From the NCBI RefSeq assembly GCF_007997385.1, contig NZ_VOSC01000012.1, forward strand, positions 1 through 64,000: a stretch of 64,000 bases of DNA, given 5' to 3'. The notes under the pieces were generated by a model. The model was not told where the DNA came from, made no database searches, and worked only from the letters and a program-made list of their open reading frames with translations. Every line of letters starts with the position of its first letter. The stretch's first letter is position 1. Shown here in pieces: positions 1 to 64,000 of this stretch. The position numbers and the translations under genes were made by a program. This DNA is from Seonamhaeicola algicola. GTDB taxonomy: Bacteria; Bacteroidota; Bacteroidia; Flavobacteriales; Flavobacteriaceae.

Positions 1-544
1 TACCTTCATAGACTTCTTCTACCAATTTAGCATTAAATGCTGGTAAATCTTTAGGTGAACGACTTGTTACTAAACCTTCGTCTACAACAACTTCTTCATC
101 TAACCAATGCGCTCCTGCATTTTCAATATCGGTTTTAATAGAATTGTATGATGTTACTTTTCGTCCTTTTAAAACATCTGCTTCGGCTAACAGCCATGGT
201 GCATGACAAATTGCTGCTACAGGTTTCTTATTTTCAAAAAACGATTTTACAAAATTTACAGCCATATCATTTCGTCTTAAAATATCAGGGTTAATGACGC
301 CTCCTGGCAACATTAAAGCATTATAATTACTTTGCGATACTTCGTCTAGAGTTTTATCTACTTTGTAAGCATTACTCCAATTTCCGTTATCCCAACCTTT
401 AATTTCGCCAGTTTTTAAAGACACAATGTGCACATCAGCTCCTGCCTCTTCTAACGCTTTTTTAGGTTCTCTTAATTCACTTTCTTCAAAGCCATCGGTT
501 GCTAAAATTGCAACGGTCTTTTTTTCTAAATTTTCCATTATCAT
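1..544 (-). CDS. DJ-1/PfpI family protein (partial, runs off window start)
   Basis: Reading the minus strand from ATG at 544 (or the in-frame ATG at 538) gives about 181 residues with no stop before the window edge. It begins with a Rossmann-like strand (TVAILATDGFEE) and carries the nucleophile elbow AICHAPW, where the Cys in the CHAP motif is the expected catalytic residue. The segment MLPGGVINPD lies just before it. These are hallmarks of the PfpI/YhbO class I glutamine-amidotransferase-like family, whose members act as deglycases, chaperones or putative proteases in stress. The usual length is 170-190 residues, so only the last few are missing. It lies 124 bp downstream of ygiQ on the same strand. 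The exact activity cannot be told from sequence. Confidence 0.88.
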   Translation of the reverse strand, partial: MIMENLEKKTVAILATDGFEESELREPKKALEEAGADVHIVSLKTGEIKGWDNGNWSNAYKVDKTLDEVSQSNYNALMLPGGVINPDILRRNDMAVNFVKSFFENKKPVAAICHAPWLLAEADVLKGRKVTSYNSIKTDIENAGAHWLDEEVVVDEGLVTSRSPKDLPAFNAKLVEEVYEG

Positions 545-629
545 TTGTGATTTTTTGGGTTAATAATTCTCCATTCAAACTAACAGATATATCAACCAAA
601 ACCAAAAAATGAGTGTGGATTAACCTAGG

Positions 630-648
630 CTTAACAACTATTGTTAAG
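630..648. repeat. 19-bp perfect palindrome between ygiQ and the PfpI-like gene
   Basis: CTTAACAA-CTA-TTGTTAAG forms two perfect 8-bp arms around 3 bp. It lies just after the ygiQ stop and about 90 bp upstream of the PfpI-like gene. No T-run follows on either strand, so it resembles an operator or a weak hairpin more than an intrinsic terminator. Confidence 0.3.
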
Positions 649-668
649 AAATCTTAAATACTTATGAG

Positions 669-2621
669 TTAGCGTTTCTTCTTTTTACTTCGGAATTTAG
701 CCTTATTTTTTCGCTGATTAAAAGGCACAGCATCGTTAAAGGTGTTTTTAGTTTTACCTGGTTTATTTTTACGCCATTTTTCATCTTTTTTAGGCAACAA
801 AACATCAAGTAAATCTTGTCTTCCTAATTTATTAAGCGTGTTTTTTATCCAAGCTTTGTTTTCATCTTTATACCAAAAGAAAAAACGGTGTTGTTCGTCT
901 TTTTCCTTTCTGGTTTTTGGCGTCTTTACCTTTTTAAGCGTGTATGGATGGTAACCACTGTAATAAATCACCGTTGCAACCGTCATTGGTGTTGGCGTAA
1001 AACCTTGAACTTGCTCTAGTTGAAAGCCCATATCTTTAGTTTCGGCAGCAAGATTTGCCATATCTTCGGCTTCGCATGCAGGATGATTTGAAATGAAATA
1101 CGGAATTAACTGTAAGTTCAGTTTATTCTTGATATTAATTTTATCAAAACGTTCTTTAAACTTATGAAAGTAACTAAAAGACGGTTTTCGCATTAATTTC
1201 AAAACAGGATCACTAGTATGTTCTGGCGCTACTTTAAGTCGTCCAGAAACATGCTTTGTCATCACTTCTTCGGTATAATCATCTAACTCTTTTGGGTCAG
1301 CATTTTTATTGAATTCTGGCACCAACATATCGTGTCTAATTCCAGAACCGATAAACGATTTTTTTACCTTCGGATGACTATCAACCGCTTGATACAATTC
1401 GGTTAACGGTTTATGAGACGTATCTAAATTGCTACAAATTACTGGTGAAATACAACTTGGTGCAACACATTTATCGCAAATGGATTGTACTTTACCTTTC
1501 ATTTGATACATATTCGCACTTGGTCCACCAATATCAGATAAATAGCCTTTAAAGTCTGGCATATTCGCCACTTTATCAACTTCTCTTAATATAGACTCTT
1601 TACTACGACTCGCTATAAATTTTCCTTGATGTGCCGAAATGGTACAAAAACTGCATCCACCAAAACATCCACGATGAATATTTATAGACGTTTTTATCAT
1701 CTCGTAAGCAGGAATTGGTCCGCGCTTATTGTATTTTGGATGCGGTAAACGTGTGTAAGGCAAATCGAAAGAGGCATCAATCTCTGCTTCCGTCATTGTA
1801 GGATAAGGCGGATTTATCATCAGCATCTTATTACCTACTTTTTGGAAAATTCGTCTTGCAGCTAATTTATTCGACTCTTGCTCGATAACCTTAAAGTTAG
1901 ATGCGTAAGCCTTTTTATCTTTTAAACAGGTTTCGTGTGAAGCTATTTCAACATCTTCCCAATTCTTGTTTTTTGGGATATCGTTTTCATCATTAATAAG
2001 AATTGCCGTTTGGTTTACCGTATTGATACTATTAAAAGGTACACCACGTTCCAATAATCGCACAATTTCGCGTAATGGTTGCTCACCCATGCCGTAAACC
2101 AACATATCGGCTTTAGAGGTTTCTAAAATAGTTGGCATTAATTGGTCGCTCCAATAATCGTAATGCGTCACACGACGTAAGGAACCTTCAATACCTCCAA
2201 TTAAAACTGGTGTATCTGGCCATTTTTCTTTTAAAATCTTACTATAAACCGTAGATGCATAATCTGGTCTAAAACCAATTTCGCCATTTGGCGTGTAGGC
2301 ATCTTTATCGCGACGTTTTTTATTAGCATTGTAGTTGCTAATCATAGGATCCATACAACCGCCTGTTACACCGAAGAATAAACGCGGTTTACCCAACTTA
2401 ACAAAATCCTGAAGATTATCGTTAACATTGGGTTGTGGCACGATAGCCACTTTAAGTCCGAAACTCTCTAACAAACGTCCAATTACTGCAGGACCAAAGG
2501 TTGGATGATCTACATAAGCATCACCGCTAAATAGGATAACGTCAAGTTCTTCCCATCCGCGAATTTTCACCTCTTTATTTGTGGTAGGTAACCAACTAGA
2601 AAGTCTTAATTCTTCTTGCAT
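669..2621 (-). CDS. YgiQ family radical SAM protein
   Basis: 650 residues, full length for the YgiQ/UPF0313 family. The N-terminal region (about 1-300) carries the family signatures DVILFSGDAYVDHPTFG and IGGIEGSLRR. The radical SAM core follows, with C319-x3-C323-x2-C326 (CFGGCSFC) expected to bind the 4Fe-4S cluster and S-adenosylmethionine. Further cysteines occur near 385-400 (CDKCVAPSCISPVC). The C-terminus is a Lys/Arg-rich tail. The reaction is unknown for the whole family. A TACCTTTG element on the minus strand (2629-2636) is only 7 nt from the ATG, so the 5' leader would be nearly absent. That supports the chosen start. Confidence 0.93.
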   Translation of the reverse strand: MQEELRLSSWLPTTNKEVKIRGWEELDVILFSGDAYVDHPTFGPAVIGRLLESFGLKVAIVPQPNVNDNLQDFVKLGKPRLFFGVTGGCMDPMISNYNANKKRRDKDAYTPNGEIGFRPDYASTVYSKILKEKWPDTPVLIGGIEGSLRRVTHYDYWSDQLMPTILETSKADMLVYGMGEQPLREIVRLLERGVPFNSINTVNQTAILINDENDIPKNKNWEDVEIASHETCLKDKKAYASNFKVIEQESNKLAARRIFQKVGNKMLMINPPYPTMTEAEIDASFDLPYTRLPHPKYNKRGPIPAYEMIKTSINIHRGCFGGCSFCTISAHQGKFIASRSKESILREVDKVANMPDFKGYLSDIGGPSANMYQMKGKVQSICDKCVAPSCISPVICSNLDTSHKPLTELYQAVDSHPKVKKSFIGSGIRHDMLVPEFNKNADPKELDDYTEEVMTKHVSGRLKVAPEHTSDPVLKLMRKPSFSYFHKFKERFDKINIKNKLNLQLIPYFISNHPACEAEDMANLAAETKDMGFQLEQVQGFTPTPMTVATVIYYSGYHPYTLKKVKTPKTRKEKDEQHRFFFWYKDENKAWIKNTLNKLGRQDLLDVLLPKKDEKWRKNKPGKTKNTFNDAVPFNQRKNKAKFRSKKKKR

Positions 2622-2718
2622 AACGGCACAAAGGTAAATAGAAATTACTACTTAATTGCAAACACGCCTGTTAAACCACACAAATGCAACACAATAGCAG
2701 TATATTTTAGTGAAAAAA

Positions 2719-4350
2719 TTATAAATCGAGGGCTTTAATGTTTTCAATACGGTTACGTTCTAAGAAGTCATCAATAGTTTCAAAATGTTCAATAACACGT
2801 TGATTTTTAAATTCGAACACTTTTTTTGATAAGCCTTGAAGAAAATCACGGTCGTGAGATACTAAAATTAAAGTACCATCAAATTCTTTTAAAGCATCTT
2901 TTAAAACATCTTTCGATTTTAAATCGAGATGGTTAGTGGGCTCATCCAAAATTAAGAGGTTTACAGGTTCCAGCAGCAACTTCACCATGGCTAACCTGGT
3001 TTTTTCACCACCAGAAAGCACACCAACTTTTTTATCGATATCGTCGCCTTTAAACATAAAACGACCTAAAATATTTTTTATTTGCGTACGAATATCGCCT
3101 TTGGCAACTTCATCAACCGTTTGAAAAATAGTTAAGTCTTCATCTAAAAGTGCGGCTTGGTTTTGCGCAAAATAACCTACTTGAACATTATGACCAAGTG
3201 CGCAAGTGCCCTCTACATCAATTTGCCCCATAATGGCTTTTATCATCGTAGATTTTCCTTCACCATTTCTACCAACAAAACACACTTTTTCGCCACGCGC
3301 AATCGACATGTTTGCATTTTTAAACACTACGTGATCACCATAGGATTTAGATACATCTTTTACCGTTACAGGATAATCGCCCGAACGTTGTGTTTTTGGA
3401 AAACGTAACTTTAAAGCCGATGTATCGATTTCATCAATCTCAATAATTTCAAGTTTTTCTAGCATGCGCTCACGAGATGCCACCTGATTGGTTTTAGAAT
3501 AGGTGCCTTTAAAACGCTCAATAAACGCTTGGTTATCGGCTATAAATTTCTGTTGTTCTTGATAAGCTTTTATTTGATGCGCTCGTCTATCTTCACGAAG
3601 CTGCAAATAATGGGTATAATTTGCTTTGTAATCGTAAATACGACCCATGGTTACTTCAATAGTTCGGTTTGTAATATTATCTACAAACGCTCTATCATGC
3701 GAAATCACGACCACTGCTTTGGCCTTATTCACTAAAAAATCTTCTAGCCAAATTACCGATTCAATATCTATATGGTTAGTTGGCTCATCAAGCAGAATTA
3801 AATCAGGTTTTTGAAGTAAAATTTTCGCCAACTCAATACGCATACGCCATCCACCAGAAAACTCGCTTGTTGGTTTATTAAAATCTTCAGGCTTAAAACC
3901 TAAACCTTTCAACGCTTTTTCTACTTCGGCGGTGTAATTAACCTCTTCTAAAGCATAATATTTTTCACCCAAATCTGATACGCGCTCAATGATTTTCATA
4001 TACTCATCAGATTCGTAATCCGTTCTGGTTTCAAGTTGCTTATTTAGCGCATCCATTTCATCTCGCATTTGAAAAACGTGACTAAATGCTTTTGATGCTT
4101 CTTCTAAAACTGATGTATCATCTTCGGTCAATAAATGCTGAGGTAAATAAGCTATTACGGCATCTTTTGGTGCTCTAACATTACCTTTTGTTGGGTTTTG
4201 AACACCAGCAATAATTTTCATCATTGTAGATTTTCCAGCACCATTTTTACCCATAAGGGCAATTTTATCATTCTCATTTATAGTAAAAGACACATCACTA
4301 AATAAGGTGTGACCACTAAATTCTACAACTAAATTATCTACAGAAATCAT
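2719..4350 (-). CDS. ABC-F family ATP-binding protein (YbiT-like)
   Basis: 543 residues with two ABC ATPase domains and no membrane segment, the ABC-F plan. Domain 1 has Walker A GKNGAGKST (35-43), signature SGGW and Walker B LILLDEPTNHID. Domain 2 has GRNGEGKST, LSGGEKTRL and LLILDEPTNHLDL. The domains are joined by a charged linker (about 240-320) with the helical character of the P-site tRNA interaction motif. ABC-F proteins bind the ribosomal E site and relieve stalled translation; some protect against antibiotics. Length and linker resemble YbiT-type housekeeping members, but the subfamily is inferred. A TAGTTTTG element (minus, 4370-4377) lies just upstream. It is divergent from the ribosomal protein operon. 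Confidence 0.93.
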   Translation of the reverse strand: MISVDNLVVEFSGHTLFSDVSFTINENDKIALMGKNGAGKSTMMKIIAGVQNPTKGNVRAPKDAVIAYLPQHLLTEDDTSVLEEASKAFSHVFQMRDEMDALNKQLETRTDYESDEYMKIIERVSDLGEKYYALEEVNYTAEVEKALKGLGFKPEDFNKPTSEFSGGWRMRIELAKILLQKPDLILLDEPTNHIDIESVIWLEDFLVNKAKAVVVISHDRAFVDNITNRTIEVTMGRIYDYKANYTHYLQLREDRRAHQIKAYQEQQKFIADNQAFIERFKGTYSKTNQVASRERMLEKLEIIEIDEIDTSALKLRFPKTQRSGDYPVTVKDVSKSYGDHVVFKNANMSIARGEKVCFVGRNGEGKSTMIKAIMGQIDVEGTCALGHNVQVGYFAQNQAALLDEDLTIFQTVDEVAKGDIRTQIKNILGRFMFKGDDIDKKVGVLSGGEKTRLAMVKLLLEPVNLLILDEPTNHLDLKSKDVLKDALKEFDGTLILVSHDRDFLQGLSKKVFEFKNQRVIEHFETIDDFLERNRIENIKALDL

Positions 4351-4693
4351 AGCTTTAATTTTAAAGGCGCAAAACTACTAAAAGCCGAAAGATAAATCTT
4401 TGATTTTTTTTGAAGTAATACTAATTTTTCACAATACCTCTAATAATTGTTATAAGTAGTTACGTGAATTAGCATTCAATACTTTGTATATTCATCAAAT
4501 TATAACTTTAATAGCAGTATAAATTATAAATGCTGTTAACTTCAAAAAGCTAACATTTTTTATCAAGGCTAATTGTATTAATAACGTATTTAATAAATGT
4601 GTAAATGACAAATTGAAGGATATTAATAAACAAACCTCTATTTAAACTTTTTAAACAGCCTGATTTTCAATGAAAAAAAACATGTAATTAGAA

Positions 4694-4724
4694 TTTGGTA
4701 ATCAAATATATAATCGTAAATTTG
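4694..4724 (+). promoter_or_regulatory. Promoter of rplM-rpsI
   Basis: TTTG (4694-4697), exactly 19 nt, then TAAATTTG (4717-4724). This matches the Bacteroidota primary-sigma consensus TTTG-N19-TAnnTTTG perfectly. Transcription should begin near 4730, leaving a leader of about 40 nt. The rest of the 420-bp gap 4351-4771 is AT-rich. Apart from this and the opposing ABC-F promoter I see nothing in it. Confidence 0.8.
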
Positions 4725-4771
4725 CAAACTCTTTTTTAGAGAGGAATGTTTAATAAATAAAATTAATTAGT

Positions 4772-5227
4772 GTGGACACATTAAGCTACAAAACTATTTC
4801 AGCAAACAAAGCAACTGTAGATAAACAGTGGGTTTTAGTTGACGCTGAAGGTCAGACGCTTGGTCGTTTAGCTTCTAAAGTTGCAAAACTTTTAAGAGGT
4901 AAACACAAGCCTAACTTCACACCACACGTTGATTGCGGCGACAACGTAATTGTTGTTAATGCTGAAAAAATCAACTTAACGGGAAACAAGTGGACAGATA
5001 AATCATATATCCGTCATACAGGTTACCCAGGTGGACAAAGAAGTTTAACTGCTACTGAAATGTTTGGTAAAAACCCAACAAGATTAGTAGAAAAATCAGT
5101 AAAAGGAATGCTTCCTAAAAACAAATTAGGTGCAGCTATATTCCGTAATCTTACAGTTGTTGTAGGTACTGAGCACAAACACGAAGCTCAAAAACCTAAA
5201 GCAATTAACTTAAACGAATTCAAATAA
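4772..5227 (+). CDS. rplM: 50S ribosomal protein L13
   Basis: 151 residues, the normal size. It begins [14 protein letters not shown], as flavobacterial L13 does, and contains [21 protein letters not shown] and the core [16 protein letters not shown]. It is an early-assembly 50S protein that binds 23S rRNA. The start is GTG at 4772; no in-frame ATG exists before the conserved N-terminus. Its TAA overlaps the rpsI ATG by one base (TAATG), so the two are translationally coupled, as in most bacteria. Confidence 0.98.
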
Positions 5228-5613
5228 TGGACGTAATTCACAAAATTGGCCGTAGAAAGACGGCTGTTGCTCGTGTGTATGTTGCCCAAGGACAGGGAAA
5301 CATAACAGTAAACAAAAAAGACTTAGCGGATTACTTTACTACTGCTACTTTACAGTACAAAGTAAAGCAACCATTAGCTTTGACTAACAATGATGGCAAC
5401 TTTGATATTACAGTTAATGTATATGGAGGTGGCATTACTGGTCAAGCTGAAGCTGTTCGTTTAGCCGTTTCTCGTGCTTTATGCGAGGTGGACGCTGAAA
5501 ACAGAGCTATCTTAAAACCAGAAGGTTTATTAACTAGAGACCCAAGAATGGTAGAGCGTAAAAAATTCGGTCAGAAGAAAGCGCGTAAGAAATTCCAGTT
5601 CTCTAAACGTTAA
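5227..5613 (+). CDS. rpsI: 30S ribosomal protein S9
   Basis: 128 residues, with N-terminal HKIGRRKTAVARVY and the typical basic C-terminal tail ending in KFQFSKR, which reaches the ribosomal P site. The central GGGITGQAEAVRLAVSRAL is the S9 signature. It follows rplM with a 1-base overlap and is the second gene of that operon. Confidence 0.98.
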   Translation: MDVIHKIGRRKTAVARVYVAQGQGNITVNKKDLADYFTTATLQYKVKQPLALTNNDGNFDITVNVYGGGITGQAEAVRLAVSRALCEVDAENRAILKPEGLLTRDPRMVERKKFGQKKARKKFQFSKR

Positions 5614-5852
5614 TTCACTTTTTCAAAGTTTATTTACGGCGCTATGCCTAGCAAAAGTGTCTTTAAAATAAACTTTAAATTAAAACAATTAATTTCCTGA
5701 AATAAATCAGGACAAATAAAAAACTAGTTATTGTTGTTCCTTGCCAAAAGCAGGACTTAGTTTAGCATCTAAATGAAGCCAACAGCCAATAGTTTTAAAC
5801 TAAAAGCCAACTGGAACATTGCTAATTCAACAGAACGTAAACTATTACAAAA
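5614..5852 (+). promoter_or_regulatory. rpsI-rpsB intercistronic leader with long-range inverted repeat
   Basis: The 239-nt gap contains AAAGTTTATTT (5625-5635), which is perfectly complementary to AAATAAACTTT (5666-5676), enclosing a 30-nt apical region with GC-rich pieces (ACGGCGC, TGCCTAGC). No T-run follows, so it is not an evident terminator. An RNA leader controlling rpsB, analogous to S2 autoregulation elsewhere, is possible but unproven. I see no clear TAnnTTTG promoter in the gap. Confidence 0.35.
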
Positions 5853-6620
5853 ATGGCAGTAGAAGTAAAAGAATTACTTGAAGCAGGTGTACATTTTGGA
5901 CACCTTACACGTAAGTGGGACCCAAATATGGCGCCTTACGTATACATGGAGCGTAACGGTATCCATATTATAAACCTTTACAAAACCGCAGCTAAAATTG
6001 AAGAAGCAAACGCTGCATTAGCAAAAATTGCTGCTTCAGGACGTAAAATATTATTTGTTGCTACAAAAAAGCAAGCAAAAGATATTGTTGCTGAAAAAGC
6101 TAGCGCTATTAACATGCCTTACATTACTGAAAGATGGCCAGGTGGTATGTTAACAAACTTTGTTACTATTAGAAAAGCTGTTAAAAAAATGGCTTCTATT
6201 GATAGAATGAAAAAAGACGGTACATTTAACACACTTTCAAAAAAAGAGCGTTTACAAGTAGACCGTTTAAGAGCTAAGTTAGAAAAAAACTTAGGTTCAA
6301 TTAGTGACATGACACGTTTACCAGGTGCTTTATTTGTTATAGACATTAAGCGTGAGCATATTGCTATTAAAGAAGCTCAAAAATTAAACATTCCAATTTT
6401 TGCAATGGTTGATACCAACTCTGACCCTCGTCAAGTTGATTATGTAATACCTGCAAATGATGATGCTTCTAAATCAATAGATAAAATTTTAACGCATGTA
6501 ACAGCAGCAGTTGCTGGTGGTTTAGCAGAGCGTAAAGCAGAAAAAGAAGCTGCAGCAGAAGGTGCTTCAAAAACAAAAACTGCTCCTACTAAAAAAGTAG
6601 CCGCAGAGGAAGAAGAATAA
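5853..6620 (+). CDS. rpsB: 30S ribosomal protein S2
   Basis: 255 residues. The start VEVKELLEAGVHFGHLTRKWDPNM is the S2 N-terminus, followed by ILFVATKKQAKDIV, ERWPGGMLTNF and DTNSDPRQVDYVIPANDDA. A Lys/Ala/Glu-rich C-terminal extension (about 228-255) is typical for Bacteroidota S2. The protein bridges the 30S head and body and recruits S1. It is followed by tsf, the usual pairing, but a hairpin lies between them. Confidence 0.98.
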   Translation: MAVEVKELLEAGVHFGHLTRKWDPNMAPYVYMERNGIHIINLYKTAAKIEEANAALAKIAASGRKILFVATKKQAKDIVAEKASAINMPYITERWPGGMLTNFVTIRKAVKKMASIDRMKKDGTFNTLSKKERLQVDRLRAKLEKNLGSISDMTRLPGALFVIDIKREHIAIKEAQKLNIPIFAMVDTNSDPRQVDYVIPANDDASKSIDKILTHVTAAVAGGLAERKAEKEAAAEGASKTKTAPTKKVAAEEEE

Positions 6621-6641
6621 TAACATTTACACAACACAAAT

Positions 6642-6690
6642 AAGTCGTTTAGTTCTTTTCTTTGCAGAAATAAATTGAACGACTTTTTTA
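6642..6690 (+). terminator. Hairpin with T-run between rpsB and tsf (attenuator-like)
   Basis: AAGTCGTT (6642-6649) pairs with AACGACTT (6678-6685), followed by a run of T. The loop is long (28 nt), so it is probably a partial terminator. It could set a higher level of S2 than of EF-Ts. Confidence 0.45.
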
Positions 6691-6706
6691 AATTATAATA
6701 ATTACT

Positions 6707-7681
6707 ATGAGTACTACAGTAAAAGTAACAGCCGCTGAAGTTAACAAACTAAGAAAGGCTACAGGTGCAGGTATGATGGACTGCAAAAAAGCTTTAGTTG
6801 AAGCTGAAGGTGATTTTGATAAAGCTATTGAGGTTTTACGTAAAAAAGGACAAAAAGTTGCTGCTAAAAGAGCAGACCGTGAATCTAGTGAAGGTGCTGC
6901 TGTAGCAAAAGTAAATGATAATAACACTGTTGGTGTTGCTATAGTTTTAGGTTGTGAAACAGACTTTGTTGGAAAAAACGAAAACTTTTTAGCACTTGCT
7001 AATAAATTAGGTGAACTTGCTTTAAACTGTGCAACTAAAGAAGAATTTTTAGCTGCTGATTTTGAGGGTATGACTGTTGCTGATAAATTAGTTGAACAAA
7101 CTGGTGTTATTGGTGAAAAACTAGACATCAATGCTTTTGAAAAAGTTGAAGCTGCTTACGTTGGTTCATACGTACACATTAACAAAATTGCTGCTGTTGT
7201 TGGTTTTTCTAGCGTAGTTGATAATATTGAAACATTAGCTAAAGACGTAGCAATGCAAATTGCATCTATGGGAGCAACTACATTATCTTACAAAGATTTT
7301 GATCCTGCTTACGTTGCTTCTGAAACTGAAGCCAGAATTGCAGCTATTGAAAAAGATAATGAAGAGTTAGAGCGTTTAGGTAAAACACTTAAAAACGTAC
7401 CTAAATACATTTCTCAACTACAATTAACTCCTGAAGCATTAGCACAAGCTGAAGAAGATGCTAAAGCTGAGTTAAAAGCTGAAGGGAAACCAGAACAAAT
7501 TTGGGACAAAATTTTACCAGGTAAAATGCAACGTTTCATTTCTGATAACACAACTTTAGACCAAGAACAATGTTTATTAAACCAAAACTTTATTAAAGAT
7601 GATAAAGTATCAGTTGAAAAATATGTAGCTTCTTATGGCGATGTTGAAATCTCAGGATTTAAACGTGTTACTTTAGGGTAA
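6707..7681 (+). CDS. tsf: Translation elongation factor Ts
   Basis: 324 residues, longer than the E. coli protein but normal for Bacteroidota. The N-terminal UBA-like domain carries VNKLRKATGAGMMDCKKALVEAEGD. The core contains the EF-Tu contact segment ETDFVGKNENFLALA and, near the end, MQRFISDNTTLDQ. EF-Ts regenerates EF-Tu-GTP in the cytoplasm. The start at 6707 puts the UBA signature at the expected distance. A strong terminator follows the stop. Confidence 0.98.
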   Translation: MSTTVKVTAAEVNKLRKATGAGMMDCKKALVEAEGDFDKAIEVLRKKGQKVAAKRADRESSEGAAVAKVNDNNTVGVAIVLGCETDFVGKNENFLALANKLGELALNCATKEEFLAADFEGMTVADKLVEQTGVIGEKLDINAFEKVEAAYVGSYVHINKIAAVVGFSSVVDNIETLAKDVAMQIASMGATTLSYKDFDPAYVASETEARIAAIEKDNEELERLGKTLKNVPKYISQLQLTPEALAQAEEDAKAELKAEGKPEQIWDKILPGKMQRFISDNTTLDQEQCLLNQNFIKDDKVSVEKYVASYGDVEISGFKRVTLG

Positions 7682-7697
7682 TTAACTTTATAAATAT

Positions 7698-7737
7698 AAA
7701 AAAAGCGGAATCATTCATTTTGATTCCGCTTTTTTTA
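7698..7737 (+). terminator. Intrinsic terminator after tsf
   Basis: GCGGAATCA (7705-7713) and TGATTCCGC (7721-7729) form a perfect 9-bp stem with a 7-nt loop. It is flanked by A-run and T-run, so it can work in both directions. Confidence 0.9.
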
Positions 7738-7782
7738 TACTCTTAAAATAAACTTTCAATATTTCTGTGTAAAATCTATTTG

Positions 7783-7790
7783 TATATTTG
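7783..7790 (+). promoter_or_regulatory. pyrH promoter (-7 element)
   Basis: TATATTTG matches TAnnTTTG exactly and predicts a transcript start near 7797. This rules out the upstream in-frame ATG at 7788, which lies inside the element, and supports the pyrH start at 7812. Confidence 0.65.
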
Positions 7791-7811
7791 CACAACCTCA
7801 TAAACAATGTA

Positions 7812-8519
7812 ATGAAATACAAAAGAATACTTCTAAAATTATCTGGCGAAGCTTTAATGGGTAACCGCCAATACGGAATTGACCCTGAACGCTTAGCAGA
7901 ATACGCTAAAGACATAAAACAAATTACCGATAAAGGTGTTGAAGTAGCCGTAGTAATTGGCGGTGGTAATATATTTAGAGGTGTTGCTGGGGCTAGTAAC
8001 GGCATGGACAGAGTACAAGGAGACCACATGGGTATGTTAGCTACAGTAATTAACGGTTTAGCTTTACAAAGCGCTTTAGAAGATGCTGGCCTACCAACCA
8101 GATTACAAACAGCAATTAAAATTAATGAAGTAGCTGAACCTTTTATTAGACGAAAAGCTATGAGACACCTTGAAAAAGGACGCGTAGTTATTTTTGGTGG
8201 TGGTACAGGCAACCCATATTTCACAACAGATTCTGCGGCTGTTTTAAGAGCTATAGAAATTGAAGCCGATGTTATTTTAAAAGGCACACGTGTTGATGGT
8301 ATTTACACCGCAGACCCTGAAAAAGATAAAGAAGCTATAAAATTCAACTCTATTTCTTTTGATGAAGTTTTAAGCAAAGGGTTGAAAGTAATGGATACAA
8401 CAGCATTCACTTTAAGTCAAGAAAACCAATTACCAATAATTGTTTTCGATATGAATAAAAAAGGAAATTTATTAAAAGTAGTATCAGGTGAAGCAATAGG
8501 CACCGTAGTTAACGTATAA
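7812..8519 (+). CDS. pyrH: UMP kinase
   Basis: 235 residues, the usual size. [14 protein letters not shown] is the N-terminal phosphate-binding motif of bacterial UMP kinases (amino-acid-kinase fold). [13 protein letters not shown] and [15 protein letters not shown] are further signatures. It converts UMP to UDP for pyrimidine nucleotide synthesis and is usually a hexamer regulated by GTP and UTP. An ATG 24 nt further upstream is rejected because it overlaps the promoter. It lies 46 nt before frr, a pairing conserved across bacteria. Confidence 0.97.
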
Positions 8520-8565
8520 ATTTGGCGTAATTTTTGAACTATTTCGCTTTAAAAAATTAATACTA

Positions 8566-9123
8566 ATGAACGAAGACATACAATTTATATTAGACAGCAC
8601 TAAAGAATCTATGGATAGTGCTATTAAACACTTAGAAAAACAATTAGTTAACATTAGAGCTGGTAAAGCAAGTCCTGCCATGTTAGGCAGCGTTATGGTA
8701 GATTATTACGGCTCGCAAACACCACTAAACCAAGTAGCAAACGTAAACACACCCGATGGTAGAACCATTACTGTACAACCATGGGAAAAAGCTATGCTAC
8801 AAGAAATTGAAAGAGGTATTATGCTAGCAAACCTAGGTTTTAACCCTATGAATAATGGTGAAACCATTATAATTAACGTACCACCATTAACTGAAGAGCG
8901 CAGAAAAGACTTAGCTAAACAAGCTAAGGCTGAAGCTGAAGATGCTAAAATTGGTATTAGAAATGCTAGAAAAGATGCCAATAACGACATTAAAAAGTTA
9001 GAAGACGCCTCAGAAGATCAAAAAGGAAATGCTGAAATTGATATACAAGAAATGACAGATTCTTACGTTAAAAAGGTTGACAGTATTTACAGTGTAAAAG
9101 AAAAAGAAATAATGACCGTTTAA
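8566..9123 (+). CDS. frr: Ribosome recycling factor
   Basis: 185 residues, full length. It carries the RRF signatures HLEKQLVNIRAGKASPAML, PLNQVANVNTPDGRT and NPMNNGETIIINVPPLTEERRKDL. With EF-G it splits post-termination ribosomes. It is co-transcribed with pyrH and ends at a strong terminator. Confidence 0.98.
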   Translation: MNEDIQFILDSTKESMDSAIKHLEKQLVNIRAGKASPAMLGSVMVDYYGSQTPLNQVANVNTPDGRTITVQPWEKAMLQEIERGIMLANLGFNPMNNGETIIINVPPLTEERRKDLAKQAKAEAEDAKIGIRNARKDANNDIKKLEDASEDQKGNAEIDIQEMTDSYVKKVDSIYSVKEKEIMTV

Positions 9124-9130
9124 AAAATAT

Positions 9131-9164
9131 AAAAAAAAGCGGTTTAAAAAACCGCTTTTTTTTA
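9131..9164 (+). terminator. Intrinsic terminator after frr
   Basis: AGCGGTTT and AAACCGCT form a stem with a short A-rich loop. It is preceded by A8 and followed by T8, so it is strong and probably bidirectional. Confidence 0.9.
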
Positions 9165-9194
9165 CTTCATAATTTTAAACACCTTAATTTATAT

Positions 9195-10466
9195 ATGTTA
9201 AAACATTGTTTATTATGCATTGCAATAGTTTGTTTTAACATAATTAATGCACAATCATCTTTAAAAGAAGAAACAACTGTTGAGCAAGACAGTACAAAAA
9301 AAGCTGTTTTTTTAAAACATTTAGGAAATGGCTACTTACCCACAAAATATTTTAATTTCGATTTAAGATATCTTATAAAATTCAACCAATATGAAGGCAT
9401 AAGAACTGGTATTGGTGGTGTTACAAACAAAGCATTTTCTGAAAGTTTTAGAATTAATGCCTATTCCGTTTACGGCTTTAATGATCACAGATTTAAATAT
9501 AGTATTGGTGGCGGTTTAAAAATAGCACCAAAAACAAACACCTGGTTAAACATTTCATACACCGATGATGTACAAGAAACAGGAAGCACCAAATTTTTAA
9601 CTGACGGACGCTTTTTTCAGTTTTTTGAACCTAGATTATTAAACATTGATTTGTTTCATAAACACATTACAAAAGCTGTAAATTTAGAGCATCAATTATT
9701 TAACAAACTAACATCTGAGGTAGAGTTTTCGGTTAGCAAAATTGAACCAACATATAGCTATAGCTACAATTTAAATAACACAAGCCTAACAAAATTTAGG
9801 TTAACAATGGCAAAAGCATCTTTTCAATGGAGTCCGTTTAGTAGTTTTAATAGTGAAAATGATTATGCCGAAACCGTTGTTGGATACCCAAAGTTTTCAC
9901 TACAGTATTCAAAAAGTTTGAGAAACGCTTTTAATAGTGATTTTAGCTTTTCTAAAATAGATTTTAGAGCTTTACACAGGTTATTTGTAACTGATAACGA
10001 TAGTTTCTCTGAAATTACGCTAGTTGCTGGTTTAGCCAATGGCAATGTACCTATAACACATATGTACCATGCTTACCCTAACAATATTACAAAACAAACT
10101 ATTATGCAACGCTTTTCGGTAGCGGGTTTAAATAGTTTTGAAACCATGTATTTTAATGAGTTTTTTTCTGATAAGTTTACAACATTTCAGTTTAAACATT
10201 TTTTAAAACCTTTTGATGTTTATAAGCGTAACAACCCACAGCTAGTTTTAATTACACGGTTTGCCCTTGGTGATATGGAACAACCTGAAAAACACGAAAA
10301 CATAAACTTCAATACATTAGATAAAGGTTATTTAGAGTCGGGCTTTGAAATAAACAAACTCTTGTTTGGTTTTGGTTTAAGCTTCACATATCGTTACGGT
10401 GCTTACCATTTACCTTCTTTTACTGATAATGTAGCATTTAAATTCACTTTCAATATTACCATGTAA
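9195..10466 (+). CDS. DUF5686-like outer-membrane barrel protein, short form
   Basis: 423 residues with a signal peptide (about 1-19, ending INAQ). The segment LRYLIKFNQYEGIRTGIGGVT, followed by SESFRINAYSVYGFNDHRFKYSIGGGLKI, resembles the C-terminal barrel of DUF5686 proteins. Family members are usually near 800 residues with an N-terminal CarboxypepD_reg-like domain, which is absent here. The signal peptide runs almost directly into the barrel. Alternating hydrophobic strands and the final FKFTFNITM fit an outer-membrane barrel. The function is unknown. It is separated from frr by a terminator, so it is independently transcribed. The family call rests on recalled similarity. Confidence 0.6.
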   Translation: MLKHCLLCIAIVCFNIINAQSSLKEETTVEQDSTKKAVFLKHLGNGYLPTKYFNFDLRYLIKFNQYEGIRTGIGGVTNKAFSESFRINAYSVYGFNDHRFKYSIGGGLKIAPKTNTWLNISYTDDVQETGSTKFLTDGRFFQFFEPRLLNIDLFHKHITKAVNLEHQLFNKLTSEVEFSVSKIEPTYSYSYNLNNTSLTKFRLTMAKASFQWSPFSSFNSENDYAETVVGYPKFSLQYSKSLRNAFNSDFSFSKIDFRALHRLFVTDNDSFSEITLVAGLANGNVPITHMYHAYPNNITKQTIMQRFSVAGLNSFETMYFNEFFSDKFTTFQFKHFLKPFDVYKRNNPQLVLITRFALGDMEQPEKHENINFNTLDKGYLESGFEINKLLFGFGLSFTYRYGAYHLPSFTDNVAFKFTFNITM

Positions 10467-10510
10467 ATTTTTTGTTAATAGCATTACAAAAAACAAATAA
10501 ATAAGTAACG

Positions 10511-10599
10511 TTTAGGTTAAAGTATAATAACACCTAAGAAATAGCAATAATAGTTTACAAAAATATATTTGCGCTACCCTTAATCTACCTTAACCTAAA
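10511..10599 (+). promoter_or_regulatory. Promoter flanked by inverted repeats upstream of small secreted protein
   Basis: The -7 element TATATTTG (10564-10571) is exact. It sits between TTTAGGTTAA (10511-10520) and its perfect complement TTAACCTAAA (10590-10599). ACCTAA also occurs at about 10532. The arms could be operators either side of the promoter, or a stem removing it. Confidence 0.4.
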
Positions 10600-10608
10600 A
10601 CTTAAATT

Positions 10609-10947
10609 ATGGCAAAAAGTGTACTACTACTTTTTTTATTTTTTAATGTAATTACTAGCAATGCTTTTAATACTTTAAGTGAAACAGACCCCGAGCATAA
10701 ACTGCGTGTAAAAGTTGCAATGCTTTTAAACAACCCTAACTTCTTTTTAGAAAAAGATGTAAAAATTATTATTAAGTTTAACATTGATGGTAATCACAAA
10801 ATTAATGTGGTAAACGTATACCCGCAACAACCTAAAATAATTAACTATGTAAAAACAAGGCTTAATAATAAGAAAGTAAAACTTAACACCAACCGAACAT
10901 CATTTACAGCAGCTGTAGTACTGAAAAAAACCAATGATAGTTGGTAA
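10609..10947 (+). CDS. Small secreted protein, unknown (TonB-C-like fold possible)
   Basis: 112 residues: a signal peptide (about 1-19, ending SNAF), then a compact domain. The pattern VKIIIKFNIDGNHKINVVNV, then NYVKTRLNNKKV, resembles small periplasmic proteins with a TonB C-terminal-like fold found in Bacteroidota, but no family can be assigned with certainty. It has an exact -7 element upstream and is convergent with the next gene. Confidence 0.6.
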   Translation: MAKSVLLLFLFFNVITSNAFNTLSETDPEHKLRVKVAMLLNNPNFFLEKDVKIIIKFNIDGNHKINVVNVYPQQPKIINYVKTRLNNKKVKLNTNRTSFTAAVVLKKTNDSW

Positions 10948-10965
10948 ATAAAGTATTAGAAACCA

Positions 10966-11412
10966 TTAATAGAAATCTTCATAGCTGTGAATAGATTTCA
11001 TAATGCTTTCATAAAACAAAACGGCTGCAACTAGTTTACTGGTATCAGAATACGGTAATAATACTTTTTGAAACTCAACAGTGCCTTCTAAATAATTTTC
11101 GGCATTTTCATGTTGTGCCTCTAATTGTTTTCTGTTTTCATTACTATTTGGTATACCTAAAGTTGCCATGGTAACGCCCGGTTTTGTTGCAAACGCCATG
11201 TAAGGAATTATTTGTGTTAAAGCCTCAACTCGCTCCATATACAAATTCAACACTTCGCCTTTAGGCATATTTTTTAAATCTTCAGCATTATGGTATTTTT
11301 CAATAGTAACCTTATTTTTAATAAAGCTTAAAGGACCATGCTTTTTTTGAGCAAACGTAGTTAATGTAAAAAATAAGCAAAATATGCTTAACAGAGTAAT
11401 TTTAGTTTTCAT
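10966..11412 (-). CDS. Secreted protein of unknown function
   Basis: 148 residues with a clear signal peptide (MKTKITLLSIFCLFFTLTTFAQ). The mature part is largely helical, with a conserved-looking core EVLNLYMERVEALTQIIPYMAFATKPG. I do not recognise the family and see no catalytic motif or cysteines in the mature protein. It faces the upstream small secreted gene convergently, with 18 bp between stops. Confidence 0.65.
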   Translation of the reverse strand: MKTKITLLSIFCLFFTLTTFAQKKHGPLSFIKNKVTIEKYHNAEDLKNMPKGEVLNLYMERVEALTQIIPYMAFATKPGVTMATLGIPNSNENRKQLEAQHENAENYLEGTVEFQKVLLPYSDTSKLVAAVLFYESIMKSIHSYEDFY

Positions 11413-11689
11413 GATTGGGGTATTTTAGTTTTGCCTACTCTTAAGCTTTTCGGCTTACGCTGTATTAATTTAATACCAAATTGTATGCCAAAAAATTAAA
11501 ATGCTTAATATCAGTATTTTAACAAATAAAAAAGCATTCGTTTTCATTAAAACACTCATTACTAATTACATACATTTCATAATTTTATTTAAAAAAAATT
11601 AATCTGAAACATTTAACCTAACATTATGGCTATTTGGGGTAGCTTAATACATTGTTTTTTCTACCTTTGCGCTGCTTTCATAATAAGGT

Positions 11690-14092
11690 ATGTTTAAACT
11701 ATTTAGCAAAGACTTTTGGGATATTATTGCAAGACTAATTTTGCGCAACAAAATTGGTATTCTTGTAGCTATAATTGCAGCTACAGTTTTTTTTAGTACC
11801 CAATGGGATAACATGCGCTTTAGCAACACTGAAGCTAACTTACTACCAGATGACCATGAGGTAAATATTACTTACAATAATTTTTTAAAAATTTTTGGTG
11901 AAGAAGGCAACTTAATAATTCTTGGCGTTAAAGATACTACCCTGTTTACTATTGAAAAACTTAATGCTTGGAATAAATTATCTGAAAGTTTTAAAAAATA
12001 TAACGAGGTTGAAACCGTAGTGTCTATAAAAGATTTACAAAAACTTGTAAAAGATACTGAAAACGAAAAATTTAGTTTAGAGCCTTTTATTAAAGATTCT
12101 GTGGCTTCTTTACAGCAAATTGAAAAACTTCAAAACCAATTATTTAATCAATATCCGTTTTACGATAATTTTTTGTTTAATAAACAAACAAAAACAGTTA
12201 GAACCGCCATTTATCTTAAAAAAGATATTGTAAACACTCCTGCCAGAAAAAACTTTGTTTTAAATATTTTAGAAAATGATATTGAAACTTTTGAAACTAC
12301 TTACAATTTAAATGTAAGAGTTTCGGGCATGCCATACATTCGCACCTTAAACTCTCAAGTAATAATTAATGAAATTAACTGGTTTGTTATTGCTGCTTTA
12401 TTGGTAACTTCGGTTATTTTCTTTTTCTTTTTCAGATCGTTTAGGGCTACTTTCATTTCACTAATTGTGGTTTGTATTGGTGTTATGTGGACACTTGGTA
12501 TAATTGGGTTATTTAATTATGAAATTACAGTTTTAACAGCTTTAATTCCGCCATTAATTATTGTTATTGGTATACCTAATTGTATTTTTTTAATAAACAA
12601 ATACCAACACGAAGTAAAATTACACGGTAACAAAGTAAAAAGTTTACAGCGTGTTATTACTAAAATTGGTAATGCCACTTTAATGACAAATGTTACAACG
12701 GCATCGGGCTTTGCAACTTTTATTCTTACAGAAAGCACCTTATTAAAAGAATTTGGTATAGTAGCATCATTAAGTATTTTGGCCATATTTATACTTTGTT
12801 TGTTAATAATACCTATTATTTACACCTTTTTACCACACCCAAAAGACAGGCATTTAGAGCATTTAAATAAACGCTGGATTGGTGGTTTTGTAAACTGGAT
12901 GGAATGGATGGTTAAACAAAGGCGCATTGCTATTTATGCAATATCTGTATTACTTTTAACCGTTAGTTTTATTGGTATTTATCAAATACGTATTTCGGGT
13001 AGTTTAGTAGAAGACATGCCCAAAGAAGCAACGTTTTTTAAAGATATTCGTTTTTTTGAAGAAGAATTTAACGGCATTATGCCTTTAGAATTTGTAGTTG
13101 ATACCAAACGCAAAAAAGGTGTTATGAAACTCTCTACACTTAAACGCATGAATGAGTTAGAAGACTTAATTATTGAAACACCCGAGTTATCAAAACCCAT
13201 ATCAGTAGTTAGCTTAGTTAAATACTCAAAACAAGCATATTACAACGGCAATCCAAAATATTATCAATTACCCACCTCACAAGAAAATAGCTTTATTTTA
13301 TCATACGCAAAAAACTCATCTTCAAACGTAGATTTGCTTAATAATTTTGTTGATAGCACAGGGCAATATGCCAGAATTACAACATTTATGAAAGATGTTG
13401 GCACTGATAAAATGGAACGTATTGAAGAAAATCTTCAAAATAAAATAAACAAAGTATTCCCAAAAGAACGCTACAATGTAACCATGACGGGTAAAGCTTT
13501 AGTTTTTCAAAAAGGCACCAAATATTTAGTTAAAAATTTAGCCATATCATTATCATTAGCCATTTTATTAATATCATTATTTATGGCATACATGTTTAGG
13601 TCGGCAAGAATGATTATTGTATCACTAATTCCTAACTTATTACCTTTACTAGTTACAGCTGGGTTAATGGGCTATTTAGGCGTACCTATAAAACCATCAA
13701 CCATATTAGTGTTTAGTATTGCTTTTGGTATTTCGGTTGATGACACTATTCACTTTTTGGCAAAATATAGACAAGAATTACAAGCAAATAACTGGAAAAT
13801 TAAAACATCGGTTTACGGTGCATTACGCGAAACCGGTGTAAGTATGTTTTACACATCTATTGTATTGTTTTTTGGCTTTTCGGTATTTACCATTTCAAGT
13901 TTTGGCGGCACTGTAGCATTAGGCGCACTGGTATCTGCTACATTACTTTTTGCAATGCTTTCAAACTTATTGTTACTACCATCACTTTTATTATCATTAG
14001 AGCGTAGTATTGCTAATAAAGAAGTTTTACGAAAACCGCCAATTAACATCATTCCTGAGGAAGATGATGCCGATGACGATTTCAAAAAATAA
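11690..14092 (+). CDS. MMPL/RND family transporter
   Basis: 800 residues in two homologous halves. Each half has one N-terminal membrane segment, a large periplasmic domain and a block of about five segments (for example 220-375 and 615-770). GISVDDTIHFLAKYR in the second half is the characteristic RND/MMPL motif with Asp pair; the equivalent in the first half is VIGIPNCIFLINKYQ, without the acidic pair. Such proteins export lipids, hopanoids or other hydrophobic molecules using proton motive force. The substrate is unknown. Size and lack of adaptor or TolC neighbours separate it from the tripartite pump at 34-41 kb. The -7 element TACCTTTG is at 11662-11669. Confidence 0.88.
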   Translation: MFKLFSKDFWDIIARLILRNKIGILVAIIAATVFFSTQWDNMRFSNTEANLLPDDHEVNITYNNFLKIFGEEGNLIILGVKDTTLFTIEKLNAWNKLSESFKKYNEVETVVSIKDLQKLVKDTENEKFSLEPFIKDSVASLQQIEKLQNQLFNQYPFYDNFLFNKQTKTVRTAIYLKKDIVNTPARKNFVLNILENDIETFETTYNLNVRVSGMPYIRTLNSQVIINEINWFVIAALLVTSVIFFFFFRSFRATFISLIVVCIGVMWTLGIIGLFNYEITVLTALIPPLIIVIGIPNCIFLINKYQHEVKLHGNKVKSLQRVITKIGNATLMTNVTTASGFATFILTESTLLKEFGIVASLSILAIFILCLLIIPIIYTFLPHPKDRHLEHLNKRWIGGFVNWMEWMVKQRRIAIYAISVLLLTVSFIGIYQIRISGSLVEDMPKEATFFKDIRFFEEEFNGIMPLEFVVDTKRKKGVMKLSTLKRMNELEDLIIETPELSKPISVVSLVKYSKQAYYNGNPKYYQLPTSQENSFILSYAKNSSSNVDLLNNFVDSTGQYARITTFMKDVGTDKMERIEENLQNKINKVFPKERYNVTMTGKALVFQKGTKYLVKNLAISLSLAILLISLFMAYMFRSARMIIVSLIPNLLPLLVTAGLMGYLGVPIKPSTILVFSIAFGISVDDTIHFLAKYRQELQANNWKIKTSVYGALRETGVSMFYTSIVLFFGFSVFTISSFGGTVALGALVSATLLFAMLSNLLLLPSLLLSLERSIANKEVLRKPPINIIPEEDDADDDFKK

Positions 14093-14144
14093 CTTTTTCT
14101 TAATTTTTAGTTATAGAATTTTAATTTTTAGTTATTTTAAACTT

Positions 14145-14167
14145 GGAAGCCGAAAGGCTTTTTTTAT
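14145..14167 (+). terminator. Terminator after the MMPL transporter
   Basis: GAAGCC-GAAA-GGCTTT with a GNRA-type tetraloop, followed by T-run. It ends about 25 nt before asnS and abuts the asnS -7 element (TATATTTA, 14165-14172), so terminator and next promoter interlock. Confidence 0.7.
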
Positions 14168-14192
14168 ATTTACATTCAAAATTTTGATATAA

Positions 14193-15626
14193 ATGCAGCA
14201 GTTTAACGTTTTAGAATTATTATCTCAAGATATTGTACATACAGAAGTTGAAATTAAAGGTTGGGTTAGAACCTTTAGAGCCAACAGATTTATTGCCTTA
14301 AATGACGGGTCTACTTTAAAAAATATACAATGTGTAGTAGATTTTGAAAATTTTGATGAATCTCTTTTAAAACGCATTACCACAGGTGCTGCCATACAGG
14401 TTGCAGGAAATTTAGTAGAAAGCCAAGGCAAAGGACAAAGTGTTGAAATTCAAGTTACATCCTTAAAAATTTTAGGAGATTGTGATGCCGATACATACCC
14501 AATTCAACCAAAAAAACACTCGTTTGAATTTTTAAGAGAAAACGCTCATTTACGCACCAGAACAAACACCTTTAGCGCTGTGATGCGTTTACGCTCTGCC
14601 CTTTCATTTGCAATTCATAAATATTTTAATGAACACGGCTTTTACTACATGCATGCACCAATTATTACCGGTAGTGATGCCGAAGGTGCTGGCGAAATGT
14701 TTAAAGTAACAAGCTTAAACCACAATAACATACCAAAAACCAATGATGGTAAGGTAGATTACACCCAAGATTTTTTTGGTAAAGAAACCAACCTAACTGT
14801 TTCTGGACAATTAGAAGCCGAAACATACGCAATGTCTTTAGGTAAAGTTTACACATTTGGGCCAACTTTTAGAGCCGAAAACTCAAACACATCACGCCAT
14901 TTAGCAGAATTTTGGATGATTGAACCTGAAGTTGCATTCATGGATTTAGCAGGAAACATGGATTTAGCTGAAGATTTTTTAAAATATGTAATTAAATATA
15001 TTCTAGAAAACAATGCTGAAGATTTAGAGTTTTTAGATAAACGCTTGCAAGATGAAGACAAAACAAAACCGCAAGCCGAAAGAAACGACATGTCGCTTAT
15101 TGAAAAATTAAAGTTTGTTACTGATAATAACTTTAAACGTGTAAGCTACACCGAAGCTATTGATATTTTACGCAACAGCAAACCTAATAAAAAGAAAAAA
15201 TTCAATTATTTAATTGATGAATGGGGCGCCGATTTACAAAGTGAACACGAACGCTTTTTAGTTGAAAAACACTTTAAATGCCCTGTAATATTATTTGATT
15301 ACCCAGCAAATATTAAAGCCTTTTACATGCGCTTAAATGATGATGGTAAAACCGTTCGCGCTATGGATATATTGTTTCCAGGCATTGGCGAAATTGTTGG
15401 CGGTGCACAACGTGAAGAGCGTTTAGAAGTTTTAAAACAAAAAATGGCTGCCATAAATATACCTGAAGAAGAACTTTGGTGGTATTTAGATTTACGTAAA
15501 TACGGTACCGCTGTACACTCTGGTTTTGGCCTAGGTTTTGAGCGTTTAGTAATGTTTGCAACTGGCATGAGTAATATTAGAGACGTAATACCATACCCAA
15601 GAACTCCGCATAACGCAGAATTTTAA
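14193..15626 (+). CDS. asnS: Asparagine-tRNA ligase
   Basis: 477 residues, typical for bacterial AsnRS. The N-terminal OB-fold anticodon-binding domain has [22 protein letters not shown]. The class II catalytic core has motif 2 [21 protein letters not shown] and motif 3 [12 protein letters not shown]. It also has the AsnRS-type [15 protein letters not shown]. It charges tRNA-Asn directly. The start is set by the interlocked terminator and -7 element just upstream. Confidence 0.97.
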
Positions 15627-15654
15627 CTTTTATTTTGATTATGGTATAGCTATT

Positions 15655-15686
15655 GTAGTTAAAAGAATTTTTATACTTTTAACTAC
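15655..15686. repeat. Inverted repeat between asnS and rpoN
   Basis: GTAGTTAAAAG (15655-15665) and CTTTTAACTAC (15676-15686) are perfect 11-bp complements around 10 nt. No T-run follows, so it may be a processed hairpin or operator rather than a simple terminator. Confidence 0.4.
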
Positions 15687-15714
15687 TCTAAATTGAGTAA
15701 AACCCAATCAAAAT

Positions 15715-17169
15715 ATGCTCAAGCAACATTTACAATTTAAATTATCGCAAAAGCTATCACCGCAGCAAATTCAATTAATGAAATTGATTCAGCTGCCTAC
15801 ACAAGCTTTTGAGCAGCGTTTAAAACAAGAATTAGAAGAAAATCCAGCACTTGAAGGCGGTAAAGAATCTAAGGATGATTTTGATGCTGAATTTGATAAT
15901 AGTGATGATTTTAATGATAACGAGTCTATTAATGCCGAAGACATAAATGTTGACGAATATTTAAGTGACGATGAAATACCTGATTACCGTACCCACGCCA
16001 ATAATTATAGTAGTGATGATGACGATAAAACCATGCCTTACGCTGCAGGTACATCATTCACACAACACTTAATAAACCAATTAAACACCTACAGATTAAA
16101 TGATGAAGAGCGTGATATTGCTGTATTTTTAGTAGGAAGTGTTGATGAAAGCGGATACATCCGAAGGTCTATTTCTGATATCATGGACGATTTAGCCTTT
16201 ACACAAAACGTGTATACCACCGAAGATAAAATAGAGTCCGTTTTAAAAATTGTACATCAATTAGATCCTGCCGGTGTTGGGGCCAGAAACCTTCAAGAGT
16301 GCTTAAGCATTCAATTACACCGTAAAGAAAAATCGACTCACGTAGAATTAGCCATAAATATTATTGAAAAAGCTTTTGAGCAGTTCACAAAAAAACACTA
16401 CAAAAAATTACTTCAAAAGTTTGATATTTCTGAAGAACAACTAAAAGATGCTATTTCTGAAATAGAACATTTAAACCCTAAACCTGGTGGTTCATACGCT
16501 GGCAACAATAGAATAATTGAACATATTGTGCCAGATTTTGCCATTAAAATTGTTGATGGCGAATTAGAATTAACTTTAAACGGACGTAACGCTCCTGAAT
16601 TGCATGTATCTAGAGAATACAACAACATGCTTAAGGGTTATAAAGATTCTAAAGACAAATCGAAATCTCAAAAAGATGCTGTTATCTTCATTAAACAAAA
16701 ACTTGATGCTGCAAAGTGGTTTATTGAAGCCATAAAACAGCGCCAACAAACCTTGTTTGTAACCATGAGTGCTATTATGCATTATCAAAAAGATTATTTT
16801 TTAACTGGTGATGAGCGTACGTTACGACCTATGATTTTAAAAGACATTGCTGATGAAATTGATATGGATGTATCAACCGTTTCAAGAGTTGCTAATAGTA
16901 AGTATGTTGATACACCTTATGGTACTAAATTGATTAAAGAATTCTTTTCAGAATCAATGAAAAATGATCAAGGTGAAGATGTTTCTACCAGAGAAATTAA
17001 AAAAATACTTGAAACAGTTATTGAAGAAGAAGACAAAAAAAAGCCTTTAACTGATGAAACTTTAGCTGGTATTTTAAAAGATAAAGGTTACCCAATTGCC
17101 CGCAGAACGGTTGCAAAATACAGAGAGCAACTAGATATTCCGGTGGCTAGACTTCGAAAAAAAATATAA
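15715..17169 (+). CDS. rpoN: RNA polymerase sigma-54 factor
   Basis: 484 residues. Region I is the Gln/Leu-rich activator-response segment (QHLQFKLSQKLSPQQIQLMKLIQLP, about 3-27). An acidic linker follows (about 50-110), then the core-binding domain with GVGARNLQECL. The DNA-binding domain near the C-terminus carries the RpoN box ARRTVAKYRE, which reads -24/-12 promoters. Its target genes are not apparent here. Its TAA overlaps the next ATG by one base. Confidence 0.97.
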   Translation: MLKQHLQFKLSQKLSPQQIQLMKLIQLPTQAFEQRLKQELEENPALEGGKESKDDFDAEFDNSDDFNDNESINAEDINVDEYLSDDEIPDYRTHANNYSSDDDDKTMPYAAGTSFTQHLINQLNTYRLNDEERDIAVFLVGSVDESGYIRRSISDIMDDLAFTQNVYTTEDKIESVLKIVHQLDPAGVGARNLQECLSIQLHRKEKSTHVELAINIIEKAFEQFTKKHYKKLLQKFDISEEQLKDAISEIEHLNPKPGGSYAGNNRIIEHIVPDFAIKIVDGELELTLNGRNAPELHVSREYNNMLKGYKDSKDKSKSQKDAVIFIKQKLDAAKWFIEAIKQRQQTLFVTMSAIMHYQKDYFLTGDERTLRPMILKDIADEIDMDVSTVSRVANSKYVDTPYGTKLIKEFFSESMKNDQGEDVSTREIKKILETVIEEEDKKKPLTDETLAGILKDKGYPIARRTVAKYREQLDIPVARLRKKI

Positions 17170-17774
17170 TGAACGTTATTTTAAGAAGCATTTCGTATGT
17201 TTTTCATCCGTTATTAATGCCTTTATTTGGTGTTATTTATTATTTTTTAATAACACCAAGAGATTACCCAAAAGATATTGTTTGGGCTAAGTTAGTTTCA
17301 CTATCAATTTTAACTGTTGTTTTACCAATTCTACTTTATTTCTTACTAAAAACTTTAGGCTTAGTAAAATCTATATACCTAAAAACCACCCGAGAGCGCA
17401 TATATCCGTTAATGCTTAACAGTGCTGTAATTATTATAGTTTTGCAGCGCATAATACCGCCTACGCAAGTATTAGAACTTTACTATTTTTTTGTGGGTAT
17501 TTTAATATCTACAATGGCTTGCTTAACACTTGCTTTATTTAAATTTAAGGCCAGTATTCATATAATTGCTGTAAGTGGTGTATTTATGTTTTTTATTGCT
17601 TTAAGCATTCATTTTAGCTTAAACCTTAACAACACACTAGCGTTTATGAGTGTTTTAATAGGTGCTGTTGCAACATCAAGACTTCATGTTAAGGCACATT
17701 CACTAAAAGAGCTTGTAATGGGCTTGTTTATTGGTTTGTTACCTCAGCTAATACTAATACCGTATTGGCTATAA
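17169..17774 (+). CDS. Membrane protein, degenerate PAP2-like
   Basis: 201 residues with about six membrane segments. The arrangement KTTRERIYPL, later SIHIIAVSG, and finally SRLHVKAHSLKELVMGLFIG echoes the three motifs of PAP2 phosphatases (KxxxxxxRP, PSGH, SRxxxxxHxxxD). Several catalytic positions differ: no PSGH, and a Glu-Leu in place of the Asp-Val after the last His. It may be an inactive or altered lipid phosphatase relative. It is coupled to rpoN (TAATG) and overlaps the convergent PorT-like gene by 6 bp. Confidence 0.7.
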   Translation: MNVILRSISYVFHPLLMPLFGVIYYFLITPRDYPKDIVWAKLVSLSILTVVLPILLYFLLKTLGLVKSIYLKTTRERIYPLMLNSAVIIIVLQRIIPPTQVLELYYFFVGILISTMACLTLALFKFKASIHIIAVSGVFMFFIALSIHFSLNLNNTLAFMSVLIGAVATSRLHVKAHSLKELVMGLFIGLLPQLILIPYWL

Positions 17775-18461
17775 AAAGTAAAACATAAGGCCTATTTTAA
17801 CGGCATTCATATCTATTGTAGCATTATTTAAAGTGGCATTATCATTCAACATATTATTTAATGCATAATACACATGTAAATTCCAAGTATTATAGCCTAC
17901 ACTTAGCGTTAAACCGTACTGAAATTTATTAAAATCATCAACAGATTTAAGTTTAAAATCACCCAACTCACCTTTATACTTTACTGAGTTACTAAAAATA
18001 TAGCCAACTTTAAAACCTGTATAAATTCTCCAGAAATTATAATCTGTGGGTGTTGATGTTCGCCACCTAAATTCAAAAGGTATTTCAATTAAATGATTTG
18101 AAAACTTGTTTTTAGAAAATGAGTTATCATTTAAAATTGAATAGTTAGTGGTACTGCTTTGTTCACTAATTAACAAATTCTGGTTGTATGAATTAGAGGA
18201 GTACCCCAAGCCTAATGCCAATGCTATATTTCGGCGTTTATTTATTGGTATATCTTTAATATAGCCTATATGAAACCCAAGAGAAAAGCCGTTTTGATTC
18301 ATATTTTTAGGCTTGTTAGCAAGCAAATTATAAGTTACACCAGCATAAAATTGATCTTCTTTATACAACGAGTCCACAACTTGCTTTTGCTCTTTAATAT
18401 TTTGAGCAACATTTTGCGATGAGAATCCTAAAATAAAAATGATGGCTATAAAAAACTTCAT
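17769..18461 (-). CDS. PorT-like outer-membrane beta-barrel protein
   Basis: 230 residues. A signal peptide (about 1-19, ending NVAQ) is followed by a barrel-like pattern of amphipathic strands such as GFSLGFHIGYIKDI and IALALGLGYSS, ending VKIGLMFYFL with C-terminal aromatics. It resembles the PorT/outer-membrane protein beta-barrel group of Bacteroidota. It is not necessarily the T9SS PorT itself. It lies downstream of the exb cluster, but a perfect terminator lies between, so it probably has its own promoter. Confidence 0.7.
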   Translation of the reverse strand: MKFFIAIIFILGFSSQNVAQNIKEQKQVVDSLYKEDQFYAGVTYNLLANKPKNMNQNGFSLGFHIGYIKDIPINKRRNIALALGLGYSSNSYNQNLLISEQSSTTNYSILNDNSFSKNKFSNHLIEIPFEFRWRTSTPTDYNFWRIYTGFKVGYIFSNSVKYKGELGDFKLKSVDDFNKFQYGLTLSVGYNTWNLHVYYALNNMLNDNATLNNATIDMNAVKIGLMFYFL

Positions 18462-18493
18462 CAGTTAAGTTATTATAATAAAACGCTATAAAT

Positions 18494-18530
18494 TTAAAAA
18501 GGCGTTTTGAATTTCAAAACGCCTTTTTTT
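18494..18530. terminator. Bidirectional terminator closing the exbBD cluster
   Basis: GGCGTTTTGA-ATT-TCAAAACGCC is a perfect 10-bp stem flanked by A5 and T7. It terminates minus-strand transcription after the second exbD, and separates it from the PorT-like gene only about 35 bp ahead. Confidence 0.85.
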
Positions 18531-18549
18531 ATAAAATTAAGAGTGTAAA

Positions 18550-19026
18550 CTAGTTGTTACCTAACACACTACCTTTTTTGGTAGTATAGTTAATTTTAAG
18601 TGCATTTACTTTGCGTAACTCTTGCTTAATATCACCTATTAACCCCATGTTTGCATCACTATCAACTTTTAAAGCTGTAGTTAAAAAAGGAATTAATTCT
18701 TCTCTTTTAGAAGCTCTTTCAGCTGCTATAAATGCTGCTATTTCATTAACATCAGCAAATTTATCATTTAATTGAATTTTTGCTTCTGTACCATATTGCT
18801 TGTAATTGTCACTTGGCTTTCCTGCATATATATACATAACCAAATCTTTTTTATCAAGCTTTTCAACCTGATCTGCAAATGGTAAGTTATTTTCAATCAT
18901 CAAGGTATTTTGCCTCATTACTGTTGCAACCATGAAAAAGAATAATAACATGAAAACAATATCAGGTAAAGATGCTGTTGATATAGCCGGTAAAGCGCCG
19001 CTTTTTTTCTTTTTAAATTTAGACAT
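18550..19026 (-). CDS. exbD: ExbD/TolR family protein (second copy)
   Basis: 158 residues: a short basic cytoplasmic tail, one membrane segment near 20-40 with the conserved intramembrane Asp (SLPDIVFMLLFFFMV), and a periplasmic domain. ExbD with ExbB converts proton motive force into motion of TonB, which drives the TonB-dependent receptors such as those at 42-45 and 58-61 kb. It is the last gene of the minus-strand cluster exbB, 148-aa protein, exbD, exbD, with a 15-bp gap to the first exbD. Confidence 0.92.
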   Translation of the reverse strand: MSKFKKKKSGALPAISTASLPDIVFMLLFFFMVATVMRQNTLMIENNLPFADQVEKLDKKDLVMYIYAGKPSDNYKQYGTEAKIQLNDKFADVNEIAAFIAAERASKREELIPFLTTALKVDSDANMGLIGDIKQELRKVNALKINYTTKKGSVLGNN

Positions 19027-19041
19027 ATTAGTAAATTTAAA

Positions 19042-19629
19042 TTATTGTACTTCTGAAAGTTTTTGCGGATATTCAGTTTTTATTCTGTCTATCTTCTCTT
19101 TCAGTTTATCTTTGTTCCCTGGCCAATTAACATCTTTATAGTTTGCTTCCATTTCAGAAAAAGAAGTTCCGTAAAGCTTTTTAGCTCTTTGATCTCTTAA
19201 AACATTATAAGCTGCAACTAATTCATTTTGTACAGCAATGTATGTTTTATAAGTGGTTTCTCTTTCATTTTTTAATGAAATGATTGCTTTATCAGGATTA
19301 TCAGATGAAGCTGGGTCTTTTTTACCACTACAGTAATCACAAGATCCGTCTCCGCCGTTATCTAAAAACTCAATAGCGGCTGCTCTCAAATCTTTCAACT
19401 CCATTAATTCATCCTCAACAAGCAATTGGTCTTTACCATTAAGTAATACTGTAAAGATATTTTTTTGCTTAATTATTACATTGTCCTCAGACTCTTCCAT
19501 TGGAGGTAATTTTCGGTTAATACCAGAATCTACCTCAATAGTTGTTGTTACTAAGAAAAATATTAATAATAAGAAGGCAATGTCGGCCATGGAGCCCGCA
19601 TTAACTTCTGGTGCTGCTCTTTTTGCCAT
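19042..19629 (-). CDS. exbD: ExbD/TolR family protein (first copy, long, with CxxC)
   Basis: 195 residues, longer than classical ExbD (about 140). The membrane segment has MADIAFLLLIFFLVTT with the conserved Asp15. The periplasmic part has an insert with C97-x2-C100 (CDYC) and a lysine-rich C-terminal helix. The cysteine pair could form a disulfide or bind a metal. It pairs with the shorter exbD downstream; two unequal ExbD copies are common in Bacteroidota. Confidence 0.92.
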   Translation of the reverse strand: MAKRAAPEVNAGSMADIAFLLLIFFLVTTTIEVDSGINRKLPPMEESEDNVIIKQKNIFTVLLNGKDQLLVEDELMELKDLRAAAIEFLDNGGDGSCDYCSGKKDPASSDNPDKAIISLKNERETTYKTYIAVQNELVAAYNVLRDQRAKKLYGTSFSEMEANYKDVNWPGNKDKLKEKIDRIKTEYPQKLSEVQ

Positions 19630-19634
19630 AATTA

Positions 19635-20081
19635 TTATTTATTAAATATTTTTTTAACTCCTGAGTACGCCATAGATGCAATTGCTAAAATAGCTAACAC
19701 ATAAAATGTATATAAGCCCGCACCTACGTTTTTAGATGTAGCCTCAGTTACATCTTCTCCTTTTTCAATAAAAGGTTTTAAATCTAAATCTGTACCAGAT
19801 GATATCGCATAAGAGATAACAACTATTGCTAAGAAAGCACCAACAGATAATAATGTTTTTTTAATGTTACCAGCAAATAAGCCTTTTATAACAAAAATTA
19901 AAACGATAACTGCAATAAGTGCTAAAATAGCATAGGCAATATACATAAATGAGTTTACTGCTCCACTTGCTTCTCCAGCTTTAATGGCTTCATCGCCTGT
20001 GCTGATGATCATAAATAGGAATACAGCAGAGAGCGCCCCTACAATACCCATTATGATACTAATTATTTTTTGTGAATTCAT
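19635..20081 (-). CDS. Membrane protein of the exb cluster, unknown
   Basis: 148 residues with four predicted membrane segments: IISIIMGIVGALSAVFLFMII, YIAYAILALIAVIVLIFVIKGL, LLSVGAFLAIVVISYAI and LYTFYVLAILAIASMAYSG. It is embedded between exbB and exbD with gaps of 26 and 5 bp. A conserved position in this operon suggests a subunit or assembly factor of the energising complex. That is inference; no catalytic motif is visible. Confidence 0.75.
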   Translation of the reverse strand: MNSQKIISIIMGIVGALSAVFLFMIISTGDEAIKAGEASGAVNSFMYIAYAILALIAVIVLIFVIKGLFAGNIKKTLLSVGAFLAIVVISYAISSGTDLDLKPFIEKGEDVTEATSKNVGAGLYTFYVLAILAIASMAYSGVKKIFNK

Positions 20082-20107
20082 AATTCAAATATTATTTAAT
20101 TATACTA

Positions 20108-20881
20108 TTACTTTTTATTTCTGATCAATAGATCCATTAATGTTATAGAAGCATCTTCCATATCATTAACTATACTATCAATCTTAGCAATAATATAATT
20201 GTAAAAAATTTGAAGAATAATAGCCACAATAAGACCAAATACTGTTGTTAAAAGTGCTACTTTAATACCACCAGCAACTAATGATGGTTGCATATCTCCT
20301 GCAGCCTCAATTTTATCAAATGCCTGAATCATACCAATTACCGTACCCATGAAACCTAACATTGGTGCTAAAGCAATAAATAATGAAATCCAAGAAACGT
20401 TTTTCTCTAATTGTCCCATTTGTACACCACCGTAAGCAACAACAGCTTTTTCAGCAGCTTCAATACCTTCATCAGTTCTATCTAAACCTTGATAGAAAAT
20501 AGACGCGATAGGGCCTTTTGTGTTTCTACAAACTTCTTTAGCTGCTTCTACACCTCCTGAAGCTAAAGCATCTTCTACGTTTTGAGTTAATTTCTTTGTA
20601 TTAGTTGTAGAAAGATTTAAAAAGATAATTCTCTCAATAGCAATTGCTAAACCTAGAATTAAACATAACAATACAATACCCATAAAACCTGGGCCTCCTT
20701 CAATAAATCTCTTTTTTAATTCTTGGTGAAATCCAAGTTCCTCTCCAGCATCTGCAGCTGCATCTTCTTGAATTGTTGTAGCCACTGTTGTAGCTGTAGT
20801 TGTAGTTGCAATTGTAGTTGCATTAGCAGTTCCAAATACCATCATTCCTGTAATGGCTAGGATAGAAAATAATCTTTTCAT
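20108..20881 (-). CDS. exbB: MotA/TolQ/ExbB proton channel family protein
   Basis: 257 residues. It starts with a signal-like segment and a Thr-rich stretch (ATTIATTTTATTVATT), then the ExbB core. Its membrane segments include GIVLLCLILGLAIAIERIIF, ISLFIALAPMLGFMGTVIGMIQAF (the MotA/ExbB signature) and VALLTTVFGLIVAIILQIFYNYI. It forms the channel ring around ExbD. The N-terminal extension is typical for Bacteroidota ExbB. It heads the four-gene minus-strand operon. Confidence 0.93.
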   Translation of the reverse strand: MKRLFSILAITGMMVFGTANATTIATTTTATTVATTIQEDAAADAGEELGFHQELKKRFIEGGPGFMGIVLLCLILGLAIAIERIIFLNLSTTNTKKLTQNVEDALASGGVEAAKEVCRNTKGPIASIFYQGLDRTDEGIEAAEKAVVAYGGVQMGQLEKNVSWISLFIALAPMLGFMGTVIGMIQAFDKIEAAGDMQPSLVAGGIKVALLTTVFGLIVAIILQIFYNYIIAKIDSIVNDMEDASITLMDLLIRNKK

Positions 20882-20953
20882 GTCTCGATCTTAATTTTAT
20901 TAGTTAAAGTGTTAAAGATATAAAAAAAGCAATTAATGTAAAAAAAATACCAG

Positions 20954-21041
20954 CAGAGAGGAAGGGATTCGAACCCTCGATACCCTTTTGAGGTATACAC
21001 ACTTTCCAGGCGTGCGCCTTAGACCACTCGGCCACCTCTCT
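20954..21041 (-). tRNA. tRNA-Ser (anticodon GGA)
   Basis: On the minus strand a 7-bp acceptor stem AGAGAGG/CCTCTCT encloses a D-arm (GCCGAGTGGTCTAAGGC), anticodon stem CACGC/GTGTG with loop CTGGAAA (anticodon GGA, Ser UCC/UCU), a long class II variable arm (TACC...GGTA) and a TPsiC arm with GGTTCGAATCC. The discriminator is G, and 3' CCA is not encoded. Confidence 0.96.
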
Positions 21042-21121
21042 TTAAATATTTCAATCGTATTAATTACGGGGGATGAAATAACAAAAAATTCTTTAAACCT
21101 TAAAATTTTACAACGTTAATT

Positions 21122-22150
21122 TTAGGTCATTTCTCCTCTTAATGCCATTTCATAGGTAGATTTGAACATTTCTTTGGAAATATTCTGACCAACGAGGTAC
21201 ATTAATTTAGATATAGCCGCTTCGGTGGTTAAATCTTTTCCTGAAATTACGCCTATTTTTTTTAACATATTACTTGTTTCATAGTGCCCCATTATAACAC
21301 TACCACCTGTACACTGCGTAATATTTATTACATGAATACCTTTTTTAATATTTTCTTCAAGTAAATTTATAAACCAAGTTTGGGTAGTACAATTTCCAGC
21401 TCCGTAGGTTTCTAAAATTACACCTTTTAAATTTGGTGCGTTAAAAACACTTTCAACTATTTGCTTTGTAATACCTGGAAACATTTTTATTAAACCTATA
21501 TTATTGTTTAAGTTTTTATGTACTTTAAAAGTTTCATTTTTTTGGGGCCTAAACAAGTATTCGTCGTTTATTTTTAAATGCACACCAGATTCTGCCAACT
21601 CTGTGTAATTTGGTGAAGCAAATGCCTGAAAATGTTCGGCGTTTATTTTTGTGGTTCGGTTACCCCTATACAACTTATACTCAAAATATAAACATACTTC
21701 TTGGATTATAGGCATACCATTTTTTTGTAATGATGCTACTTGTATTGATGTAATTAGGTTTTCTTTAGCATCAGTACGTAAATGCCCAATAGGCAATTGC
21801 GATCCTGTAAAAATTACGGGTTTTGCTAAATTTTCTAGCATAAAACTTAATGCTGAAGCTGTATAACTCATAGTATCACTACCATGTAATATTACAAAAC
21901 CATCAAAGCTATTATAATTACTTTCTATTAATTCTGCTATTTGCACCCAATAGGCCGGATTCATATTACTAGAGTCAATAGGTTTGTTTGATACGGTTTC
22001 AATGTTACAATCCAACAACTGCAATTCGGGTATTTTTTCTAAAAGCGTTTTAAAATCAAATGCCTTTAATGCACCTGTTTTAAAATCTTTAACCATACCA
22101 ATGGTTCCACCAGTGTAAATGAGTAATATATTAGGTTTTGTTTGTTTCAT
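21122..22150 (-). CDS. ansA: Type I (cytoplasmic) L-asparaginase
   Basis: 342 residues, the usual size. The first catalytic Thr lies in ILLIYTGGTIGM and the second triad in VILHGSDTMSYTASAL. ITQCTGGSVIMGHYET matches the C-terminal domain. No signal peptide is present, so it is cytoplasmic; it hydrolyses asparagine to aspartate and ammonia. It starts 3 bp after tatD stops, forming a two-gene operon. Confidence 0.95.
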   Translation of the reverse strand: MKQTKPNILLIYTGGTIGMVKDFKTGALKAFDFKTLLEKIPELQLLDCNIETVSNKPIDSSNMNPAYWVQIAELIESNYNSFDGFVILHGSDTMSYTASALSFMLENLAKPVIFTGSQLPIGHLRTDAKENLITSIQVASLQKNGMPIIQEVCLYFEYKLYRGNRTTKINAEHFQAFASPNYTELAESGVHLKINDEYLFRPQKNETFKVHKNLNNNIGLIKMFPGITKQIVESVFNAPNLKGVILETYGAGNCTTQTWFINLLEENIKKGIHVINITQCTGGSVIMGHYETSNMLKKIGVISGKDLTTEAAISKLMYLVGQNISKEMFKSTYEMALRGEMT

Positions 22151-22153
22151 TTT

Positions 22154-22921
22154 TTAAATACCAAATACGTCTTTAGAGTTTTTAGTTGTAATATTTGCTA
22201 TAGTTTCTTTTGAAACACCATATATTTCTGATAGTTTTTCTAAAACTTGAATAATATATAAGGATTCGTTTCTTTTTCCTCTATGTGGTGTTGGTGCCAA
22301 ATAAGGTGCATCGGTTTCTAAAACAATATGTTTTAAATCTATTTGATTTAGGAATGTATCAATTTTTCCATTTTTAAATGTTGAAACACCACCTATACCC
22401 AACTTCATATTGTAGGCAATTGCTTGTTGTGCCTGCTCTAAAGTGCCCGTAAAACAATGAAAAATGCCAAATAAATTTTCATCATTTACAGTTTCTAAAA
22501 CTTCAAAAATTTCATTAAAAGCATCACGGCAGTGAATTACTATAGGCAACTTATATTTTTTTGCCAATGCAATTTGATGCTTGAAGGCTTCTATTTGAAT
22601 GCTTAAAGTGCTTTTATCCCAATACAAATCTATACCAATTTCGCCAACAGCGTAAAAATGTCTTTTAGCAAGCATGTTTTCAACATGCAATAATTCTTCT
22701 TTAAAATTTTCTTTTACGTGTGTTGGGTGTAAGCCCATCATTAAAAATACGTTGTTAGGAAAATCTTTTTCTAACTGTAACATTGATGCTGTGTATGTTG
22801 AATCTATTGCTGGTATGAAAAATCTTGAAACATTTGCAGCCAAGGCTCTTTTAATCACTTCATGTCTGTCTTCGTCAAAGGCTTCGCTGTATAGGTGTGT
22901 ATGGGTATCAGTAATTATCAA
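22154..22921 (-). CDS. tatD: TatD family metal-dependent hydrolase
   Basis: 255 residues. The TIM-barrel metal ligands are visible: DTHTHLY near the start, AVGEIGID, PIVIHCRDAF, IFHCFTG and LETDAPYLAP. TatD enzymes are Mg2+-dependent DNases linked to DNA repair and quality control. It is the first gene of an operon with ansA. Confidence 0.95.
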   Translation of the reverse strand: MIITDTHTHLYSEAFDEDRHEVIKRALAANVSRFFIPAIDSTYTASMLQLEKDFPNNVFLMMGLHPTHVKENFKEELLHVENMLAKRHFYAVGEIGIDLYWDKSTLSIQIEAFKHQIALAKKYKLPIVIHCRDAFNEIFEVLETVNDENLFGIFHCFTGTLEQAQQAIAYNMKLGIGGVSTFKNGKIDTFLNQIDLKHIVLETDAPYLAPTPHRGKRNESLYIIQVLEKLSEIYGVSKETIANITTKNSKDVFGI

Positions 22922-22997
22922 AAGTATTGTATTTATAATTTTTAGTAAAAATAATCGTTTTTATTATAGTATTTTTATGGCATAAATTTAAGGTTTA

Positions 22998-23441
22998 ATG
23001 GACAACTCTCTTCGTGATTTTTTACTAAATCAAGGCTACACAAAAGTAAAGCTTCACCTCACTAAAACTAATCATTTTGAAATAAAAGTATCAATTAATG
23101 GGCAAAAAGGACTTTTTATTTTAGATACGGGCGCTTCAAGCTCTTGTGTTGGTTTTGAAGCTATTGAAACCTTTAAATTAATTGCTGAAGATTCCGTTAT
23201 TAAAGCTGCTGGTGCTGGCGCTACAAATATGGAAACAAAAGTGTCAAAAAAAAATAAAGTTAAAATTGGCAAATGGCGCCATAACAAAGTAATTTTAGTG
23301 CTTTTTAATTTAACCCATGTGAACACCGCTTTAATGAATCATAACGCGAAACCTGTAGATGGCATTATTGGTGCCGATATTTTAAAAAAAGGAAAAGCCA
23401 TAATAGATTATCAAAAGAAATACCTATATTTAAAGGTTTAG
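22998..23441 (+). CDS. Retropepsin-like aspartic protease
   Basis: 147 residues, with one pepsin-like active-site motif GLFILDTGASSSCV (Asp about residue 43) and the downstream hydrophobic-hydrophobic-Gly IIGADIL. A single motif and small size mean it must dimerise, as retropepsins do. No signal peptide is evident, so it is probably cytoplasmic. The substrate is unknown. It is transcribed divergently from tatD and followed by the response regulator after 48 bp. Confidence 0.85.
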   Translation: MDNSLRDFLLNQGYTKVKLHLTKTNHFEIKVSINGQKGLFILDTGASSSCVGFEAIETFKLIAEDSVIKAAGAGATNMETKVSKKNKVKIGKWRHNKVILVLFNLTHVNTALMNHNAKPVDGIIGADILKKGKAIIDYQKKYLYLKV

Positions 23442-23489
23442 TTCTAAATTCTAGAATTTTACCAACACATCTATCTCTCTAAACTAAAA

Positions 23490-24122
23490 ATGAATACATC
23501 AATTGTTATAGCTGATGACCATCCGCTTTTACTACGAGGCTTAACCGATTTTTTAACCTCAAAAGGGTTTAATATTGTTGGCAGTGCCACCGATGGTAAA
23601 GCAGCCTACAACTTAATAGTTAAATTAAAACCTGAAATTGCCATTTTAGATATTAGAATGCCCTACAAAACAGGTTTAGAAATAGCCGAAGAATGTTTAA
23701 AAAACAACCTTAACACCAAAGTTATTTTAATAACTTTTGATAAAGAAGAAGAACTTTTTGAACAAGCAAGAAAATTTAATGTTTATGGTTACATTTTAAA
23801 AGAGTTTGCTATTGAAGAAATTGAAACTTGTATTAAACATGTAGTTAACAATAAACCTTATTTTAGTGAAGAAATTGCATCTTTTCTTAATACTAGCCCT
23901 TTAAATAGCCATTTAAAAGATTTAGAAAAGCTTACAAAATCTGAATTAAGGATTGTGAAACTTATTTCAGAAAACAAAACAAGCCAAGATATTGCCGAAG
24001 AATTATCAATATCGGTCAGAACAGTAGATAAACACCGTAGTAATATTGTAGCTAAACTTGGGTTAGATAATAAACCAACATCATTATCTATTTGGGCCAA
24101 CCTAAATAAAGCGCATTTATAA
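23490..24122 (+). CDS. NarL/FixJ-type response regulator (orphan)
   Basis: 210 residues. The receiver domain (about 1-120) has the acidic pair D9/D10 (ADDHP), phosphoacceptor D54 (AILDIRMP), Thr near 87 (LITFD) and Lys near 109 (YILKEF). The LuxR-type HTH (about 145-205) has LTKSELRIVKLISENKTSQDIA and RTVDKHRSNIVAKL. No histidine kinase lies next to it here. Its stop codon overlaps a palindrome containing TACGTA that recurs 147 bp downstream, a possible binding site. Confidence 0.94.
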   Translation: MNTSIVIADDHPLLLRGLTDFLTSKGFNIVGSATDGKAAYNLIVKLKPEIAILDIRMPYKTGLEIAEECLKNNLNTKVILITFDKEEELFEQARKFNVYGYILKEFAIEEIETCIKHVVNNKPYFSEEIASFLNTSPLNSHLKDLEKLTKSELRIVKLISENKTSQDIAEELSISVRTVDKHRSNIVAKLGLDNKPTSLSIWANLNKAHL

Positions 24123-24245
24123 AAATACGTAGAACTGCGTATTTTTTTTTAGCTTCATATAACTTAGTTTTACAGTGCTATTAATTAGTTCTTAGGGAGA
24201 ATAAGAAAGCTCTAGTGTTATTTAAAACCTAGGGCTTTCGCTTTT
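24121..24245 (+). repeat. Repeat unit 1: TACGTA palindrome plus hairpin
   Basis: Positions 24121-24184 repeat, at an offset of exactly 147 nt, at 24268-24331 (about three quarters identical). The unit opens with AAATACGTAG-AA-CTGCGTATTT, nearly perfectly palindromic and followed by T9, so it could also be the terminator of the response regulator. It ends in GTGCTATTAA. Then comes hairpin GAAAGCTCTAG (24205-24215) / CTAGGGCTTTC (24229-24239) plus GCTTTTT, a second terminator-like stem. Confidence 0.7.
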
Positions 24246-24267
24246 TAAAAACTTATCTCTTTTACAC

Positions 24268-24400
24268 AAAAATACGTACAACTGCTTATTTGTTTTCATT
24301 ACTACAAAGTATAATTTTACGGTGCTATTAAGCTATACATAATTCTTTTTTGAGAGATAGAATTATTTTTAACTCTACGCTGTAATGGCGTAGAGTTTTA
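24268..24400 (+). repeat. Repeat unit 2: degenerate TACGTA element plus hairpin
   Basis: Second copy of the 64-nt element. Here the right palindrome arm is changed (CTTATTT for CGTATTT) and the T-run is interrupted, so terminator function is lost. The left half AAAAATACGTA and the end GGTGCTATTAA are kept. It is followed by a different perfect stem, AACTCTACGC (24371-24380) / GCGTAGAGTT (24388-24397). Each copy is thus followed by its own unrelated hairpin. Confidence 0.65.
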
Positions 24401-24425
24401 CCTAAAACCTAAATGCTATTATCTA

Positions 24426-24536
24426 ATGGAAGTGATGAACAAACAAAATAATGTGTTACAAAAATTTTGTATAGTTGGGTTAACTATACTTGTACTTATA
24501 ATTATCTCCATAAACATTTATCTACTTTTTATTTGA
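24426..24536 (+). CDS. Possible 36-residue single-pass membrane peptide
   Basis: ATG at 24426 opens a 36-codon frame: a short polar N-terminus, then a continuous hydrophobic segment (FCIVGLTILVLIIISINIY) to the end. An alternative ATG is 9 nt downstream. It sits alone in a 541-bp gap (24123-24663) directly ahead of a strong terminator, as a real small transcript would. No homology can be judged and an AT-rich chance frame is possible. Confidence 0.4.
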   Translation: MEVMNKQNNVLQKFCIVGLTILVLIIISINIYLLFI

Positions 24537-24552
24537 GTTAGTCTCATAACAA

Positions 24553-24588
24553 AAAAAGAGAATGCTACCAACCTAGTATTCTCTTTTT
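24553..24588 (+). terminator. Intrinsic terminator before the FG-GAP lipoprotein
   Basis: AAAAAGAGAATGCTA (24553-24567) and TAGTATTCTCTTTTT (24574-24588) pair almost fully (one G-T pair) around a 6-nt loop and end in T5. There is no annotated large gene immediately upstream, which supports a short transcript starting in 24180-24430. Confidence 0.85.
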
Positions 24589-24663
24589 ACTTTTTAAATC
24601 ATTCATTATTAATTCATTTAACTTTATTAACTTTAAGCAGAAAGTAATTAAAGCTAAACTAAA

Positions 24664-27600
24664 ATGAATATTAAACACCTTCCGCTACTTGTATTTGCGT
24701 TATTAGTTATTAATTGCAAAAACAAACCAAAACCTTATACCTCTAATAAAAATACTGCATTTACATTAATACCAGAGAGCCACTCTAACATAGCATTTAC
24801 AAATACAGTTAAAGAAAACAAAGCATTCAACTTTCTTAATTACACATACATCTATAATGGAGGTGGTGTAGCGGTTGGCGACATTAATAATGATGGCTTA
24901 GAAGATATTTACTTCACATCAAACCAAAACAGCAACAAACTATATATTAACAAAGGAAATTTTGTTTTTGAAGATATTACTGAAACTGCCAATGTTAAAG
25001 ACAACAATGGCTGGTCTACAGGAGTTACCATGGTTGATATTAATAATGACGGTTGGTTAGATATTTATGTATGCAAATCAGGTTCATTAAAAAATGAATT
25101 TTCAAGAAAAAACAAACTTTACATAAACCAAAAAAATAATACATTTAAAGAAGAAGCAGCTAAATACAGATTAAATAGCAGTAGTTTTTCTACACAAGCT
25201 TATTTTTTTGATTATGACAAAGATGGTGATTTAGATGTTTATATAGTAAACCACAGAATAGATTTTAATTCTGAAAAACACTTAACATCCCAAAATATAA
25301 AAAGGCTACTATTAAAAGACTCAGACGAACTATTAAGAAATGATAATGGTAAGTTTTACAGTGTTAATAGGTCAGCTGGTATTGAGAATAATGCTTGGGG
25401 ACTTAGTGCTTCTATAGGCGACTTTAATAATGATGGTTGGCCTGATATCTATGTTGCTAATGATTTTTGGGAACCAGACTTTCTTTACTTAAATAATAAA
25501 AACGGAACATTTACTGATGATATTTTAAATAGGTTTAAGCATATTTCTACAAATAGCATGGGCTCAGACTTTGCCGATGTAAATAACGACTTACTACCTG
25601 ATTTAGTTGTTTTAGATATGCTTGCAGCAGATCGTAAACGTGGTAAAGAAAACATGGCAACTATGAATACTGCTAATTTTAATTTAATGGTAGAAAATGG
25701 CTTTCATTATCAGTACATGTCTAACACCCTACAACTAAACACACAACAAGGTCTATACAGCGAAATTGGCCAATTTGCTGGCATTGCCAAAACAGACTGG
25801 AGTTGGGCTCCCTTACTTGCCGATTTTAATAACGATGGTTATAACGATTTGTTTGTAGCTAATGGTATAAAACACGATATAAGCAATCAAGATTTTAGGA
25901 AAACTTTTAGAAAAAAATTTAAAGAAGGGAAAATTGAAAGCTTAGATGAAGCCATTAAGATGCTACCATCAACCAAACTAGCAAACTACATGTTTATAAA
26001 CAATAAAGATTACACCTTCAATGATGTTTCATCTAGTTATGGTTTTGATGAAAAAGTAAATTCAAACGGAGCTGCTTATGCTGATTTAGATAATGATGGT
26101 GATTTAGATTTAATTATTAATAACCAGTCAAGTCCTGCTTCAATTTACAGAAACAATACTAAAAACAATTATTTAAAAGTAAAGTTTGAAGGCCCCAAAA
26201 ACAATGTAAATGCTATTGGCGCCAAAGTAATTGTTTACAGTAAAAACAATAAACAACTAAAAGAACAATACCCAAGCAGGGGGTTTCAATCATCAATTAG
26301 CTACACATTAAATTTTGGGTTAGGCAAATTAAAAACTATTGATAGTGTAAAAGTAATTTGGAATAACACAAACACACAAACACTAAAAAATGTAAAAGCT
26401 AACAACACTTTGCTACTTTCATTTAAAAATGCCAAAAAACAAATACTTAAGCCAACAAAAATTAATGATATTTTTAAAACAATTCCTTCTGAAAATATTG
26501 GAATAACATATAAACACAAACAAGTACGTTTTAATGATTTTAAACTTCAAGTATTACTTCCGCAAAAACAATCAACCATAGATAACGCTTTGGCTGTTGC
26601 TGATGTAAATAATGATGGTTTTGATGATATTTTTATAGGAAACACCATAGGATTTCCAGCTGAACTTTACATTCAAAATGAAAACGGAACATTTAACAAA
26701 ACAAATCAACCTCAATTTATAAAGGATAAAGCTTTTAATGACAATAATGCCAAATTTTTTGATGCTGATAATGATGGTGATTTAGATTTATATGTATCAT
26801 CTGGAAATTATAGCCAACCAAAAAACAGCAAACTATTACAAGATAGACTGTACATAAATAACGGTAAAGGTTTATTTAAAAAAGGATTACTTCCTAAAAT
26901 GCTTACCGTTACAAAAGCTATTGCTATTGATGATTTTGATAATGATGGTGATTTTGATGTATTTGTTGGAGGACGTGTTATACCTGGAGAGTATCCAAAA
27001 ATTCCACAGTCATATTTATTAGAAAATAAAAATGGTTCCTTTGTAAATGTTATAAACAATTTAGCTGAAGCTGCAAAATACACAGGCTTAGTTAATGATG
27101 CCCTATTTTCAGATTATGATAACGATGGTGATAACGATTTAATTATAGCTGGAGAATGGATGCCAATAACAGTATTTAACAACAATAATGGCCGTTTCAC
27201 TAAACACAATATAAACTCTGAAAATGGTTGGTATCAAACTATAAAAGCTTTTGATTTTGATAATGATGGTGATGATGATTACCTAGTAGGCAACTTTGGT
27301 GAGAACAATAAATTTCATCCATCAAAAAAATCACCTCTTCACATCTATGCAAATAATTTTGACGATAACAACAGTTATGATTTTGCTTTAAGTAAAACTT
27401 CACAAGGTCAACTATACCCCATTAGAGGCAAAGAATGCTCAACTGAACAAACACCATTTATAAAAGAAAAAATTGAAACCTATAAACAATTTGCTAATTC
27501 AAATCTTTTTGACGTTTATGGTAAAGAAACTTTAGAAAGCGCCCTTCATCTTGAAGCCACAAGTTTTAGTTCATATTTTATTGAGAACAACAATGGTAAT

Positions 27601-27921
27601 TTAGAGTTTACAAAACTACCAAAAAAGGCACAATTTGCTCCAACATCAGATGCTGAATTTATTGATATAAACAATGATAAAACACCTGAGATAATAGGTA
27701 TTGGTGGTGTTTACAACGCAGAGGTTGAAACCATTAGGTATGATGCCAGCAAAGGCTATATACTATCAAGAAATGACACCAATTCATTAAATATCTTGCA
27801 CCCAAATACAGTAATTAATAATAATGATGCTTTGGCTATTGAAAAAATTACAATTAAAGGGAAAACGCACTTACTTATATTAAATGCCAATGAACCATTA
27901 TCAGTTATAACATTTAATTAA
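24664..27921 (+). CDS. FG-GAP/VCBS repeat lipoprotein with ASPIC/UnbV domain
   Basis: 1085 residues. Lipobox LLVINC places the lipidated Cys near residue 18. Two arrays of Ca2+-binding FG-GAP blades follow. The first (about 60-480) has motifs such as DINNDGLEDIYF, DINNDGWLDIYV, DFNNDGWPDIYV and DLDNDGDLDLII. An ASPIC/UnbV domain (NAIGAKVIVYSKNNKQLKEQYPSRG, about 510-590) is next. The second array (about 640-900) has DVNNDGFDDIFI, DFDNDGDFDVFV and DYDNDGDNDLII. Such proteins are probably surface beta-propellers, often encoded beside SusC/SusD pairs, but here it stands alone. The ligand is unknown. Confidence 0.9.
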   Translation: MNIKHLPLLVFALLVINCKNKPKPYTSNKNTAFTLIPESHSNIAFTNTVKENKAFNFLNYTYIYNGGGVAVGDINNDGLEDIYFTSNQNSNKLYINKGNFVFEDITETANVKDNNGWSTGVTMVDINNDGWLDIYVCKSGSLKNEFSRKNKLYINQKNNTFKEEAAKYRLNSSSFSTQAYFFDYDKDGDLDVYIVNHRIDFNSEKHLTSQNIKRLLLKDSDELLRNDNGKFYSVNRSAGIENNAWGLSASIGDFNNDGWPDIYVANDFWEPDFLYLNNKNGTFTDDILNRFKHISTNSMGSDFADVNNDLLPDLVVLDMLAADRKRGKENMATMNTANFNLMVENGFHYQYMSNTLQLNTQQGLYSEIGQFAGIAKTDWSWAPLLADFNNDGYNDLFVANGIKHDISNQDFRKTFRKKFKEGKIESLDEAIKMLPSTKLANYMFINNKDYTFNDVSSSYGFDEKVNSNGAAYADLDNDGDLDLIINNQSSPASIYRNNTKNNYLKVKFEGPKNNVNAIGAKVIVYSKNNKQLKEQYPSRGFQSSISYTLNFGLGKLKTIDSVKVIWNNTNTQTLKNVKANNTLLLSFKNAKKQILKPTKINDIFKTIPSENIGITYKHKQVRFNDFKLQVLLPQKQSTIDNALAVADVNNDGFDDIFIGNTIGFPAELYIQNENGTFNKTNQPQFIKDKAFNDNNAKFFDADNDGDLDLYVSSGNYSQPKNSKLLQDRLYINNGKGLFKKGLLPKMLTVTKAIAIDDFDNDGDFDVFVGGRVIPGEYPKIPQSYLLENKNGSFVNVINNLAEAAKYTGLVNDALFSDYDNDGDNDLIIAGEWMPITVFNNNNGRFTKHNINSENGWYQTIKAFDFDNDGDDDYLVGNFGENNKFHPSKKSPLHIYANNFDDNNSYDFALSKTSQGQLYPIRGKECSTEQTPFIKEKIETYKQFANSNLFDVYGKETLESALHLEATSFSSYFIENNNGNLEFTKLPKKAQFAPTSDAEFIDINNDKTPEIIGIGGVYNAEVETIRYDASKGYILSRNDTNSLNILHPNTVINNNDALAIEKITIKGKTHLLILNANEPLSVITFN

Positions 27922-27923
27922 TA

Positions 27924-27957
27924 AAAAAACCTGTTAGAAATCTAACAGGTTTTTTTA
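27924..27957. terminator. Bidirectional terminator between FG-GAP gene and odhB
   Basis: ACCTGTTAGA-AA-TCTAACAGGT is a perfect stem flanked by A-run and T-run, shared by two convergent genes. Confidence 0.92.
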
Positions 27958-27975
27958 TTAATTAAACAATTGTTA

Positions 27976-29187
27976 TTAAAGCTCTAAAGCCTTTTTAACA
28001 TCATTGTTCATTAATATTTCAATAGGATTTTCTAAAGCCTCTTTAACAGCCACTAAAAACCCAACACTTTCTTTACCATCAATAATTCTATGGTCATAAG
28101 ATAATGCTACGTACATAATTGGTCTAATTTCTACTTTACCATTAACAGCTACGGGGCGCTCAACAATATTGTGCATTCCTAAAATACCACTTTGTGGCGG
28201 GTTAATTATTGGTGTAGATAACATACTACCAAATACACCACCATTAGTAATTGTAAAAGTTCCTCCTGTCATTTCATCAACCGTAATTTGGCCATCTCTA
28301 GCTCTTAATGCTAAGCGCTTAACTTCAGATTCTACACCTCTAAAACTTAAGTTTTCGGCATTTCTAATTACTGGTACCATTAACCCTTTGGGGCCAGAAA
28401 CTGCAATACTAATATCGCAGAAATCATATGATAACATTTCTTTACCGTCTATCATAGAATTTACCGCCGGATACATTTTTAATGCACGCACAACAGCCAG
28501 TGTAAAGAAACTCATAAACCCTAAACTAACACCATGCTTAGCTTTAAATGTTTCTTTATATTCACTTCTTAAAGCAAATATTGGAGACATGTCAACTTCG
28601 TTAAACGTTGTTAACATGGCGGTTGTATTTTTAGCTTCAACTAAACGTTCAGCTACTTTACGGCGTAGCATAGACATTTTACTTCTAGAAGTACCACGGC
28701 TACCTCCTGTTGGAGTTCCCATTGATGGCACTGCTTTAATAGCATCATCTTTAGTTACCCTGCCATCTTTACCTGTACCTTGTATTGTAGAAGCTTCTAT
28801 ACCTTTTTCTGCTAATATTTTTTTAGCAGCAGGACTTGCTGTACCCGTGGCATAAGTTGTATCTTGTTTTGTTGGTTCTGGTTTAGCTTCTGCTTTTGGT
28901 ACTTCGTCTTTGTCCTCAGTTTTGGCAGCTGCATCGCCTTCTGGTTTTTCAGCACTTGTATCAATAAGGCAAACTACTGCGCCAACAGCAACGGCATCAC
29001 CTTCTTCTGCTTTTAGTGTTATGGTACCACTAACTTCGGCAGGAAGCTCAAGCGTTGCTTTGTCACTATCTACTTCGGCAATAGCCTGATCTTTTTCAAC
29101 ATAATCTCCATCTTCTACTAACCATGTAGCAATTTCTACTTCGGTAATAGATTCTCCTGGCGATGGTACTTTCATTTCTAAAATCAT
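27976..29187 (-). CDS. odhB: 2-oxoglutarate dehydrogenase E2 (dihydrolipoyl succinyltransferase)
   Basis: 403 residues. The N-terminal lipoyl domain (about 1-76) has the lipoylated Lys in [13 protein letters not shown]. An Ala/Pro/Lys/Glu-rich linker follows, then the E3-binding domain ([30 protein letters not shown] region, about 118-150). The catalytic domain ends with the CoA-transferase signature [18 protein letters not shown]. It transfers succinyl groups to CoA in the TCA cycle. It lies 41 bp after odhA on the same strand. Confidence 0.96.
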
Positions 29188-29228
29188 CTCTGTAATAATT
29201 TTAATTGTATAATTTGCTCTTATTTAAC

Positions 29229-31967
29229 TTATATATTGTAAACGTCTTCAATAACTTTACGTTGTCTTGCTTTATCTCTGGCGCTAGAACCTGGGGCCGG
29301 TACTGAATTGTATGGTCTTGCGCACACCTCTAACTTAACTAAGTTTAAGCGTTGTGCTATATGACCCCATGCTCCCATATTTTTTGGCTCTTCTTGTGCC
29401 CAAACATATTTTTCTACATTGGGGTAACGGTTTATTATAGACTGTATTTTATTAGTGTGAAGCGGGAATAATTGCTCTATTCTAACAATAGCTACATCGT
29501 TTCTATTTTGCGCCTCTCTTTCTTCTAATAATTCATAATAAAATTTACCTGTACAGAACACCATTTTTTTAACTGTTTCTGGTGTAATTGTATCATCAAT
29601 TACCTCTTGGAAACTTCCGTTAGCTAAAGCTTTTATTGATGAAACAGCTTTTGGATGCCTTAGTAAACTTTTTGGTGTGAAAACAATTAATGGCTTACGG
29701 TAATCACGCTTCATTTGCCTGCGTAATAAATGGAAAAAATTTGCAGGTGTTGTACAATCGGCCACAATCATATTATCATTAGCACATAATTGTAAATAAC
29801 GTTCCATTCGTGCTGATGAATGCTCTGAACCTTGACCTTCATAACCGTGAGGTAATAGCACCACAACACCATTTTGGGCTTTCCATTTATCTTCAGCAGC
29901 ACTTAAATATTGATCAAAAATAATTTGAGCACCGTTACTAAAATCTCCAAACTGAGCCTCCCAAATGGTTAATGTATTTGGGTTTGCCATGGCGTAACCA
30001 TAATCAAAACCTAACACACCGTATTCAGATAAAAACGAATTGTAAATGTACATTTCGCCTTTATTATTTGGGTTTGTGTTTAATAAATTGATACGTTCTT
30101 CTGAAATTTCATCACGTAAAATAGCGTGACGGTGACTAAAGGTACCGCGCTCAACATCTTGCCCTGAAATTCTAACATTAAAACCTTCTTCAAGTAAACT
30201 TCCGTAGGCTAAAGTTTCGGCCATTCCCCAATCTAAAGTATCGGTTTCAAAAACCATTTTTTCTCTACCTTGAAGAATGCGTTCAGCTTTTCGTAAAAAC
30301 TTAACACCTTCTGGCACTGTTGAAACTACTTTTGAAATTTGTTTTAATCCTTCTTCAGAGTATGCTGTATTTGTTTCTTCTAACATAGCATCTAAACCGC
30401 GGCGTGTAAAGTTTGTCCAGCGTTCTTCCATAAACTCACGCACTTTTGATGCATCAGCTTCTTTTGCTTTAGTGTATTCGCTTTCTAAACGCTCTTTAAA
30501 CTCAGCAACTATTGCTTCAGAATATGTTTTATTAATAGTACCTTCTGCAATTAATTTATCTGAATAAATTTTAAACGGATTAGGGTGTTTTGCTATATTT
30601 TTATAAAGTTTAGGCTGTGTAAATCTAGGCTCATCTCCTTCATTATGCCCATACTTTCTGTAACCTAACAAATCTATATACACATCTTTTTTGAAACGCA
30701 TTCTGTAGTCTAACGCCATTTCAATAGCATGCGCTACAGCTTCGGCATCATCAGCATTTACGTGCATTACTGGTGATAGTGTAACTTTTGCAACATCAGT
30801 ACAATATGTACTTGAGCGCGCATCTAGATAGTTTGTTGTAAACCCTATTTGGTTGTTAACAACTATATGAATGGTACCACCAGTTTTGTAGCCGTTTAGC
30901 TTGCTCATTTGCGCTACCTCATACACAATACCTTGACCCGCAATGGCGGCATCACCGTGTACTAATATTGGTAGTATTTTTGAGTCATCGCCGTTATAAT
31001 CGTTATCTATTTTAGCGCGTGTTATACCTTCTGCAACCGGACCAACAGTTTCTAAGTGCGAAGGATTAGGCACTAAATTCATTTTTATGTTTTTTCCGTT
31101 TTGGTAGGTTTTATTTAACGTTAAACCTAAGTGGTATTTTACATCACCATCAATATTTTGATCTTCAAAATCTTTACCTTCAAACTCACTAAAAAGTTCG
31201 TGTAATGGTTTTCTAAAAATATTTACTAGTGTGCTTAACCTACCACGGTGCGCCATACCTAACACGCACTCTTTAACACCGTATTTTTCAACTGCATTGT
31301 AAAGCGCATTACTAATTGCTGGTATTAACGACTCGCCTCCTTCTAAAGAAAAACGTTTTTGCCCAACATATTTTGTTTGTAAAAAGTTTTCAAAATTTAC
31401 CGCTTGGTTTAGTTTTGAAAGAATATACTTTTTAGTATCGGCTGAGTATTGCGGATGGTTATCATTAACATTAAGCTTGTCTTGCCACCACTTAATAACC
31501 TCAGGGTTACGCAAATACATGTATTCAACACCAATAGAATCACAATAAATTAACTCAAGGTGTTTTAGTATTTCACGAAGTGTTTGTGCTTTTAGCCCTA
31601 AAACTTCACCGGCGTTAAAAACGGTATCTAAATCGTTTTCGGAAAGCCCGAAATTGTGAAGCTCTAAAGTTGGTTTATAAGTACGTCTTTCTCTAACGGG
31701 GTTTGTTTTAGTAAACAAATGCCCGCGCATTCTGTAACCATCAATAAGTTTAACAACTTGAAACTCTTTTTGAAGTTGCTCTGGCATTTGGGTAGAAACA
31801 CCTTCAAGTATTTCACCATTTAAACCATAACTTTCGCTACCAAAATCATACCCTTGAAAAAAAGCTCTCCAACTAGGTTCTACACTATCAGGGTTTTGTA
31901 AATATTGCTCATACAAATCGGCAAAATAAGCCGTATGTGCTGCATTTAAAAAGGAATATCTGTCCAT
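29229..31967 (-). CDS. odhA: 2-oxoglutarate dehydrogenase E1 component
   Basis: 912 residues, the usual size. It starts with the E2-binding segment YSFLNAAHTAYFADLYEQYLQNP, has the substrate-site LGMAHRGRLSTLVN and HGDAAIAGQG of the ThDP domain, and the C-terminal transketolase-like part with GYEGQGSEHSSARMERYLQL. It decarboxylates 2-oxoglutarate and passes succinyl to lipoyl-E2. A TATTTTTG element (minus, 32005-32012) lies about 40 bp upstream of its ATG. Confidence 0.97.
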   Translation of the reverse strand: MDRYSFLNAAHTAYFADLYEQYLQNPDSVEPSWRAFFQGYDFGSESYGLNGEILEGVSTQMPEQLQKEFQVVKLIDGYRMRGHLFTKTNPVRERRTYKPTLELHNFGLSENDLDTVFNAGEVLGLKAQTLREILKHLELIYCDSIGVEYMYLRNPEVIKWWQDKLNVNDNHPQYSADTKKYILSKLNQAVNFENFLQTKYVGQKRFSLEGGESLIPAISNALYNAVEKYGVKECVLGMAHRGRLSTLVNIFRKPLHELFSEFEGKDFEDQNIDGDVKYHLGLTLNKTYQNGKNIKMNLVPNPSHLETVGPVAEGITRAKIDNDYNGDDSKILPILVHGDAAIAGQGIVYEVAQMSKLNGYKTGGTIHIVVNNQIGFTTNYLDARSSTYCTDVAKVTLSPVMHVNADDAEAVAHAIEMALDYRMRFKKDVYIDLLGYRKYGHNEGDEPRFTQPKLYKNIAKHPNPFKIYSDKLIAEGTINKTYSEAIVAEFKERLESEYTKAKEADASKVREFMEERWTNFTRRGLDAMLEETNTAYSEEGLKQISKVVSTVPEGVKFLRKAERILQGREKMVFETDTLDWGMAETLAYGSLLEEGFNVRISGQDVERGTFSHRHAILRDEISEERINLLNTNPNNKGEMYIYNSFLSEYGVLGFDYGYAMANPNTLTIWEAQFGDFSNGAQIIFDQYLSAAEDKWKAQNGVVVLLPHGYEGQGSEHSSARMERYLQLCANDNMIVADCTTPANFFHLLRRQMKRDYRKPLIVFTPKSLLRHPKAVSSIKALANGSFQEVIDDTITPETVKKMVFCTGKFYYELLEEREAQNRNDVAIVRIEQLFPLHTNKIQSIINRYPNVEKYVWAQEEPKNMGAWGHIAQRLNLVKLEVCARPYNSVPAPGSSARDKARQRKVIEDVYNI

Positions 31968-32297
31968 TATTTTTTTATCCTAACTCGTCTTAAAAAACAT
32001 TCATCAAAAATACAACTTTTATAAAAATTAAGACTTTGTTTTACAATAATTAAAAGCTATTAAACTACTTTTAACAATTACATTCTATAAATTGTTAATT
32101 ATTTAATCTTTTTCAATGGTTTTTAATAAAAATTACATATTTACCAAAACAAATGATAAATAACGCAAAAATAATTTTAAATTTTAACAAATAGAACAAA
32201 CTATATTTTAACAAGCTTATAACAATTGTAAGTTGATATTTATCATAATTTTTGGTTGTGCATGTTTTTAAATTTGCTAAAAACCTAATAGCAACTT
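31968..32297. promoter_or_regulatory. Divergent promoter region odhA / cytochrome c lipoprotein
   Basis: 330 AT-rich bp. It has -7 elements for both genes: TATTTTTG on the minus strand (32005-32012) and TAAATTTG on the plus strand (32269-32276). Nothing else stands out. Confidence 0.55.
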
Positions 32298-32795
32298 ATG
32301 AAACCATTATTTAAACTACTACTTGTTATTTGTTTAACCGTTTTAGCTTGTAAAGAAAAGCAAAAAGAAAACAATGGTTTTACGTACCAAGAAAAAAGTA
32401 CAGAAACCGCCAAAACACAAAACAAAAGTACTGATAATGTGCCGCCATCAAAACAAATACATTTAACCAATAAGGGTATTGGCCCCATTAGCAGCATTAC
32501 ACTACAACATACAATAAACCAAACCATGGCTACACATGGTAAAGAACGCTTTAAAAAATTATGTGCCGCTTGCCATAAAACCGATAAAAAATTTATTGGA
32601 CCAGCACCAAAAGATATTTTAAAAAGGCGCTCACCTGAATGGGTTATGAACATATTACTAAACCCTATTGAAATGATTGAAAAAGATACGCTTGCAAAAG
32701 CATTATTTAATGAATTTGATGGCACAATAATGCCAAAACAAGATTTAACTGAAACTGACGCTAGGGCTATACTTGAATATTTTAGAACGCTATAA
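32298..32795 (+). CDS. Cytochrome c lipoprotein
   Basis: 165 residues. Signal peptide and lipobox LTVLAC (Cys17) followed by a charged linker to about residue 75. Then a small cytochrome c domain has CAACH (about 92-96) for covalent heme and a Met in GTIMPKQDL as likely sixth ligand. It is an electron carrier anchored in the periplasm or outer membrane; the partner is unknown. Its stop is 1 bp from the stop of the convergent 115-residue gene. Confidence 0.9.
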   Translation: MKPLFKLLLVICLTVLACKEKQKENNGFTYQEKSTETAKTQNKSTDNVPPSKQIHLTNKGIGPISSITLQHTINQTMATHGKERFKKLCAACHKTDKKFIGPAPKDILKRRSPEWVMNILLNPIEMIEKDTLAKALFNEFDGTIMPKQDLTETDARAILEYFRTL

Positions 32796-32796
32796 A

Positions 32797-33144
32797 TTAA
32801 TAGCAATTACGAAACCACACCTTTTGCCATTCGCGTTTTAAGATAAGAAATGATACGTTTTCAGCTAATTTAACAACATCATCACCACTTAAAGCTTTTA
32901 CGGCTTTTTCAGACACATCAACTATGTAGAGTAAGTTTAAATAATCGGCAAATTTTTCTTGTATGAGTTTATAAACAGTTTCATGAAGCATAATTTTTAA
33001 ACTTGAAGGCAAAATATCTTCATGAAAATCTAAATCTACATTAGCATATAAAAAATCTTTATTAATTTGTTTTACAAGTTTTTTATACAAATTAAGCCTA
33101 TTAGCTTCTTCTATTAAATTATTAAATGTAGTTGGCAACTGCAT
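32797..33144 (-). CDS. Conserved small protein coupled to polyprenyl synthetase, unknown
   Basis: 115 residues, soluble, helix-rich, no signal peptide. I recognise no motif; HEDILPSSLKIMLHETVYKLI and VVKLAENVSFLILKREWQKVWF look like buried helices. Its ATG overlaps the TAA of the polyprenyl synthetase gene by one base, so translation is coupled. A role linked to isoprenoid synthesis is possible only by context. Confidence 0.75.
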   Translation of the reverse strand: MQLPTTFNNLIEEANRLNLYKKLVKQINKDFLYANVDLDFHEDILPSSLKIMLHETVYKLIQEKFADYLNLLYIVDVSEKAVKALSGDDVVKLAENVSFLILKREWQKVWFRNCY

Positions 33145-34118
33145 TACACATTACGGCGCATTAGGTTACTGCCAAAAGTTTTTAATAATTGCTTTTTATC
33201 TTCTGAAATATCTAAAACTTCTAACACCTTAAAAGCTTTATTAGTATATTCTGCCACAGCTTGTTTAGTTGCTTTTGCAGCGCCGGTAGATTTGAATAAT
33301 TCTTTTACAGCAAATATTTTTTCTTCCGTTTTTGTAGTTTCAGTATTAAATAGATGAATGAGCCTTTGTTTTTCATTGGCATCAGCAAACTCTAATGCTT
33401 TTAAATACAAATAGGTTTTTTTGTTTTCTATAATATCGCCCCCAACTTGTTTACCAAAGGTTTCGGGGTTTCCAAATGCATCAAGATAATCGTCTTGCAA
33501 CTGAAATGCTATGCCTAAATTGCGTCCAAATTGGTAAATACTTTGTTGGTTCTTAATATCTGCTTCAGCAATAATTGCCCCCATTTGCATTGCAGCTGCT
33601 ACTAAAACAGCTGTTTTATACTCTATCATTGTTAAATATTCTGCAATGGTTACATCATTTCTGGTTTCAAAATCTACATCATATTGTTGGCCTTCGCAAA
33701 CTTGCAATGCGGTTTCACTAAATAACTTTGTAAGTGCTTTAAAAGTATTAGCATCATAATCTTCAAAAAGCTGGTACGCTAAAATTAGCATAGCATCGCC
33801 AGATAAAATACCTGTATTTATATCCCATTTTTCATGTACGGTAACCTTTCCTCTTCTTAAGGGCGCATCGTCCATAATATCATCATGTACCAATGTAAAA
33901 TTATGAAACACCTCAACCGCCATGGCTGCTTTTAATGCCTTTTGGTAACTGCCTTGAAAAATATCGGCACACATAAGTGTTAAAACAGGCCTTAAGCGCT
34001 TACCACCCAAACCTAAAATATAATTTACAGGATTATACAAACCTTTTGGCTGCCTTTCAAAATTGTTTGTTTTTAAAAAATTTAAAAAGGCTTCTTGGTA
34101 TTTTTCTATTGATAACAT
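33144..34118 (-). CDS. Polyprenyl synthetase family protein
   Basis: 324 residues, all-alpha prenyltransferase. GGKRLRPVLTL is the first signature. FTLVHDDIMDDAPLRRG carries the first Asp-rich motif (two residues between Asp pairs, as in short-chain bacterial enzymes) and QLQDDYLDAFG the second. It condenses isopentenyl diphosphate onto an allylic primer to give geranylgeranyl-type or farnesyl diphosphate; chain length is not certain. It is divergent from tetR. Confidence 0.94.
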   Translation of the reverse strand: MLSIEKYQEAFLNFLKTNNFERQPKGLYNPVNYILGLGGKRLRPVLTLMCADIFQGSYQKALKAAMAVEVFHNFTLVHDDIMDDAPLRRGKVTVHEKWDINTGILSGDAMLILAYQLFEDYDANTFKALTKLFSETALQVCEGQQYDVDFETRNDVTIAEYLTMIEYKTAVLVAAAMQMGAIIAEADIKNQQSIYQFGRNLGIAFQLQDDYLDAFGNPETFGKQVGGDIIENKKTYLYLKALEFADANEKQRLIHLFNTETTKTEEKIFAVKELFKSTGAAKATKQAVAEYTNKAFKVLEVLDISEDKKQLLKTFGSNLMRRNV

Positions 34119-34191
34119 GTGGCAAAAATAAATTAATTAGCCGTATTAAATACACTTCAAGTAAAGTTAGTGTTAAAAAAAAGTAAAACTT

Positions 34192-34233
34192 AGGAAACTT
34201 TTTTTGTTTTTTTAGTTTCCTGAAGTATTTTTG
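34192..34233 (+). promoter_or_regulatory. tetR promoter with overlapping TetR-type operator
   Basis: TTTG (34203-34206), 19 nt, TATTTTTG (34226-34233): a perfect Bacteroidota promoter. The -33 element lies inside an inverted repeat AGGAAACT (34192-34199) - N14 - AGTTTCCT (34214-34221). This is the geometry expected of an autoregulatory TetR operator blocking polymerase. The first gene starts at 34242, only 8 nt after the -7 element. Confidence 0.75.
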
Positions 34234-34241
34234 CGCCACTT

Positions 34242-34847
34242 ATGAGAGAGAAAATTATAGATAAAGCCGCAAATTTATTTTTAACACTTGGTTTTAAAAG
34301 CGTTACAATGGATGATATTGCTAATGAAATGGGCATATCAAAAAAAACCATCTATGTACATTTTGCTAATAAAACTAAATTGGTTGAAGCCGTAACATTT
34401 TCTGTTTTTGAGAATATTTGCCAAGGTATTGATGGTATTTATAACACATCGGCCAACCCAATTGAAGAACTTTACGATATTAAGTTATTTGTTTTACAAC
34501 ATTTAAAAAACGAAAAAACATCTCCACAATACCAATTAAAAAAATACTATCTCAATATTTTCAATCAGCTAAAAGTTAAACAGTTTAATAAAATGTTTGG
34601 CTCTGTAAAAAACAGCCTTGAAAAAGGCGTAAAAACGGGTTTGTTTAGAGATAGTATTAACGTAGATTTTATTGCAAGAATGTATTACAACGGTATGATG
34701 GGTATAAAAGACGAATCGCTTTTTCCTTCAACAGAATATGATATGGAATACCTTATTGAAAGTTATTTAGAATACCATTTAAGAGCCATTGTAACCGATA
34801 AGGGTTTTGAAATATTAAACAAATACATAAAGTCAAATCAATCATAA
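34242..34847 (+). CDS. TetR/AcrR family transcriptional regulator
   Basis: 201 residues. The N-terminal HTH (about 1-50) has IIDKAANLFLTLGFKSVTMDDIANEMGISKKTIYVHFANK, the TetR signature. The C-terminal ligand-binding domain is helical. It heads the operon with tolC, adaptor and RND pump (gaps 4, 6 and 35 bp), which it most likely represses through the palindrome over its own promoter. The inducer is unknown. Confidence 0.94.
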   Translation: MREKIIDKAANLFLTLGFKSVTMDDIANEMGISKKTIYVHFANKTKLVEAVTFSVFENICQGIDGIYNTSANPIEELYDIKLFVLQHLKNEKTSPQYQLKKYYLNIFNQLKVKQFNKMFGSVKNSLEKGVKTGLFRDSINVDFIARMYYNGMMGIKDESLFPSTEYDMEYLIESYLEYHLRAIVTDKGFEILNKYIKSNQS

Positions 34848-34851
34848 AAAC

Positions 34852-36177
34852 ATGAAAAACCAATTAGTATTATTTTTTAGTTTTCTATGTATACATGGTG
34901 TTTTTGCACAAGAAAACAAACATAGTTTTTCTTTGCAAGAGGCCATAAATTATGCCTTAGAAAACAACCGAACTATAAAAAATGCAGCGCTAGATATTTT
35001 AGCCGCCGAACAACAAGTTTGGGAAACCACTGCACGCGGCTTACCCCAAATTAATGGTGCTGTAGATTATTCTATAAATATTAAAACACCTTTTGATATA
35101 AATACATTACCAGAAGATGACCCATTTAGGTTTTTATTTCCAAAGCATAATTTAACGCCTAGCGTAACTTTAAACCAATTACTTTTTGATGGTGGTTATA
35201 TTGTAGGTTTACAGTCTAACAAAGTATTTTTAGAAATATCAAAAAATGCAAAAGACAAAACTGTAAACACCATAGAAACTAACGTGGTTAGCGCTTACAA
35301 TAATGCTTTATTAACAAAAGAAAGCATTGTTATTACAAAAAATAACATTAAAGTTTTAACTGAAAACTTAAACGAAACACAAAAAATATTTGAAAATGGT
35401 TTAACCGAAGAAGAAGATGTAGAGCAACTTCAACTTACACTATCTAGTTTAGAAAACAACTTACGAAGTTTAGAAACTTTGTTTGATATTTCAAAAGGCT
35501 ATTTAAAAATATTATTAGGCATAAACCAAAACGAAACCATAACACTAACTGACACACTAGATAGTTTGGTGCTAGAAAACATAGCATTAAATTTAATAAG
35601 TGACACACACCCTGTAAGTAATAATATAGATTACAAAATAGCCTTAAATGATGTTGAAAGTAAACGCTTAGAATACAAACTTGAACAGTCTGAACAATTA
35701 CCTAAACTAAATGCCTTTATTACATCAAACTACCTAGGCTATAGCAACTCGTTTTCAAACTACTTTAAACCAGAACAAGACTGGTTGTTTACTACCGCAG
35801 GAGGCGTAAAACTTACCGTTCCAATTTTCACATCATTTGGGGGTAAAGCAAGAAGAGAACGCGCTAAAATTCAATGGGATATTGCAAAAAACAACTTAAT
35901 TGATACTGAAAACCAATTATCTATTGAGTTTAAAAACGCTAAAAATGATTACCAGTTAGCTATTGATACCTACAACAACAAACAAAAAAACCTAGCTCTA
36001 GCCGAAAAAATTGAACGCAAAAATACCATAAAATATAAAGAAGGTATTGCTAGTAGTTTTGATTTAAGGCAAGCCCAAACCCAACTATACACAAGCCAAC
36101 AAGAGTATTTACAAGCTATTATTGATGTAATAAACAAAAAAGCAACACTTAAAAACTTATTAAATATAAAACAATAA
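34852..36177 (+). CDS. TolC family outer-membrane efflux protein
   Basis: 441 residues. A signal peptide (about 1-19, ending VFAQ) is followed by two OEP repeats of long alpha-helical coiled segments (AINYALENNRTIKNAALDIL; AIDTYNNKQKNLALAEKIERK). It forms the trimeric outer-membrane channel of the RND pump encoded downstream. Confidence 0.93.
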   Translation: MKNQLVLFFSFLCIHGVFAQENKHSFSLQEAINYALENNRTIKNAALDILAAEQQVWETTARGLPQINGAVDYSINIKTPFDINTLPEDDPFRFLFPKHNLTPSVTLNQLLFDGGYIVGLQSNKVFLEISKNAKDKTVNTIETNVVSAYNNALLTKESIVITKNNIKVLTENLNETQKIFENGLTEEEDVEQLQLTLSSLENNLRSLETLFDISKGYLKILLGINQNETITLTDTLDSLVLENIALNLISDTHPVSNNIDYKIALNDVESKRLEYKLEQSEQLPKLNAFITSNYLGYSNSFSNYFKPEQDWLFTTAGGVKLTVPIFTSFGGKARRERAKIQWDIAKNNLIDTENQLSIEFKNAKNDYQLAIDTYNNKQKNLALAEKIERKNTIKYKEGIASSFDLRQAQTQLYTSQQEYLQAIIDVINKKATLKNLLNIKQ

Positions 36178-36183
36178 CCCATC

Positions 36184-37350
36184 ATGAAATATATTTATTT
36201 AACCGTATTTAGCGCCATAATATTAACATCTTGTGGTGGAGGCAAAAAACAATCTGTTGAAGATATTATTGCTTCAAAAGATTTACAGCTTATTAGAAAA
36301 AAGAAAAACGAACTTGATGTGGCTGCTCAAGAAATTGCTACTCAATTAAAGCAATTAGAAAAAGAAATAAAAATTTTAGATCCGCTAGAAAAAGTACCTT
36401 TAATTACAACATTTACCGCTAAAGAAACTGTTTTTAACCACTACGTTGAGCTACAAGGAAACGTAAGCACAAAACAAAATGTGGTTATTTACCCTGAATA
36501 TTCTGGGTTATTGACTAAAGTATACGTAAAAGATGGGCAAAAAGTTAGCAAAGGGCAAATACTTGCTAAAATTGATGATGGTGGTTTAAGTCAACAATTA
36601 GCGCAGTTAAAAATTCAAACAGATTTAGCTAAAACTACTTTTGAACGTCAAGAAAGACTTTGGAGCCAAAAAATAGGTAGCGAAATTCAATATTTGCAAG
36701 CAAAATCGGCTTACGAAGCACAAGAGCAAGCCGTTAGTCAATTACAACAACAAGTAGGCAAAACACTAGTTAGAGCGCCTTTTACTGGCACAATAGATGA
36801 CGTAATTACTGAAGAAGGTACAGTTGTAGCTCCAGGGCAATCAATGCTTTTCAGAATTGTAAACTTACAAGATATGTATATTGAAACTGATGTGCCTGAG
36901 CGCTACATTTCAAACGTTATTCCAGGTAAAGATGTTGAAGTAGAGTTTCCTATTTTAGGAAAAACTATTGAGGCTAAAATTCGTCAGGCAGGAAATTTTA
37001 TCAATCCCGCAAACCGAACTTTCAAAGCTGAAGTTGCCATAAACAACAAAAACAACAACATAAAACCTAACCTAACTGCAAAACTAAAGGTAAATGATTA
37101 CACAAGCGAAAATGCCATTTTAATTAAACAAAGTATCATTTCTGAAAATGCTGAAGGCGAACAATATGTATATATTATTTCTAATAAAAAAGACGCTATG
37201 GCAAAAGCCAAACGGGTAATAATTAAAACTGGTAAAACACAAGGTGATAACATTGAAGTGCTTTCAGGCTTAAAAAGTGGCGATGAAATTATTGATGAAG
37301 GCGCAAGAAGCGTTAAAGACGGGCAAGATGTAAAAATCTTATCCATTTAG
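36184..37350 (+). CDS. RND efflux periplasmic adaptor subunit (lipoprotein)
   Basis: 388 residues with lipobox ILTSC (Cys about 17). A coiled stretch lies near 30-60. The barrel/lipoyl halves include VYVKDGQKVSKGQILAKIDDGG and TLVRAPFTGTIDDVITEEGTVVAPGQ, around a short hairpin of helices. It links the inner-membrane pump to the TolC channel. It is 6 bp after tolC. Confidence 0.94.
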   Translation: MKYIYLTVFSAIILTSCGGGKKQSVEDIIASKDLQLIRKKKNELDVAAQEIATQLKQLEKEIKILDPLEKVPLITTFTAKETVFNHYVELQGNVSTKQNVVIYPEYSGLLTKVYVKDGQKVSKGQILAKIDDGGLSQQLAQLKIQTDLAKTTFERQERLWSQKIGSEIQYLQAKSAYEAQEQAVSQLQQQVGKTLVRAPFTGTIDDVITEEGTVVAPGQSMLFRIVNLQDMYIETDVPERYISNVIPGKDVEVEFPILGKTIEAKIRQAGNFINPANRTFKAEVAINNKNNNIKPNLTAKLKVNDYTSENAILIKQSIISENAEGEQYVYIISNKKDAMAKAKRVIIKTGKTQGDNIEVLSGLKSGDEIIDEGARSVKDGQDVKILSI

Positions 37351-37385
37351 GCCTAAATTCACAAACGTCTAAAAACTATAGACTA

Positions 37386-40300
37386 ATGACAAAAAAGAAA
37401 AACAACAAACAAGTAGATAAAGAATTTGGGTTATCATCTTGGGCTATAAACAACAAAACAACCATGTATGTTTTAATAGCGCTTATTCTATTTTTAGGTG
37501 CAAGTGCTTATTTTAGTATGCCTAGAGAAAATTTCCCTGAAATTAAAGAAACTAAAATCTACATTAGTTCTATATATCCTGGTAACACTGCCGAAGATAT
37601 TGAAAAACTTATAACAGACCCTATTGAAGACAAGCTAAAAACCGTTAGCAACGTTATTGAAATAACCTCAACATCACAAGAAGATTACTCTATAGTTGTA
37701 GTTGAATTTGATGAAAACATAAGTGTTGAAGCTGCCAAACAAAAGGTAAAAGACGAAGTAGACTCTGAAACTGCAGGTGAAGATTGGCCAACATTTAACG
37801 GCGCTAAAGTAGAACCCAACGTGTTCGACTTAAGTATGTCTGAAGAAATACCCATTTTAAACATTAACATTTCTGGAGATTACCCTGTTGGTAAATTAAA
37901 AGAATTTGGCGAATATTTAGAAGACGAAATTGAAAGCCTACTTGAAATAAAGCAAGTAGACATTCGTGGGGCGCAAGAAAAGGAAGTTGAAGTAGCTGTT
38001 GATATTTACAAAATGATGGCGGCACAAGTAAGTTTTGATGATATTATAAACACCATTAACCGTGAAAACGTAACCATGTCTGCAGGCAATTTAATTAGCA
38101 GTGGCCAACGCAGAACCATTAGAATTATTGGTGAAATTGAAAACCCAAGTGAATTAGAAAACTTTGTTGTAAAATCTGAAAACAACAACGCTATTTACTT
38201 AAAAGATGTAGCAAAAGTAAGCTTTAAAGACGAAGATAAAACTACTTATGCCCGTGAGTTTGGTCATGAAGTTGTAATGCTTGACGTAAAAAAACGTGCC
38301 GGTGAAAACATGGTAGATGCAGCCGATAAAATTCGTGTTATTGTTGATGATGCCATTGAAAACGTTTTCCCACCAGATTTAACAGTAACCATTGCCAATG
38401 ATCAGTCATCAAAAACCATTGGTCAGGTTGATGATTTAGTAAATAACATCATATTTGGTATCATACTAGTTGTTACCGTTTTAATGTTCTTTTTAGGCTT
38501 TAAAAACGCTTTATTTGTCGGTTTTGCCATACCAATGTCTATGTTCATGTCTTTAATGATTTTGAATATGTTTGGTTACACCATGAATACTATGATATTG
38601 TTTGGTTTAATTATGGGCTTAGGTATGCTAGTAGATAATGGTATTGTTGTAGTTGAAAACGTATACCGATTAATGGATGAAGAGGGCATGAGTAGAGTTG
38701 AAGCTGCTAAAAAAGGTATTGGCGAAATAGCATTCCCTATCATTATTTCAACAGCAACAACCGTGGCAGCTTTTATTCCGTTAGGTTTATGGCCCGGTGT
38801 CATGGGGCAATTCATGATTTATTTCCCTATAACCCTTTCTGTTGTATTAGGCTCTTCCTTATTTGTAGCCATCTTTTTCAACTCGGTAATGGTTTCAGAA
38901 TTCATGACTACCGAAGACAAAGAAATGCCACTAAAAAGTATCATAAAAATATCAGCTATTGTTGGCGGTATTGGCCTAATCATATTAATATTTGGTGGCG
39001 CTTACCGTGGTTTAGGCACACTAATGATTGTTACAGTAATCATGCTGTGGGTTTACCGTTTACTTTTAAGAAATTGGTCAAACAGTTTTCAAAATAAAAT
39101 ACTTCCCATTTGGGAACGCTGGTACGAAAAATCATTACGTTTTGCTTTAGGCGGAAAAAAACCAATAATAATAACTGTTAGTACGTTTGTATTATTAATT
39201 ATTGCATTCATGGGCTTTGGCGCTTCAGTTGGTAGCCAACGCACAAAAGTGGAGTTTTTCCCTGACAACACACCAAATCAAATTATAGTTTACATTGAAT
39301 ATCCTGAAGGTACAGATATTAAAAAAACTAACGCTATTACAAAAGAAATTGAAGCGCGTGTTTACACAATTATAAACCAAGATGCTTATATGAATGGCGA
39401 TTTCAATTTTTTAACTGAAAGTGCCGTATCGCAAGTTGGCGAAGGCGCAGGAAACCCTCAAACCGATGGTGGATCGCAAGCTGAAATGCCACATAGAGGA
39501 AAAATTACGGCCACCATGCGTGAGTATAAATTTAGAGATGGCGCCGATAGTAATGTGCTTCTAAAAAAAGTACAAGAAAACTTAAAAGATATTTATCCTG
39601 GTGTAGCCATTTCTGTAGAAAAAGACGCTGTTGGGCCACCTGCAGGTTACCCTATTAATGTAGAATTAGAAGGTGAAGATTATGCAGAATTAATTACAAC
39701 TGCCGAAAAAATGCGTGATTTTATCAACACTAAAAACATTCAAGGTATTGATGAACTTAAAATTGATGTAAACAAATCTAAACCATCAATGCAAGTAACT
39801 GTTGATAGAAAAAAAGCAGGTGAATTAGGTATTAGCGCCGGACAAGTAGGCCAGCAATTACGTAATTCTATCTTTGGGGCTAAAGCTGGCATTTACAAAA
39901 AAGATGGTGAAGATTATGATATTTACGTGCGTTTCAATGAAGAAAACCGCTATAACACTAGCGCGCTTTTCAATCAGAAAATAACGTTTAGAGACATGGC
40001 TTCTGGCCAAGTAAAAGAAATACCTGTTTCAACCGTTGCAAAACAAAGCAACAGTTCTGGCTTTAGCGCTATTAAACATAAAGATGTTAGGCGTGTTGTA
40101 ACCCTTTACTCTGCATTAGCACCTGGTTTTACTGATGCTGCCGCCATTGTTTCTAAAATTCAAGATGAAATGGATGGTTTTACTGAAAAACCAGATGGCG
40201 TTAAAATAGATTATACTGGGCAAATTGAAGAACAAAATAAACAAATGGCCTTTTTAATGGGTGCATTCTTTACGGGTCTTGGTTTAATATTCTTTATACT

Positions 40301-40919
40301 AATATTTCAGTTTAACTCTATCTCTAAACCAGGCATTATTATGCTAGCTATATTTTTAAGTTTAATTGGCGTATTTGGTGGTATTGTTGCAACAGGAAGC
40401 TCATTTGTTATCATGATGACTATGATGGGTATTATATCATTAGCTGGTATTGTTGTAAATAATGGTGTTGTTTTATTAGATTATACACAACTTTTAATTG
40501 ACAGAAAAAAGGTAGAGCATGATTTAGAAGAAAATGCATACATACCTAATAACGAACTTTTAGAAGCTATTGTTAAAGGAGGAAAAGCCCGTTTACGCCC
40601 TGTATTACTAACTGCCATTACCACTATTTTAGGATTAATACCACTAGCAACAGGTTTAAACATTAATTTCTTTACATTATTTAGTGAGTTTAACCCGCAT
40701 ATTTACATGGGTGGAGACAACGTAATTTTCTGGGGGCCATTAGCTTGGACAGTTATTTATGGCTTATTAGTAGCAACATTTTTAACACTTATTGTTGTAC
40801 CTATTTTATTTTACTTGGTAACTAAATTTAAAATGTGGTTATACAAAGACAGAGTATTTGAAGATTTAAACACTGAAAAACACGTGTTTAATATGGATAA
40901 AAGACTTGAAGATGCTTAA
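37386..40919 (+). CDS. Efflux RND transporter permease (HAE1/AcrB-like)
   Basis: 1177 residues, longer than AcrB (about 1050), with the excess in a linker between halves and a C-terminal tail. It has 12 membrane segments in two sets, with RND signatures GLIMGLGMLVDNGIVVVENVYR (acidic residue in TM4) and GIISLAGIVVNNGVVLLDYTQ. The periplasmic porter opens with MPRENFPEIKETKIYISSIYPGNTAEDIEKLI. Probable proton-driven drug or metabolite export with the two preceding gene products. A terminator follows the stop. Confidence 0.95.
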   Translation: MTKKKNNKQVDKEFGLSSWAINNKTTMYVLIALILFLGASAYFSMPRENFPEIKETKIYISSIYPGNTAEDIEKLITDPIEDKLKTVSNVIEITSTSQEDYSIVVVEFDENISVEAAKQKVKDEVDSETAGEDWPTFNGAKVEPNVFDLSMSEEIPILNINISGDYPVGKLKEFGEYLEDEIESLLEIKQVDIRGAQEKEVEVAVDIYKMMAAQVSFDDIINTINRENVTMSAGNLISSGQRRTIRIIGEIENPSELENFVVKSENNNAIYLKDVAKVSFKDEDKTTYAREFGHEVVMLDVKKRAGENMVDAADKIRVIVDDAIENVFPPDLTVTIANDQSSKTIGQVDDLVNNIIFGIILVVTVLMFFLGFKNALFVGFAIPMSMFMSLMILNMFGYTMNTMILFGLIMGLGMLVDNGIVVVENVYRLMDEEGMSRVEAAKKGIGEIAFPIIISTATTVAAFIPLGLWPGVMGQFMIYFPITLSVVLGSSLFVAIFFNSVMVSEFMTTEDKEMPLKSIIKISAIVGGIGLIILIFGGAYRGLGTLMIVTVIMLWVYRLLLRNWSNSFQNKILPIWERWYEKSLRFALGGKKPIIITVSTFVLLIIAFMGFGASVGSQRTKVEFFPDNTPNQIIVYIEYPEGTDIKKTNAITKEIEARVYTIINQDAYMNGDFNFLTESAVSQVGEGAGNPQTDGGSQAEMPHRGKITATMREYKFRDGADSNVLLKKVQENLKDIYPGVAISVEKDAVGPPAGYPINVELEGEDYAELITTAEKMRDFINTKNIQGIDELKIDVNKSKPSMQVTVDRKKAGELGISAGQVGQQLRNSIFGAKAGIYKKDGEDYDIYVRFNEENRYNTSALFNQKITFRDMASGQVKEIPVSTVAKQSNSSGFSAIKHKDVRRVVTLYSALAPGFTDAAAIVSKIQDEMDGFTEKPDGVKIDYTGQIEEQNKQMAFLMGAFFTGLGLIFFILIFQFNSISKPGIIMLAIFLSLIGVFGGIVATGSSFVIMMTMMGIISLAGIVVNNGVVLLDYTQLLIDRKKVEHDLEENAYIPNNELLEAIVKGGKARLRPVLLTAITTILGLIPLATGLNINFFTLFSEFNPHIYMGGDNVIFWGPLAWTVIYGLLVATFLTLIVVPILFYLVTKFKMWLYKDRVFEDLNTEKHVFNMDKRLEDA

Positions 40920-40926
40920 GTTTAAA

Positions 40927-40970
40927 ACCAAAAAGGCGGTGTTATTGTTATATAACACCGCCTTTTTTTA
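40927..40970. terminator. Terminator between the RND operon and susD
   Basis: AGGCGGTGTTAT-(about 5 nt)-ATAACACCGCCT with A-run and T7. It is shared by the convergent pump operon and susC/susD pair. Confidence 0.92.
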
Positions 40971-40988
40971 TTTTGAAATATTATAAGG

Positions 40989-42305
40989 TTAAAAACCTGT
41001 TTCAGTAAATGGTGTTGGGAAAGCGTCTATCCTATCGTCGCCTGGTCTGTCTAATGGAATTTCATTAAATCTATTTAATCTTCTTAAGTCTACCCAACGG
41101 TGTCCTTCAGCAAACAAAGAATATCGTCTTTGTTTTAAGACCTCATCAAGAAGTGACGCGTCATCTGTAGCTCCAGTATAGTTGCCTATACCTGCTGCAT
41201 TTCTTATTACATTTATAGCTTCAACAGCAGCATTAGCATCTGTTCCTATTTGAGCTTCAGCATAAATTAAAAGCAACTCTTCGTTTCTAATTAAATATAC
41301 AGGGTCTACATTACTTTTATAAAGAGCCACTTGATAATCTGAAGTTAAACCATCAAAAGTTCTAGTTCCTGGCTCAAAAAGTTGCGATTTACTAGAAACT
41401 CTAGTATCACCTGATTCAGCATCATTAACCCAACTAGGGTGCACCATAAAAGCATCACCTATACCACTATTAACTAAAATATGAAATTGATTGTTCAAAA
41501 TATCATTACCTGTAGCTCCAAAAACATGAGCAGGTCCATTCCACAAATCACCATCCATATCAAAAAACGAATCTGATAACGCAGTTAATGCAGCAGTTTT
41601 ATCATTTTGATATAGTGCTAGTCTTGCTTGCAAAGCTTTATTGAATTGCATGAAAGTTTCAGGTGTATTAAAACCATCATAACCTGAACTTAAAGAAAAA
41701 TCAAAACTATCACCAGCAGTACTTAAATTTGTTGCTGCCTCTTCTAGCATTGTTTTTATTCCTGCAAGAGCATCAGCATAATCTACAATTGGGCCAAGGT
41801 TGTTAGGATCTGAAACTTCTAAACGAATACCATTTGTGTATTGCCTGTTAGCCACCATTAATAATGCATAAGCTTTTATTGTTTTAGCATAACCATAATA
41901 ACTGTTTTTAACTTCATCATCAAAACCTGCTGCAGAGTTTTCTACCGCTTCAATTAAAACATTCGCAGCTTTTATAATTTTATACCAAGCTGCATAAGCT
42001 CTGGTTGTTAAAAACCCATTATTATCTAAAGGGCCTTTTAGTAATTCTCCTGTATACCTGGGATCTACACTTGTTAAATCATAATAATCTCTACCTAAAA
42101 TACTCACTGTATCATAATGATATTCTAGATCATTTCTCATAACAGACTCTAAACCAACAGCTAACAACTGTATATCGGCTTGTGTGGCTCCATTTTGCAC
42201 GCTATCTATGGTTGCTGCATTGGGGTTAGTGACTTCATCTAGCTCACAACACATCAACAATAAAGTAGTACAAAGTAATATACTTTTTATAAATCTTTTT
42301 TTCAT
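40989..42305 (-). CDS. SusD/RagB family nutrient-binding outer-membrane lipoprotein
   Basis: 438 residues. Signal peptide with lipobox LLLMCC, followed by acidic residues (ELDE) as in surface-exposed Bacteroidota lipoproteins. TPR-like helices and the RagB/SusD C-terminus (KQRRYSLFAEGHRWVDLRRLNRF) are clear. It lids the SusC channel and binds the ligand outside the cell. It lies 10 bp after susC. No enzyme, regulator or anti-sigma gene accompanies the pair, so the substrate cannot be predicted. Confidence 0.93.
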   Translation of the reverse strand: MKKRFIKSILLCTTLLLMCCELDEVTNPNAATIDSVQNGATQADIQLLAVGLESVMRNDLEYHYDTVSILGRDYYDLTSVDPRYTGELLKGPLDNNGFLTTRAYAAWYKIIKAANVLIEAVENSAAGFDDEVKNSYYGYAKTIKAYALLMVANRQYTNGIRLEVSDPNNLGPIVDYADALAGIKTMLEEAATNLSTAGDSFDFSLSSGYDGFNTPETFMQFNKALQARLALYQNDKTAALTALSDSFFDMDGDLWNGPAHVFGATGNDILNNQFHILVNSGIGDAFMVHPSWVNDAESGDTRVSSKSQLFEPGTRTFDGLTSDYQVALYKSNVDPVYLIRNEELLLIYAEAQIGTDANAAVEAINVIRNAAGIGNYTGATDDASLLDEVLKQRRYSLFAEGHRWVDLRRLNRFNEIPLDRPGDDRIDAFPTPFTETGF

Positions 42306-42315
42306 AATCTTTTTT

Positions 42316-45276
42316 TTAGAAGTTAACGTTTAAATGTAAGTTGACAAACTTAGAGGCCGGATATGGTGTTACCTCAACATTATTACCTAACTCATTATTA
42401 CCAAAGTTTGAAACTTCAGGATCATAACTATTATAATCAAAAATATTAATTAAGTTTCTACCAGATATACCAACTCTTATTTTACTAGTATATTTTACTA
42501 AGCCCTCTGGCAAGGTATAATATAACCCTATTTCTCTTAACCTTAAATAACCTGCATCTTCAATAAATGGGTCTGGGTTAACAAAACCTTGGCTTGCTCT
42601 GTAAGCTCCGTTTGTTAATGTTCCTGAGGGATCGATACCTGTATCATCATAATCCCAAGTAGTTCCTGCTAAATCGTATAATAAGGTAGTTAGGTTTATA
42701 TTATCACCCCCTTTTTTCCAGTGCCATAAAAATGATAAATCAAAGTTTTTATAACTTAATTGATTAGACCATGACATTTGAAAATCTGGTTCAGCATTAC
42801 CATATACAAAAAACCCATCACCCTCAGGGTCTCTTGCTGCTATTTCTTCGGCTGTATAGGCATCAGCATCATATGTACCAACTATTTGTGTTGCACTTTT
42901 TCCTTCTTGAATTAAGAAGGTTCCTAAAGAGGATGCAAATCCTCCTTCAGTAAAACTAGGGACATCTAATCTGGTAACTTCAGATTTGTTTTTCCACCAC
43001 CTTATATTTGTATTCCAAGTAAAGTCTTCTTCTGCCACCACATTGGCGTCTATACCTAATTCAATACCACGATTCTCAAGTTCGGCAGCGTTTTGAATTT
43101 TAGTTGTAAAACCTGATGATGATGGGTAATTAACTTCAAGCAATAAATCATCAACCATTTTCTTATAAACCGTAAATTCAAAATTTATTTTGTTATTAAA
43201 CAATCCAAAATCTAAACCATACTCTAGCTCTTTTTGTCTTTCAGGCCCTACTTCTGTATTTCCCAATAAACTATTTGGAGATAACCCTGAGTTCCCTCCA
43301 ATTAATTCACCATCAAACACTGTAAATCTATCTCTAAAATTAGAAAAACTACCTGCCTCACCATAAGCTACTCTTGGTTTAAATGTGCTTAATGCATCAA
43401 TATTCCAAAAATCAAAATTGTGTAAATTAAACGCAATATTGGCTTTTGGGTAATAATAAAACTTATCAGAATCTCCGTTATTTGTAGACTTATCAGCTCG
43501 TATACCAACAGTTCCAATTATTTTATCTTCAAAGTTTATTTCTGTTTGACCAAAGAAACCTGTGTCTTGTTGAGGGATTATAGTTTGATCTGTTGAAACA
43601 TTTGTTGATTGATCTAAATTAGTTTGAGAGCCATTTAAACCTGTTGCAACAGTAACTAAAGTATTTCTATCAAAATCTTGGAAAAAGTTTCCTAATTGCG
43701 TTGTAAAACTTAACCCATTATCTAAATCTAAATTATGAACTAAAAAGGCTGACAACTGGTAGTTTGTATTTACTGTAGTACCTTGAATTGAAACACCGCC
43801 TAAAGATGTTGGCGATCTAAAATAAGTTAATGCTTGAGGAAATATACTTCTTGTTCTTAATGTATACTGATCAAAACCGCCTTGTAATACTAATTTTAAT
43901 TTTTGATTATCAGTGTTCAATAACCTTATATTAGTAGTGGCACTACCTATAAAACGATTTACTTTTTCTTCGTTAGTAGTTAAAGCAACTGTTTCTAGAG
44001 CATTAGACCCTGCTCCTCCTGCAGGATAAGCTCCATCAACTGGTGATAAATCTTCCCATGGATATGTAAAAGCTAATGCATAACCAACGGTTCTATTAGC
44101 ATTACCATTATTAAAAAAACCTCTATCTGCATCAGAGTTAATATAATTTGTGGTTACATATAAATCTAACCAATCATTAAATTTCTGACCTATATTTAAT
44201 CTAATAGAGCTTTTGTTATATCCTGTATTATCAACAAGTCCTGGCTCATTTTTATGAGTAACACCAAAGAAATAGTCTGTTTTTTCATTGGCTCCAGATG
44301 TGGTAAACCTAGATGTTGTTGATACTCTTGTATGGTCAAAAATTTCAGCTTCATAATCTCTCAAAGGAATACTTGGATCTCCGCCTAAATTTGTAATCTC
44401 ATCTGCATCCCAATCTCTCAAGCCCAGTAATTGCGTAGGGCTTCTAAAGCCTACTGTTTGTGAAAACGTAACCTTTGGTTTTCCCTGCTTACCTCTTTTG
44501 GTTTTTATAATAACAACTCCAGCTGCTGCCCTAGAACCATATATTGCGGCAGCTGATGCGCCTTTTAATATTTCAACGCTTTCAATATCCTCTGGGTCTA
44601 TATCAGCAATTCTGTTTGAAGCATCATCTTGAGTAGATGATGTATTACCTCCACCAGATGCTTCACTTACTATATTATTACCCAAACCTATTGAAGAGTT
44701 ATCTACATAAACCCCATCTACAATAAATAAGGGTTGTTGGTTTCCAAATATAGAAGTAACACCTCTTAACCTCATGGATATACCACCACCAGGCGCTCCT
44801 GAATTTGCTCTAATTTCAGCACCTGTAAATTTACCAGACAATGAACTACCAAACTCTGTTTGGGCTGTTACACCTGTTAAATCTCCTGCTGAAATTGAAG
44901 CCACAGTATTGGCTAAATTGGATCTTTTTGTTGAACTAGCTAAACCCGTTATTACTACCTCTTCCAAAGACGTTGCAGACTCTTTTAAAGTAACATTAAC
45001 AACACCCGATGTTTTAACCACTTTTTCTAAAGCTTCAAAACCTAAAGAAGAAAACACCAATGTAACAGGAAACTCCTGCACATTAAGGCTAAAATTACCA
45101 TCAAAATCTGTGGTAGTTCCTGTTGTTGTACCTTTAACAATAACATTTGCTCCTGGCAAAGGTAAGTTGTTAGCGCCGTCTGTTACAACCCCTGTAATCT
45201 TTCCTTGTGAAAAAATGGTGATTGGAAAAAGTAACAAAACAAACAAATACATTTTAAAATGTAACACTTTACTCAT
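42316..45276 (-). CDS. SusC/RagA family TonB-linked outer-membrane receptor
   Basis: 986 residues. Signal peptide (start at 45276 or, nine codons on, at 45252), then a CarboxypepD_reg-like domain (KITGVVTDGANNLPLPGANVIVKGTT, about 25-105), TonB-box region with LEEVVITGLAS, plug domain (SGKFTGAEIRANSGAPGGGISMRLRG; SVEILKGASAAAIYGSRAAAGVVIIKT) and a 22-strand barrel. It imports large nutrients using ExbBD-TonB energy together with SusD. The pair forms a two-gene unit, convergent with the RND operon. Confidence 0.95.
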   Translation of the reverse strand: MSKVLHFKMYLFVLLLFPITIFSQGKITGVVTDGANNLPLPGANVIVKGTTTGTTTDFDGNFSLNVQEFPVTLVFSSLGFEALEKVVKTSGVVNVTLKESATSLEEVVITGLASSTKRSNLANTVASISAGDLTGVTAQTEFGSSLSGKFTGAEIRANSGAPGGGISMRLRGVTSIFGNQQPLFIVDGVYVDNSSIGLGNNIVSEASGGGNTSSTQDDASNRIADIDPEDIESVEILKGASAAAIYGSRAAAGVVIIKTKRGKQGKPKVTFSQTVGFRSPTQLLGLRDWDADEITNLGGDPSIPLRDYEAEIFDHTRVSTTSRFTTSGANEKTDYFFGVTHKNEPGLVDNTGYNKSSIRLNIGQKFNDWLDLYVTTNYINSDADRGFFNNGNANRTVGYALAFTYPWEDLSPVDGAYPAGGAGSNALETVALTTNEEKVNRFIGSATTNIRLLNTDNQKLKLVLQGGFDQYTLRTRSIFPQALTYFRSPTSLGGVSIQGTTVNTNYQLSAFLVHNLDLDNGLSFTTQLGNFFQDFDRNTLVTVATGLNGSQTNLDQSTNVSTDQTIIPQQDTGFFGQTEINFEDKIIGTVGIRADKSTNNGDSDKFYYYPKANIAFNLHNFDFWNIDALSTFKPRVAYGEAGSFSNFRDRFTVFDGELIGGNSGLSPNSLLGNTEVGPERQKELEYGLDFGLFNNKINFEFTVYKKMVDDLLLEVNYPSSSGFTTKIQNAAELENRGIELGIDANVVAEEDFTWNTNIRWWKNKSEVTRLDVPSFTEGGFASSLGTFLIQEGKSATQIVGTYDADAYTAEEIAARDPEGDGFFVYGNAEPDFQMSWSNQLSYKNFDLSFLWHWKKGGDNINLTTLLYDLAGTTWDYDDTGIDPSGTLTNGAYRASQGFVNPDPFIEDAGYLRLREIGLYYTLPEGLVKYTSKIRVGISGRNLINIFDYNSYDPEVSNFGNNELGNNVEVTPYPASKFVNLHLNVNF

Positions 45277-45473
45277 AATGTATAATTTTTGAATTAGTTT
45301 CTATAAATATCATAATTATTTATCATATTACCATGTATTGCGCTTAAAATTTATTTTTTTAACACCAATAATACGGTTTTACCGCAAATAATAAAATCAA
45401 AAGAAGTCACTCAAAAACTAAACATCTATTAAAAAATCATTTTAAATTCACACAAAACCTATAGGTATTTCAT

Positions 45474-45481
45474 TAAATTTG
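45474..45481 (+). promoter_or_regulatory. aspS promoter (-7 element)
   Basis: TAAATTTG, exact match, predicting a transcript start near 45488 and hence the aspS start at 45500 rather than the in-frame ATG at 45479, which overlaps the element. Confidence 0.65.
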
Positions 45482-45499
45482 CATTTCAATTTTTTAGCA

Positions 45500-47254
45500 A
45501 TGTATAGAAGTCATAACTGCGGCGAATTAAGAGCTGAACACATAAATAAAAAAGTAACCCTTGCCGGTTGGGTACAAAAATCTAGAGACAAAGGTTTTAT
45601 TGTATGGGTAGATTTAAGAGACCGCTACGGTATTACCCAATTAGTTTTTGATGAAGAACGCACCTCAAAAACACTTATTGAGCAAGCACAACATTTGGGC
45701 AGAGAGTTTGTTATTCAAGTTACCGGTACTGTTATTGAACGCGCCTCAAAAAACGCTAATATTCCAACAGGTGATATTGAAATTTTAGTTTCAGAATTAA
45801 ACATTCTAAACAAAGCTATTTTACCACCTTTTACTATTGAAGATGACACTGACGGTGGTGAAGAATTGCGCATGAAATACCGCTACCTTGATATTAGAAG
45901 AAATCCTGTTAAAAACAGTTTAATATTTAGGCACAAAGTAACCCAAGAAGTTAGAAACTATTTATCTAACCAAGGATTTATTGAGGTTGAAACACCTTAT
46001 TTAATTAAATCTACACCTGAAGGTGCCCGCGATTTTGTGGTACCATCACGTATGAATGAAGGTGAATTTTACGCTTTACCACAATCTCCACAAACCTTTA
46101 AGCAATTGCTTATGGTTGGTGGTATGGATAAATATTTTCAAATTGTAAAATGTTTTAGAGACGAAGATTTACGCGCTGACAGACAACCAGAGTTTACACA
46201 AATAGATTGTGAAATGGCCTTTATTGAGCAAGAAGATATTTTAAATGCTTTTGAAGGATTAACACGCCACTTACTTAAAGAAATTAATGGTGTTGAAGTT
46301 GATAAATTCCCAAGAATACAATACGATGACGCCATGCGTTTATACGGAAACGACAAACCAGATATTAGATTTGGAATGGAGTTTGGGGAATTAAACGACG
46401 TTGCTAAACATAAAGATTTTAATGTATTTAACAATGCCGAATTAGTTGTTGGTATTGCAGTTCCAGGAGGAAACAGTTACACCCGTAAAGAAATTGATAA
46501 ATTAATTGATTGGGTAAAGCGTCCGCAAATAGGTGCCTTAGGTATGGTGTATTGTAGATGTAATGATGATGGATCATTCAAATCATCAGTTGATAAATTT
46601 TACAATCAAGATGATTTAGCTAAATGGGCTGAAGTTACCAATGCTAAAGCAGGCGATTTAATTTGTGTGCTTTCAGGAGACACTAATAAAGTACGTGCAC
46701 AATTAAGCGCTTTACGTATGGAATTGGCTGAACGTTTAGGCCTACGCAAACCTAATGAATTTGCACCTTTATGGGTTATGGACTTCCCGTTACTTGAATG
46801 GGATGAAGAAACTGAACGCTACCACGCCATGCACCATCCGTTTACATCTCCAAAACCAGAGCAAATTGAATTGTTAAAAACCAACCCAGGCGCAGTAAAA
46901 GCAAATGCATACGATTTAGTTTTAAACGGTAATGAAATAGGTGGCGGCTCAATAAGAATTCATGATAAAGCAACCCAAGCATTAATGTTTGATTATTTAG
47001 GATTTACTGAAGAAGAAGCTAAAGCACAATTTGGCTTTTTAATGGATGCCTTTCAATACGGAGCACCACCACACGGTGGTTTAGCTTTTGGATTAGACAG
47101 GTTGGTAGCTATTTTAGGCGGACAAGAAACCATACGCGATTTTATTGCATTCCCTAAAAACAATTCTGGGCGCGATGTAATGATAGATGCACCTGCACCA
47201 ATTGATGATGAACAACTAGAAGAATTAAGCTTAAAACTTAATATAAAATCATAA
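45500..47254 (+). CDS. aspS: Aspartate-tRNA ligase
   Basis: 584 residues, full length for bacterial AspRS. The N-terminal [32 protein letters not shown] is the OB anticodon-binding domain. Class II motif 2 is [18 protein letters not shown] and motif 3 [15 protein letters not shown]. The bacterial GAD insertion domain lies between. The end [17 protein letters not shown] is typical. The start is chosen from the promoter position and the family N-terminus. Confidence 0.97.
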
Positions 47255-47255
47255 C

Positions 47256-47287
47256 AAAAAAAATCCTGCTTTGCGCAGGATTTTTTA
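47256..47287 (+). terminator. Terminator after aspS
   Basis: AATCCTGC-TTTGC-GCAGGATT with A-run and T6. It ends about 12 bp before the ClC gene. Confidence 0.9.
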
Positions 47288-47299
47288 GTAATTTTAAAA

Positions 47300-49087
47300 A
47301 TGCCTTTAAACGCCAAAAGCCTTTTAAGAAAATTTCTAATTTGGAGATACAAACATGTTTCTGAACGCCAGTTTATTTACATGCTTAGTATTTTAGTTGG
47401 TTTTTTAGCTGGTATGGGCACCGTAGTATTAAAAAACTTAACACATTATATTAGGTATTTTTTCAACCTATACATTTTTAAAGACTACCAAAGTTCACTT
47501 TATTTTATACTACCAATAATTGGGCTGCTATTGGTATATATTATAAAACAAACATGGCTAAAAAAACATATTGGCCATGGTATTTCTACAACACTGCACG
47601 CTATTTCAAAACTCAATGGTATTATTCCCAGATATAATATTTATGCAGGTTTAATTACCGCACCATTAACGGTTGGTTTTGGTGGTTCTGTGGGGTTACA
47701 AGGTCCTGCGGTAAGTGTTGGTGCTGCTTTAGGCTCTAATGCGGCTAGGTTGTTTCATATGAATACTAAAACCCGTATGCTACTTATTGGCTGTGCAGCC
47801 ACAGGCGCTATGGCTTCAATGTTTAAAGCACCTATTGCTGCTATAGTATTTGCTATTGAAATTTTCACTTTAGATATTGCTTTTACATCATTAATTCCAT
47901 TATTATTAGCATCGGTTTCGGCTGTAGTTACTTCATACTTCTTTTTAGGCACCGATGTTTTATTACGGTTTGAACTTATTGATAAATTTCAAATTAATGA
48001 TATTCTATTTTACATTGTACTTGGTTTAGTTACAGGACTTATGTCGGTTTACTTTTCAAAAGTATTTTTTTCTATAACAAACTTTTTCAAACAGTTTGAA
48101 AGCAGAGCAAAACGCTTAGTTATTGGCGGTTTAGCTATAGGCACTATGCTTTATATTATTCCGCCACTTTACGGTGAAGGTTACGGAATTATGAATAACC
48201 TTTTAAAAGGAGATCATTTAGCAGCTATTGGGGAAACACCTTTTAGCTTAGATTTAAGTAACATATGGATTGTTATTGCATTACTTTTTGGCATTACTAT
48301 TTTTAAAGCCATTGCCATGACAACCACCTTTGGAGCCGGAGGTGTAGGTGGTGTTTTTATTCCAACATTGGTAATGGGTAGTGCACTTGGTAATGCTTTT
48401 GCAAAAGTAATTAACAATATTGGGTTTGGGTTTCACGTATCAGAATCAAACTTTACATTACTTGGCATGACGGGTTTAATGGCAGGCGTACTGCATGCAC
48501 CACTAACAGCAATTTTCTTAATTGCCGAAATTACTGGCGGCTATGAATTATTTGTACCACTAATGGTAGTATCTACCATTTCATTTGCTATTACAAAATA
48601 TTATGTTTCACATTCAATTTACACTTTGAAATTAGCAAATCGTGGCGAATTGATAACACATAATAAAGACCAAAATGTGTTAATGATGCTAGAAATTGAT
48701 AAGGTAATTGAAACTAACTTTGTTATTTTAACACCTGAAATGACACTAGAACACATTCTTAAAAATGCCGTAGCAAAATCATCTAGAAACCATTTTCCAG
48801 TAGTAAATGAACATAATGAATTTTTAGGTGTTATAAGGCTTGATGATATAAGACACATGATGTTTAACACAGATTTGTATGATAAAGTAAACGCCGAAAG
48901 CCTTATGCATGCCGATGCTGGCATTATTAATTATGATGAAGATTCTATGAATGATATTATGATGAAATTTAAAACTTCGGGAGCTTGGAATTTACCAGTA
49001 ATTAAAGGCGGCAAATATTATGGCTACATATCAAAATCAAAATTATTAAGTGCTTATCGCCGTCAGCTATTAAACGTAACACACTAA
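47300..49087 (+). CDS. ClC-type chloride channel/transporter with CBS pair
   Basis: 595 residues. A ClC membrane domain (about 25-440) is followed by two C-terminal CBS domains (about 460-590). Filter motifs are GHGIS (for GSGIP), GGSVGLQGPAVSVGAALGSN (for GREGP) and GAGGVGGVFIPTLVMGSALG (for GxFxP). The position of the gating glutamate in the second motif is Gln (residue 134, codon CAA at 47699-47701). In studied ClC proteins Glu-to-Gln here removes gating and proton coupling, so this one may be a passive anion channel. It is followed after 1 bp by a small membrane gene. Confidence 0.92.
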   Translation: MPLNAKSLLRKFLIWRYKHVSERQFIYMLSILVGFLAGMGTVVLKNLTHYIRYFFNLYIFKDYQSSLYFILPIIGLLLVYIIKQTWLKKHIGHGISTTLHAISKLNGIIPRYNIYAGLITAPLTVGFGGSVGLQGPAVSVGAALGSNAARLFHMNTKTRMLLIGCAATGAMASMFKAPIAAIVFAIEIFTLDIAFTSLIPLLLASVSAVVTSYFFLGTDVLLRFELIDKFQINDILFYIVLGLVTGLMSVYFSKVFFSITNFFKQFESRAKRLVIGGLAIGTMLYIIPPLYGEGYGIMNNLLKGDHLAAIGETPFSLDLSNIWIVIALLFGITIFKAIAMTTTFGAGGVGGVFIPTLVMGSALGNAFAKVINNIGFGFHVSESNFTLLGMTGLMAGVLHAPLTAIFLIAEITGGYELFVPLMVVSTISFAITKYYVSHSIYTLKLANRGELITHNKDQNVLMMLEIDKVIETNFVILTPEMTLEHILKNAVAKSSRNHFPVVNEHNEFLGVIRLDDIRHMMFNTDLYDKVNAESLMHADAGIINYDEDSMNDIMMKFKTSGAWNLPVIKGGKYYGYISKSKLLSAYRRQLLNVTH

Positions 49088-49088
49088 A

Positions 49089-49325
49089 ATGAAACAGCTT
49101 ACACTTATACTTTTTTTAATTTCGGTTGCATTAATTGCTACAGGTTTTTTAACAAATTTAGAATATTCGCAAAAACTTATTGGCTTTGGTGTAGTTATTC
49201 TTTTTTTAGGTGTTTTTCCGCTATTTTCATATTACCGTTGGAAAGATAAAGATGTTAAAGACTACATGTTAACAAAGGAAAACCTAGACAAAATGCGCGA
49301 GTCTCAAGACGATAAAAAATATTAA
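49089..49325 (+). CDS. Small two-helix membrane protein, unknown
   Basis: 78 residues: two membrane segments (LTLILFLISVALIATGFL and LIGFGVVILFLGVFPLFSYY) and a charged C-terminal tail. It starts 1 bp after the ClC gene, so it is probably co-translated and could be an accessory subunit. That is inference from spacing only. Confidence 0.7.
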   Translation: MKQLTLILFLISVALIATGFLTNLEYSQKLIGFGVVILFLGVFPLFSYYRWKDKDVKDYMLTKENLDKMRESQDDKKY

Positions 49326-49338
49326 TTTTAGACCTTGT

Positions 49339-49369
49339 TGTGAGACCCTGAAACAAACTCAGGGTGACA
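49339..49369. repeat. REP-like palindromic intergenic element
   Basis: ACCCTGA (49345-49351) and TCAGGGT (49359-49365) are perfect inverted arms in a GC-richer patch within AT-rich DNA, with flanks GTGAG and GAC. Very similar palindromes with CCCTGAA and TTCAGGG recur between genes in many bacterial genomes. Only one copy is in this window. Confidence 0.6.
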
Positions 49370-49371
49370 AA

Positions 49372-49821
49372 TCAATTTAAATTACGTTTCGTTACAAAAA
49401 AACGTTTTAACAATTCGCTAGCTTCTTCAGCTAAAATACCGCCTTCAATTTTAGTTTTAGGGTGTAGCTTGGTATTCAAATTAATACAACCACGCTCTAA
49501 ATCTCTAGCACCATAAACCACTCTAGAAATTTGACTCCAATACAAAGCGCCAGCACACATTTGGCAAGGCTCTAAGGTTACATACAAGGTACAATTATGC
49601 AAATACTTACCACCTAAAAAGTTAGCAGCAGCTGTTATGGCCTGCATTTCGGCATGGGCGGTAACATCATTTAATATTTCGGTTAAATTATGTCCGCGTG
49701 CAATTACCTTATCATCAATTACAATAACCGCACCTACAGGAATTTCACCTTTATCAAAAGCCATTTCCGCTTCTTGTAAGGCCTTCTTCATAAAATAAGT
49801 ATCATCAAAAGGTTGTATCAT
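49372..49821 (-). CDS. tadA: tRNA-specific adenosine deaminase
   Basis: 149 residues, usual length. Zinc and catalytic motifs are HAEMQAI (His and Glu) and PCQMCAGAL (two Cys). TadA converts A34 of tRNA-Arg(ACG) to inosine. The start MIQPFDDTYFMKKAL fits family members; a TATTTTTG element (minus, 49827-49834) ends 6 nt before it, implying an almost leaderless mRNA. Divergent from dxs. Confidence 0.93.
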   Translation of the reverse strand: MIQPFDDTYFMKKALQEAEMAFDKGEIPVGAVIVIDDKVIARGHNLTEILNDVTAHAEMQAITAAANFLGGKYLHNCTLYVTLEPCQMCAGALYWSQISRVVYGARDLERGCINLNTKLHPKTKIEGGILAEEASELLKRFFVTKRNLN

Positions 49822-49826
49822 AATGT

Positions 49827-49855
49827 CAAAAATACAATTTCAATCTTTACTTTTG
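49827..49855. promoter_or_regulatory. Interlocked divergent promoters of tadA and dxs
   Basis: TATTTTTG on the minus strand (49827-49834, for tadA) and TACTTTTG on the plus strand (49848-49855, for dxs) are 13 bp apart in a 38-bp gap. Each gene's -33 position falls in or beside the other's -7 element, so the two polymerases should compete. Both transcripts would start within a few nt of the start codons. Confidence 0.65.
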
Positions 49856-49859
49856 TTGT

Positions 49860-51614
49860 GTGCAAAAAAAATTATTAGAAAATATAAACTCACCTAAAGA
49901 CTTACGTGCTTTAACACTAGAAGATTTACCGCTTTTGGCCAAAGAGTTACGCCAATTTATTATAAACGTTGTAGCTACAAAAGAAGGGCATTTAGGTGCC
50001 AGTTTAGGCGTTATTGAACTCACTATTGCACTACATTATGTTTTTAACACACCCGAAGACTTATTAATTTGGGATGTTGGACACCAAGCCTATGGGCATA
50101 AAATTTTAACTGGAAGAAAGGCCATTTTTGAAACCAATAGACAATTAGGAGGTATTAGCGGTTTCCCTAAAAGAACCGAAAGCGAGTATGACACTTTTGG
50201 TGTTGGGCATTCATCAACCTCTATTTCTGCTGCATTAGGCATGGCCATTGCCTCAAAATTAAAAGGCGAAAACAGACACCATATTGCTGTAATTGGAGAT
50301 GCTTCTATTGCTAGCGGCATGGCTTTTGAAGGTTTAAACCATGCCGGAGTTACCAATGCTAATTTATTGGTAATTTTAAATGATAACGCTATTGGCATAG
50401 ACCCTAGCGTTGGTGCACTAAAACAATATTTAACAAACGTAAAAAAAGGCACTAATAAACGTAATAACATAATTGAAGCTTTAAATTTTGATTATTCAGG
50501 CCCTATTAATGGCCATGATATTAATAAAATTATTTCAGAATTAGAACGCTTAAAAAGTGTTGAAGGCCCCAAATTACTGCACATTATTACCACTAAAGGC
50601 AAAGGCTTAAAACAAGCTGAAAAAGACCAAGTTAAATACCATGCCCCAGGAAAATTTAATGCTAAAACAGGCGATTTATTACCAAAACTAGATTTAAAAC
50701 AAGCACCTAAATACCAAGATGTTTTTGGATACACTATTTTAGAACTAGCCAAAGAAAACAAAAAAATTATTGGAATTACACCCGCAATGCCAACAGGCAG
50801 CTCACTTAAATACATGATGGATGCAATTCCTGAACGCGCTTTTGATGTTGGTATTGCTGAACAACATGCTGTTACCTTAGCTGCTGGTATGGCAACCCAA
50901 GGATTAATTCCTTTTTGCAACATTTACTCTACTTTTTTACAACGTGCCTATGACCAAGTAATACATGATGTTGCTTTACAAAAGTTACCCGTTATTTTTT
51001 GTTTAGATCGCGCTGGTTTAGTTGGTGAAGATGGTGCTACACACCACGGTGTTTTTGATTTAGCCTATTTAAGATGCATACCAAACCTTATCATTTTTGC
51101 TCCCCGAAATGAAGTTGAATTACGCCACATAATGTATACAGCCCAATTAGGTTTAAAGATGCCTATTGCAATTAGATACCCTCGCGGTCGAGGTATTACT
51201 TTAAATTGGAAACAGCCATTCTCTAAAATAGACATTGGCAAAGGGATTCAATTAAAACAAGGTAAAAAACTAGCTGTTTTAAGTATTGGGAGTGTTGCTA
51301 AAAATGTAACCGAAGCTATTGTAGATTTAAATGTTTCACATTACGATATGCGTTTTTTAAAACCTTTAGATGAAGCTCTACTGCACCGTGTTTTTAAAGA
51401 ATACCATACAATTATAACTGTTGAAGATAGCACCATTAAAGGTGGCTTAGGAAGTGCTATTTTAGAATTTGCTTCGGAACACAATTACCAAAACACCATT
51501 AAAATATTAGGTATTCCTGATGATTTTATTGAACATGGTAATGTAAATGAATTGCAGAAATTAGTTGGTTTAGATGTTGATTCTTTGACTTTTACACTAA
51601 AACAATTTTTATAA
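49860..51614 (+). CDS. dxs: 1-deoxy-D-xylulose-5-phosphate synthase
   Basis: 584 residues, within the DXS range (580-640). The N-terminus QKKLLENINSPKDLRALTLEDLPLLAKELR is typical. The ThDP motif is GDASIASGMAFEG...NDN and the transketolase-like domain has DVGIAEQHAVTLAAGMA and GLVGEDGATHHGVFDLAYLR. It makes DXP from pyruvate and glyceraldehyde-3-phosphate in the MEP isoprenoid pathway, feeding the polyprenyl synthetase at 33 kb. The start is GTG at 49860; no in-frame ATG lies before the conserved region. Confidence 0.96.
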   Translation: MQKKLLENINSPKDLRALTLEDLPLLAKELRQFIINVVATKEGHLGASLGVIELTIALHYVFNTPEDLLIWDVGHQAYGHKILTGRKAIFETNRQLGGISGFPKRTESEYDTFGVGHSSTSISAALGMAIASKLKGENRHHIAVIGDASIASGMAFEGLNHAGVTNANLLVILNDNAIGIDPSVGALKQYLTNVKKGTNKRNNIIEALNFDYSGPINGHDINKIISELERLKSVEGPKLLHIITTKGKGLKQAEKDQVKYHAPGKFNAKTGDLLPKLDLKQAPKYQDVFGYTILELAKENKKIIGITPAMPTGSSLKYMMDAIPERAFDVGIAEQHAVTLAAGMATQGLIPFCNIYSTFLQRAYDQVIHDVALQKLPVIFCLDRAGLVGEDGATHHGVFDLAYLRCIPNLIIFAPRNEVELRHIMYTAQLGLKMPIAIRYPRGRGITLNWKQPFSKIDIGKGIQLKQGKKLAVLSIGSVAKNVTEAIVDLNVSHYDMRFLKPLDEALLHRVFKEYHTIITVEDSTIKGGLGSAILEFASEHNYQNTIKILGIPDDFIEHGNVNELQKLVGLDVDSLTFTLKQFL

Positions 51615-51734
51615 GTTTTTCTTCTTCTAAAAAAACTTTAGCCACCCTAAATCAGAGTGTTTTATATCCTTAAATTACGAAATCAATATTTTACACTCAA
51701 AAACACCCCTCATAATTCCAACTATTATTACATG

Positions 51735-51775
51735 AATTAATGCTTTCCCAAAATATACTTGGGAAAGCATTAATT
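51735..51775. repeat. Long perfect inverted repeat between dxs and the GH16 gene
   Basis: AATTAATGCTTTCCCAA (51735-51751) and its exact complement (51759-51775) around 7 nt give a 17-bp stem. It lies 10 bp past the GH16 stop and about 120 bp past the dxs stop. It probably works as a transcript end or stabiliser for both, though T-runs are weak. Confidence 0.65.
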
Positions 51776-51784
51776 TAAATGGAG

Positions 51785-53962
51785 TTATTCTTTAATAAAA
51801 ATTTCTGTAAATAAAGCATTTCCATTTAAAACTTTTATAATATACATTCCACTTGGAATACTACTTAACCCTAAAGTGATATCGCTATTAGTTATAGATT
51901 TTTTCATTACTTCACTTCCTAAACTATTGTAAATGTACAAATAAGCATTATTTTTTAAATCACCCTTAGGAAGCATCACTCTAAGTTCATTTTTTACTGG
52001 ATTAGGAAATAAGGCAAAATCATTTTCAGCAGATTTTGACTTCGCACTATTAGTTTTCAAGGACTCTGAAGTTACCGAGATATTAGTTTTTTCAACAGCA
52101 TCTCCAATTCTATTATTCCAGTTACCGCCTACAGGAGACATATACGTCTGAAGTATATATCCATTCCCCACAGGTGGATTTCCTGTAGTTGTAAAACTAA
52201 AATTTTCACTGCCACTACCTGTAACCGTTTTTATTTGATGGCCATAAAGCGTACCGTTACTACTTTTAAAGTTCACCCTCAAATCTCTTGCTGTTGTAGT
52301 GCTATAGTTTACAGTAGCTGATATATTTTGGTTTTGACTAAACGAATTAGGTCCAGTAATGGAAACAATGTCATCTGTAGCAGGGGCTGGTTGTGTAACA
52401 GAAATATTGTTAGGCGTTGAAATAATTCCTGCAACCCTGTTATTCCAATCACCCCCTTGCGGACTCATATAAGTCTCTAATTTATAACCTGACCCTACAG
52501 GTACGCCAGTTGTTGTGATACTAAAAGTTTCTGTACCACTACCTGCCCCAACAGTTTTTATTTGATGCCCATAAAGTGTTCCATTGTTACTTTTAAGGTT
52601 TACTCTCAAATCTCTAGTTGTTAATGCATCATACTCTACAGTGGCGGTTATTATTTGCCCTTGACTTACAGAAGTTGCCCCACTATTTATTGAAGTTAAA
52701 GTATCTGAACCACTTGGCGGGTTATTCTTTTTTTTATAGACACGAACATAATCAACTCTCATTTTTGTACCATCTATTTCACTAGGCACTACAGGACCAG
52801 ACCATGCTATAACTGCACCACTTAACCATATTGGCGCAAAACCATAAGCGTGGGTGTTTGGTGTACGACGAATCTCTTCTCCATCAAAATACCATACAAA
52901 TTCATTTTCATCCCATTTAAATCCATATGTATGGTAAACCTCTGCAAAATTGGTCGCGCCAGCTGTATCTGTCTCAGCAATTGTTACCCATGATGAACCA
53001 TTCCAATATTCAACTTTATAATCTGATATGAGGCCTTTCCAATTTGGACCATCCCATCCATTAATAAATTGAACACATCCTACAGTTTTATTTTGAGACC
53101 ACTCTAATTCAACCCATTTTTGGCCATTTATTTGACTAACCCAACTATTAACAGCTACATTACCATCAACCATATTTGCTTTATCATGGTTATACGCAGT
53201 ACTGTATGTGCCACTAACCGTAATTTGTGTGCCACTAGCTCTGGCATGGTTAACAAGCCCTGGCACATCACTGTCTGCAGTTTCAGAATATACATCAGGA
53301 AAATTCCTGTTATTGTCATTATACACTCGAAGTTCTCTGATATGGAAATGAGCGTTATTATTGGATGAAAATCGTATCTTTTTTGTTGTAATCGGAATTT
53401 CTAATGGTAAACTCACTCCTGGCTCAACACCATATACATACGATTTAGAATCGGTAGTTCTGTTTGCAAAACCTTCATCAAACTTATGAATATTTGTATT
53501 CACTTCATTTGGGAAATGACCTTCATTAATATCTAGTTCAAAACCTCTACCTGGCGGAGTAATACTCTCATAACTCCTATTCATAATCCAAAATGAATTA
53601 TTAGTTGCACCTGCTGCTGCATATTTGTATCTACACTCAAAGTATCCATACTGAAACTCCTGATTGGTCCACATATTCCCAGATGTATAATCTTGACCAT
53701 TCTTTTGTTCATGTCTATATTCTATTTCTAGAACGCCATTATTAGTAGTTACATTATCTCTATACCTACCGCTCAAGATATGACCACTAGGACCATTTTG
53801 AAACCCCCACTTTTGCTCTAATTGATTGTTAGGAACATTAAATTCATCATTCCATACCATTTCCCAAGAACTATCTATTTCTGCGGGTAATTGCGCATGT
53901 AAAGAAAATTTACATGCTAATAAGATAAAAATTACAACAATTAATGTTTTTGTCGTTTTCAT
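51785..53962 (-). CDS. Secreted GH16 glycoside hydrolase, split by a discoidin-like insert, T9SS cargo
   Basis: 725 residues. Signal peptide 1-23 (ending LHAQ). GH16 jelly-roll, first half (about 30-165), with catalytic motif E142-L-D144-I-N-E147, the ExDxxE form found in laminarinases, agarases and carrageenases. Residues about 188-337 look like an F5/8 type C (discoidin) domain in permuted order. GH16 resumes at YHTYGFKWDENEFVWYFDG and ends near 409 (MRVDYVRVYK). Two tandem homologous modules follow (about 420-523 and 530-632, sharing DLRVN, NGTLYGHQIKTV and TYMSP) and then a type A T9SS sorting domain (about 648-725, FPNPVKNEL). The polysaccharide is unknown. Twin LacI-like operators lie upstream. 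Confidence 0.9.
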   Translation of the reverse strand: MKTTKTLIVVIFILLACKFSLHAQLPAEIDSSWEMVWNDEFNVPNNQLEQKWGFQNGPSGHILSGRYRDNVTTNNGVLEIEYRHEQKNGQDYTSGNMWTNQEFQYGYFECRYKYAAAGATNNSFWIMNRSYESITPPGRGFELDINEGHFPNEVNTNIHKFDEGFANRTTDSKSYVYGVEPGVSLPLEIPITTKKIRFSSNNNAHFHIRELRVYNDNNRNFPDVYSETADSDVPGLVNHARASGTQITVSGTYSTAYNHDKANMVDGNVAVNSWVSQINGQKWVELEWSQNKTVGCVQFINGWDGPNWKGLISDYKVEYWNGSSWVTIAETDTAGATNFAEVYHTYGFKWDENEFVWYFDGEEIRRTPNTHAYGFAPIWLSGAVIAWSGPVVPSEIDGTKMRVDYVRVYKKKNNPPSGSDTLTSINSGATSVSQGQIITATVEYDALTTRDLRVNLKSNNGTLYGHQIKTVGAGSGTETFSITTTGVPVGSGYKLETYMSPQGGDWNNRVAGIISTPNNISVTQPAPATDDIVSITGPNSFSQNQNISATVNYSTTTARDLRVNFKSSNGTLYGHQIKTVTGSGSENFSFTTTGNPPVGNGYILQTYMSPVGGNWNNRIGDAVEKTNISVTSESLKTNSAKSKSAENDFALFPNPVKNELRVMLPKGDLKNNAYLYIYNSLGSEVMKKSITNSDITLGLSSIPSGMYIIKVLNGNALFTEIFIKE

Positions 53963-54062
53963 AATTAGTTTATTTAGTTATAGTTTAGATTTATAATGAT
54001 TTAAAATAATCACAACCGCTTAACAAACAAACATTTACACATATAAAATCGATAAAAACGCT

Positions 54063-54099
54063 TTCGGTAACGCTTCCGAAAAACGGTAGCGTTACCGAA
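54063..54099 (-). promoter_or_regulatory. Two LacI-type operators upstream of the GH16 gene
   Basis: CGGTAACGCTTCCG (54065-54078) and CGGTAGCGTTACCG (54084-54097) are each near-palindromic with a central CG, as LacI-family operators are. Their centres are 19 bp apart. Together they also form a 16-bp inverted repeat with one mismatch. They start about 100 bp upstream of the GH16 ATG. The remainder of the 436-bp gap (53963-54398) is AT-rich and I see nothing else supportable. Confidence 0.55.
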
Positions 54100-54398
54100 A
54101 ATTTAATAATATAAAATTATCCCTTCCTATTGATGGACTTGAAATATTATATTTAAGTTAGACTAGCATTTAATCAAAAAAATTAAAATGCTTTATGTGA
54201 ATATAGAATCTAAAAATACATTATATTGGTACTTCGTCTGGCTTTTTATTACAAACTACACCTCTTTAGAGTTTAAATATTTTTTAAGTTTCCAAACAAA
54301 AAGGATATGCTTTATAGAAATTGAATATAACTTTTGAGAAAACAACATTCAGCTCATTATAAACTTAGATTTCTCATCTATTTTTTAGTGTCAACTTC

Positions 54399-55721
54399 CT
54401 AAAAAGTAACGCCTTCAATGGTTTTAAAATTTAAGATGGCTTTACTATCGGATAGTAATGATACGTAATGACAGACTGCTAATAGCCTATTGTAAAGAGA
54501 TTCATTTGTGAAATCTATGGTTTTAGGTAGTCCTTTTAAAATAAGCTTATCATAGTTAGAAGCATTACCGTCAAAATTATTATTTACCGCTTTGGTATAA
54601 ACACCTAGTAGCTTATTTATAATTTGGTATCCGGCAATTTCTTTATTTATAACCTCTTCAGATTGGTAAATTTTATCAATACTAATTTTTATAATATCAT
54701 TTATTTGGGCTTCGTATTTACTTTTATCAAGCAATGCACAATCAAAAGTGCCATTTAAAATAGCATCTTCATATTGCATAAAAATGTTTGCTGCTTCATC
54801 TATTAAAGTTCCTATAGCCAGCGCTCTTAAATAGCCTATACGCTCTTGCTTGCTAGATAGCTTATAGTAGTTTTCGGGTTTTATGTTATTTCTAATAATT
54901 TTAGACATGTACTCTAAGGCAAATTCTTCTTCAATAAGCCCTAGGTTTATACCATCTTCAAAATCTATAATAGTGTAGCATATATCATCTGCGGCTTCTA
55001 CTAAAAACGCTAACGGATGGCGTGCATAACTCATGTTAGTATTGCTTCGTTTTAGCAAACCTAAATCATCTGCTACACTTTGAAACAAGGCGGTTTCAGA
55101 TTGAAAAAAACCATATTTTTTGTCGGCTATATGATTAGTTGGTTTTTTAGGCAACGATGTTTTAGGGTATTTCATAAAAGCTCCTAAAGTTGCATAACTA
55201 AGCCTTAGGTTGTTTTGGGTTATTATTTTAAAGCCGTTGGCATTACCTTCAAAATCACAAAGGTCTTGATATTCTTGGCTTGTTAAATGCGCCTTATAAT
55301 GTTGCCCTTTACCTGTTTTAAAAAACTCGCCAATAGCTTTTTCTCCTGAATGGCCAAAAGGCGGATTTCCAATGTCATGAGCTAAAGCTGCAGCCGCCAC
55401 AATAGCACCAAAATCATTTATTGTATAACCATGTACTTCTTTTAAATACGGGTATTTTTCTAAAATTTTTTGACCTACTTTACGCCCTAACGATCGGCCT
55501 ACAACACTTACCTCTAAGCTGTGTGTTAGCCGTGTGTGCACAAAATCTGTTTGCGATAGTGGTATTACTTGTGTTTTATCTTGTAAGCTTCTAAACTCTT
55601 GCGAAAATATAATTCGGTCATAATCTACCTCAAAACCCACACGCGTTTGGTCTTGTTCTTTTCGTAAGCGTTTATAGGTATCGCCAAAGCGTTTTAAAGA
55701 AAGTAATTGTTCCCAGTTCAT
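54399..55721 (-). CDS. dgt: dGTP triphosphohydrolase
   Basis: 440 residues, HD-domain enzyme. Metal-binding motif AAALAHDIGNPPFGHSGE, preceded by TDFVHTRLTHSLEVSVVGRSL and EFRSLQDKTQVIPL, are Dgt signatures. The later HPLAFLVEAADDICYTIIDFEDG holds the last metal Asp. It cleaves dGTP to deoxyguanosine and triphosphate, controlling dNTP pools and limiting phage. Its upstream region faces the putative Pho-box promoter of the next gene. Confidence 0.95.
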   Translation of the reverse strand: MNWEQLLSLKRFGDTYKRLRKEQDQTRVGFEVDYDRIIFSQEFRSLQDKTQVIPLSQTDFVHTRLTHSLEVSVVGRSLGRKVGQKILEKYPYLKEVHGYTINDFGAIVAAAALAHDIGNPPFGHSGEKAIGEFFKTGKGQHYKAHLTSQEYQDLCDFEGNANGFKIITQNNLRLSYATLGAFMKYPKTSLPKKPTNHIADKKYGFFQSETALFQSVADDLGLLKRSNTNMSYARHPLAFLVEAADDICYTIIDFEDGINLGLIEEEFALEYMSKIIRNNIKPENYYKLSSKQERIGYLRALAIGTLIDEAANIFMQYEDAILNGTFDCALLDKSKYEAQINDIIKISIDKIYQSEEVINKEIAGYQIINKLLGVYTKAVNNNFDGNASNYDKLILKGLPKTIDFTNESLYNRLLAVCHYVSLLSDSKAILNFKTIEGVTF

Positions 55722-55782
55722 AGTTATTGGTTAAAGCTTTGGCAAGATAAAGAAATTAACGAAAAATAAAATCTTAAACTTC

Positions 55783-55860
55783 TTAACATTACGGTAACTT
55801 AAAAATGAAATAGCATTAACAATTAGGTAACATTGAAACGTGAGAAAAATAAGTTATTTG
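55783..55860 (+). promoter_or_regulatory. Pho-box-like array and promoter of the CarbopepD gene
   Basis: Eleven-bp units TTAACATTACG (55783) and GTAACTTAAAA (55794), then after one 11-bp step TTAACAATTAG (55816) and GTAACATTGAA (55827). All are in phase. The last GTAAC starts exactly 30 nt before TTTG (55857-55860) of the -7-like element. Geometry matches direct-repeat sites of PhoB/PhoP regulators (TTAACA-N5 in B. subtilis PhoP). Confidence 0.6.
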
Positions 55861-55885
55861 CATTTCAAAATTTAAGCAGTTAAAA

Positions 55886-56233
55886 ATGAAACATTTAATA
55901 GCCTTATTCTTTATATTTTCATCAGCAGTTATGTGTGCTCAAAACACAGGTTTAATTGTTGGTAAAGTTTTAGATAAAGAACTGGATAACACACCATTGG
56001 CTTTTGCTAATGTTTCTATTAAAGGCACTAACTTAAATGTTACTTCAGATATTTCAGGCGCTTTTCTTTTTGAAAATTTAGAAAGCGGAAAATACACCTT
56101 AATTTGCAACTTTGCTGGTTACGAAACCAAAGAAATTCAAATTGAGGTGAATGAGCAATTTCCTGCTGAAGTTAAATTATCATTAGGCGCCTTTACTTTA
56201 CCTCCTATTGAAACTGCATCAAACAACGGGTAA
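55886..56233 (+). CDS. Stand-alone CarboxypepD_reg-like secreted protein
   Basis: 115 residues: signal peptide (about 1-19, ending VMCAQ) and a single carboxypeptidase regulatory-like beta-sandwich (GLIVGKVLDKELDNTPLAFANVSIKG; LESGKYTLICNFAGYETKEIQI). It is a clear paralogue of the N-terminal domain of the TonB-dependent receptor two genes downstream (ILAGNVIDGDYNNEPLAFANILVKG; LEAGTYTILFSFVGYETKEI) but stops where that receptor enters its plug. Possibly a periplasmic partner of the receptor, or a remnant of a duplicated one. Preceded by a Pho-box-like array. Confidence 0.85.
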   Translation: MKHLIALFFIFSSAVMCAQNTGLIVGKVLDKELDNTPLAFANVSIKGTNLNVTSDISGAFLFENLESGKYTLICNFAGYETKEIQIEVNEQFPAEVKLSLGAFTLPPIETASNNG

Positions 56234-56413
56234 CACTTATTTTTCAACTCTTGTTTTAACACTTAACAAGCACATATTTAAAACCAACAATTAAGGTAAT
56301 TCCTAGCTTCACTTGTTCTCAGCTACATATTTTACCCGCGCACCAAAACAAAAAAGCTGCGTTAATTAATGTTAACAAATTGTTTCGTTTTAAAGCAAAA
56401 CACCCTGTTTTTA

Positions 56414-56491
56414 GTAACACTAACATAACACTTTTATTACTGTTCTTTAATACCAAGGTAACACCGTATTTACATAGTGTAGCTTTCTTTG
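56414..56491 (+). promoter_or_regulatory. Pho-box-like array and promoter of the surface lipoprotein
   Basis: In-phase 11-bp units starting at 56414 (GTAACACTAAC), 56425 (ATAACACTTTT), 56436 (ATTACTGTTCT, weaker) and 56458 (GTAACACCGTA). The last GTAAC starts exactly 30 nt before TTTG (56488-56491). An overlapping TAGCTTTC (56480-56487) is an alternative -7. It occupies much of the 301-bp gap 56234-56534; a short stem CTTGTT/AACAAG near 56255 may end the previous gene. Confidence 0.6.
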
Positions 56492-56534
56492 CGGCATCAA
56501 ATTGAATAAAAAAATTATCTAAAATTTAAAACTC

Positions 56535-57875
56535 ATGAAAAAAATAATTTTAACACTTTTAATTGCATCTACCTTAGTATTTACTGGATGTTTTAAAGAT
56601 GATGACACACCTATTATTATTGAAGAAACTACAATAATAAACCAAGGTAATGGCGGTTCTAATGGCGCTGAAGTTGTTGTTAAAGCAGGTGGTATTGTAC
56701 TTGATGAAACTTGGACTAACGACAAAATTTATGTATTAGACAGAAAAGTTGTAGTTGAATCTGGTGCAACTTTAACTATCGAAGCTGGTACTATCATTAA
56801 AGGTAGAGCTGGTACAGGATCTTTAGCTTCTGCTTTAATTGTTGCTAGAGGTGGTAAAATTAATGCAGTTGGTACTGCAAGTGCTCCAATTATTTTCACT
56901 TCAGAAAGTGATAACATTCAACCAGGTGAAACTGCTGGTACAAACTTATCTGCTGCAAACAGAGGTTTATGGGGTGGTTTATTAATTCTTGGTTACGCAC
57001 CTTGTTCTTTAAAAGGTGATTTAGAAGAAACTCAAATTGAAGGTATTCCTGCTGATGATACATTTGGTCTTTACGGTGGTGATGACCTTAATGATGACTC
57101 TGGTGTTTTACAATACGTATCTATCCGTCATGGTGGTGCTTTAATTGGGGAAGGAAACGAAATTAACGGTTTAACTTTAGGTGGTGTTGGTGCTGGTACT
57201 ACTCTAGATCATATTGAAGTTATTGCTAACGTTGATGATGGTATTGAGTTTTTTGGTGGAAATGTTGATGCCTCAAACTTATTAGTATGGGCTCAAGGTG
57301 ATGACGCTTTAGATATTGACCAAGGTTACTCTGGTACTATTACAAACGCTGTTGTTGTTTTAGGTGATGTTTCTGACCACGGTTTAGAAATTGACGGTAG
57401 AGAAGGTTCTGAAGCTACTTTAAGCGCAGATTTTGATGGTAAATTTACAATAAACGACTTAACTTTAATTGGTAACGAAACTACTTCTGGTGGTGAGTAT
57501 GCTGATTACAGAAGTAAAGCTACTGGTGCTACTAACAACGTATTTGCTAAAGGGTTTCCTGCTGGTAAAGATGTTGAGTTAGATAACAACGCTGTTGCTC
57601 AAAACTTTTTAGATGGTAACTTAACATTCTCTAACTGGGAAGTTGTTGGGTTTGACAACAGTATTTTTGTTGAAAAAGGTGGTTGTATAGCTAACTGTGA
57701 TGATGATAACAAAGATAATGATGAGTTTGAAGACACTATTATCGAAAGCCCTGTTTTTACTGATAGAGCTGCAGATTGGACTACACAAGTTACTGACGGT
57801 GCTCAAACTGTTGGTGCTAACACAGCTGTTTTAAGCTGGACTTACGCTATTTCTACTGGCGGTGTAGCATTATAA
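56535..57875 (+). CDS. Surface lipoprotein, parallel beta-helix-like, partner of TonB receptor
   Basis: 446 residues. Lipobox FTGC (Cys19) followed by F-K-D-D-D, matching the lipoprotein export signal X-K-(D/E)2 known from Capnocytophaga, so probably outside-facing. The body has short Gly/Asp-rich repeats (VVVESGATLTIEAGTIIKGRAG; GLWGGLLILGYAP; LQYVSIRHGGAL; LDHIEVIANVDDGIEFFGGN; ALDIDQGYSGTITNAVV), the pattern of a right-handed beta-helix. GCIANCDDDNKDND is a possible Ca2+ loop. Codons are strongly biased to GGT/GCT/ACT, as in the ribosomal genes here, suggesting high expression. Followed after a hairpin by the TonB receptor. The ligand is unknown. Confidence 0.8.
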   Translation: MKKIILTLLIASTLVFTGCFKDDDTPIIIEETTIINQGNGGSNGAEVVVKAGGIVLDETWTNDKIYVLDRKVVVESGATLTIEAGTIIKGRAGTGSLASALIVARGGKINAVGTASAPIIFTSESDNIQPGETAGTNLSAANRGLWGGLLILGYAPCSLKGDLEETQIEGIPADDTFGLYGGDDLNDDSGVLQYVSIRHGGALIGEGNEINGLTLGGVGAGTTLDHIEVIANVDDGIEFFGGNVDASNLLVWAQGDDALDIDQGYSGTITNAVVVLGDVSDHGLEIDGREGSEATLSADFDGKFTINDLTLIGNETTSGGEYADYRSKATGATNNVFAKGFPAGKDVELDNNAVAQNFLDGNLTFSNWEVVGFDNSIFVEKGGCIANCDDDNKDNDEFEDTIIESPVFTDRAADWTTQVTDGAQTVGANTAVLSWTYAISTGGVAL

Positions 57876-57900
57876 TCATAATCATTATTAAATAGAAAAT

Positions 57901-57931
57901 TACTACTGCTCACTGTTTGTGGGCAGTAGTA
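57901..57931 (+). repeat. Intercistronic hairpin between lipoprotein and TonB receptor
   Basis: TACTACTGCTCAC-TGTTT-GTGGGCAGTAGTA is a 13-bp stem with one T-G pair and a 5-nt loop. No T-run follows, so it is likely an mRNA-stabilising or processing element that lets the upstream gene be expressed more than the receptor. Confidence 0.65.
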
Positions 57932-57945
57932 TATAAATCACATTT

Positions 57946-60771
57946 ATGAAAAATATTCTAATAGTTCTTATTGTATTTGTAATAGGATCATTTAACGTTG
58001 CCAACGCACAATCTGGTATTTTAGCCGGTAATGTAATTGATGGCGATTATAACAATGAGCCTCTTGCATTTGCTAACATACTTGTTAAAGGAACTACTAC
58101 AGGTACTACTTCAGATTTTGACGGTAAATATCAATTAGATCTTGAAGCTGGTACTTATACAATTCTTTTCTCTTTTGTGGGTTACGAAACTAAAGAAATT
58201 AGTGGTGTGGTTATTAAATCTGGGCAAGTAACAGATTTAGATGTAACCTTGGCATCAAACGCTTTAGATGAAATTGTAATTACTACAAGTGTTAAAAGAA
58301 ACACTGAAAGTGCTGCTTTAGCACTTCAAAAAAAATCAGCCACACTTCTAGATGCTATGTCTGCACAAACCATTAAAGCTAGTGGTGCAGGTAACTTAGC
58401 AAGTGCTGTAAAAAGTGTACCTGGTGTATCTGTAGAAGGCGGAAAATACGTGTATGTTAGAGGTCTTGGAGACCGCTATACTAAATCTACTTTAAATGGT
58501 GTTGATATTCCTGGTTTAGATCCAGACAGAAACACCATTCAAATGGATATATTTCCAACTAATATTCTAGACAATATTGTTGTTGTTAAATCTGCAGCAG
58601 CCGAATATCCGGCAGACTTTACTGGTGGTGTTGTAGATATTATTACCAAAGATTTCCCAACTAAGTTTGAAGCATCAATATCTGTTGGCGCTGGTTTTAA
58701 CCCAGACATGCATGGTAAAGATAATTTCTTAATTGGTTCTGGTAGCGACACCGATTTTTGGGGTTATGATGATGGTACAAGAGCTGTACCAATTCATAGA
58801 TACCAAAACATACCTGGTACATTTGATAATAAACTTTTACTTAACTCTTTAACAAGCCGTTTTGATAGTGAGTTAAGAGCTCAAGAAGAAACAAGTAAAC
58901 CTAACTTTGATTTTGGTTTTACCATAGGTGACCAATTTACTGTTGGAGACAATAAACTTGGTTACATGGCTTTATTTTCATACAAAAACAACACTACATT
59001 TTATGAAAACAGAGTTGATGGTGCTTATGCTTTTGATTTCTTAGACAAATCAAACAACGAATTACAAGCATCTAGATTATCAAATGGTAGAGAAGGTATT
59101 AACAACATACTTGTTAATGGTTTAGTTGGCTTAACGTTTAAAACACAACGTTCAAAATACAAAGTAAACGTACTACACATTCAAAATGGCGAGTCTACAG
59201 GTGGTTTTTATAACCAATCTATTGCAGGTGCTGTTGCTGGTTCTGGTTTTGAGCCAATTACCAAAGATGCTATTACGTATACAGAGCGTTCTGTAACTAA
59301 TTTATTACTTAACGGAGACCACACATTTGGTGCTACCAACGATTGGAATTTTGAGTGGAAATTATCACCTACGTTTTCTAAAGTACATGATAAAGACCAC
59401 AAAATTACACCTTTGCAGTTATTTGATGACGGAAGATATCAAATAACACCATCATTTGCTACGTTCCCAATTCGTATTTGGCGTTTCTTACAAGAAGAAA
59501 ACTGGGCATCAAAATTTGATTTCAATAAAAAATATGAATTAGGCGGAAGACCTGCTAAACTTAAATTTGGTGGTGGCTACACTTACAAGTTTAGAGATTT
59601 TAGTATTGATGATTGGACATTCCAAAACAATGAACCAATTGCTGATGGTAATCCTAACAATTTCTTAGCACCAGAAAACTTATGGAATCGTGATAACGAA
59701 AATGGTACAGCTTTAATTTCAACAGATATTTTTAACGCTGGTGATGCTTATGAAGGTGAACAAAACATTGCGGCTACTTATATCTCTAATGAATTTAATA
59801 TTTCTGAAAAATTAAAAACTATATTAGGTTTAAGAGCTGAAGTTTTCACGTCATACTACACTGGTAGAAACAATAGTTCTGGTGAAGATTTTTTACGTAC
59901 TAAAATTATTGACGAGCATGACCTATTCCCTTCTGCTAACGTAATTTATGCTGTTACAGAACAGGCTAATATTAGAGGTTCTTATTACAGAACCACGGCA
60001 CGTCCTTCTTTTAAAGAATCATCTTATTCTCAAATTTACGACCCAATTACCGATAGATTATTTATTGGTAACATAAATGTTGTACCAACATACGTTAACA
60101 ACTTCGATTTAAGATTTGAACGTTTTGGTGAAGCAGGACAAATGTTTGCTGTTAGTGGTTTTTTCAAAAAGTTTAAAGATCCTATTGAAAAATCATTCTT
60201 TGCTAGTGCTGCAACACAGTTAACAGTTGCCAACTTAGGTGATGCCAACGTTTATGGTGCAGAATTAGAATTCAGACAAAACTTAGGTTTCATTACTGAA
60301 GGTTTATCAAACTTAAAGTTTAGTTTAAATGCTTCATACACAAAATCTGAATTAACAATGTCTGATGGAGAGTTTGAATCTAGAGTTGCAAATGCAAGAA
60401 CAGGGCAAACTATTGATAGAGAAAGAGACATGCAAGGTCAAGCACCTTTTTTAATTAATACAAGCTTAAACTATACAAATGACGATTTAGGTTTACAATC
60501 TGGTTTATTCTTTAATATGCAAGGTGAAACACTAGAAGTTGTTGGTTTAGGTGGTGTGCCAGATGTGTACACAAAGCCTTTTGAAAGCTTAAACTTTACA
60601 TTAAACAAATCTTTTGGAGAAAAGAAAAACTCTTCAATAGATCTTAAGGTAACTAATATTTTAGGTGCTGAAAAAGAAAGTGTTTTTGATGCTTATAATG
60701 CAGAAGACAAAATATTTTCTTTAAGACAACCCGGAACTGAATTTTCTCTAGGTTACACATTAAAATTTTAA
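57946..60771 (+). CDS. TonB-dependent receptor with CarboxypepD_reg-like domain
   Basis: 941 residues. Signal peptide (about 1-22, ending NAQ), CarboxypepD_reg-like domain (about 23-100), TonB-box-like LDEIVITTSVKR (about 105-116), plug (LASAVKSVPGVSVEGGKYVYVRGLGDRYTKSTLNGVDIPG; VVKSAAAEYPADFTGGVVDIITK) and a 22-strand barrel ending in SLGYTLKF. It resembles standard TonB receptors of Bacteroidota that work with a lipoprotein other than SusD, here the preceding gene. Pho-box-like control of that gene suggests uptake of phosphate compounds. The substrate is inferred, not shown. Confidence 0.92.
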   Translation: MKNILIVLIVFVIGSFNVANAQSGILAGNVIDGDYNNEPLAFANILVKGTTTGTTSDFDGKYQLDLEAGTYTILFSFVGYETKEISGVVIKSGQVTDLDVTLASNALDEIVITTSVKRNTESAALALQKKSATLLDAMSAQTIKASGAGNLASAVKSVPGVSVEGGKYVYVRGLGDRYTKSTLNGVDIPGLDPDRNTIQMDIFPTNILDNIVVVKSAAAEYPADFTGGVVDIITKDFPTKFEASISVGAGFNPDMHGKDNFLIGSGSDTDFWGYDDGTRAVPIHRYQNIPGTFDNKLLLNSLTSRFDSELRAQEETSKPNFDFGFTIGDQFTVGDNKLGYMALFSYKNNTTFYENRVDGAYAFDFLDKSNNELQASRLSNGREGINNILVNGLVGLTFKTQRSKYKVNVLHIQNGESTGGFYNQSIAGAVAGSGFEPITKDAITYTERSVTNLLLNGDHTFGATNDWNFEWKLSPTFSKVHDKDHKITPLQLFDDGRYQITPSFATFPIRIWRFLQEENWASKFDFNKKYELGGRPAKLKFGGGYTYKFRDFSIDDWTFQNNEPIADGNPNNFLAPENLWNRDNENGTALISTDIFNAGDAYEGEQNIAATYISNEFNISEKLKTILGLRAEVFTSYYTGRNNSSGEDFLRTKIIDEHDLFPSANVIYAVTEQANIRGSYYRTTARPSFKESSYSQIYDPITDRLFIGNINVVPTYVNNFDLRFERFGEAGQMFAVSGFFKKFKDPIEKSFFASAATQLTVANLGDANVYGAELEFRQNLGFITEGLSNLKFSLNASYTKSELTMSDGEFESRVANARTGQTIDRERDMQGQAPFLINTSLNYTNDDLGLQSGLFFNMQGETLEVVGLGGVPDVYTKPFESLNFTLNKSFGEKKNSSIDLKVTNILGAEKESVFDAYNAEDKIFSLRQPGTEFSLGYTLKF

Positions 60772-60791
60772 TAGCCTTAAATTTTAGATAT

Positions 60792-60823
60792 AAAAAAGCT
60801 CCCAAATTGGGAGCTTTTTTTTT
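60792..60823. terminator. Bidirectional terminator after the TonB receptor
   Basis: AAGCTCCCAA-A-TTGGGAGCTT flanked by A-run and T9, shared with the convergent YwqK-like gene. Confidence 0.9.
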
Positions 60824-60841
60824 GAATAAAAATTATCTAAA

Positions 60842-61192
60842 TTATAAGCTGTTATTACTGCTTACTTCAGTAATTTTAGCTATTTTAGAGTTCACGTAGT
60901 TTACTTCTTTAGCTACACCATTTGCCCAAAACGTCCATTTACCAACTTTTTTTCCGTTCTCATAATTTCCAACAGCAATTTTATTTCCATTGGCATCAAA
61001 GCTAGTCCAAGTTCCGTGTAATTTTCCTTCTTTATTAAATGTGCCTTTTTGCTGTACAGTTCCATCAGCATAAAAGTAGGTTGATTCAACTAAATCATTT
61101 TTTTGTTCATGTTTTACTGTAATGTTTTTATCTTGAGCATATACTGAAACTCCCATGAACAAAACGGCTAATATTAAAATGTATTTTTTCAT
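60842..61192 (-). CDS. Secreted YwqK/MORN-like repeat protein
   Basis: 116 residues. Signal peptide (about 1-20, ending VYAQ), then three MORN/YwqK-type repeats (YADGTVQQKGTFNKEGKLHGTW; FDANGNKIAVGNYENGKKVGKW; ANGVAKEVNYVN). This domain is often labelled antitoxin YwqK, but no toxin lies nearby and the protein is secreted, so that label is probably wrong here. The function is unknown. The -7 element TATATTTG is on the minus strand at 61225-61232. Confidence 0.8.
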   Translation of the reverse strand: MKKYILILAVLFMGVSVYAQDKNITVKHEQKNDLVESTYFYADGTVQQKGTFNKEGKLHGTWTSFDANGNKIAVGNYENGKKVGKWTFWANGVAKEVNYVNSKIAKITEVSSNNSL

Positions 61193-61262
61193 AATATGTG
61201 GGGTTTTAATTAATTATTACATTACAAATATATATAATAATTTACACTCAAACAACAATTAA

Positions 61263-61284
61263 TTAACATTAAGATAACATTAAA
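61263..61284 (+). promoter_or_regulatory. Distal Pho-box-like repeat upstream of the Pit gene
   Basis: TTAACATTAAG (61263-61273) directly followed by ATAACATTAAA (61274-61284), two 11-bp units with the TAACATTA core. It lies between the YwqK-like gene and pit, oriented like the promoter-proximal box. Confidence 0.5.
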
Positions 61285-61397
61285 CATGTAATGATTTGAT
61301 TTTCAATTAGTTGAATTTTAAAAAACCAATTAACACAACTATAGAAGGTAAAACAACTAGCTAAACTATAAATTAATAAGATACATATAGAAAGAAC

Positions 61398-61442
61398 ATA
61401 ACATTAACGTAACATTAGGTTTAATTAAAATATTGACATTTG
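61398..61442 (+). promoter_or_regulatory. Pho-box-like repeat and promoter of the Pit gene
   Basis: ATAACATTAAC (61398-61408) and GTAACATTAGG (61409-61419), two adjacent 11-bp units. The second GTAAC starts exactly 30 nt before TTTG (61439-61442) of the -7-like GACATTTG. The same spacing occurs at 55827/55857 and 56458/56488. Confidence 0.65.
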
Positions 61443-61466
61443 CTCACAATATTTTACTTCTTTTTA

Positions 61467-63764
61467 ATGGATAGTTTGTATACTTTTATGATAATTGCGC
61501 TTGCTGTTTTAGCAATTGCAGATTTGGTTGTGGGTGTAAGTAATGATGCCGTAAACTTCTTAAACTCAGCCATTGGCTCAAAAGCCGTTTCTTTTAAAAC
61601 ATTAATGATAGTTGCTAGTATAGGTGTTGCTTTTGGCGCGCTTTCATCTAGCGGCATGATGGAAATTGCACGTAAAGGTATATTTGTTCCTGGGCAATTT
61701 GTGTTTGATGAAATAATGATCATTTTTATGGCGGTTATGATAACCGACATATTGTTACTTGACTTTTTTAACACATTAGGTTTACCAACATCAACAACAG
61801 TTTCTATTGTTTTTGAATTGTTAGGTGCCTCAGTTTGTGTAGCTATTATTAAAATTACTGCCGATAAAAGTCTTACGCTTTTAGATTTGGGTAACTTTAT
61901 AAATAATGAAAAAGCTATTGAAATTATACTGGGCATTTTGCTCTCGGTGGTAGTTGCTTTTTCCGTTGGTGCTGTTATACAATATGTGGCTCGTATTTTG
62001 TTATCATTCAATTTTGCGAAAAAACCTAAATACTATGGTGCTATTTTTAGCGGATTTGCTGTTACTTCTATAATGTATTTTATTCTTATAAAAGGTATTA
62101 AGAATGCCTCGTTTATGAATGATACTATTGTTAGCTTAATAAACAACAATACTGGTGCTGTTTTATTTATAGGTTTTGTTCTGTTTACATTAATCTCATT
62201 ACTCTTAATACAGTTTTTTAAAGTTAACATATATAAAATTATTATTGTAATAGGCACGTTTGCTTTAGCTGTTGCCTTTGCTGGTAATGATTTGGTAAAC
62301 TTTATTGGCCCTACTACTGGTGCATACCAAGCCTATTTAGACTTTGGAAACCCAGAAATAAACACACTTGGCTTATCTGCCACAGAATTTACCATGGAAA
62401 GCCTTGGCAAAAAAATATTTACACCAACATATATTTTATTAATAGCAGGATTAGTAATGGTTTTAACATTATGGTTTTCAAGCAAAGCCAAAGCGGTTGT
62501 AAAAACATCGGTTGATTTATCTCGTCAAGATAACGTTAAAGAACGTTTTGAACCTAACTTCTTGTCTAGAAATATAGTTAGAATGACCATTGCTGCTTCA
62601 GAAAGTGTAAATAGTTTACTTCCAGAATCGGCTAAAAACAAAATAGAAAAACAATTTAAAAAACCTGCATTATCTGCAGCAATAAAAAAAGAAGATTTAC
62701 CAGCTTTTGATATGGTTAGAGCTGCCGTTAACCTAATGGTAGCAAGTGTACTTATATCAATGGCAACCTCATTAAAATTACCATTATCTACAACATACGT
62801 TACCTTTATGGTAGCAATGGGTACATCATTAGCAGATAGAGCTTGGGGTAGTGAAAGTGCTGTGTACAGGGTTGCAGGTGTACTTAACGTTATTGGTGGT
62901 TGGTTTTTAACCGCATTAAGTGCGTTTGTAGCAGCAGCTATTATGGCTGTAATTTTATACTATGGAAGAGGTTATGCTTTAGTAGCTTTAATTGCATTTG
63001 CTGTTTTTGTATTAATAAGAAACTATTTAAGCCACAGGAAACAATCTAAAATACAAAAAGCTGAAGATAGTCTTCAAAAAGCTGAAAGCAGCTCAATACA
63101 AGGCGTTATTGTTGAAAGCGCAAGCAACATTGCCACTGTTATAAAACGTGGTAATAGAATTTATACCAATGCTGTAAATGGGCTTGCAACACACAATTTA
63201 AAATCTTTAAAAAAGAATAAAAGTCAGGTTGAAAATTTAACTAACGAAATTGATGAGCTTAAAGATCATATTTTCTATTTTATTAAAAATTTAGATGAAC
63301 CAAGTGTTAGCGCTAGTAACTTTTACTTAAATGTTTTAAGGCACTTACAAGACATGGCACAATCATTAACATACATATCAAACGCCAGTTACAAACACGT
63401 TAATAACAACCATAAAAAGCTAAAATTTAGCCAAATTAAAGAACTTAAAGAAATTGATGAAGTGTTTGAAAAACTATTTGCAAACACAAAAGAAGCCTTT
63501 AGTTCGGGTTCATTTAACAAAATAGGTGCTGTGTTAGCTAAAAAAGATAAAATGTTTAATTTGTTAACAGATAAAATTCAAAAACAAGTTGAACGAACCA
63601 GAACTGAAGAATCTAGCCCAAAAAACACCACATTATATTTTGGTATTTTACTAGAAACTAAAGATTTATTAACCGCTACAATGAGTTTACTTGAAGAATA
63701 TTACAATGCACATGATGACTCTGTAGCACCAGCTAAAATTACTAAAAAAGACGAGGAAGAATAA
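61467..63764 (+). CDS. Inorganic phosphate transporter, Pit family, with C-terminal PhoU-like domain
   Basis: 765 residues from ATG 61467; a TTG at 61440 in frame is rejected because it lies in the promoter. Membrane part (about 1-530) has the two inverted Pit signatures, VGVSNDAVNFLNSAIGSKAV with GLPTSTTVSIVFELLGA and, in the second half, AGNDLVNFIGPTTGAYQAY with LPLSTTYVTFMVAMGTSLADRAWG. Residues about 540-765 form a helical PhoU/DUF47-like cytoplasmic domain (SQVENLTNEIDELKDHIFYFIKNLD). It moves phosphate with a cation across the inner membrane; the fused domain could sense flux or control the transporter. Pho-box-like repeats precede it. Confidence 0.92.
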   Translation: MDSLYTFMIIALAVLAIADLVVGVSNDAVNFLNSAIGSKAVSFKTLMIVASIGVAFGALSSSGMMEIARKGIFVPGQFVFDEIMIIFMAVMITDILLLDFFNTLGLPTSTTVSIVFELLGASVCVAIIKITADKSLTLLDLGNFINNEKAIEIILGILLSVVVAFSVGAVIQYVARILLSFNFAKKPKYYGAIFSGFAVTSIMYFILIKGIKNASFMNDTIVSLINNNTGAVLFIGFVLFTLISLLLIQFFKVNIYKIIIVIGTFALAVAFAGNDLVNFIGPTTGAYQAYLDFGNPEINTLGLSATEFTMESLGKKIFTPTYILLIAGLVMVLTLWFSSKAKAVVKTSVDLSRQDNVKERFEPNFLSRNIVRMTIAASESVNSLLPESAKNKIEKQFKKPALSAAIKKEDLPAFDMVRAAVNLMVASVLISMATSLKLPLSTTYVTFMVAMGTSLADRAWGSESAVYRVAGVLNVIGGWFLTALSAFVAAAIMAVILYYGRGYALVALIAFAVFVLIRNYLSHRKQSKIQKAEDSLQKAESSSIQGVIVESASNIATVIKRGNRIYTNAVNGLATHNLKSLKKNKSQVENLTNEIDELKDHIFYFIKNLDEPSVSASNFYLNVLRHLQDMAQSLTYISNASYKHVNNNHKKLKFSQIKELKEIDEVFEKLFANTKEAFSSGSFNKIGAVLAKKDKMFNLLTDKIQKQVERTRTEESSPKNTTLYFGILLETKDLLTATMSLLEEYYNAHDDSVAPAKITKKDEEE

Positions 63765-63788
63765 ACCATTTTTTTTAATATATTTTTT

Positions 63789-63820
63789 AAAAGCACCTAA
63801 TAAGGTGCTTTTGTTTTTTG
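63789..63820 (+). terminator. Terminator after the Pit gene
   Basis: AAAAGCACC-TAATAA-GGTGCTTTT followed by GTTTTTT. Confidence 0.85.
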
Positions 63821-63853
63821 TACATTTAACTATGTTATATTAATAATTACACC

Positions 63854-64000
63854 ATGAAATTTTATCTCTTACTTTTCAGTTGTTTATGTGCTTTAAACAA
63901 CGCTATTTCACAACAAATAACAGCCACTGAATTACTCGAAAAAAGCATAGCCTTTCATGATCCACAAAACAAGTGGCCTACATTTAAAGGAAACTTTGTA
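63854..64000 (+). CDS. Secreted protein, partial (DUF6503-like?)
   Basis: The first 49 codons of a gene that runs off the window. A signal peptide (about 1-19, ending AIS) is followed by TATELLEKSIAFHDPQNKWPTF. The xLLEKSIxxHDPxxxW pattern resembles a family of secreted Bacteroidota proteins I associate with DUF6503. Too little is present to be sure. Confidence 0.65.
   Translation, partial: MKFYLLLFSCLCALNNAISQQITATELLEKSIAFHDPQNKWPTFKGNFV

What the first reader, a model, noticed from the sequence alone, without database searches (positions are those of the whole stretch)
55783..61442. Three promoters share phased TAACA repeats 30 nt before TTTG: a probable Pho regulon
Direct 11-bp repeats with a TAACA core occur upstream of the CarbopepD gene, the surface lipoprotein and the Pit transporter. 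In each case the last GTAAC begins exactly 30 nt before the TTTG of a -7-like element (55827/55857, 56458/56488, 61409/61439), and none has a clear -33 TTTG. This is the geometry of OmpR-class activators replacing the -33 contact, and TTAACA-N5 repeats are the PhoP box of B. subtilis. A phosphate transporter as one target points to PhoB/PhoR control. If so, the lipoprotein and TonB receptor (substrate unknown by sequence) are phosphate-starvation genes. The repeats and spacing are seen; the regulator and the regulon are inferred.
Basis: partly seen in the sequence, partly recalled or inferred. Interest (0 to 1): 0.75.

Follow-up and report, generated by a model that had tools for sequence, protein, structure and literature searches.

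The report
Phosphate-starvation promoters in a marine flavobacterium
Three promoters beside a phosphate transporter share an evenly spaced array of short repeats that is conserved across a large bacterial family, and it is most likely the docking site of the phosphate-starvation regulator PhoB.

Summary
That spacing is kept in 74 of 80 lipoprotein, 49 of 57 Pit and 15 of 18 CarbopepD promoters of relatives. A profile built without the window ranks the three sites first in the 3.7-Mb genome: 54, 45 and 24 bits, next 18. Of 120 family genomes, own included, 99 match. A matrix from lipoprotein promoters alone also finds CarbopepD, OprP-porin and a few Pit promoters; its reversed control finds nothing at that score. 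Unlinked plcP genes of four genomes carry weaker matches. In 17 genera the array lies 68-173 bp from phoB, pointing away from it. In Flavobacterium-like genomes it precedes the TonB receptor and lipoprotein whose F. johnsoniae counterparts rise strongly on phosphate depletion. PhoB binding, and a low-phosphate response in this organism, are inferred. Against: the bare pattern is unspecific in this genome and phoB lacks a sense array. A fourth, reversed array lies at 61242-61278. Ordinary in kind, but a testable Pho box for Flavobacteriaceae.

The parts
55784..55860 (+). CarbopepD promoter array: TAAC at 55784, 55795, 55817, 55828 (11-bp phase, one unit missing) and TTTG of the -7 box at 55857
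   Evidence: Positions. Profile R1 45.3 bits, E 2.3e-11. Spacing kept in 15 of 18 relatives
56415..56491 (+). Lipoprotein-TonB receptor promoter array: six units at 56415, 56426, 56437 (TTAC), 56448 (TAAT), 56459, 56470 (TTAC); TTTG at 56488
   Evidence: Positions. R1 54.1 bits, E 4.2e-14. Conserved columns. Spacing kept in 74 of 80 loci
61399..61442 (+). Pit promoter array: TAAC at 61399 and 61410; TTTG at 61439
   Evidence: Positions. R1 23.6 bits, E 1.3e-4. Spacing kept in 49 of 57 relatives
61242..61278 (+). Fourth array: TTAC, CAAC, TAAC, TAAC in 11-bp phase, reversed with respect to the MORN gene; no TTTG 29 nt after its last unit on this strand
   Evidence: an 11-bp TAAC pair in the same part of the MORN-Pit gap in 17 of 21 relatives with that gap
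55886..56233 (+). CarbopepD_reg_2 protein, 115 aa
   Evidence: Pfam PF13715
56535..57875 (+). Surface lipoprotein (inferred), 446 aa, parallel beta-helix model
   Evidence: No Pfam or NCBIfam match; model pLDDT 88.6; weak beta-helix matches in PDB; homologous to lipoproteins behind phoB-TBDT in Flavobacterium-like genomes
57946..60771 (+). TonB-dependent receptor, 941 aa, presumably one operon with the lipoprotein
60842..61192 (-). MORN_2 protein, divergent from Pit
61467..63764 (+). PHO4/Pit phosphate transporter with a C-terminal PhoU match below cut-off; ATG at 61467 taken as start (the TTG at 61440 lies in the promoter)

Best explanation
These are the Pho boxes of a PhoB-type regulon. When phosphate runs low, PhoR phosphorylates PhoB, which binds side by side to the 11-bp TAAC units, about one helical turn each, up to six units. 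The last strong unit lies about -37 to -34, where a flavobacterial promoter would carry its -33 element, so PhoB stands in for that contact and recruits RNA polymerase to a -7 box with an invariant TTTG. The CarbopepD protein, the lipoprotein with its TonB receptor, and the Pit transporter are switched on together. Shown: array, phase, spacing, conservation, target genes, phoB linkage. Inferred: PhoB binding, activation by phosphorylation, response in this organism.
For: Fixed 11-bp phase and fixed distance to TTTG in relatives. A profile trained without the window ranks the three sites 1-3 in the genome. Cross-class test: the lipoprotein-only matrix at score >15 hits 73 lipoprotein, 16 CarbopepD/TBDT, 26 OprP and 2 Pit promoters and 1 other place in 1.58 Mb; reversed control 0. 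Forty-five matches chosen by me from the list lie upstream of TBDT 19, Pit 12, OprP 6, lipoprotein 4, CarbopepD 4. plcP matches in four genomes, 20.8-23.4 bits. Array 68-173 bp from phoB and pointing away from it in 17 of 120 genera, counted from listed matches only; phoBR divergent from the lipoprotein in 12 of 80 loci. Six Flavobacterium-like loci show the gene order of Fjoh_0541-0546, where the TBDT rises 8.02 and the lipoprotein 9.91 log2 units on Pi depletion. A regulator paired with a predicted PhoR in Riemerella has the DAP-seq motif TTTAACA. Only two OmpR-class regulators were found in the genome.
Against: No binding or expression data for this organism. The plain pattern is unspecific in the own genome. 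Of 24 profile hits of named genomes inspected, 9 (16.8-21.9 bits) have no evident phosphate gene, so the plcP matches are in the same score range as background. phoB has no sense array in 12 of 12 relatives nor in the own genome. The own PF00245 phosphatase gene has no 11-bp TAAC pair upstream, only two TAAC 33 bp apart close to its start. The porin Fjoh_0542 next to phoR was not induced in F. johnsoniae; whether it carries an array was not tested. phoB is in 118 of 120 genomes, so presence and absence cannot test the link, and 21 of 120 lack a match although nearly all have phoB. PhoB and PhoR score below their NCBIfam equivalog cut-offs. In Riemerella pstS rose in the mutant.
Confidence: 0.87

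Rival explanations
1. The arrays are read by the other OmpR-class regulator of the genome, an RprY-like protein (locus L035, C1:533520), and phosphate genes are only part of a wider envelope or nutrient response.
For: It is the only other PF00486 protein found. OmpR-class regulators in general bind such direct repeats (recalled). The name RprY-like is my reading of its sequence, not a family search.
Against: In 17 genera the array adjoins phoB; the 45 strong targets inspected belong to the phosphate-linked set; the syntenic F. johnsoniae genes respond to Pi and are described as tightly repressed under N and Fe limitation.
Confidence: 0.05
2. The arrays are conserved AT-rich core promoter or UP-element-like sequence, not a regulator site.
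For: The strongest columns include the -7 box, and a promoter that I take for that of tsf scores 16.3 bits.
Against: Near-invariant TAAC cores in strict 11-bp steps with free bases between; the pattern is confined to a few functionally related genes.
Confidence: 0.03
3. A regulator of another class, responsive to phosphate or something correlated with it, binds the repeats.
For: Regulator identity was not tested directly.
Against: Tandem direct repeats in 11-bp period over the -35 region are the known geometry of PhoB/PhoP-type regulators (recalled); phoB linkage.
Confidence: 0.05

Closest known systems
Bacillus subtilis PhoP box (TTAACA-like direct repeats; recalled, one search gave no paper with the word TTAACA)
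   Same: Direct repeats with a TAACA core and about 11-bp period at promoters of phosphate-starvation genes
   Different: Here up to six strictly phased units, the last strong unit fixed 29 nt before TTTG, a Bacteroidetes -7 box, and targets such as a TonB receptor, beta-helix lipoprotein and Pit
Escherichia coli PhoB pho box (recalled)
   Same: Direct repeats in 11-bp period overlapping the -35 region
   Different: Core TAAC rather than CTGTCAT; longer arrays; different promoter class
Flavobacterium johnsoniae PHO regulon (PMC8115612; abstract, passages and table fragments seen)
   Same: phoBR cluster, TonB receptor, beta-helix-like lipoproteins and plcP induced by Pi depletion; same gene order around the array in six Flavobacterium-like loci
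   Different: The words 'pho box' do not occur in its main text; the window's genome shows no PstB over cut-off and no OprP
Riemerella anatipestifer PhoP DAP-seq motif (PMC9603813; passages seen)
   Same: Legend names TTTAACA as the most conserved nucleotides; OmpR-class regulator paired with PhoR
   Different: 583 peaks and reported roles in aerobic tolerance and virulence; no fixed array-to-TTTG geometry in the passages seen; orthology with the window's PhoB not tested

Membership tests
PhoB/PhoP-type Pho box (OmpR-class direct-repeat operator) | Tandem direct repeats with about 11-bp period | tested here: met
   Before TAAC-N25-TTTG, periods 11, 33 and 44 count 62, 84 and 76 in promoters; every other period from 5 to 44 counts at most 8
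PhoB/PhoP-type Pho box (OmpR-class direct-repeat operator) | Site overlaps and replaces the -35/-33 contact at a fixed distance from the core promoter | tested here: met
   Last strong TAAC 29 nt before TTTG; TTTG at -33 spacing in 0 of 139 promoters, TTG in 18 of 139. Replacement of the contact itself is inferred
PhoB/PhoP-type Pho box (OmpR-class direct-repeat operator) | Genome encodes PhoB and PhoR | tested here: met
   L034: best NCBIfam hits TIGR02154 PhoB (222.6 bits, cut-off 296.2) and PnpS/PhoR kinases (242.3 and 228 bits, cut-offs 400 and 334.2), so by best hit, not by equivalog cut-off
PhoB/PhoP-type Pho box (OmpR-class direct-repeat operator) | Sites before several unlinked phosphate genes | tested here: met
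   In relatives: pit, OprP porin, plcP. In the own genome only the three clustered window sites stand out
PhoB/PhoP-type Pho box (OmpR-class direct-repeat operator) | Bound by phosphorylated PhoB | not testable with these tools
   Only indirect: TTTAACA motif of a Riemerella regulator
PhoB/PhoP-type Pho box (OmpR-class direct-repeat operator) | Genes induced by phosphate limitation | not testable with these tools
   Published for syntenic F. johnsoniae genes, not for this organism
Classical Pho regulon | Box before pstSCAB | tested here: inconclusive
   No pstB over cut-off: best 156.9 of 343.2 bits; 13 of 14 control genomes over it
Classical Pho regulon | Autoregulation of phoB by a box in the same orientation | tested here: not met
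   No TAAC-N25-TTTG and no 11-bp TAAC pair in sense before phoB in 12 of 12 relatives; own phoB has a reversed pair only

The most novel reading that the evidence does not exclude
Flavobacteriaceae use a family-wide ruler-like PhoB operator: up to six head-to-tail PhoB units laid in one 11-bp phase that ends in the -33 slot of a promoter lacking the -33 TTTG. Reversed arrays of the same kind lie before divergent genes (MORN protein, phoB), so one array could switch its sense gene on while repressing or tuning the divergent one.
Probability: 0.3. Interest if true: 0.55.

Novelty: new variant of a known kind. Interest (0 to 1): 0.5.

Why it matters
Flavobacteriaceae are major degraders of organic matter in sea and soil (general knowledge). 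Their phosphate response is known from expression data, but the searches, in an open-access library only, listed no paper that I recognised as defining its operator in this family. The array gives an explicit sequence rule: it predicts regulon members genome by genome, labels unknown TonB receptors and beta-helix lipoproteins as phosphate-starvation genes, and makes PhoB control directly testable in a laboratory strain.

Tried and rejected
The bare pattern as a genome scan was rejected as too weak. Presence or absence of phoB as a test is uninformative: 118 of 120 genomes have it. Chance in AT-rich DNA is rejected by the spacing and period counts and the reversed control. My first reading of minus-strand genome-search loci as reoriented was wrong and was corrected; that moved one exact hit (C30:689868) to a promoter position. 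The PDB fold search of the lipoprotein gave beta-helix matches only, none at E<=0.001. A lipoprotein-only matrix does not list the Pit site among its eight best window hits, nor a Pit-only matrix the lipoprotein site, while both list the CarbopepD site second; Pit and lipoprotein promoters thus share units and spacing, not the whole matrix. Solved relatives of PhoB were MtrA, RegX3, PhoP and others; no recognition-helix comparison was made. Genome counts (20 of 20) carry no weight, since those genomes were chosen from loci with the lipoprotein and several were in the training set.
Full report
What was checked. The sequence at 55000-63000 was read and motif positions were listed. The lipoprotein promoter holds six units in exact 11-bp steps (TAAC, TAAC, TTAC, TAAT, TAAC, TTAC). 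The genes are a CarbopepD_reg_2 protein, a lipoprotein without a Pfam match, a TonB receptor, a MORN_2 protein on the other strand and a PHO4-family Pit transporter. The TTG start that the ORF list gives for Pit lies inside the promoter; the ATG at 61467 is the likely start.

Conservation. Eighty loci of relatives with public record titles were fetched with the lipoprotein as query. In 72 aligned rows (of 81: 80 relatives and the window; rows with a low score or short sequence dropped) each base of the TAAC cores at columns 0, 11 and 44 is 93-100% conserved, the units at 22 and 33 are degenerate but phased, and TTTG at column 73 is 99-100%. TAAC-N25-TTTG is present in 74 of 80 lipoprotein promoters, 49 of 57 Pit promoters and 15 of 18 CarbopepD promoters (three rows of L101 dropped as false assignments, L101 itself counted among the 18). 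Over all 80 loci TAAC-N7-TAAC-N25-TTTG has 62 hits before these genes and 2 elsewhere; one of the two (L096:14466) precedes another CarbopepD homologue. No other gap from 14 to 44 has more than 5 hits before these genes. Before the MORN gene, read in its own sense, TAAC-N25-TTTG is in 0 of 59 promoters and an 11-bp TAAC pair in 2, which serves as a negative example.

Genome-wide test. A sequence-only profile, R1, was built from 46 promoters of relatives, the window excluded. In the 3.7-Mb genome its three best matches are the window sites (54.1, 45.3, 23.6 bits; E 4e-14, 2e-11, 1e-4). The next are 18.3 bits (C3:160918, before a gene I did not identify) and 16.3 bits (window 6616, before what I read by eye as tsf). 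R1 matches 7 of 7 genomes of the genus, own included, at E<=0.05 and 99 of 120 genomes of the family, own included, at E<=0.003. In 146 genomes of the order 26 match at E<=0.001; 21 of these are in the family, own included, and the 5 others are marginal, 4.6e-4 to 1e-3. In this form the array looks like a Flavobacteriaceae feature.

Independence of the gene classes. R1 was trained on three promoter classes, so finding those again is partly circular; the relatives are also homologous sequences, so their agreement is conservation rather than independent origin. Two tests reach further. First, a matrix from lipoprotein promoters alone, scanned over the 1.58 Mb, scores above 15 at 73 lipoprotein, 16 CarbopepD/TBDT, 26 OprP-porin (31 loci have one) and 2 Pit promoters and at 1 other place (L072:9678, which appears to be that locus's lipoprotein promoter with a differently set start). 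The reversed matrix has no hit above 15; at score above 5 it has 11 and the model has 11 hits classed as other. OprP was in no training set. Second, plcP, also not in training, has R1 matches of 20.8 to 23.4 bits in four genomes (L183, L258, L272, L273). In L272 and L273, congeneric with the window's genome, the six-unit layout is visible and a TTG start follows TTTG by about 24 nt; in L183 and L258 the start is less clear. plcP rises 8.59 log2 units in Pi-depleted F. johnsoniae.

Targets in other genera. From the matches listed I chose 45, mostly off the main cluster or the best of their genome, and fetched them. They lie before a TonB receptor (19), Pit (12), OprP porin (6), lipoprotein (4) or CarbopepD gene (4). 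Of 24 hits of named genomes inspected (16.8-21.9 bits) have no evident phosphate gene and one more (L193:551153) lies in the gap before the MORN gene. One weak hit (17.1 bits) precedes an endonuclease I gene (PF04231), the domain of the Pi-inducible EndA nucleases of F. johnsoniae. Twelve further matches were inspected: eight lie before TonB receptors and one before a CarbopepD-type gene; L257 and L258 had no ORF called, L258 preceding plcP; L259 and L263 precede other genes. That makes 13 with L258 counted in both lists.

The regulator. Only two proteins with the OmpR-type DNA-binding domain were found in the genome. One matches PhoB best (TIGR02154, 222.6 bits, under its cut-off of 296.2) and is followed by a kinase whose best hits are PnpS and PhoR, also under cut-off. 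A glycosyltransferase (PF04101) lies next to them, as in the F. johnsoniae phoBR cluster. In 12 of the 80 loci phoBR is divergent from the lipoprotein. From the listed coordinates, in at least 17 of 120 genera the array lies 68-173 bp from phoB and points away from it; in nine of these the fetched DNA confirms phoB as the divergent neighbour. One genus shows 11 matching genomes among the 15 of it that are listed; I take it for Flavobacterium by gene order only. Six of its loci (L246-L251) show glycosyltransferase - porin - PhoR - PhoB - array - TonB receptor - lipoprotein; the Pfam content was tested in L246 only (PF04101, PF07396, and PF07715/PF13715/PF14905 in the receptor) and equals that given for Fjoh_0541, 0542 and 0545. 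In F. johnsoniae the receptor rises 8.02, the lipoprotein 9.91 and PhoB 3.06 log2 units on Pi depletion, while OprP and PhoR do not rise significantly (PMC8115612, abstract, passages and table fragments seen). The window lipoprotein is 36-37% identical to two lipoproteins of that genus, and its model is a beta-helix (pLDDT 88.6) with weak matches to polygalacturonases and tailspikes; the paper likens FI-FIII to a polygalacturonase.

Outside evidence on the motif. DAP-seq of the PhoR-partner regulator of Riemerella anatipestifer gave a motif around 579 of 583 peaks, and the figure legend names TTTAACA as the most conserved nucleotides (PMC9603813, passages). Orthology with the window's PhoB was not tested. 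Against a simple reading, pstS was higher in the mutant of that system (PMC5399024, passages). The -7 consensus TAnnTTTG at -12 to -5 comes from F. psychrophilum (PMC9723704, passages); with it the last strong TAAC falls at about -37 to -34.

Mechanism. Cooperative binding of phosphorylated PhoB in 11-bp steps, with the promoter-proximal subunit standing in for the missing -33 contact, explains the phase, the fixed distance and the lone -7 box. No pstB over cut-off was found, so Pit may be a main phosphate importer; that is inference. The reversed array at 61242-61278 has an 11-bp TAAC pair conserved in 17 of 21 MORN-Pit gaps and overlaps the upstream region of the MORN gene, where a TATATTTG lies on its strand. 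Repression or tuning of the divergent gene is a guess.

Verdict. In kind it is an OmpR-class Pho box. As a defined, family-wide operator with strict ruler geometry it was not seen in the searches, which cover an open-access library only. PMC4796936 mentions predicted Pho boxes near plcP in marine bacteria; the passages seen give no flavobacterial sequence, and its supplements were not read.

Noticed in passing
window 61242-61278: Four 11-bp-phased units (TTAC, CAAC, TAAC, TAAC) reversed relative to the MORN_2 gene; an 11-bp TAAC pair there is kept in 17 of 21 relatives with the same gap.
   Followed up: partly
G000:C30:689868-689911 (-), locus L270: Exact TAAC-N7-TAAC-N25-TTTG geometry 23 nt before a gene I read by eye as a sensor histidine kinase; not among the listed profile matches, conservation not tested.
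   Followed up: partly
G000:C30:199270-199313 (-), locus L267: Same bare geometry before a gene I read by eye as a MoxR-type ATPase; the Riemerella paper reports the Bat operon as a direct PhoP target. May be chance.
   Followed up: no
G000:C29:95349-95416 (-), upstream of phoB (L034): A reversed TAAC-N7-TAAC pair lies between phoB and a divergent small protein with a T9SS sorting domain.
   Followed up: partly
window 6616-6667: A promoter that I read by eye as that of tsf scores 16.3 bits with the array profile; a near-identical stretch precedes the same gene in another genome of the genus.
   Followed up: partly
G000:C3:214465-215409, locus L244: Alkaline-phosphatase-domain protein (PF00245) without an 11-bp TAAC pair upstream, but with two TAAC 33 bp apart close to its start.
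   Followed up: partly
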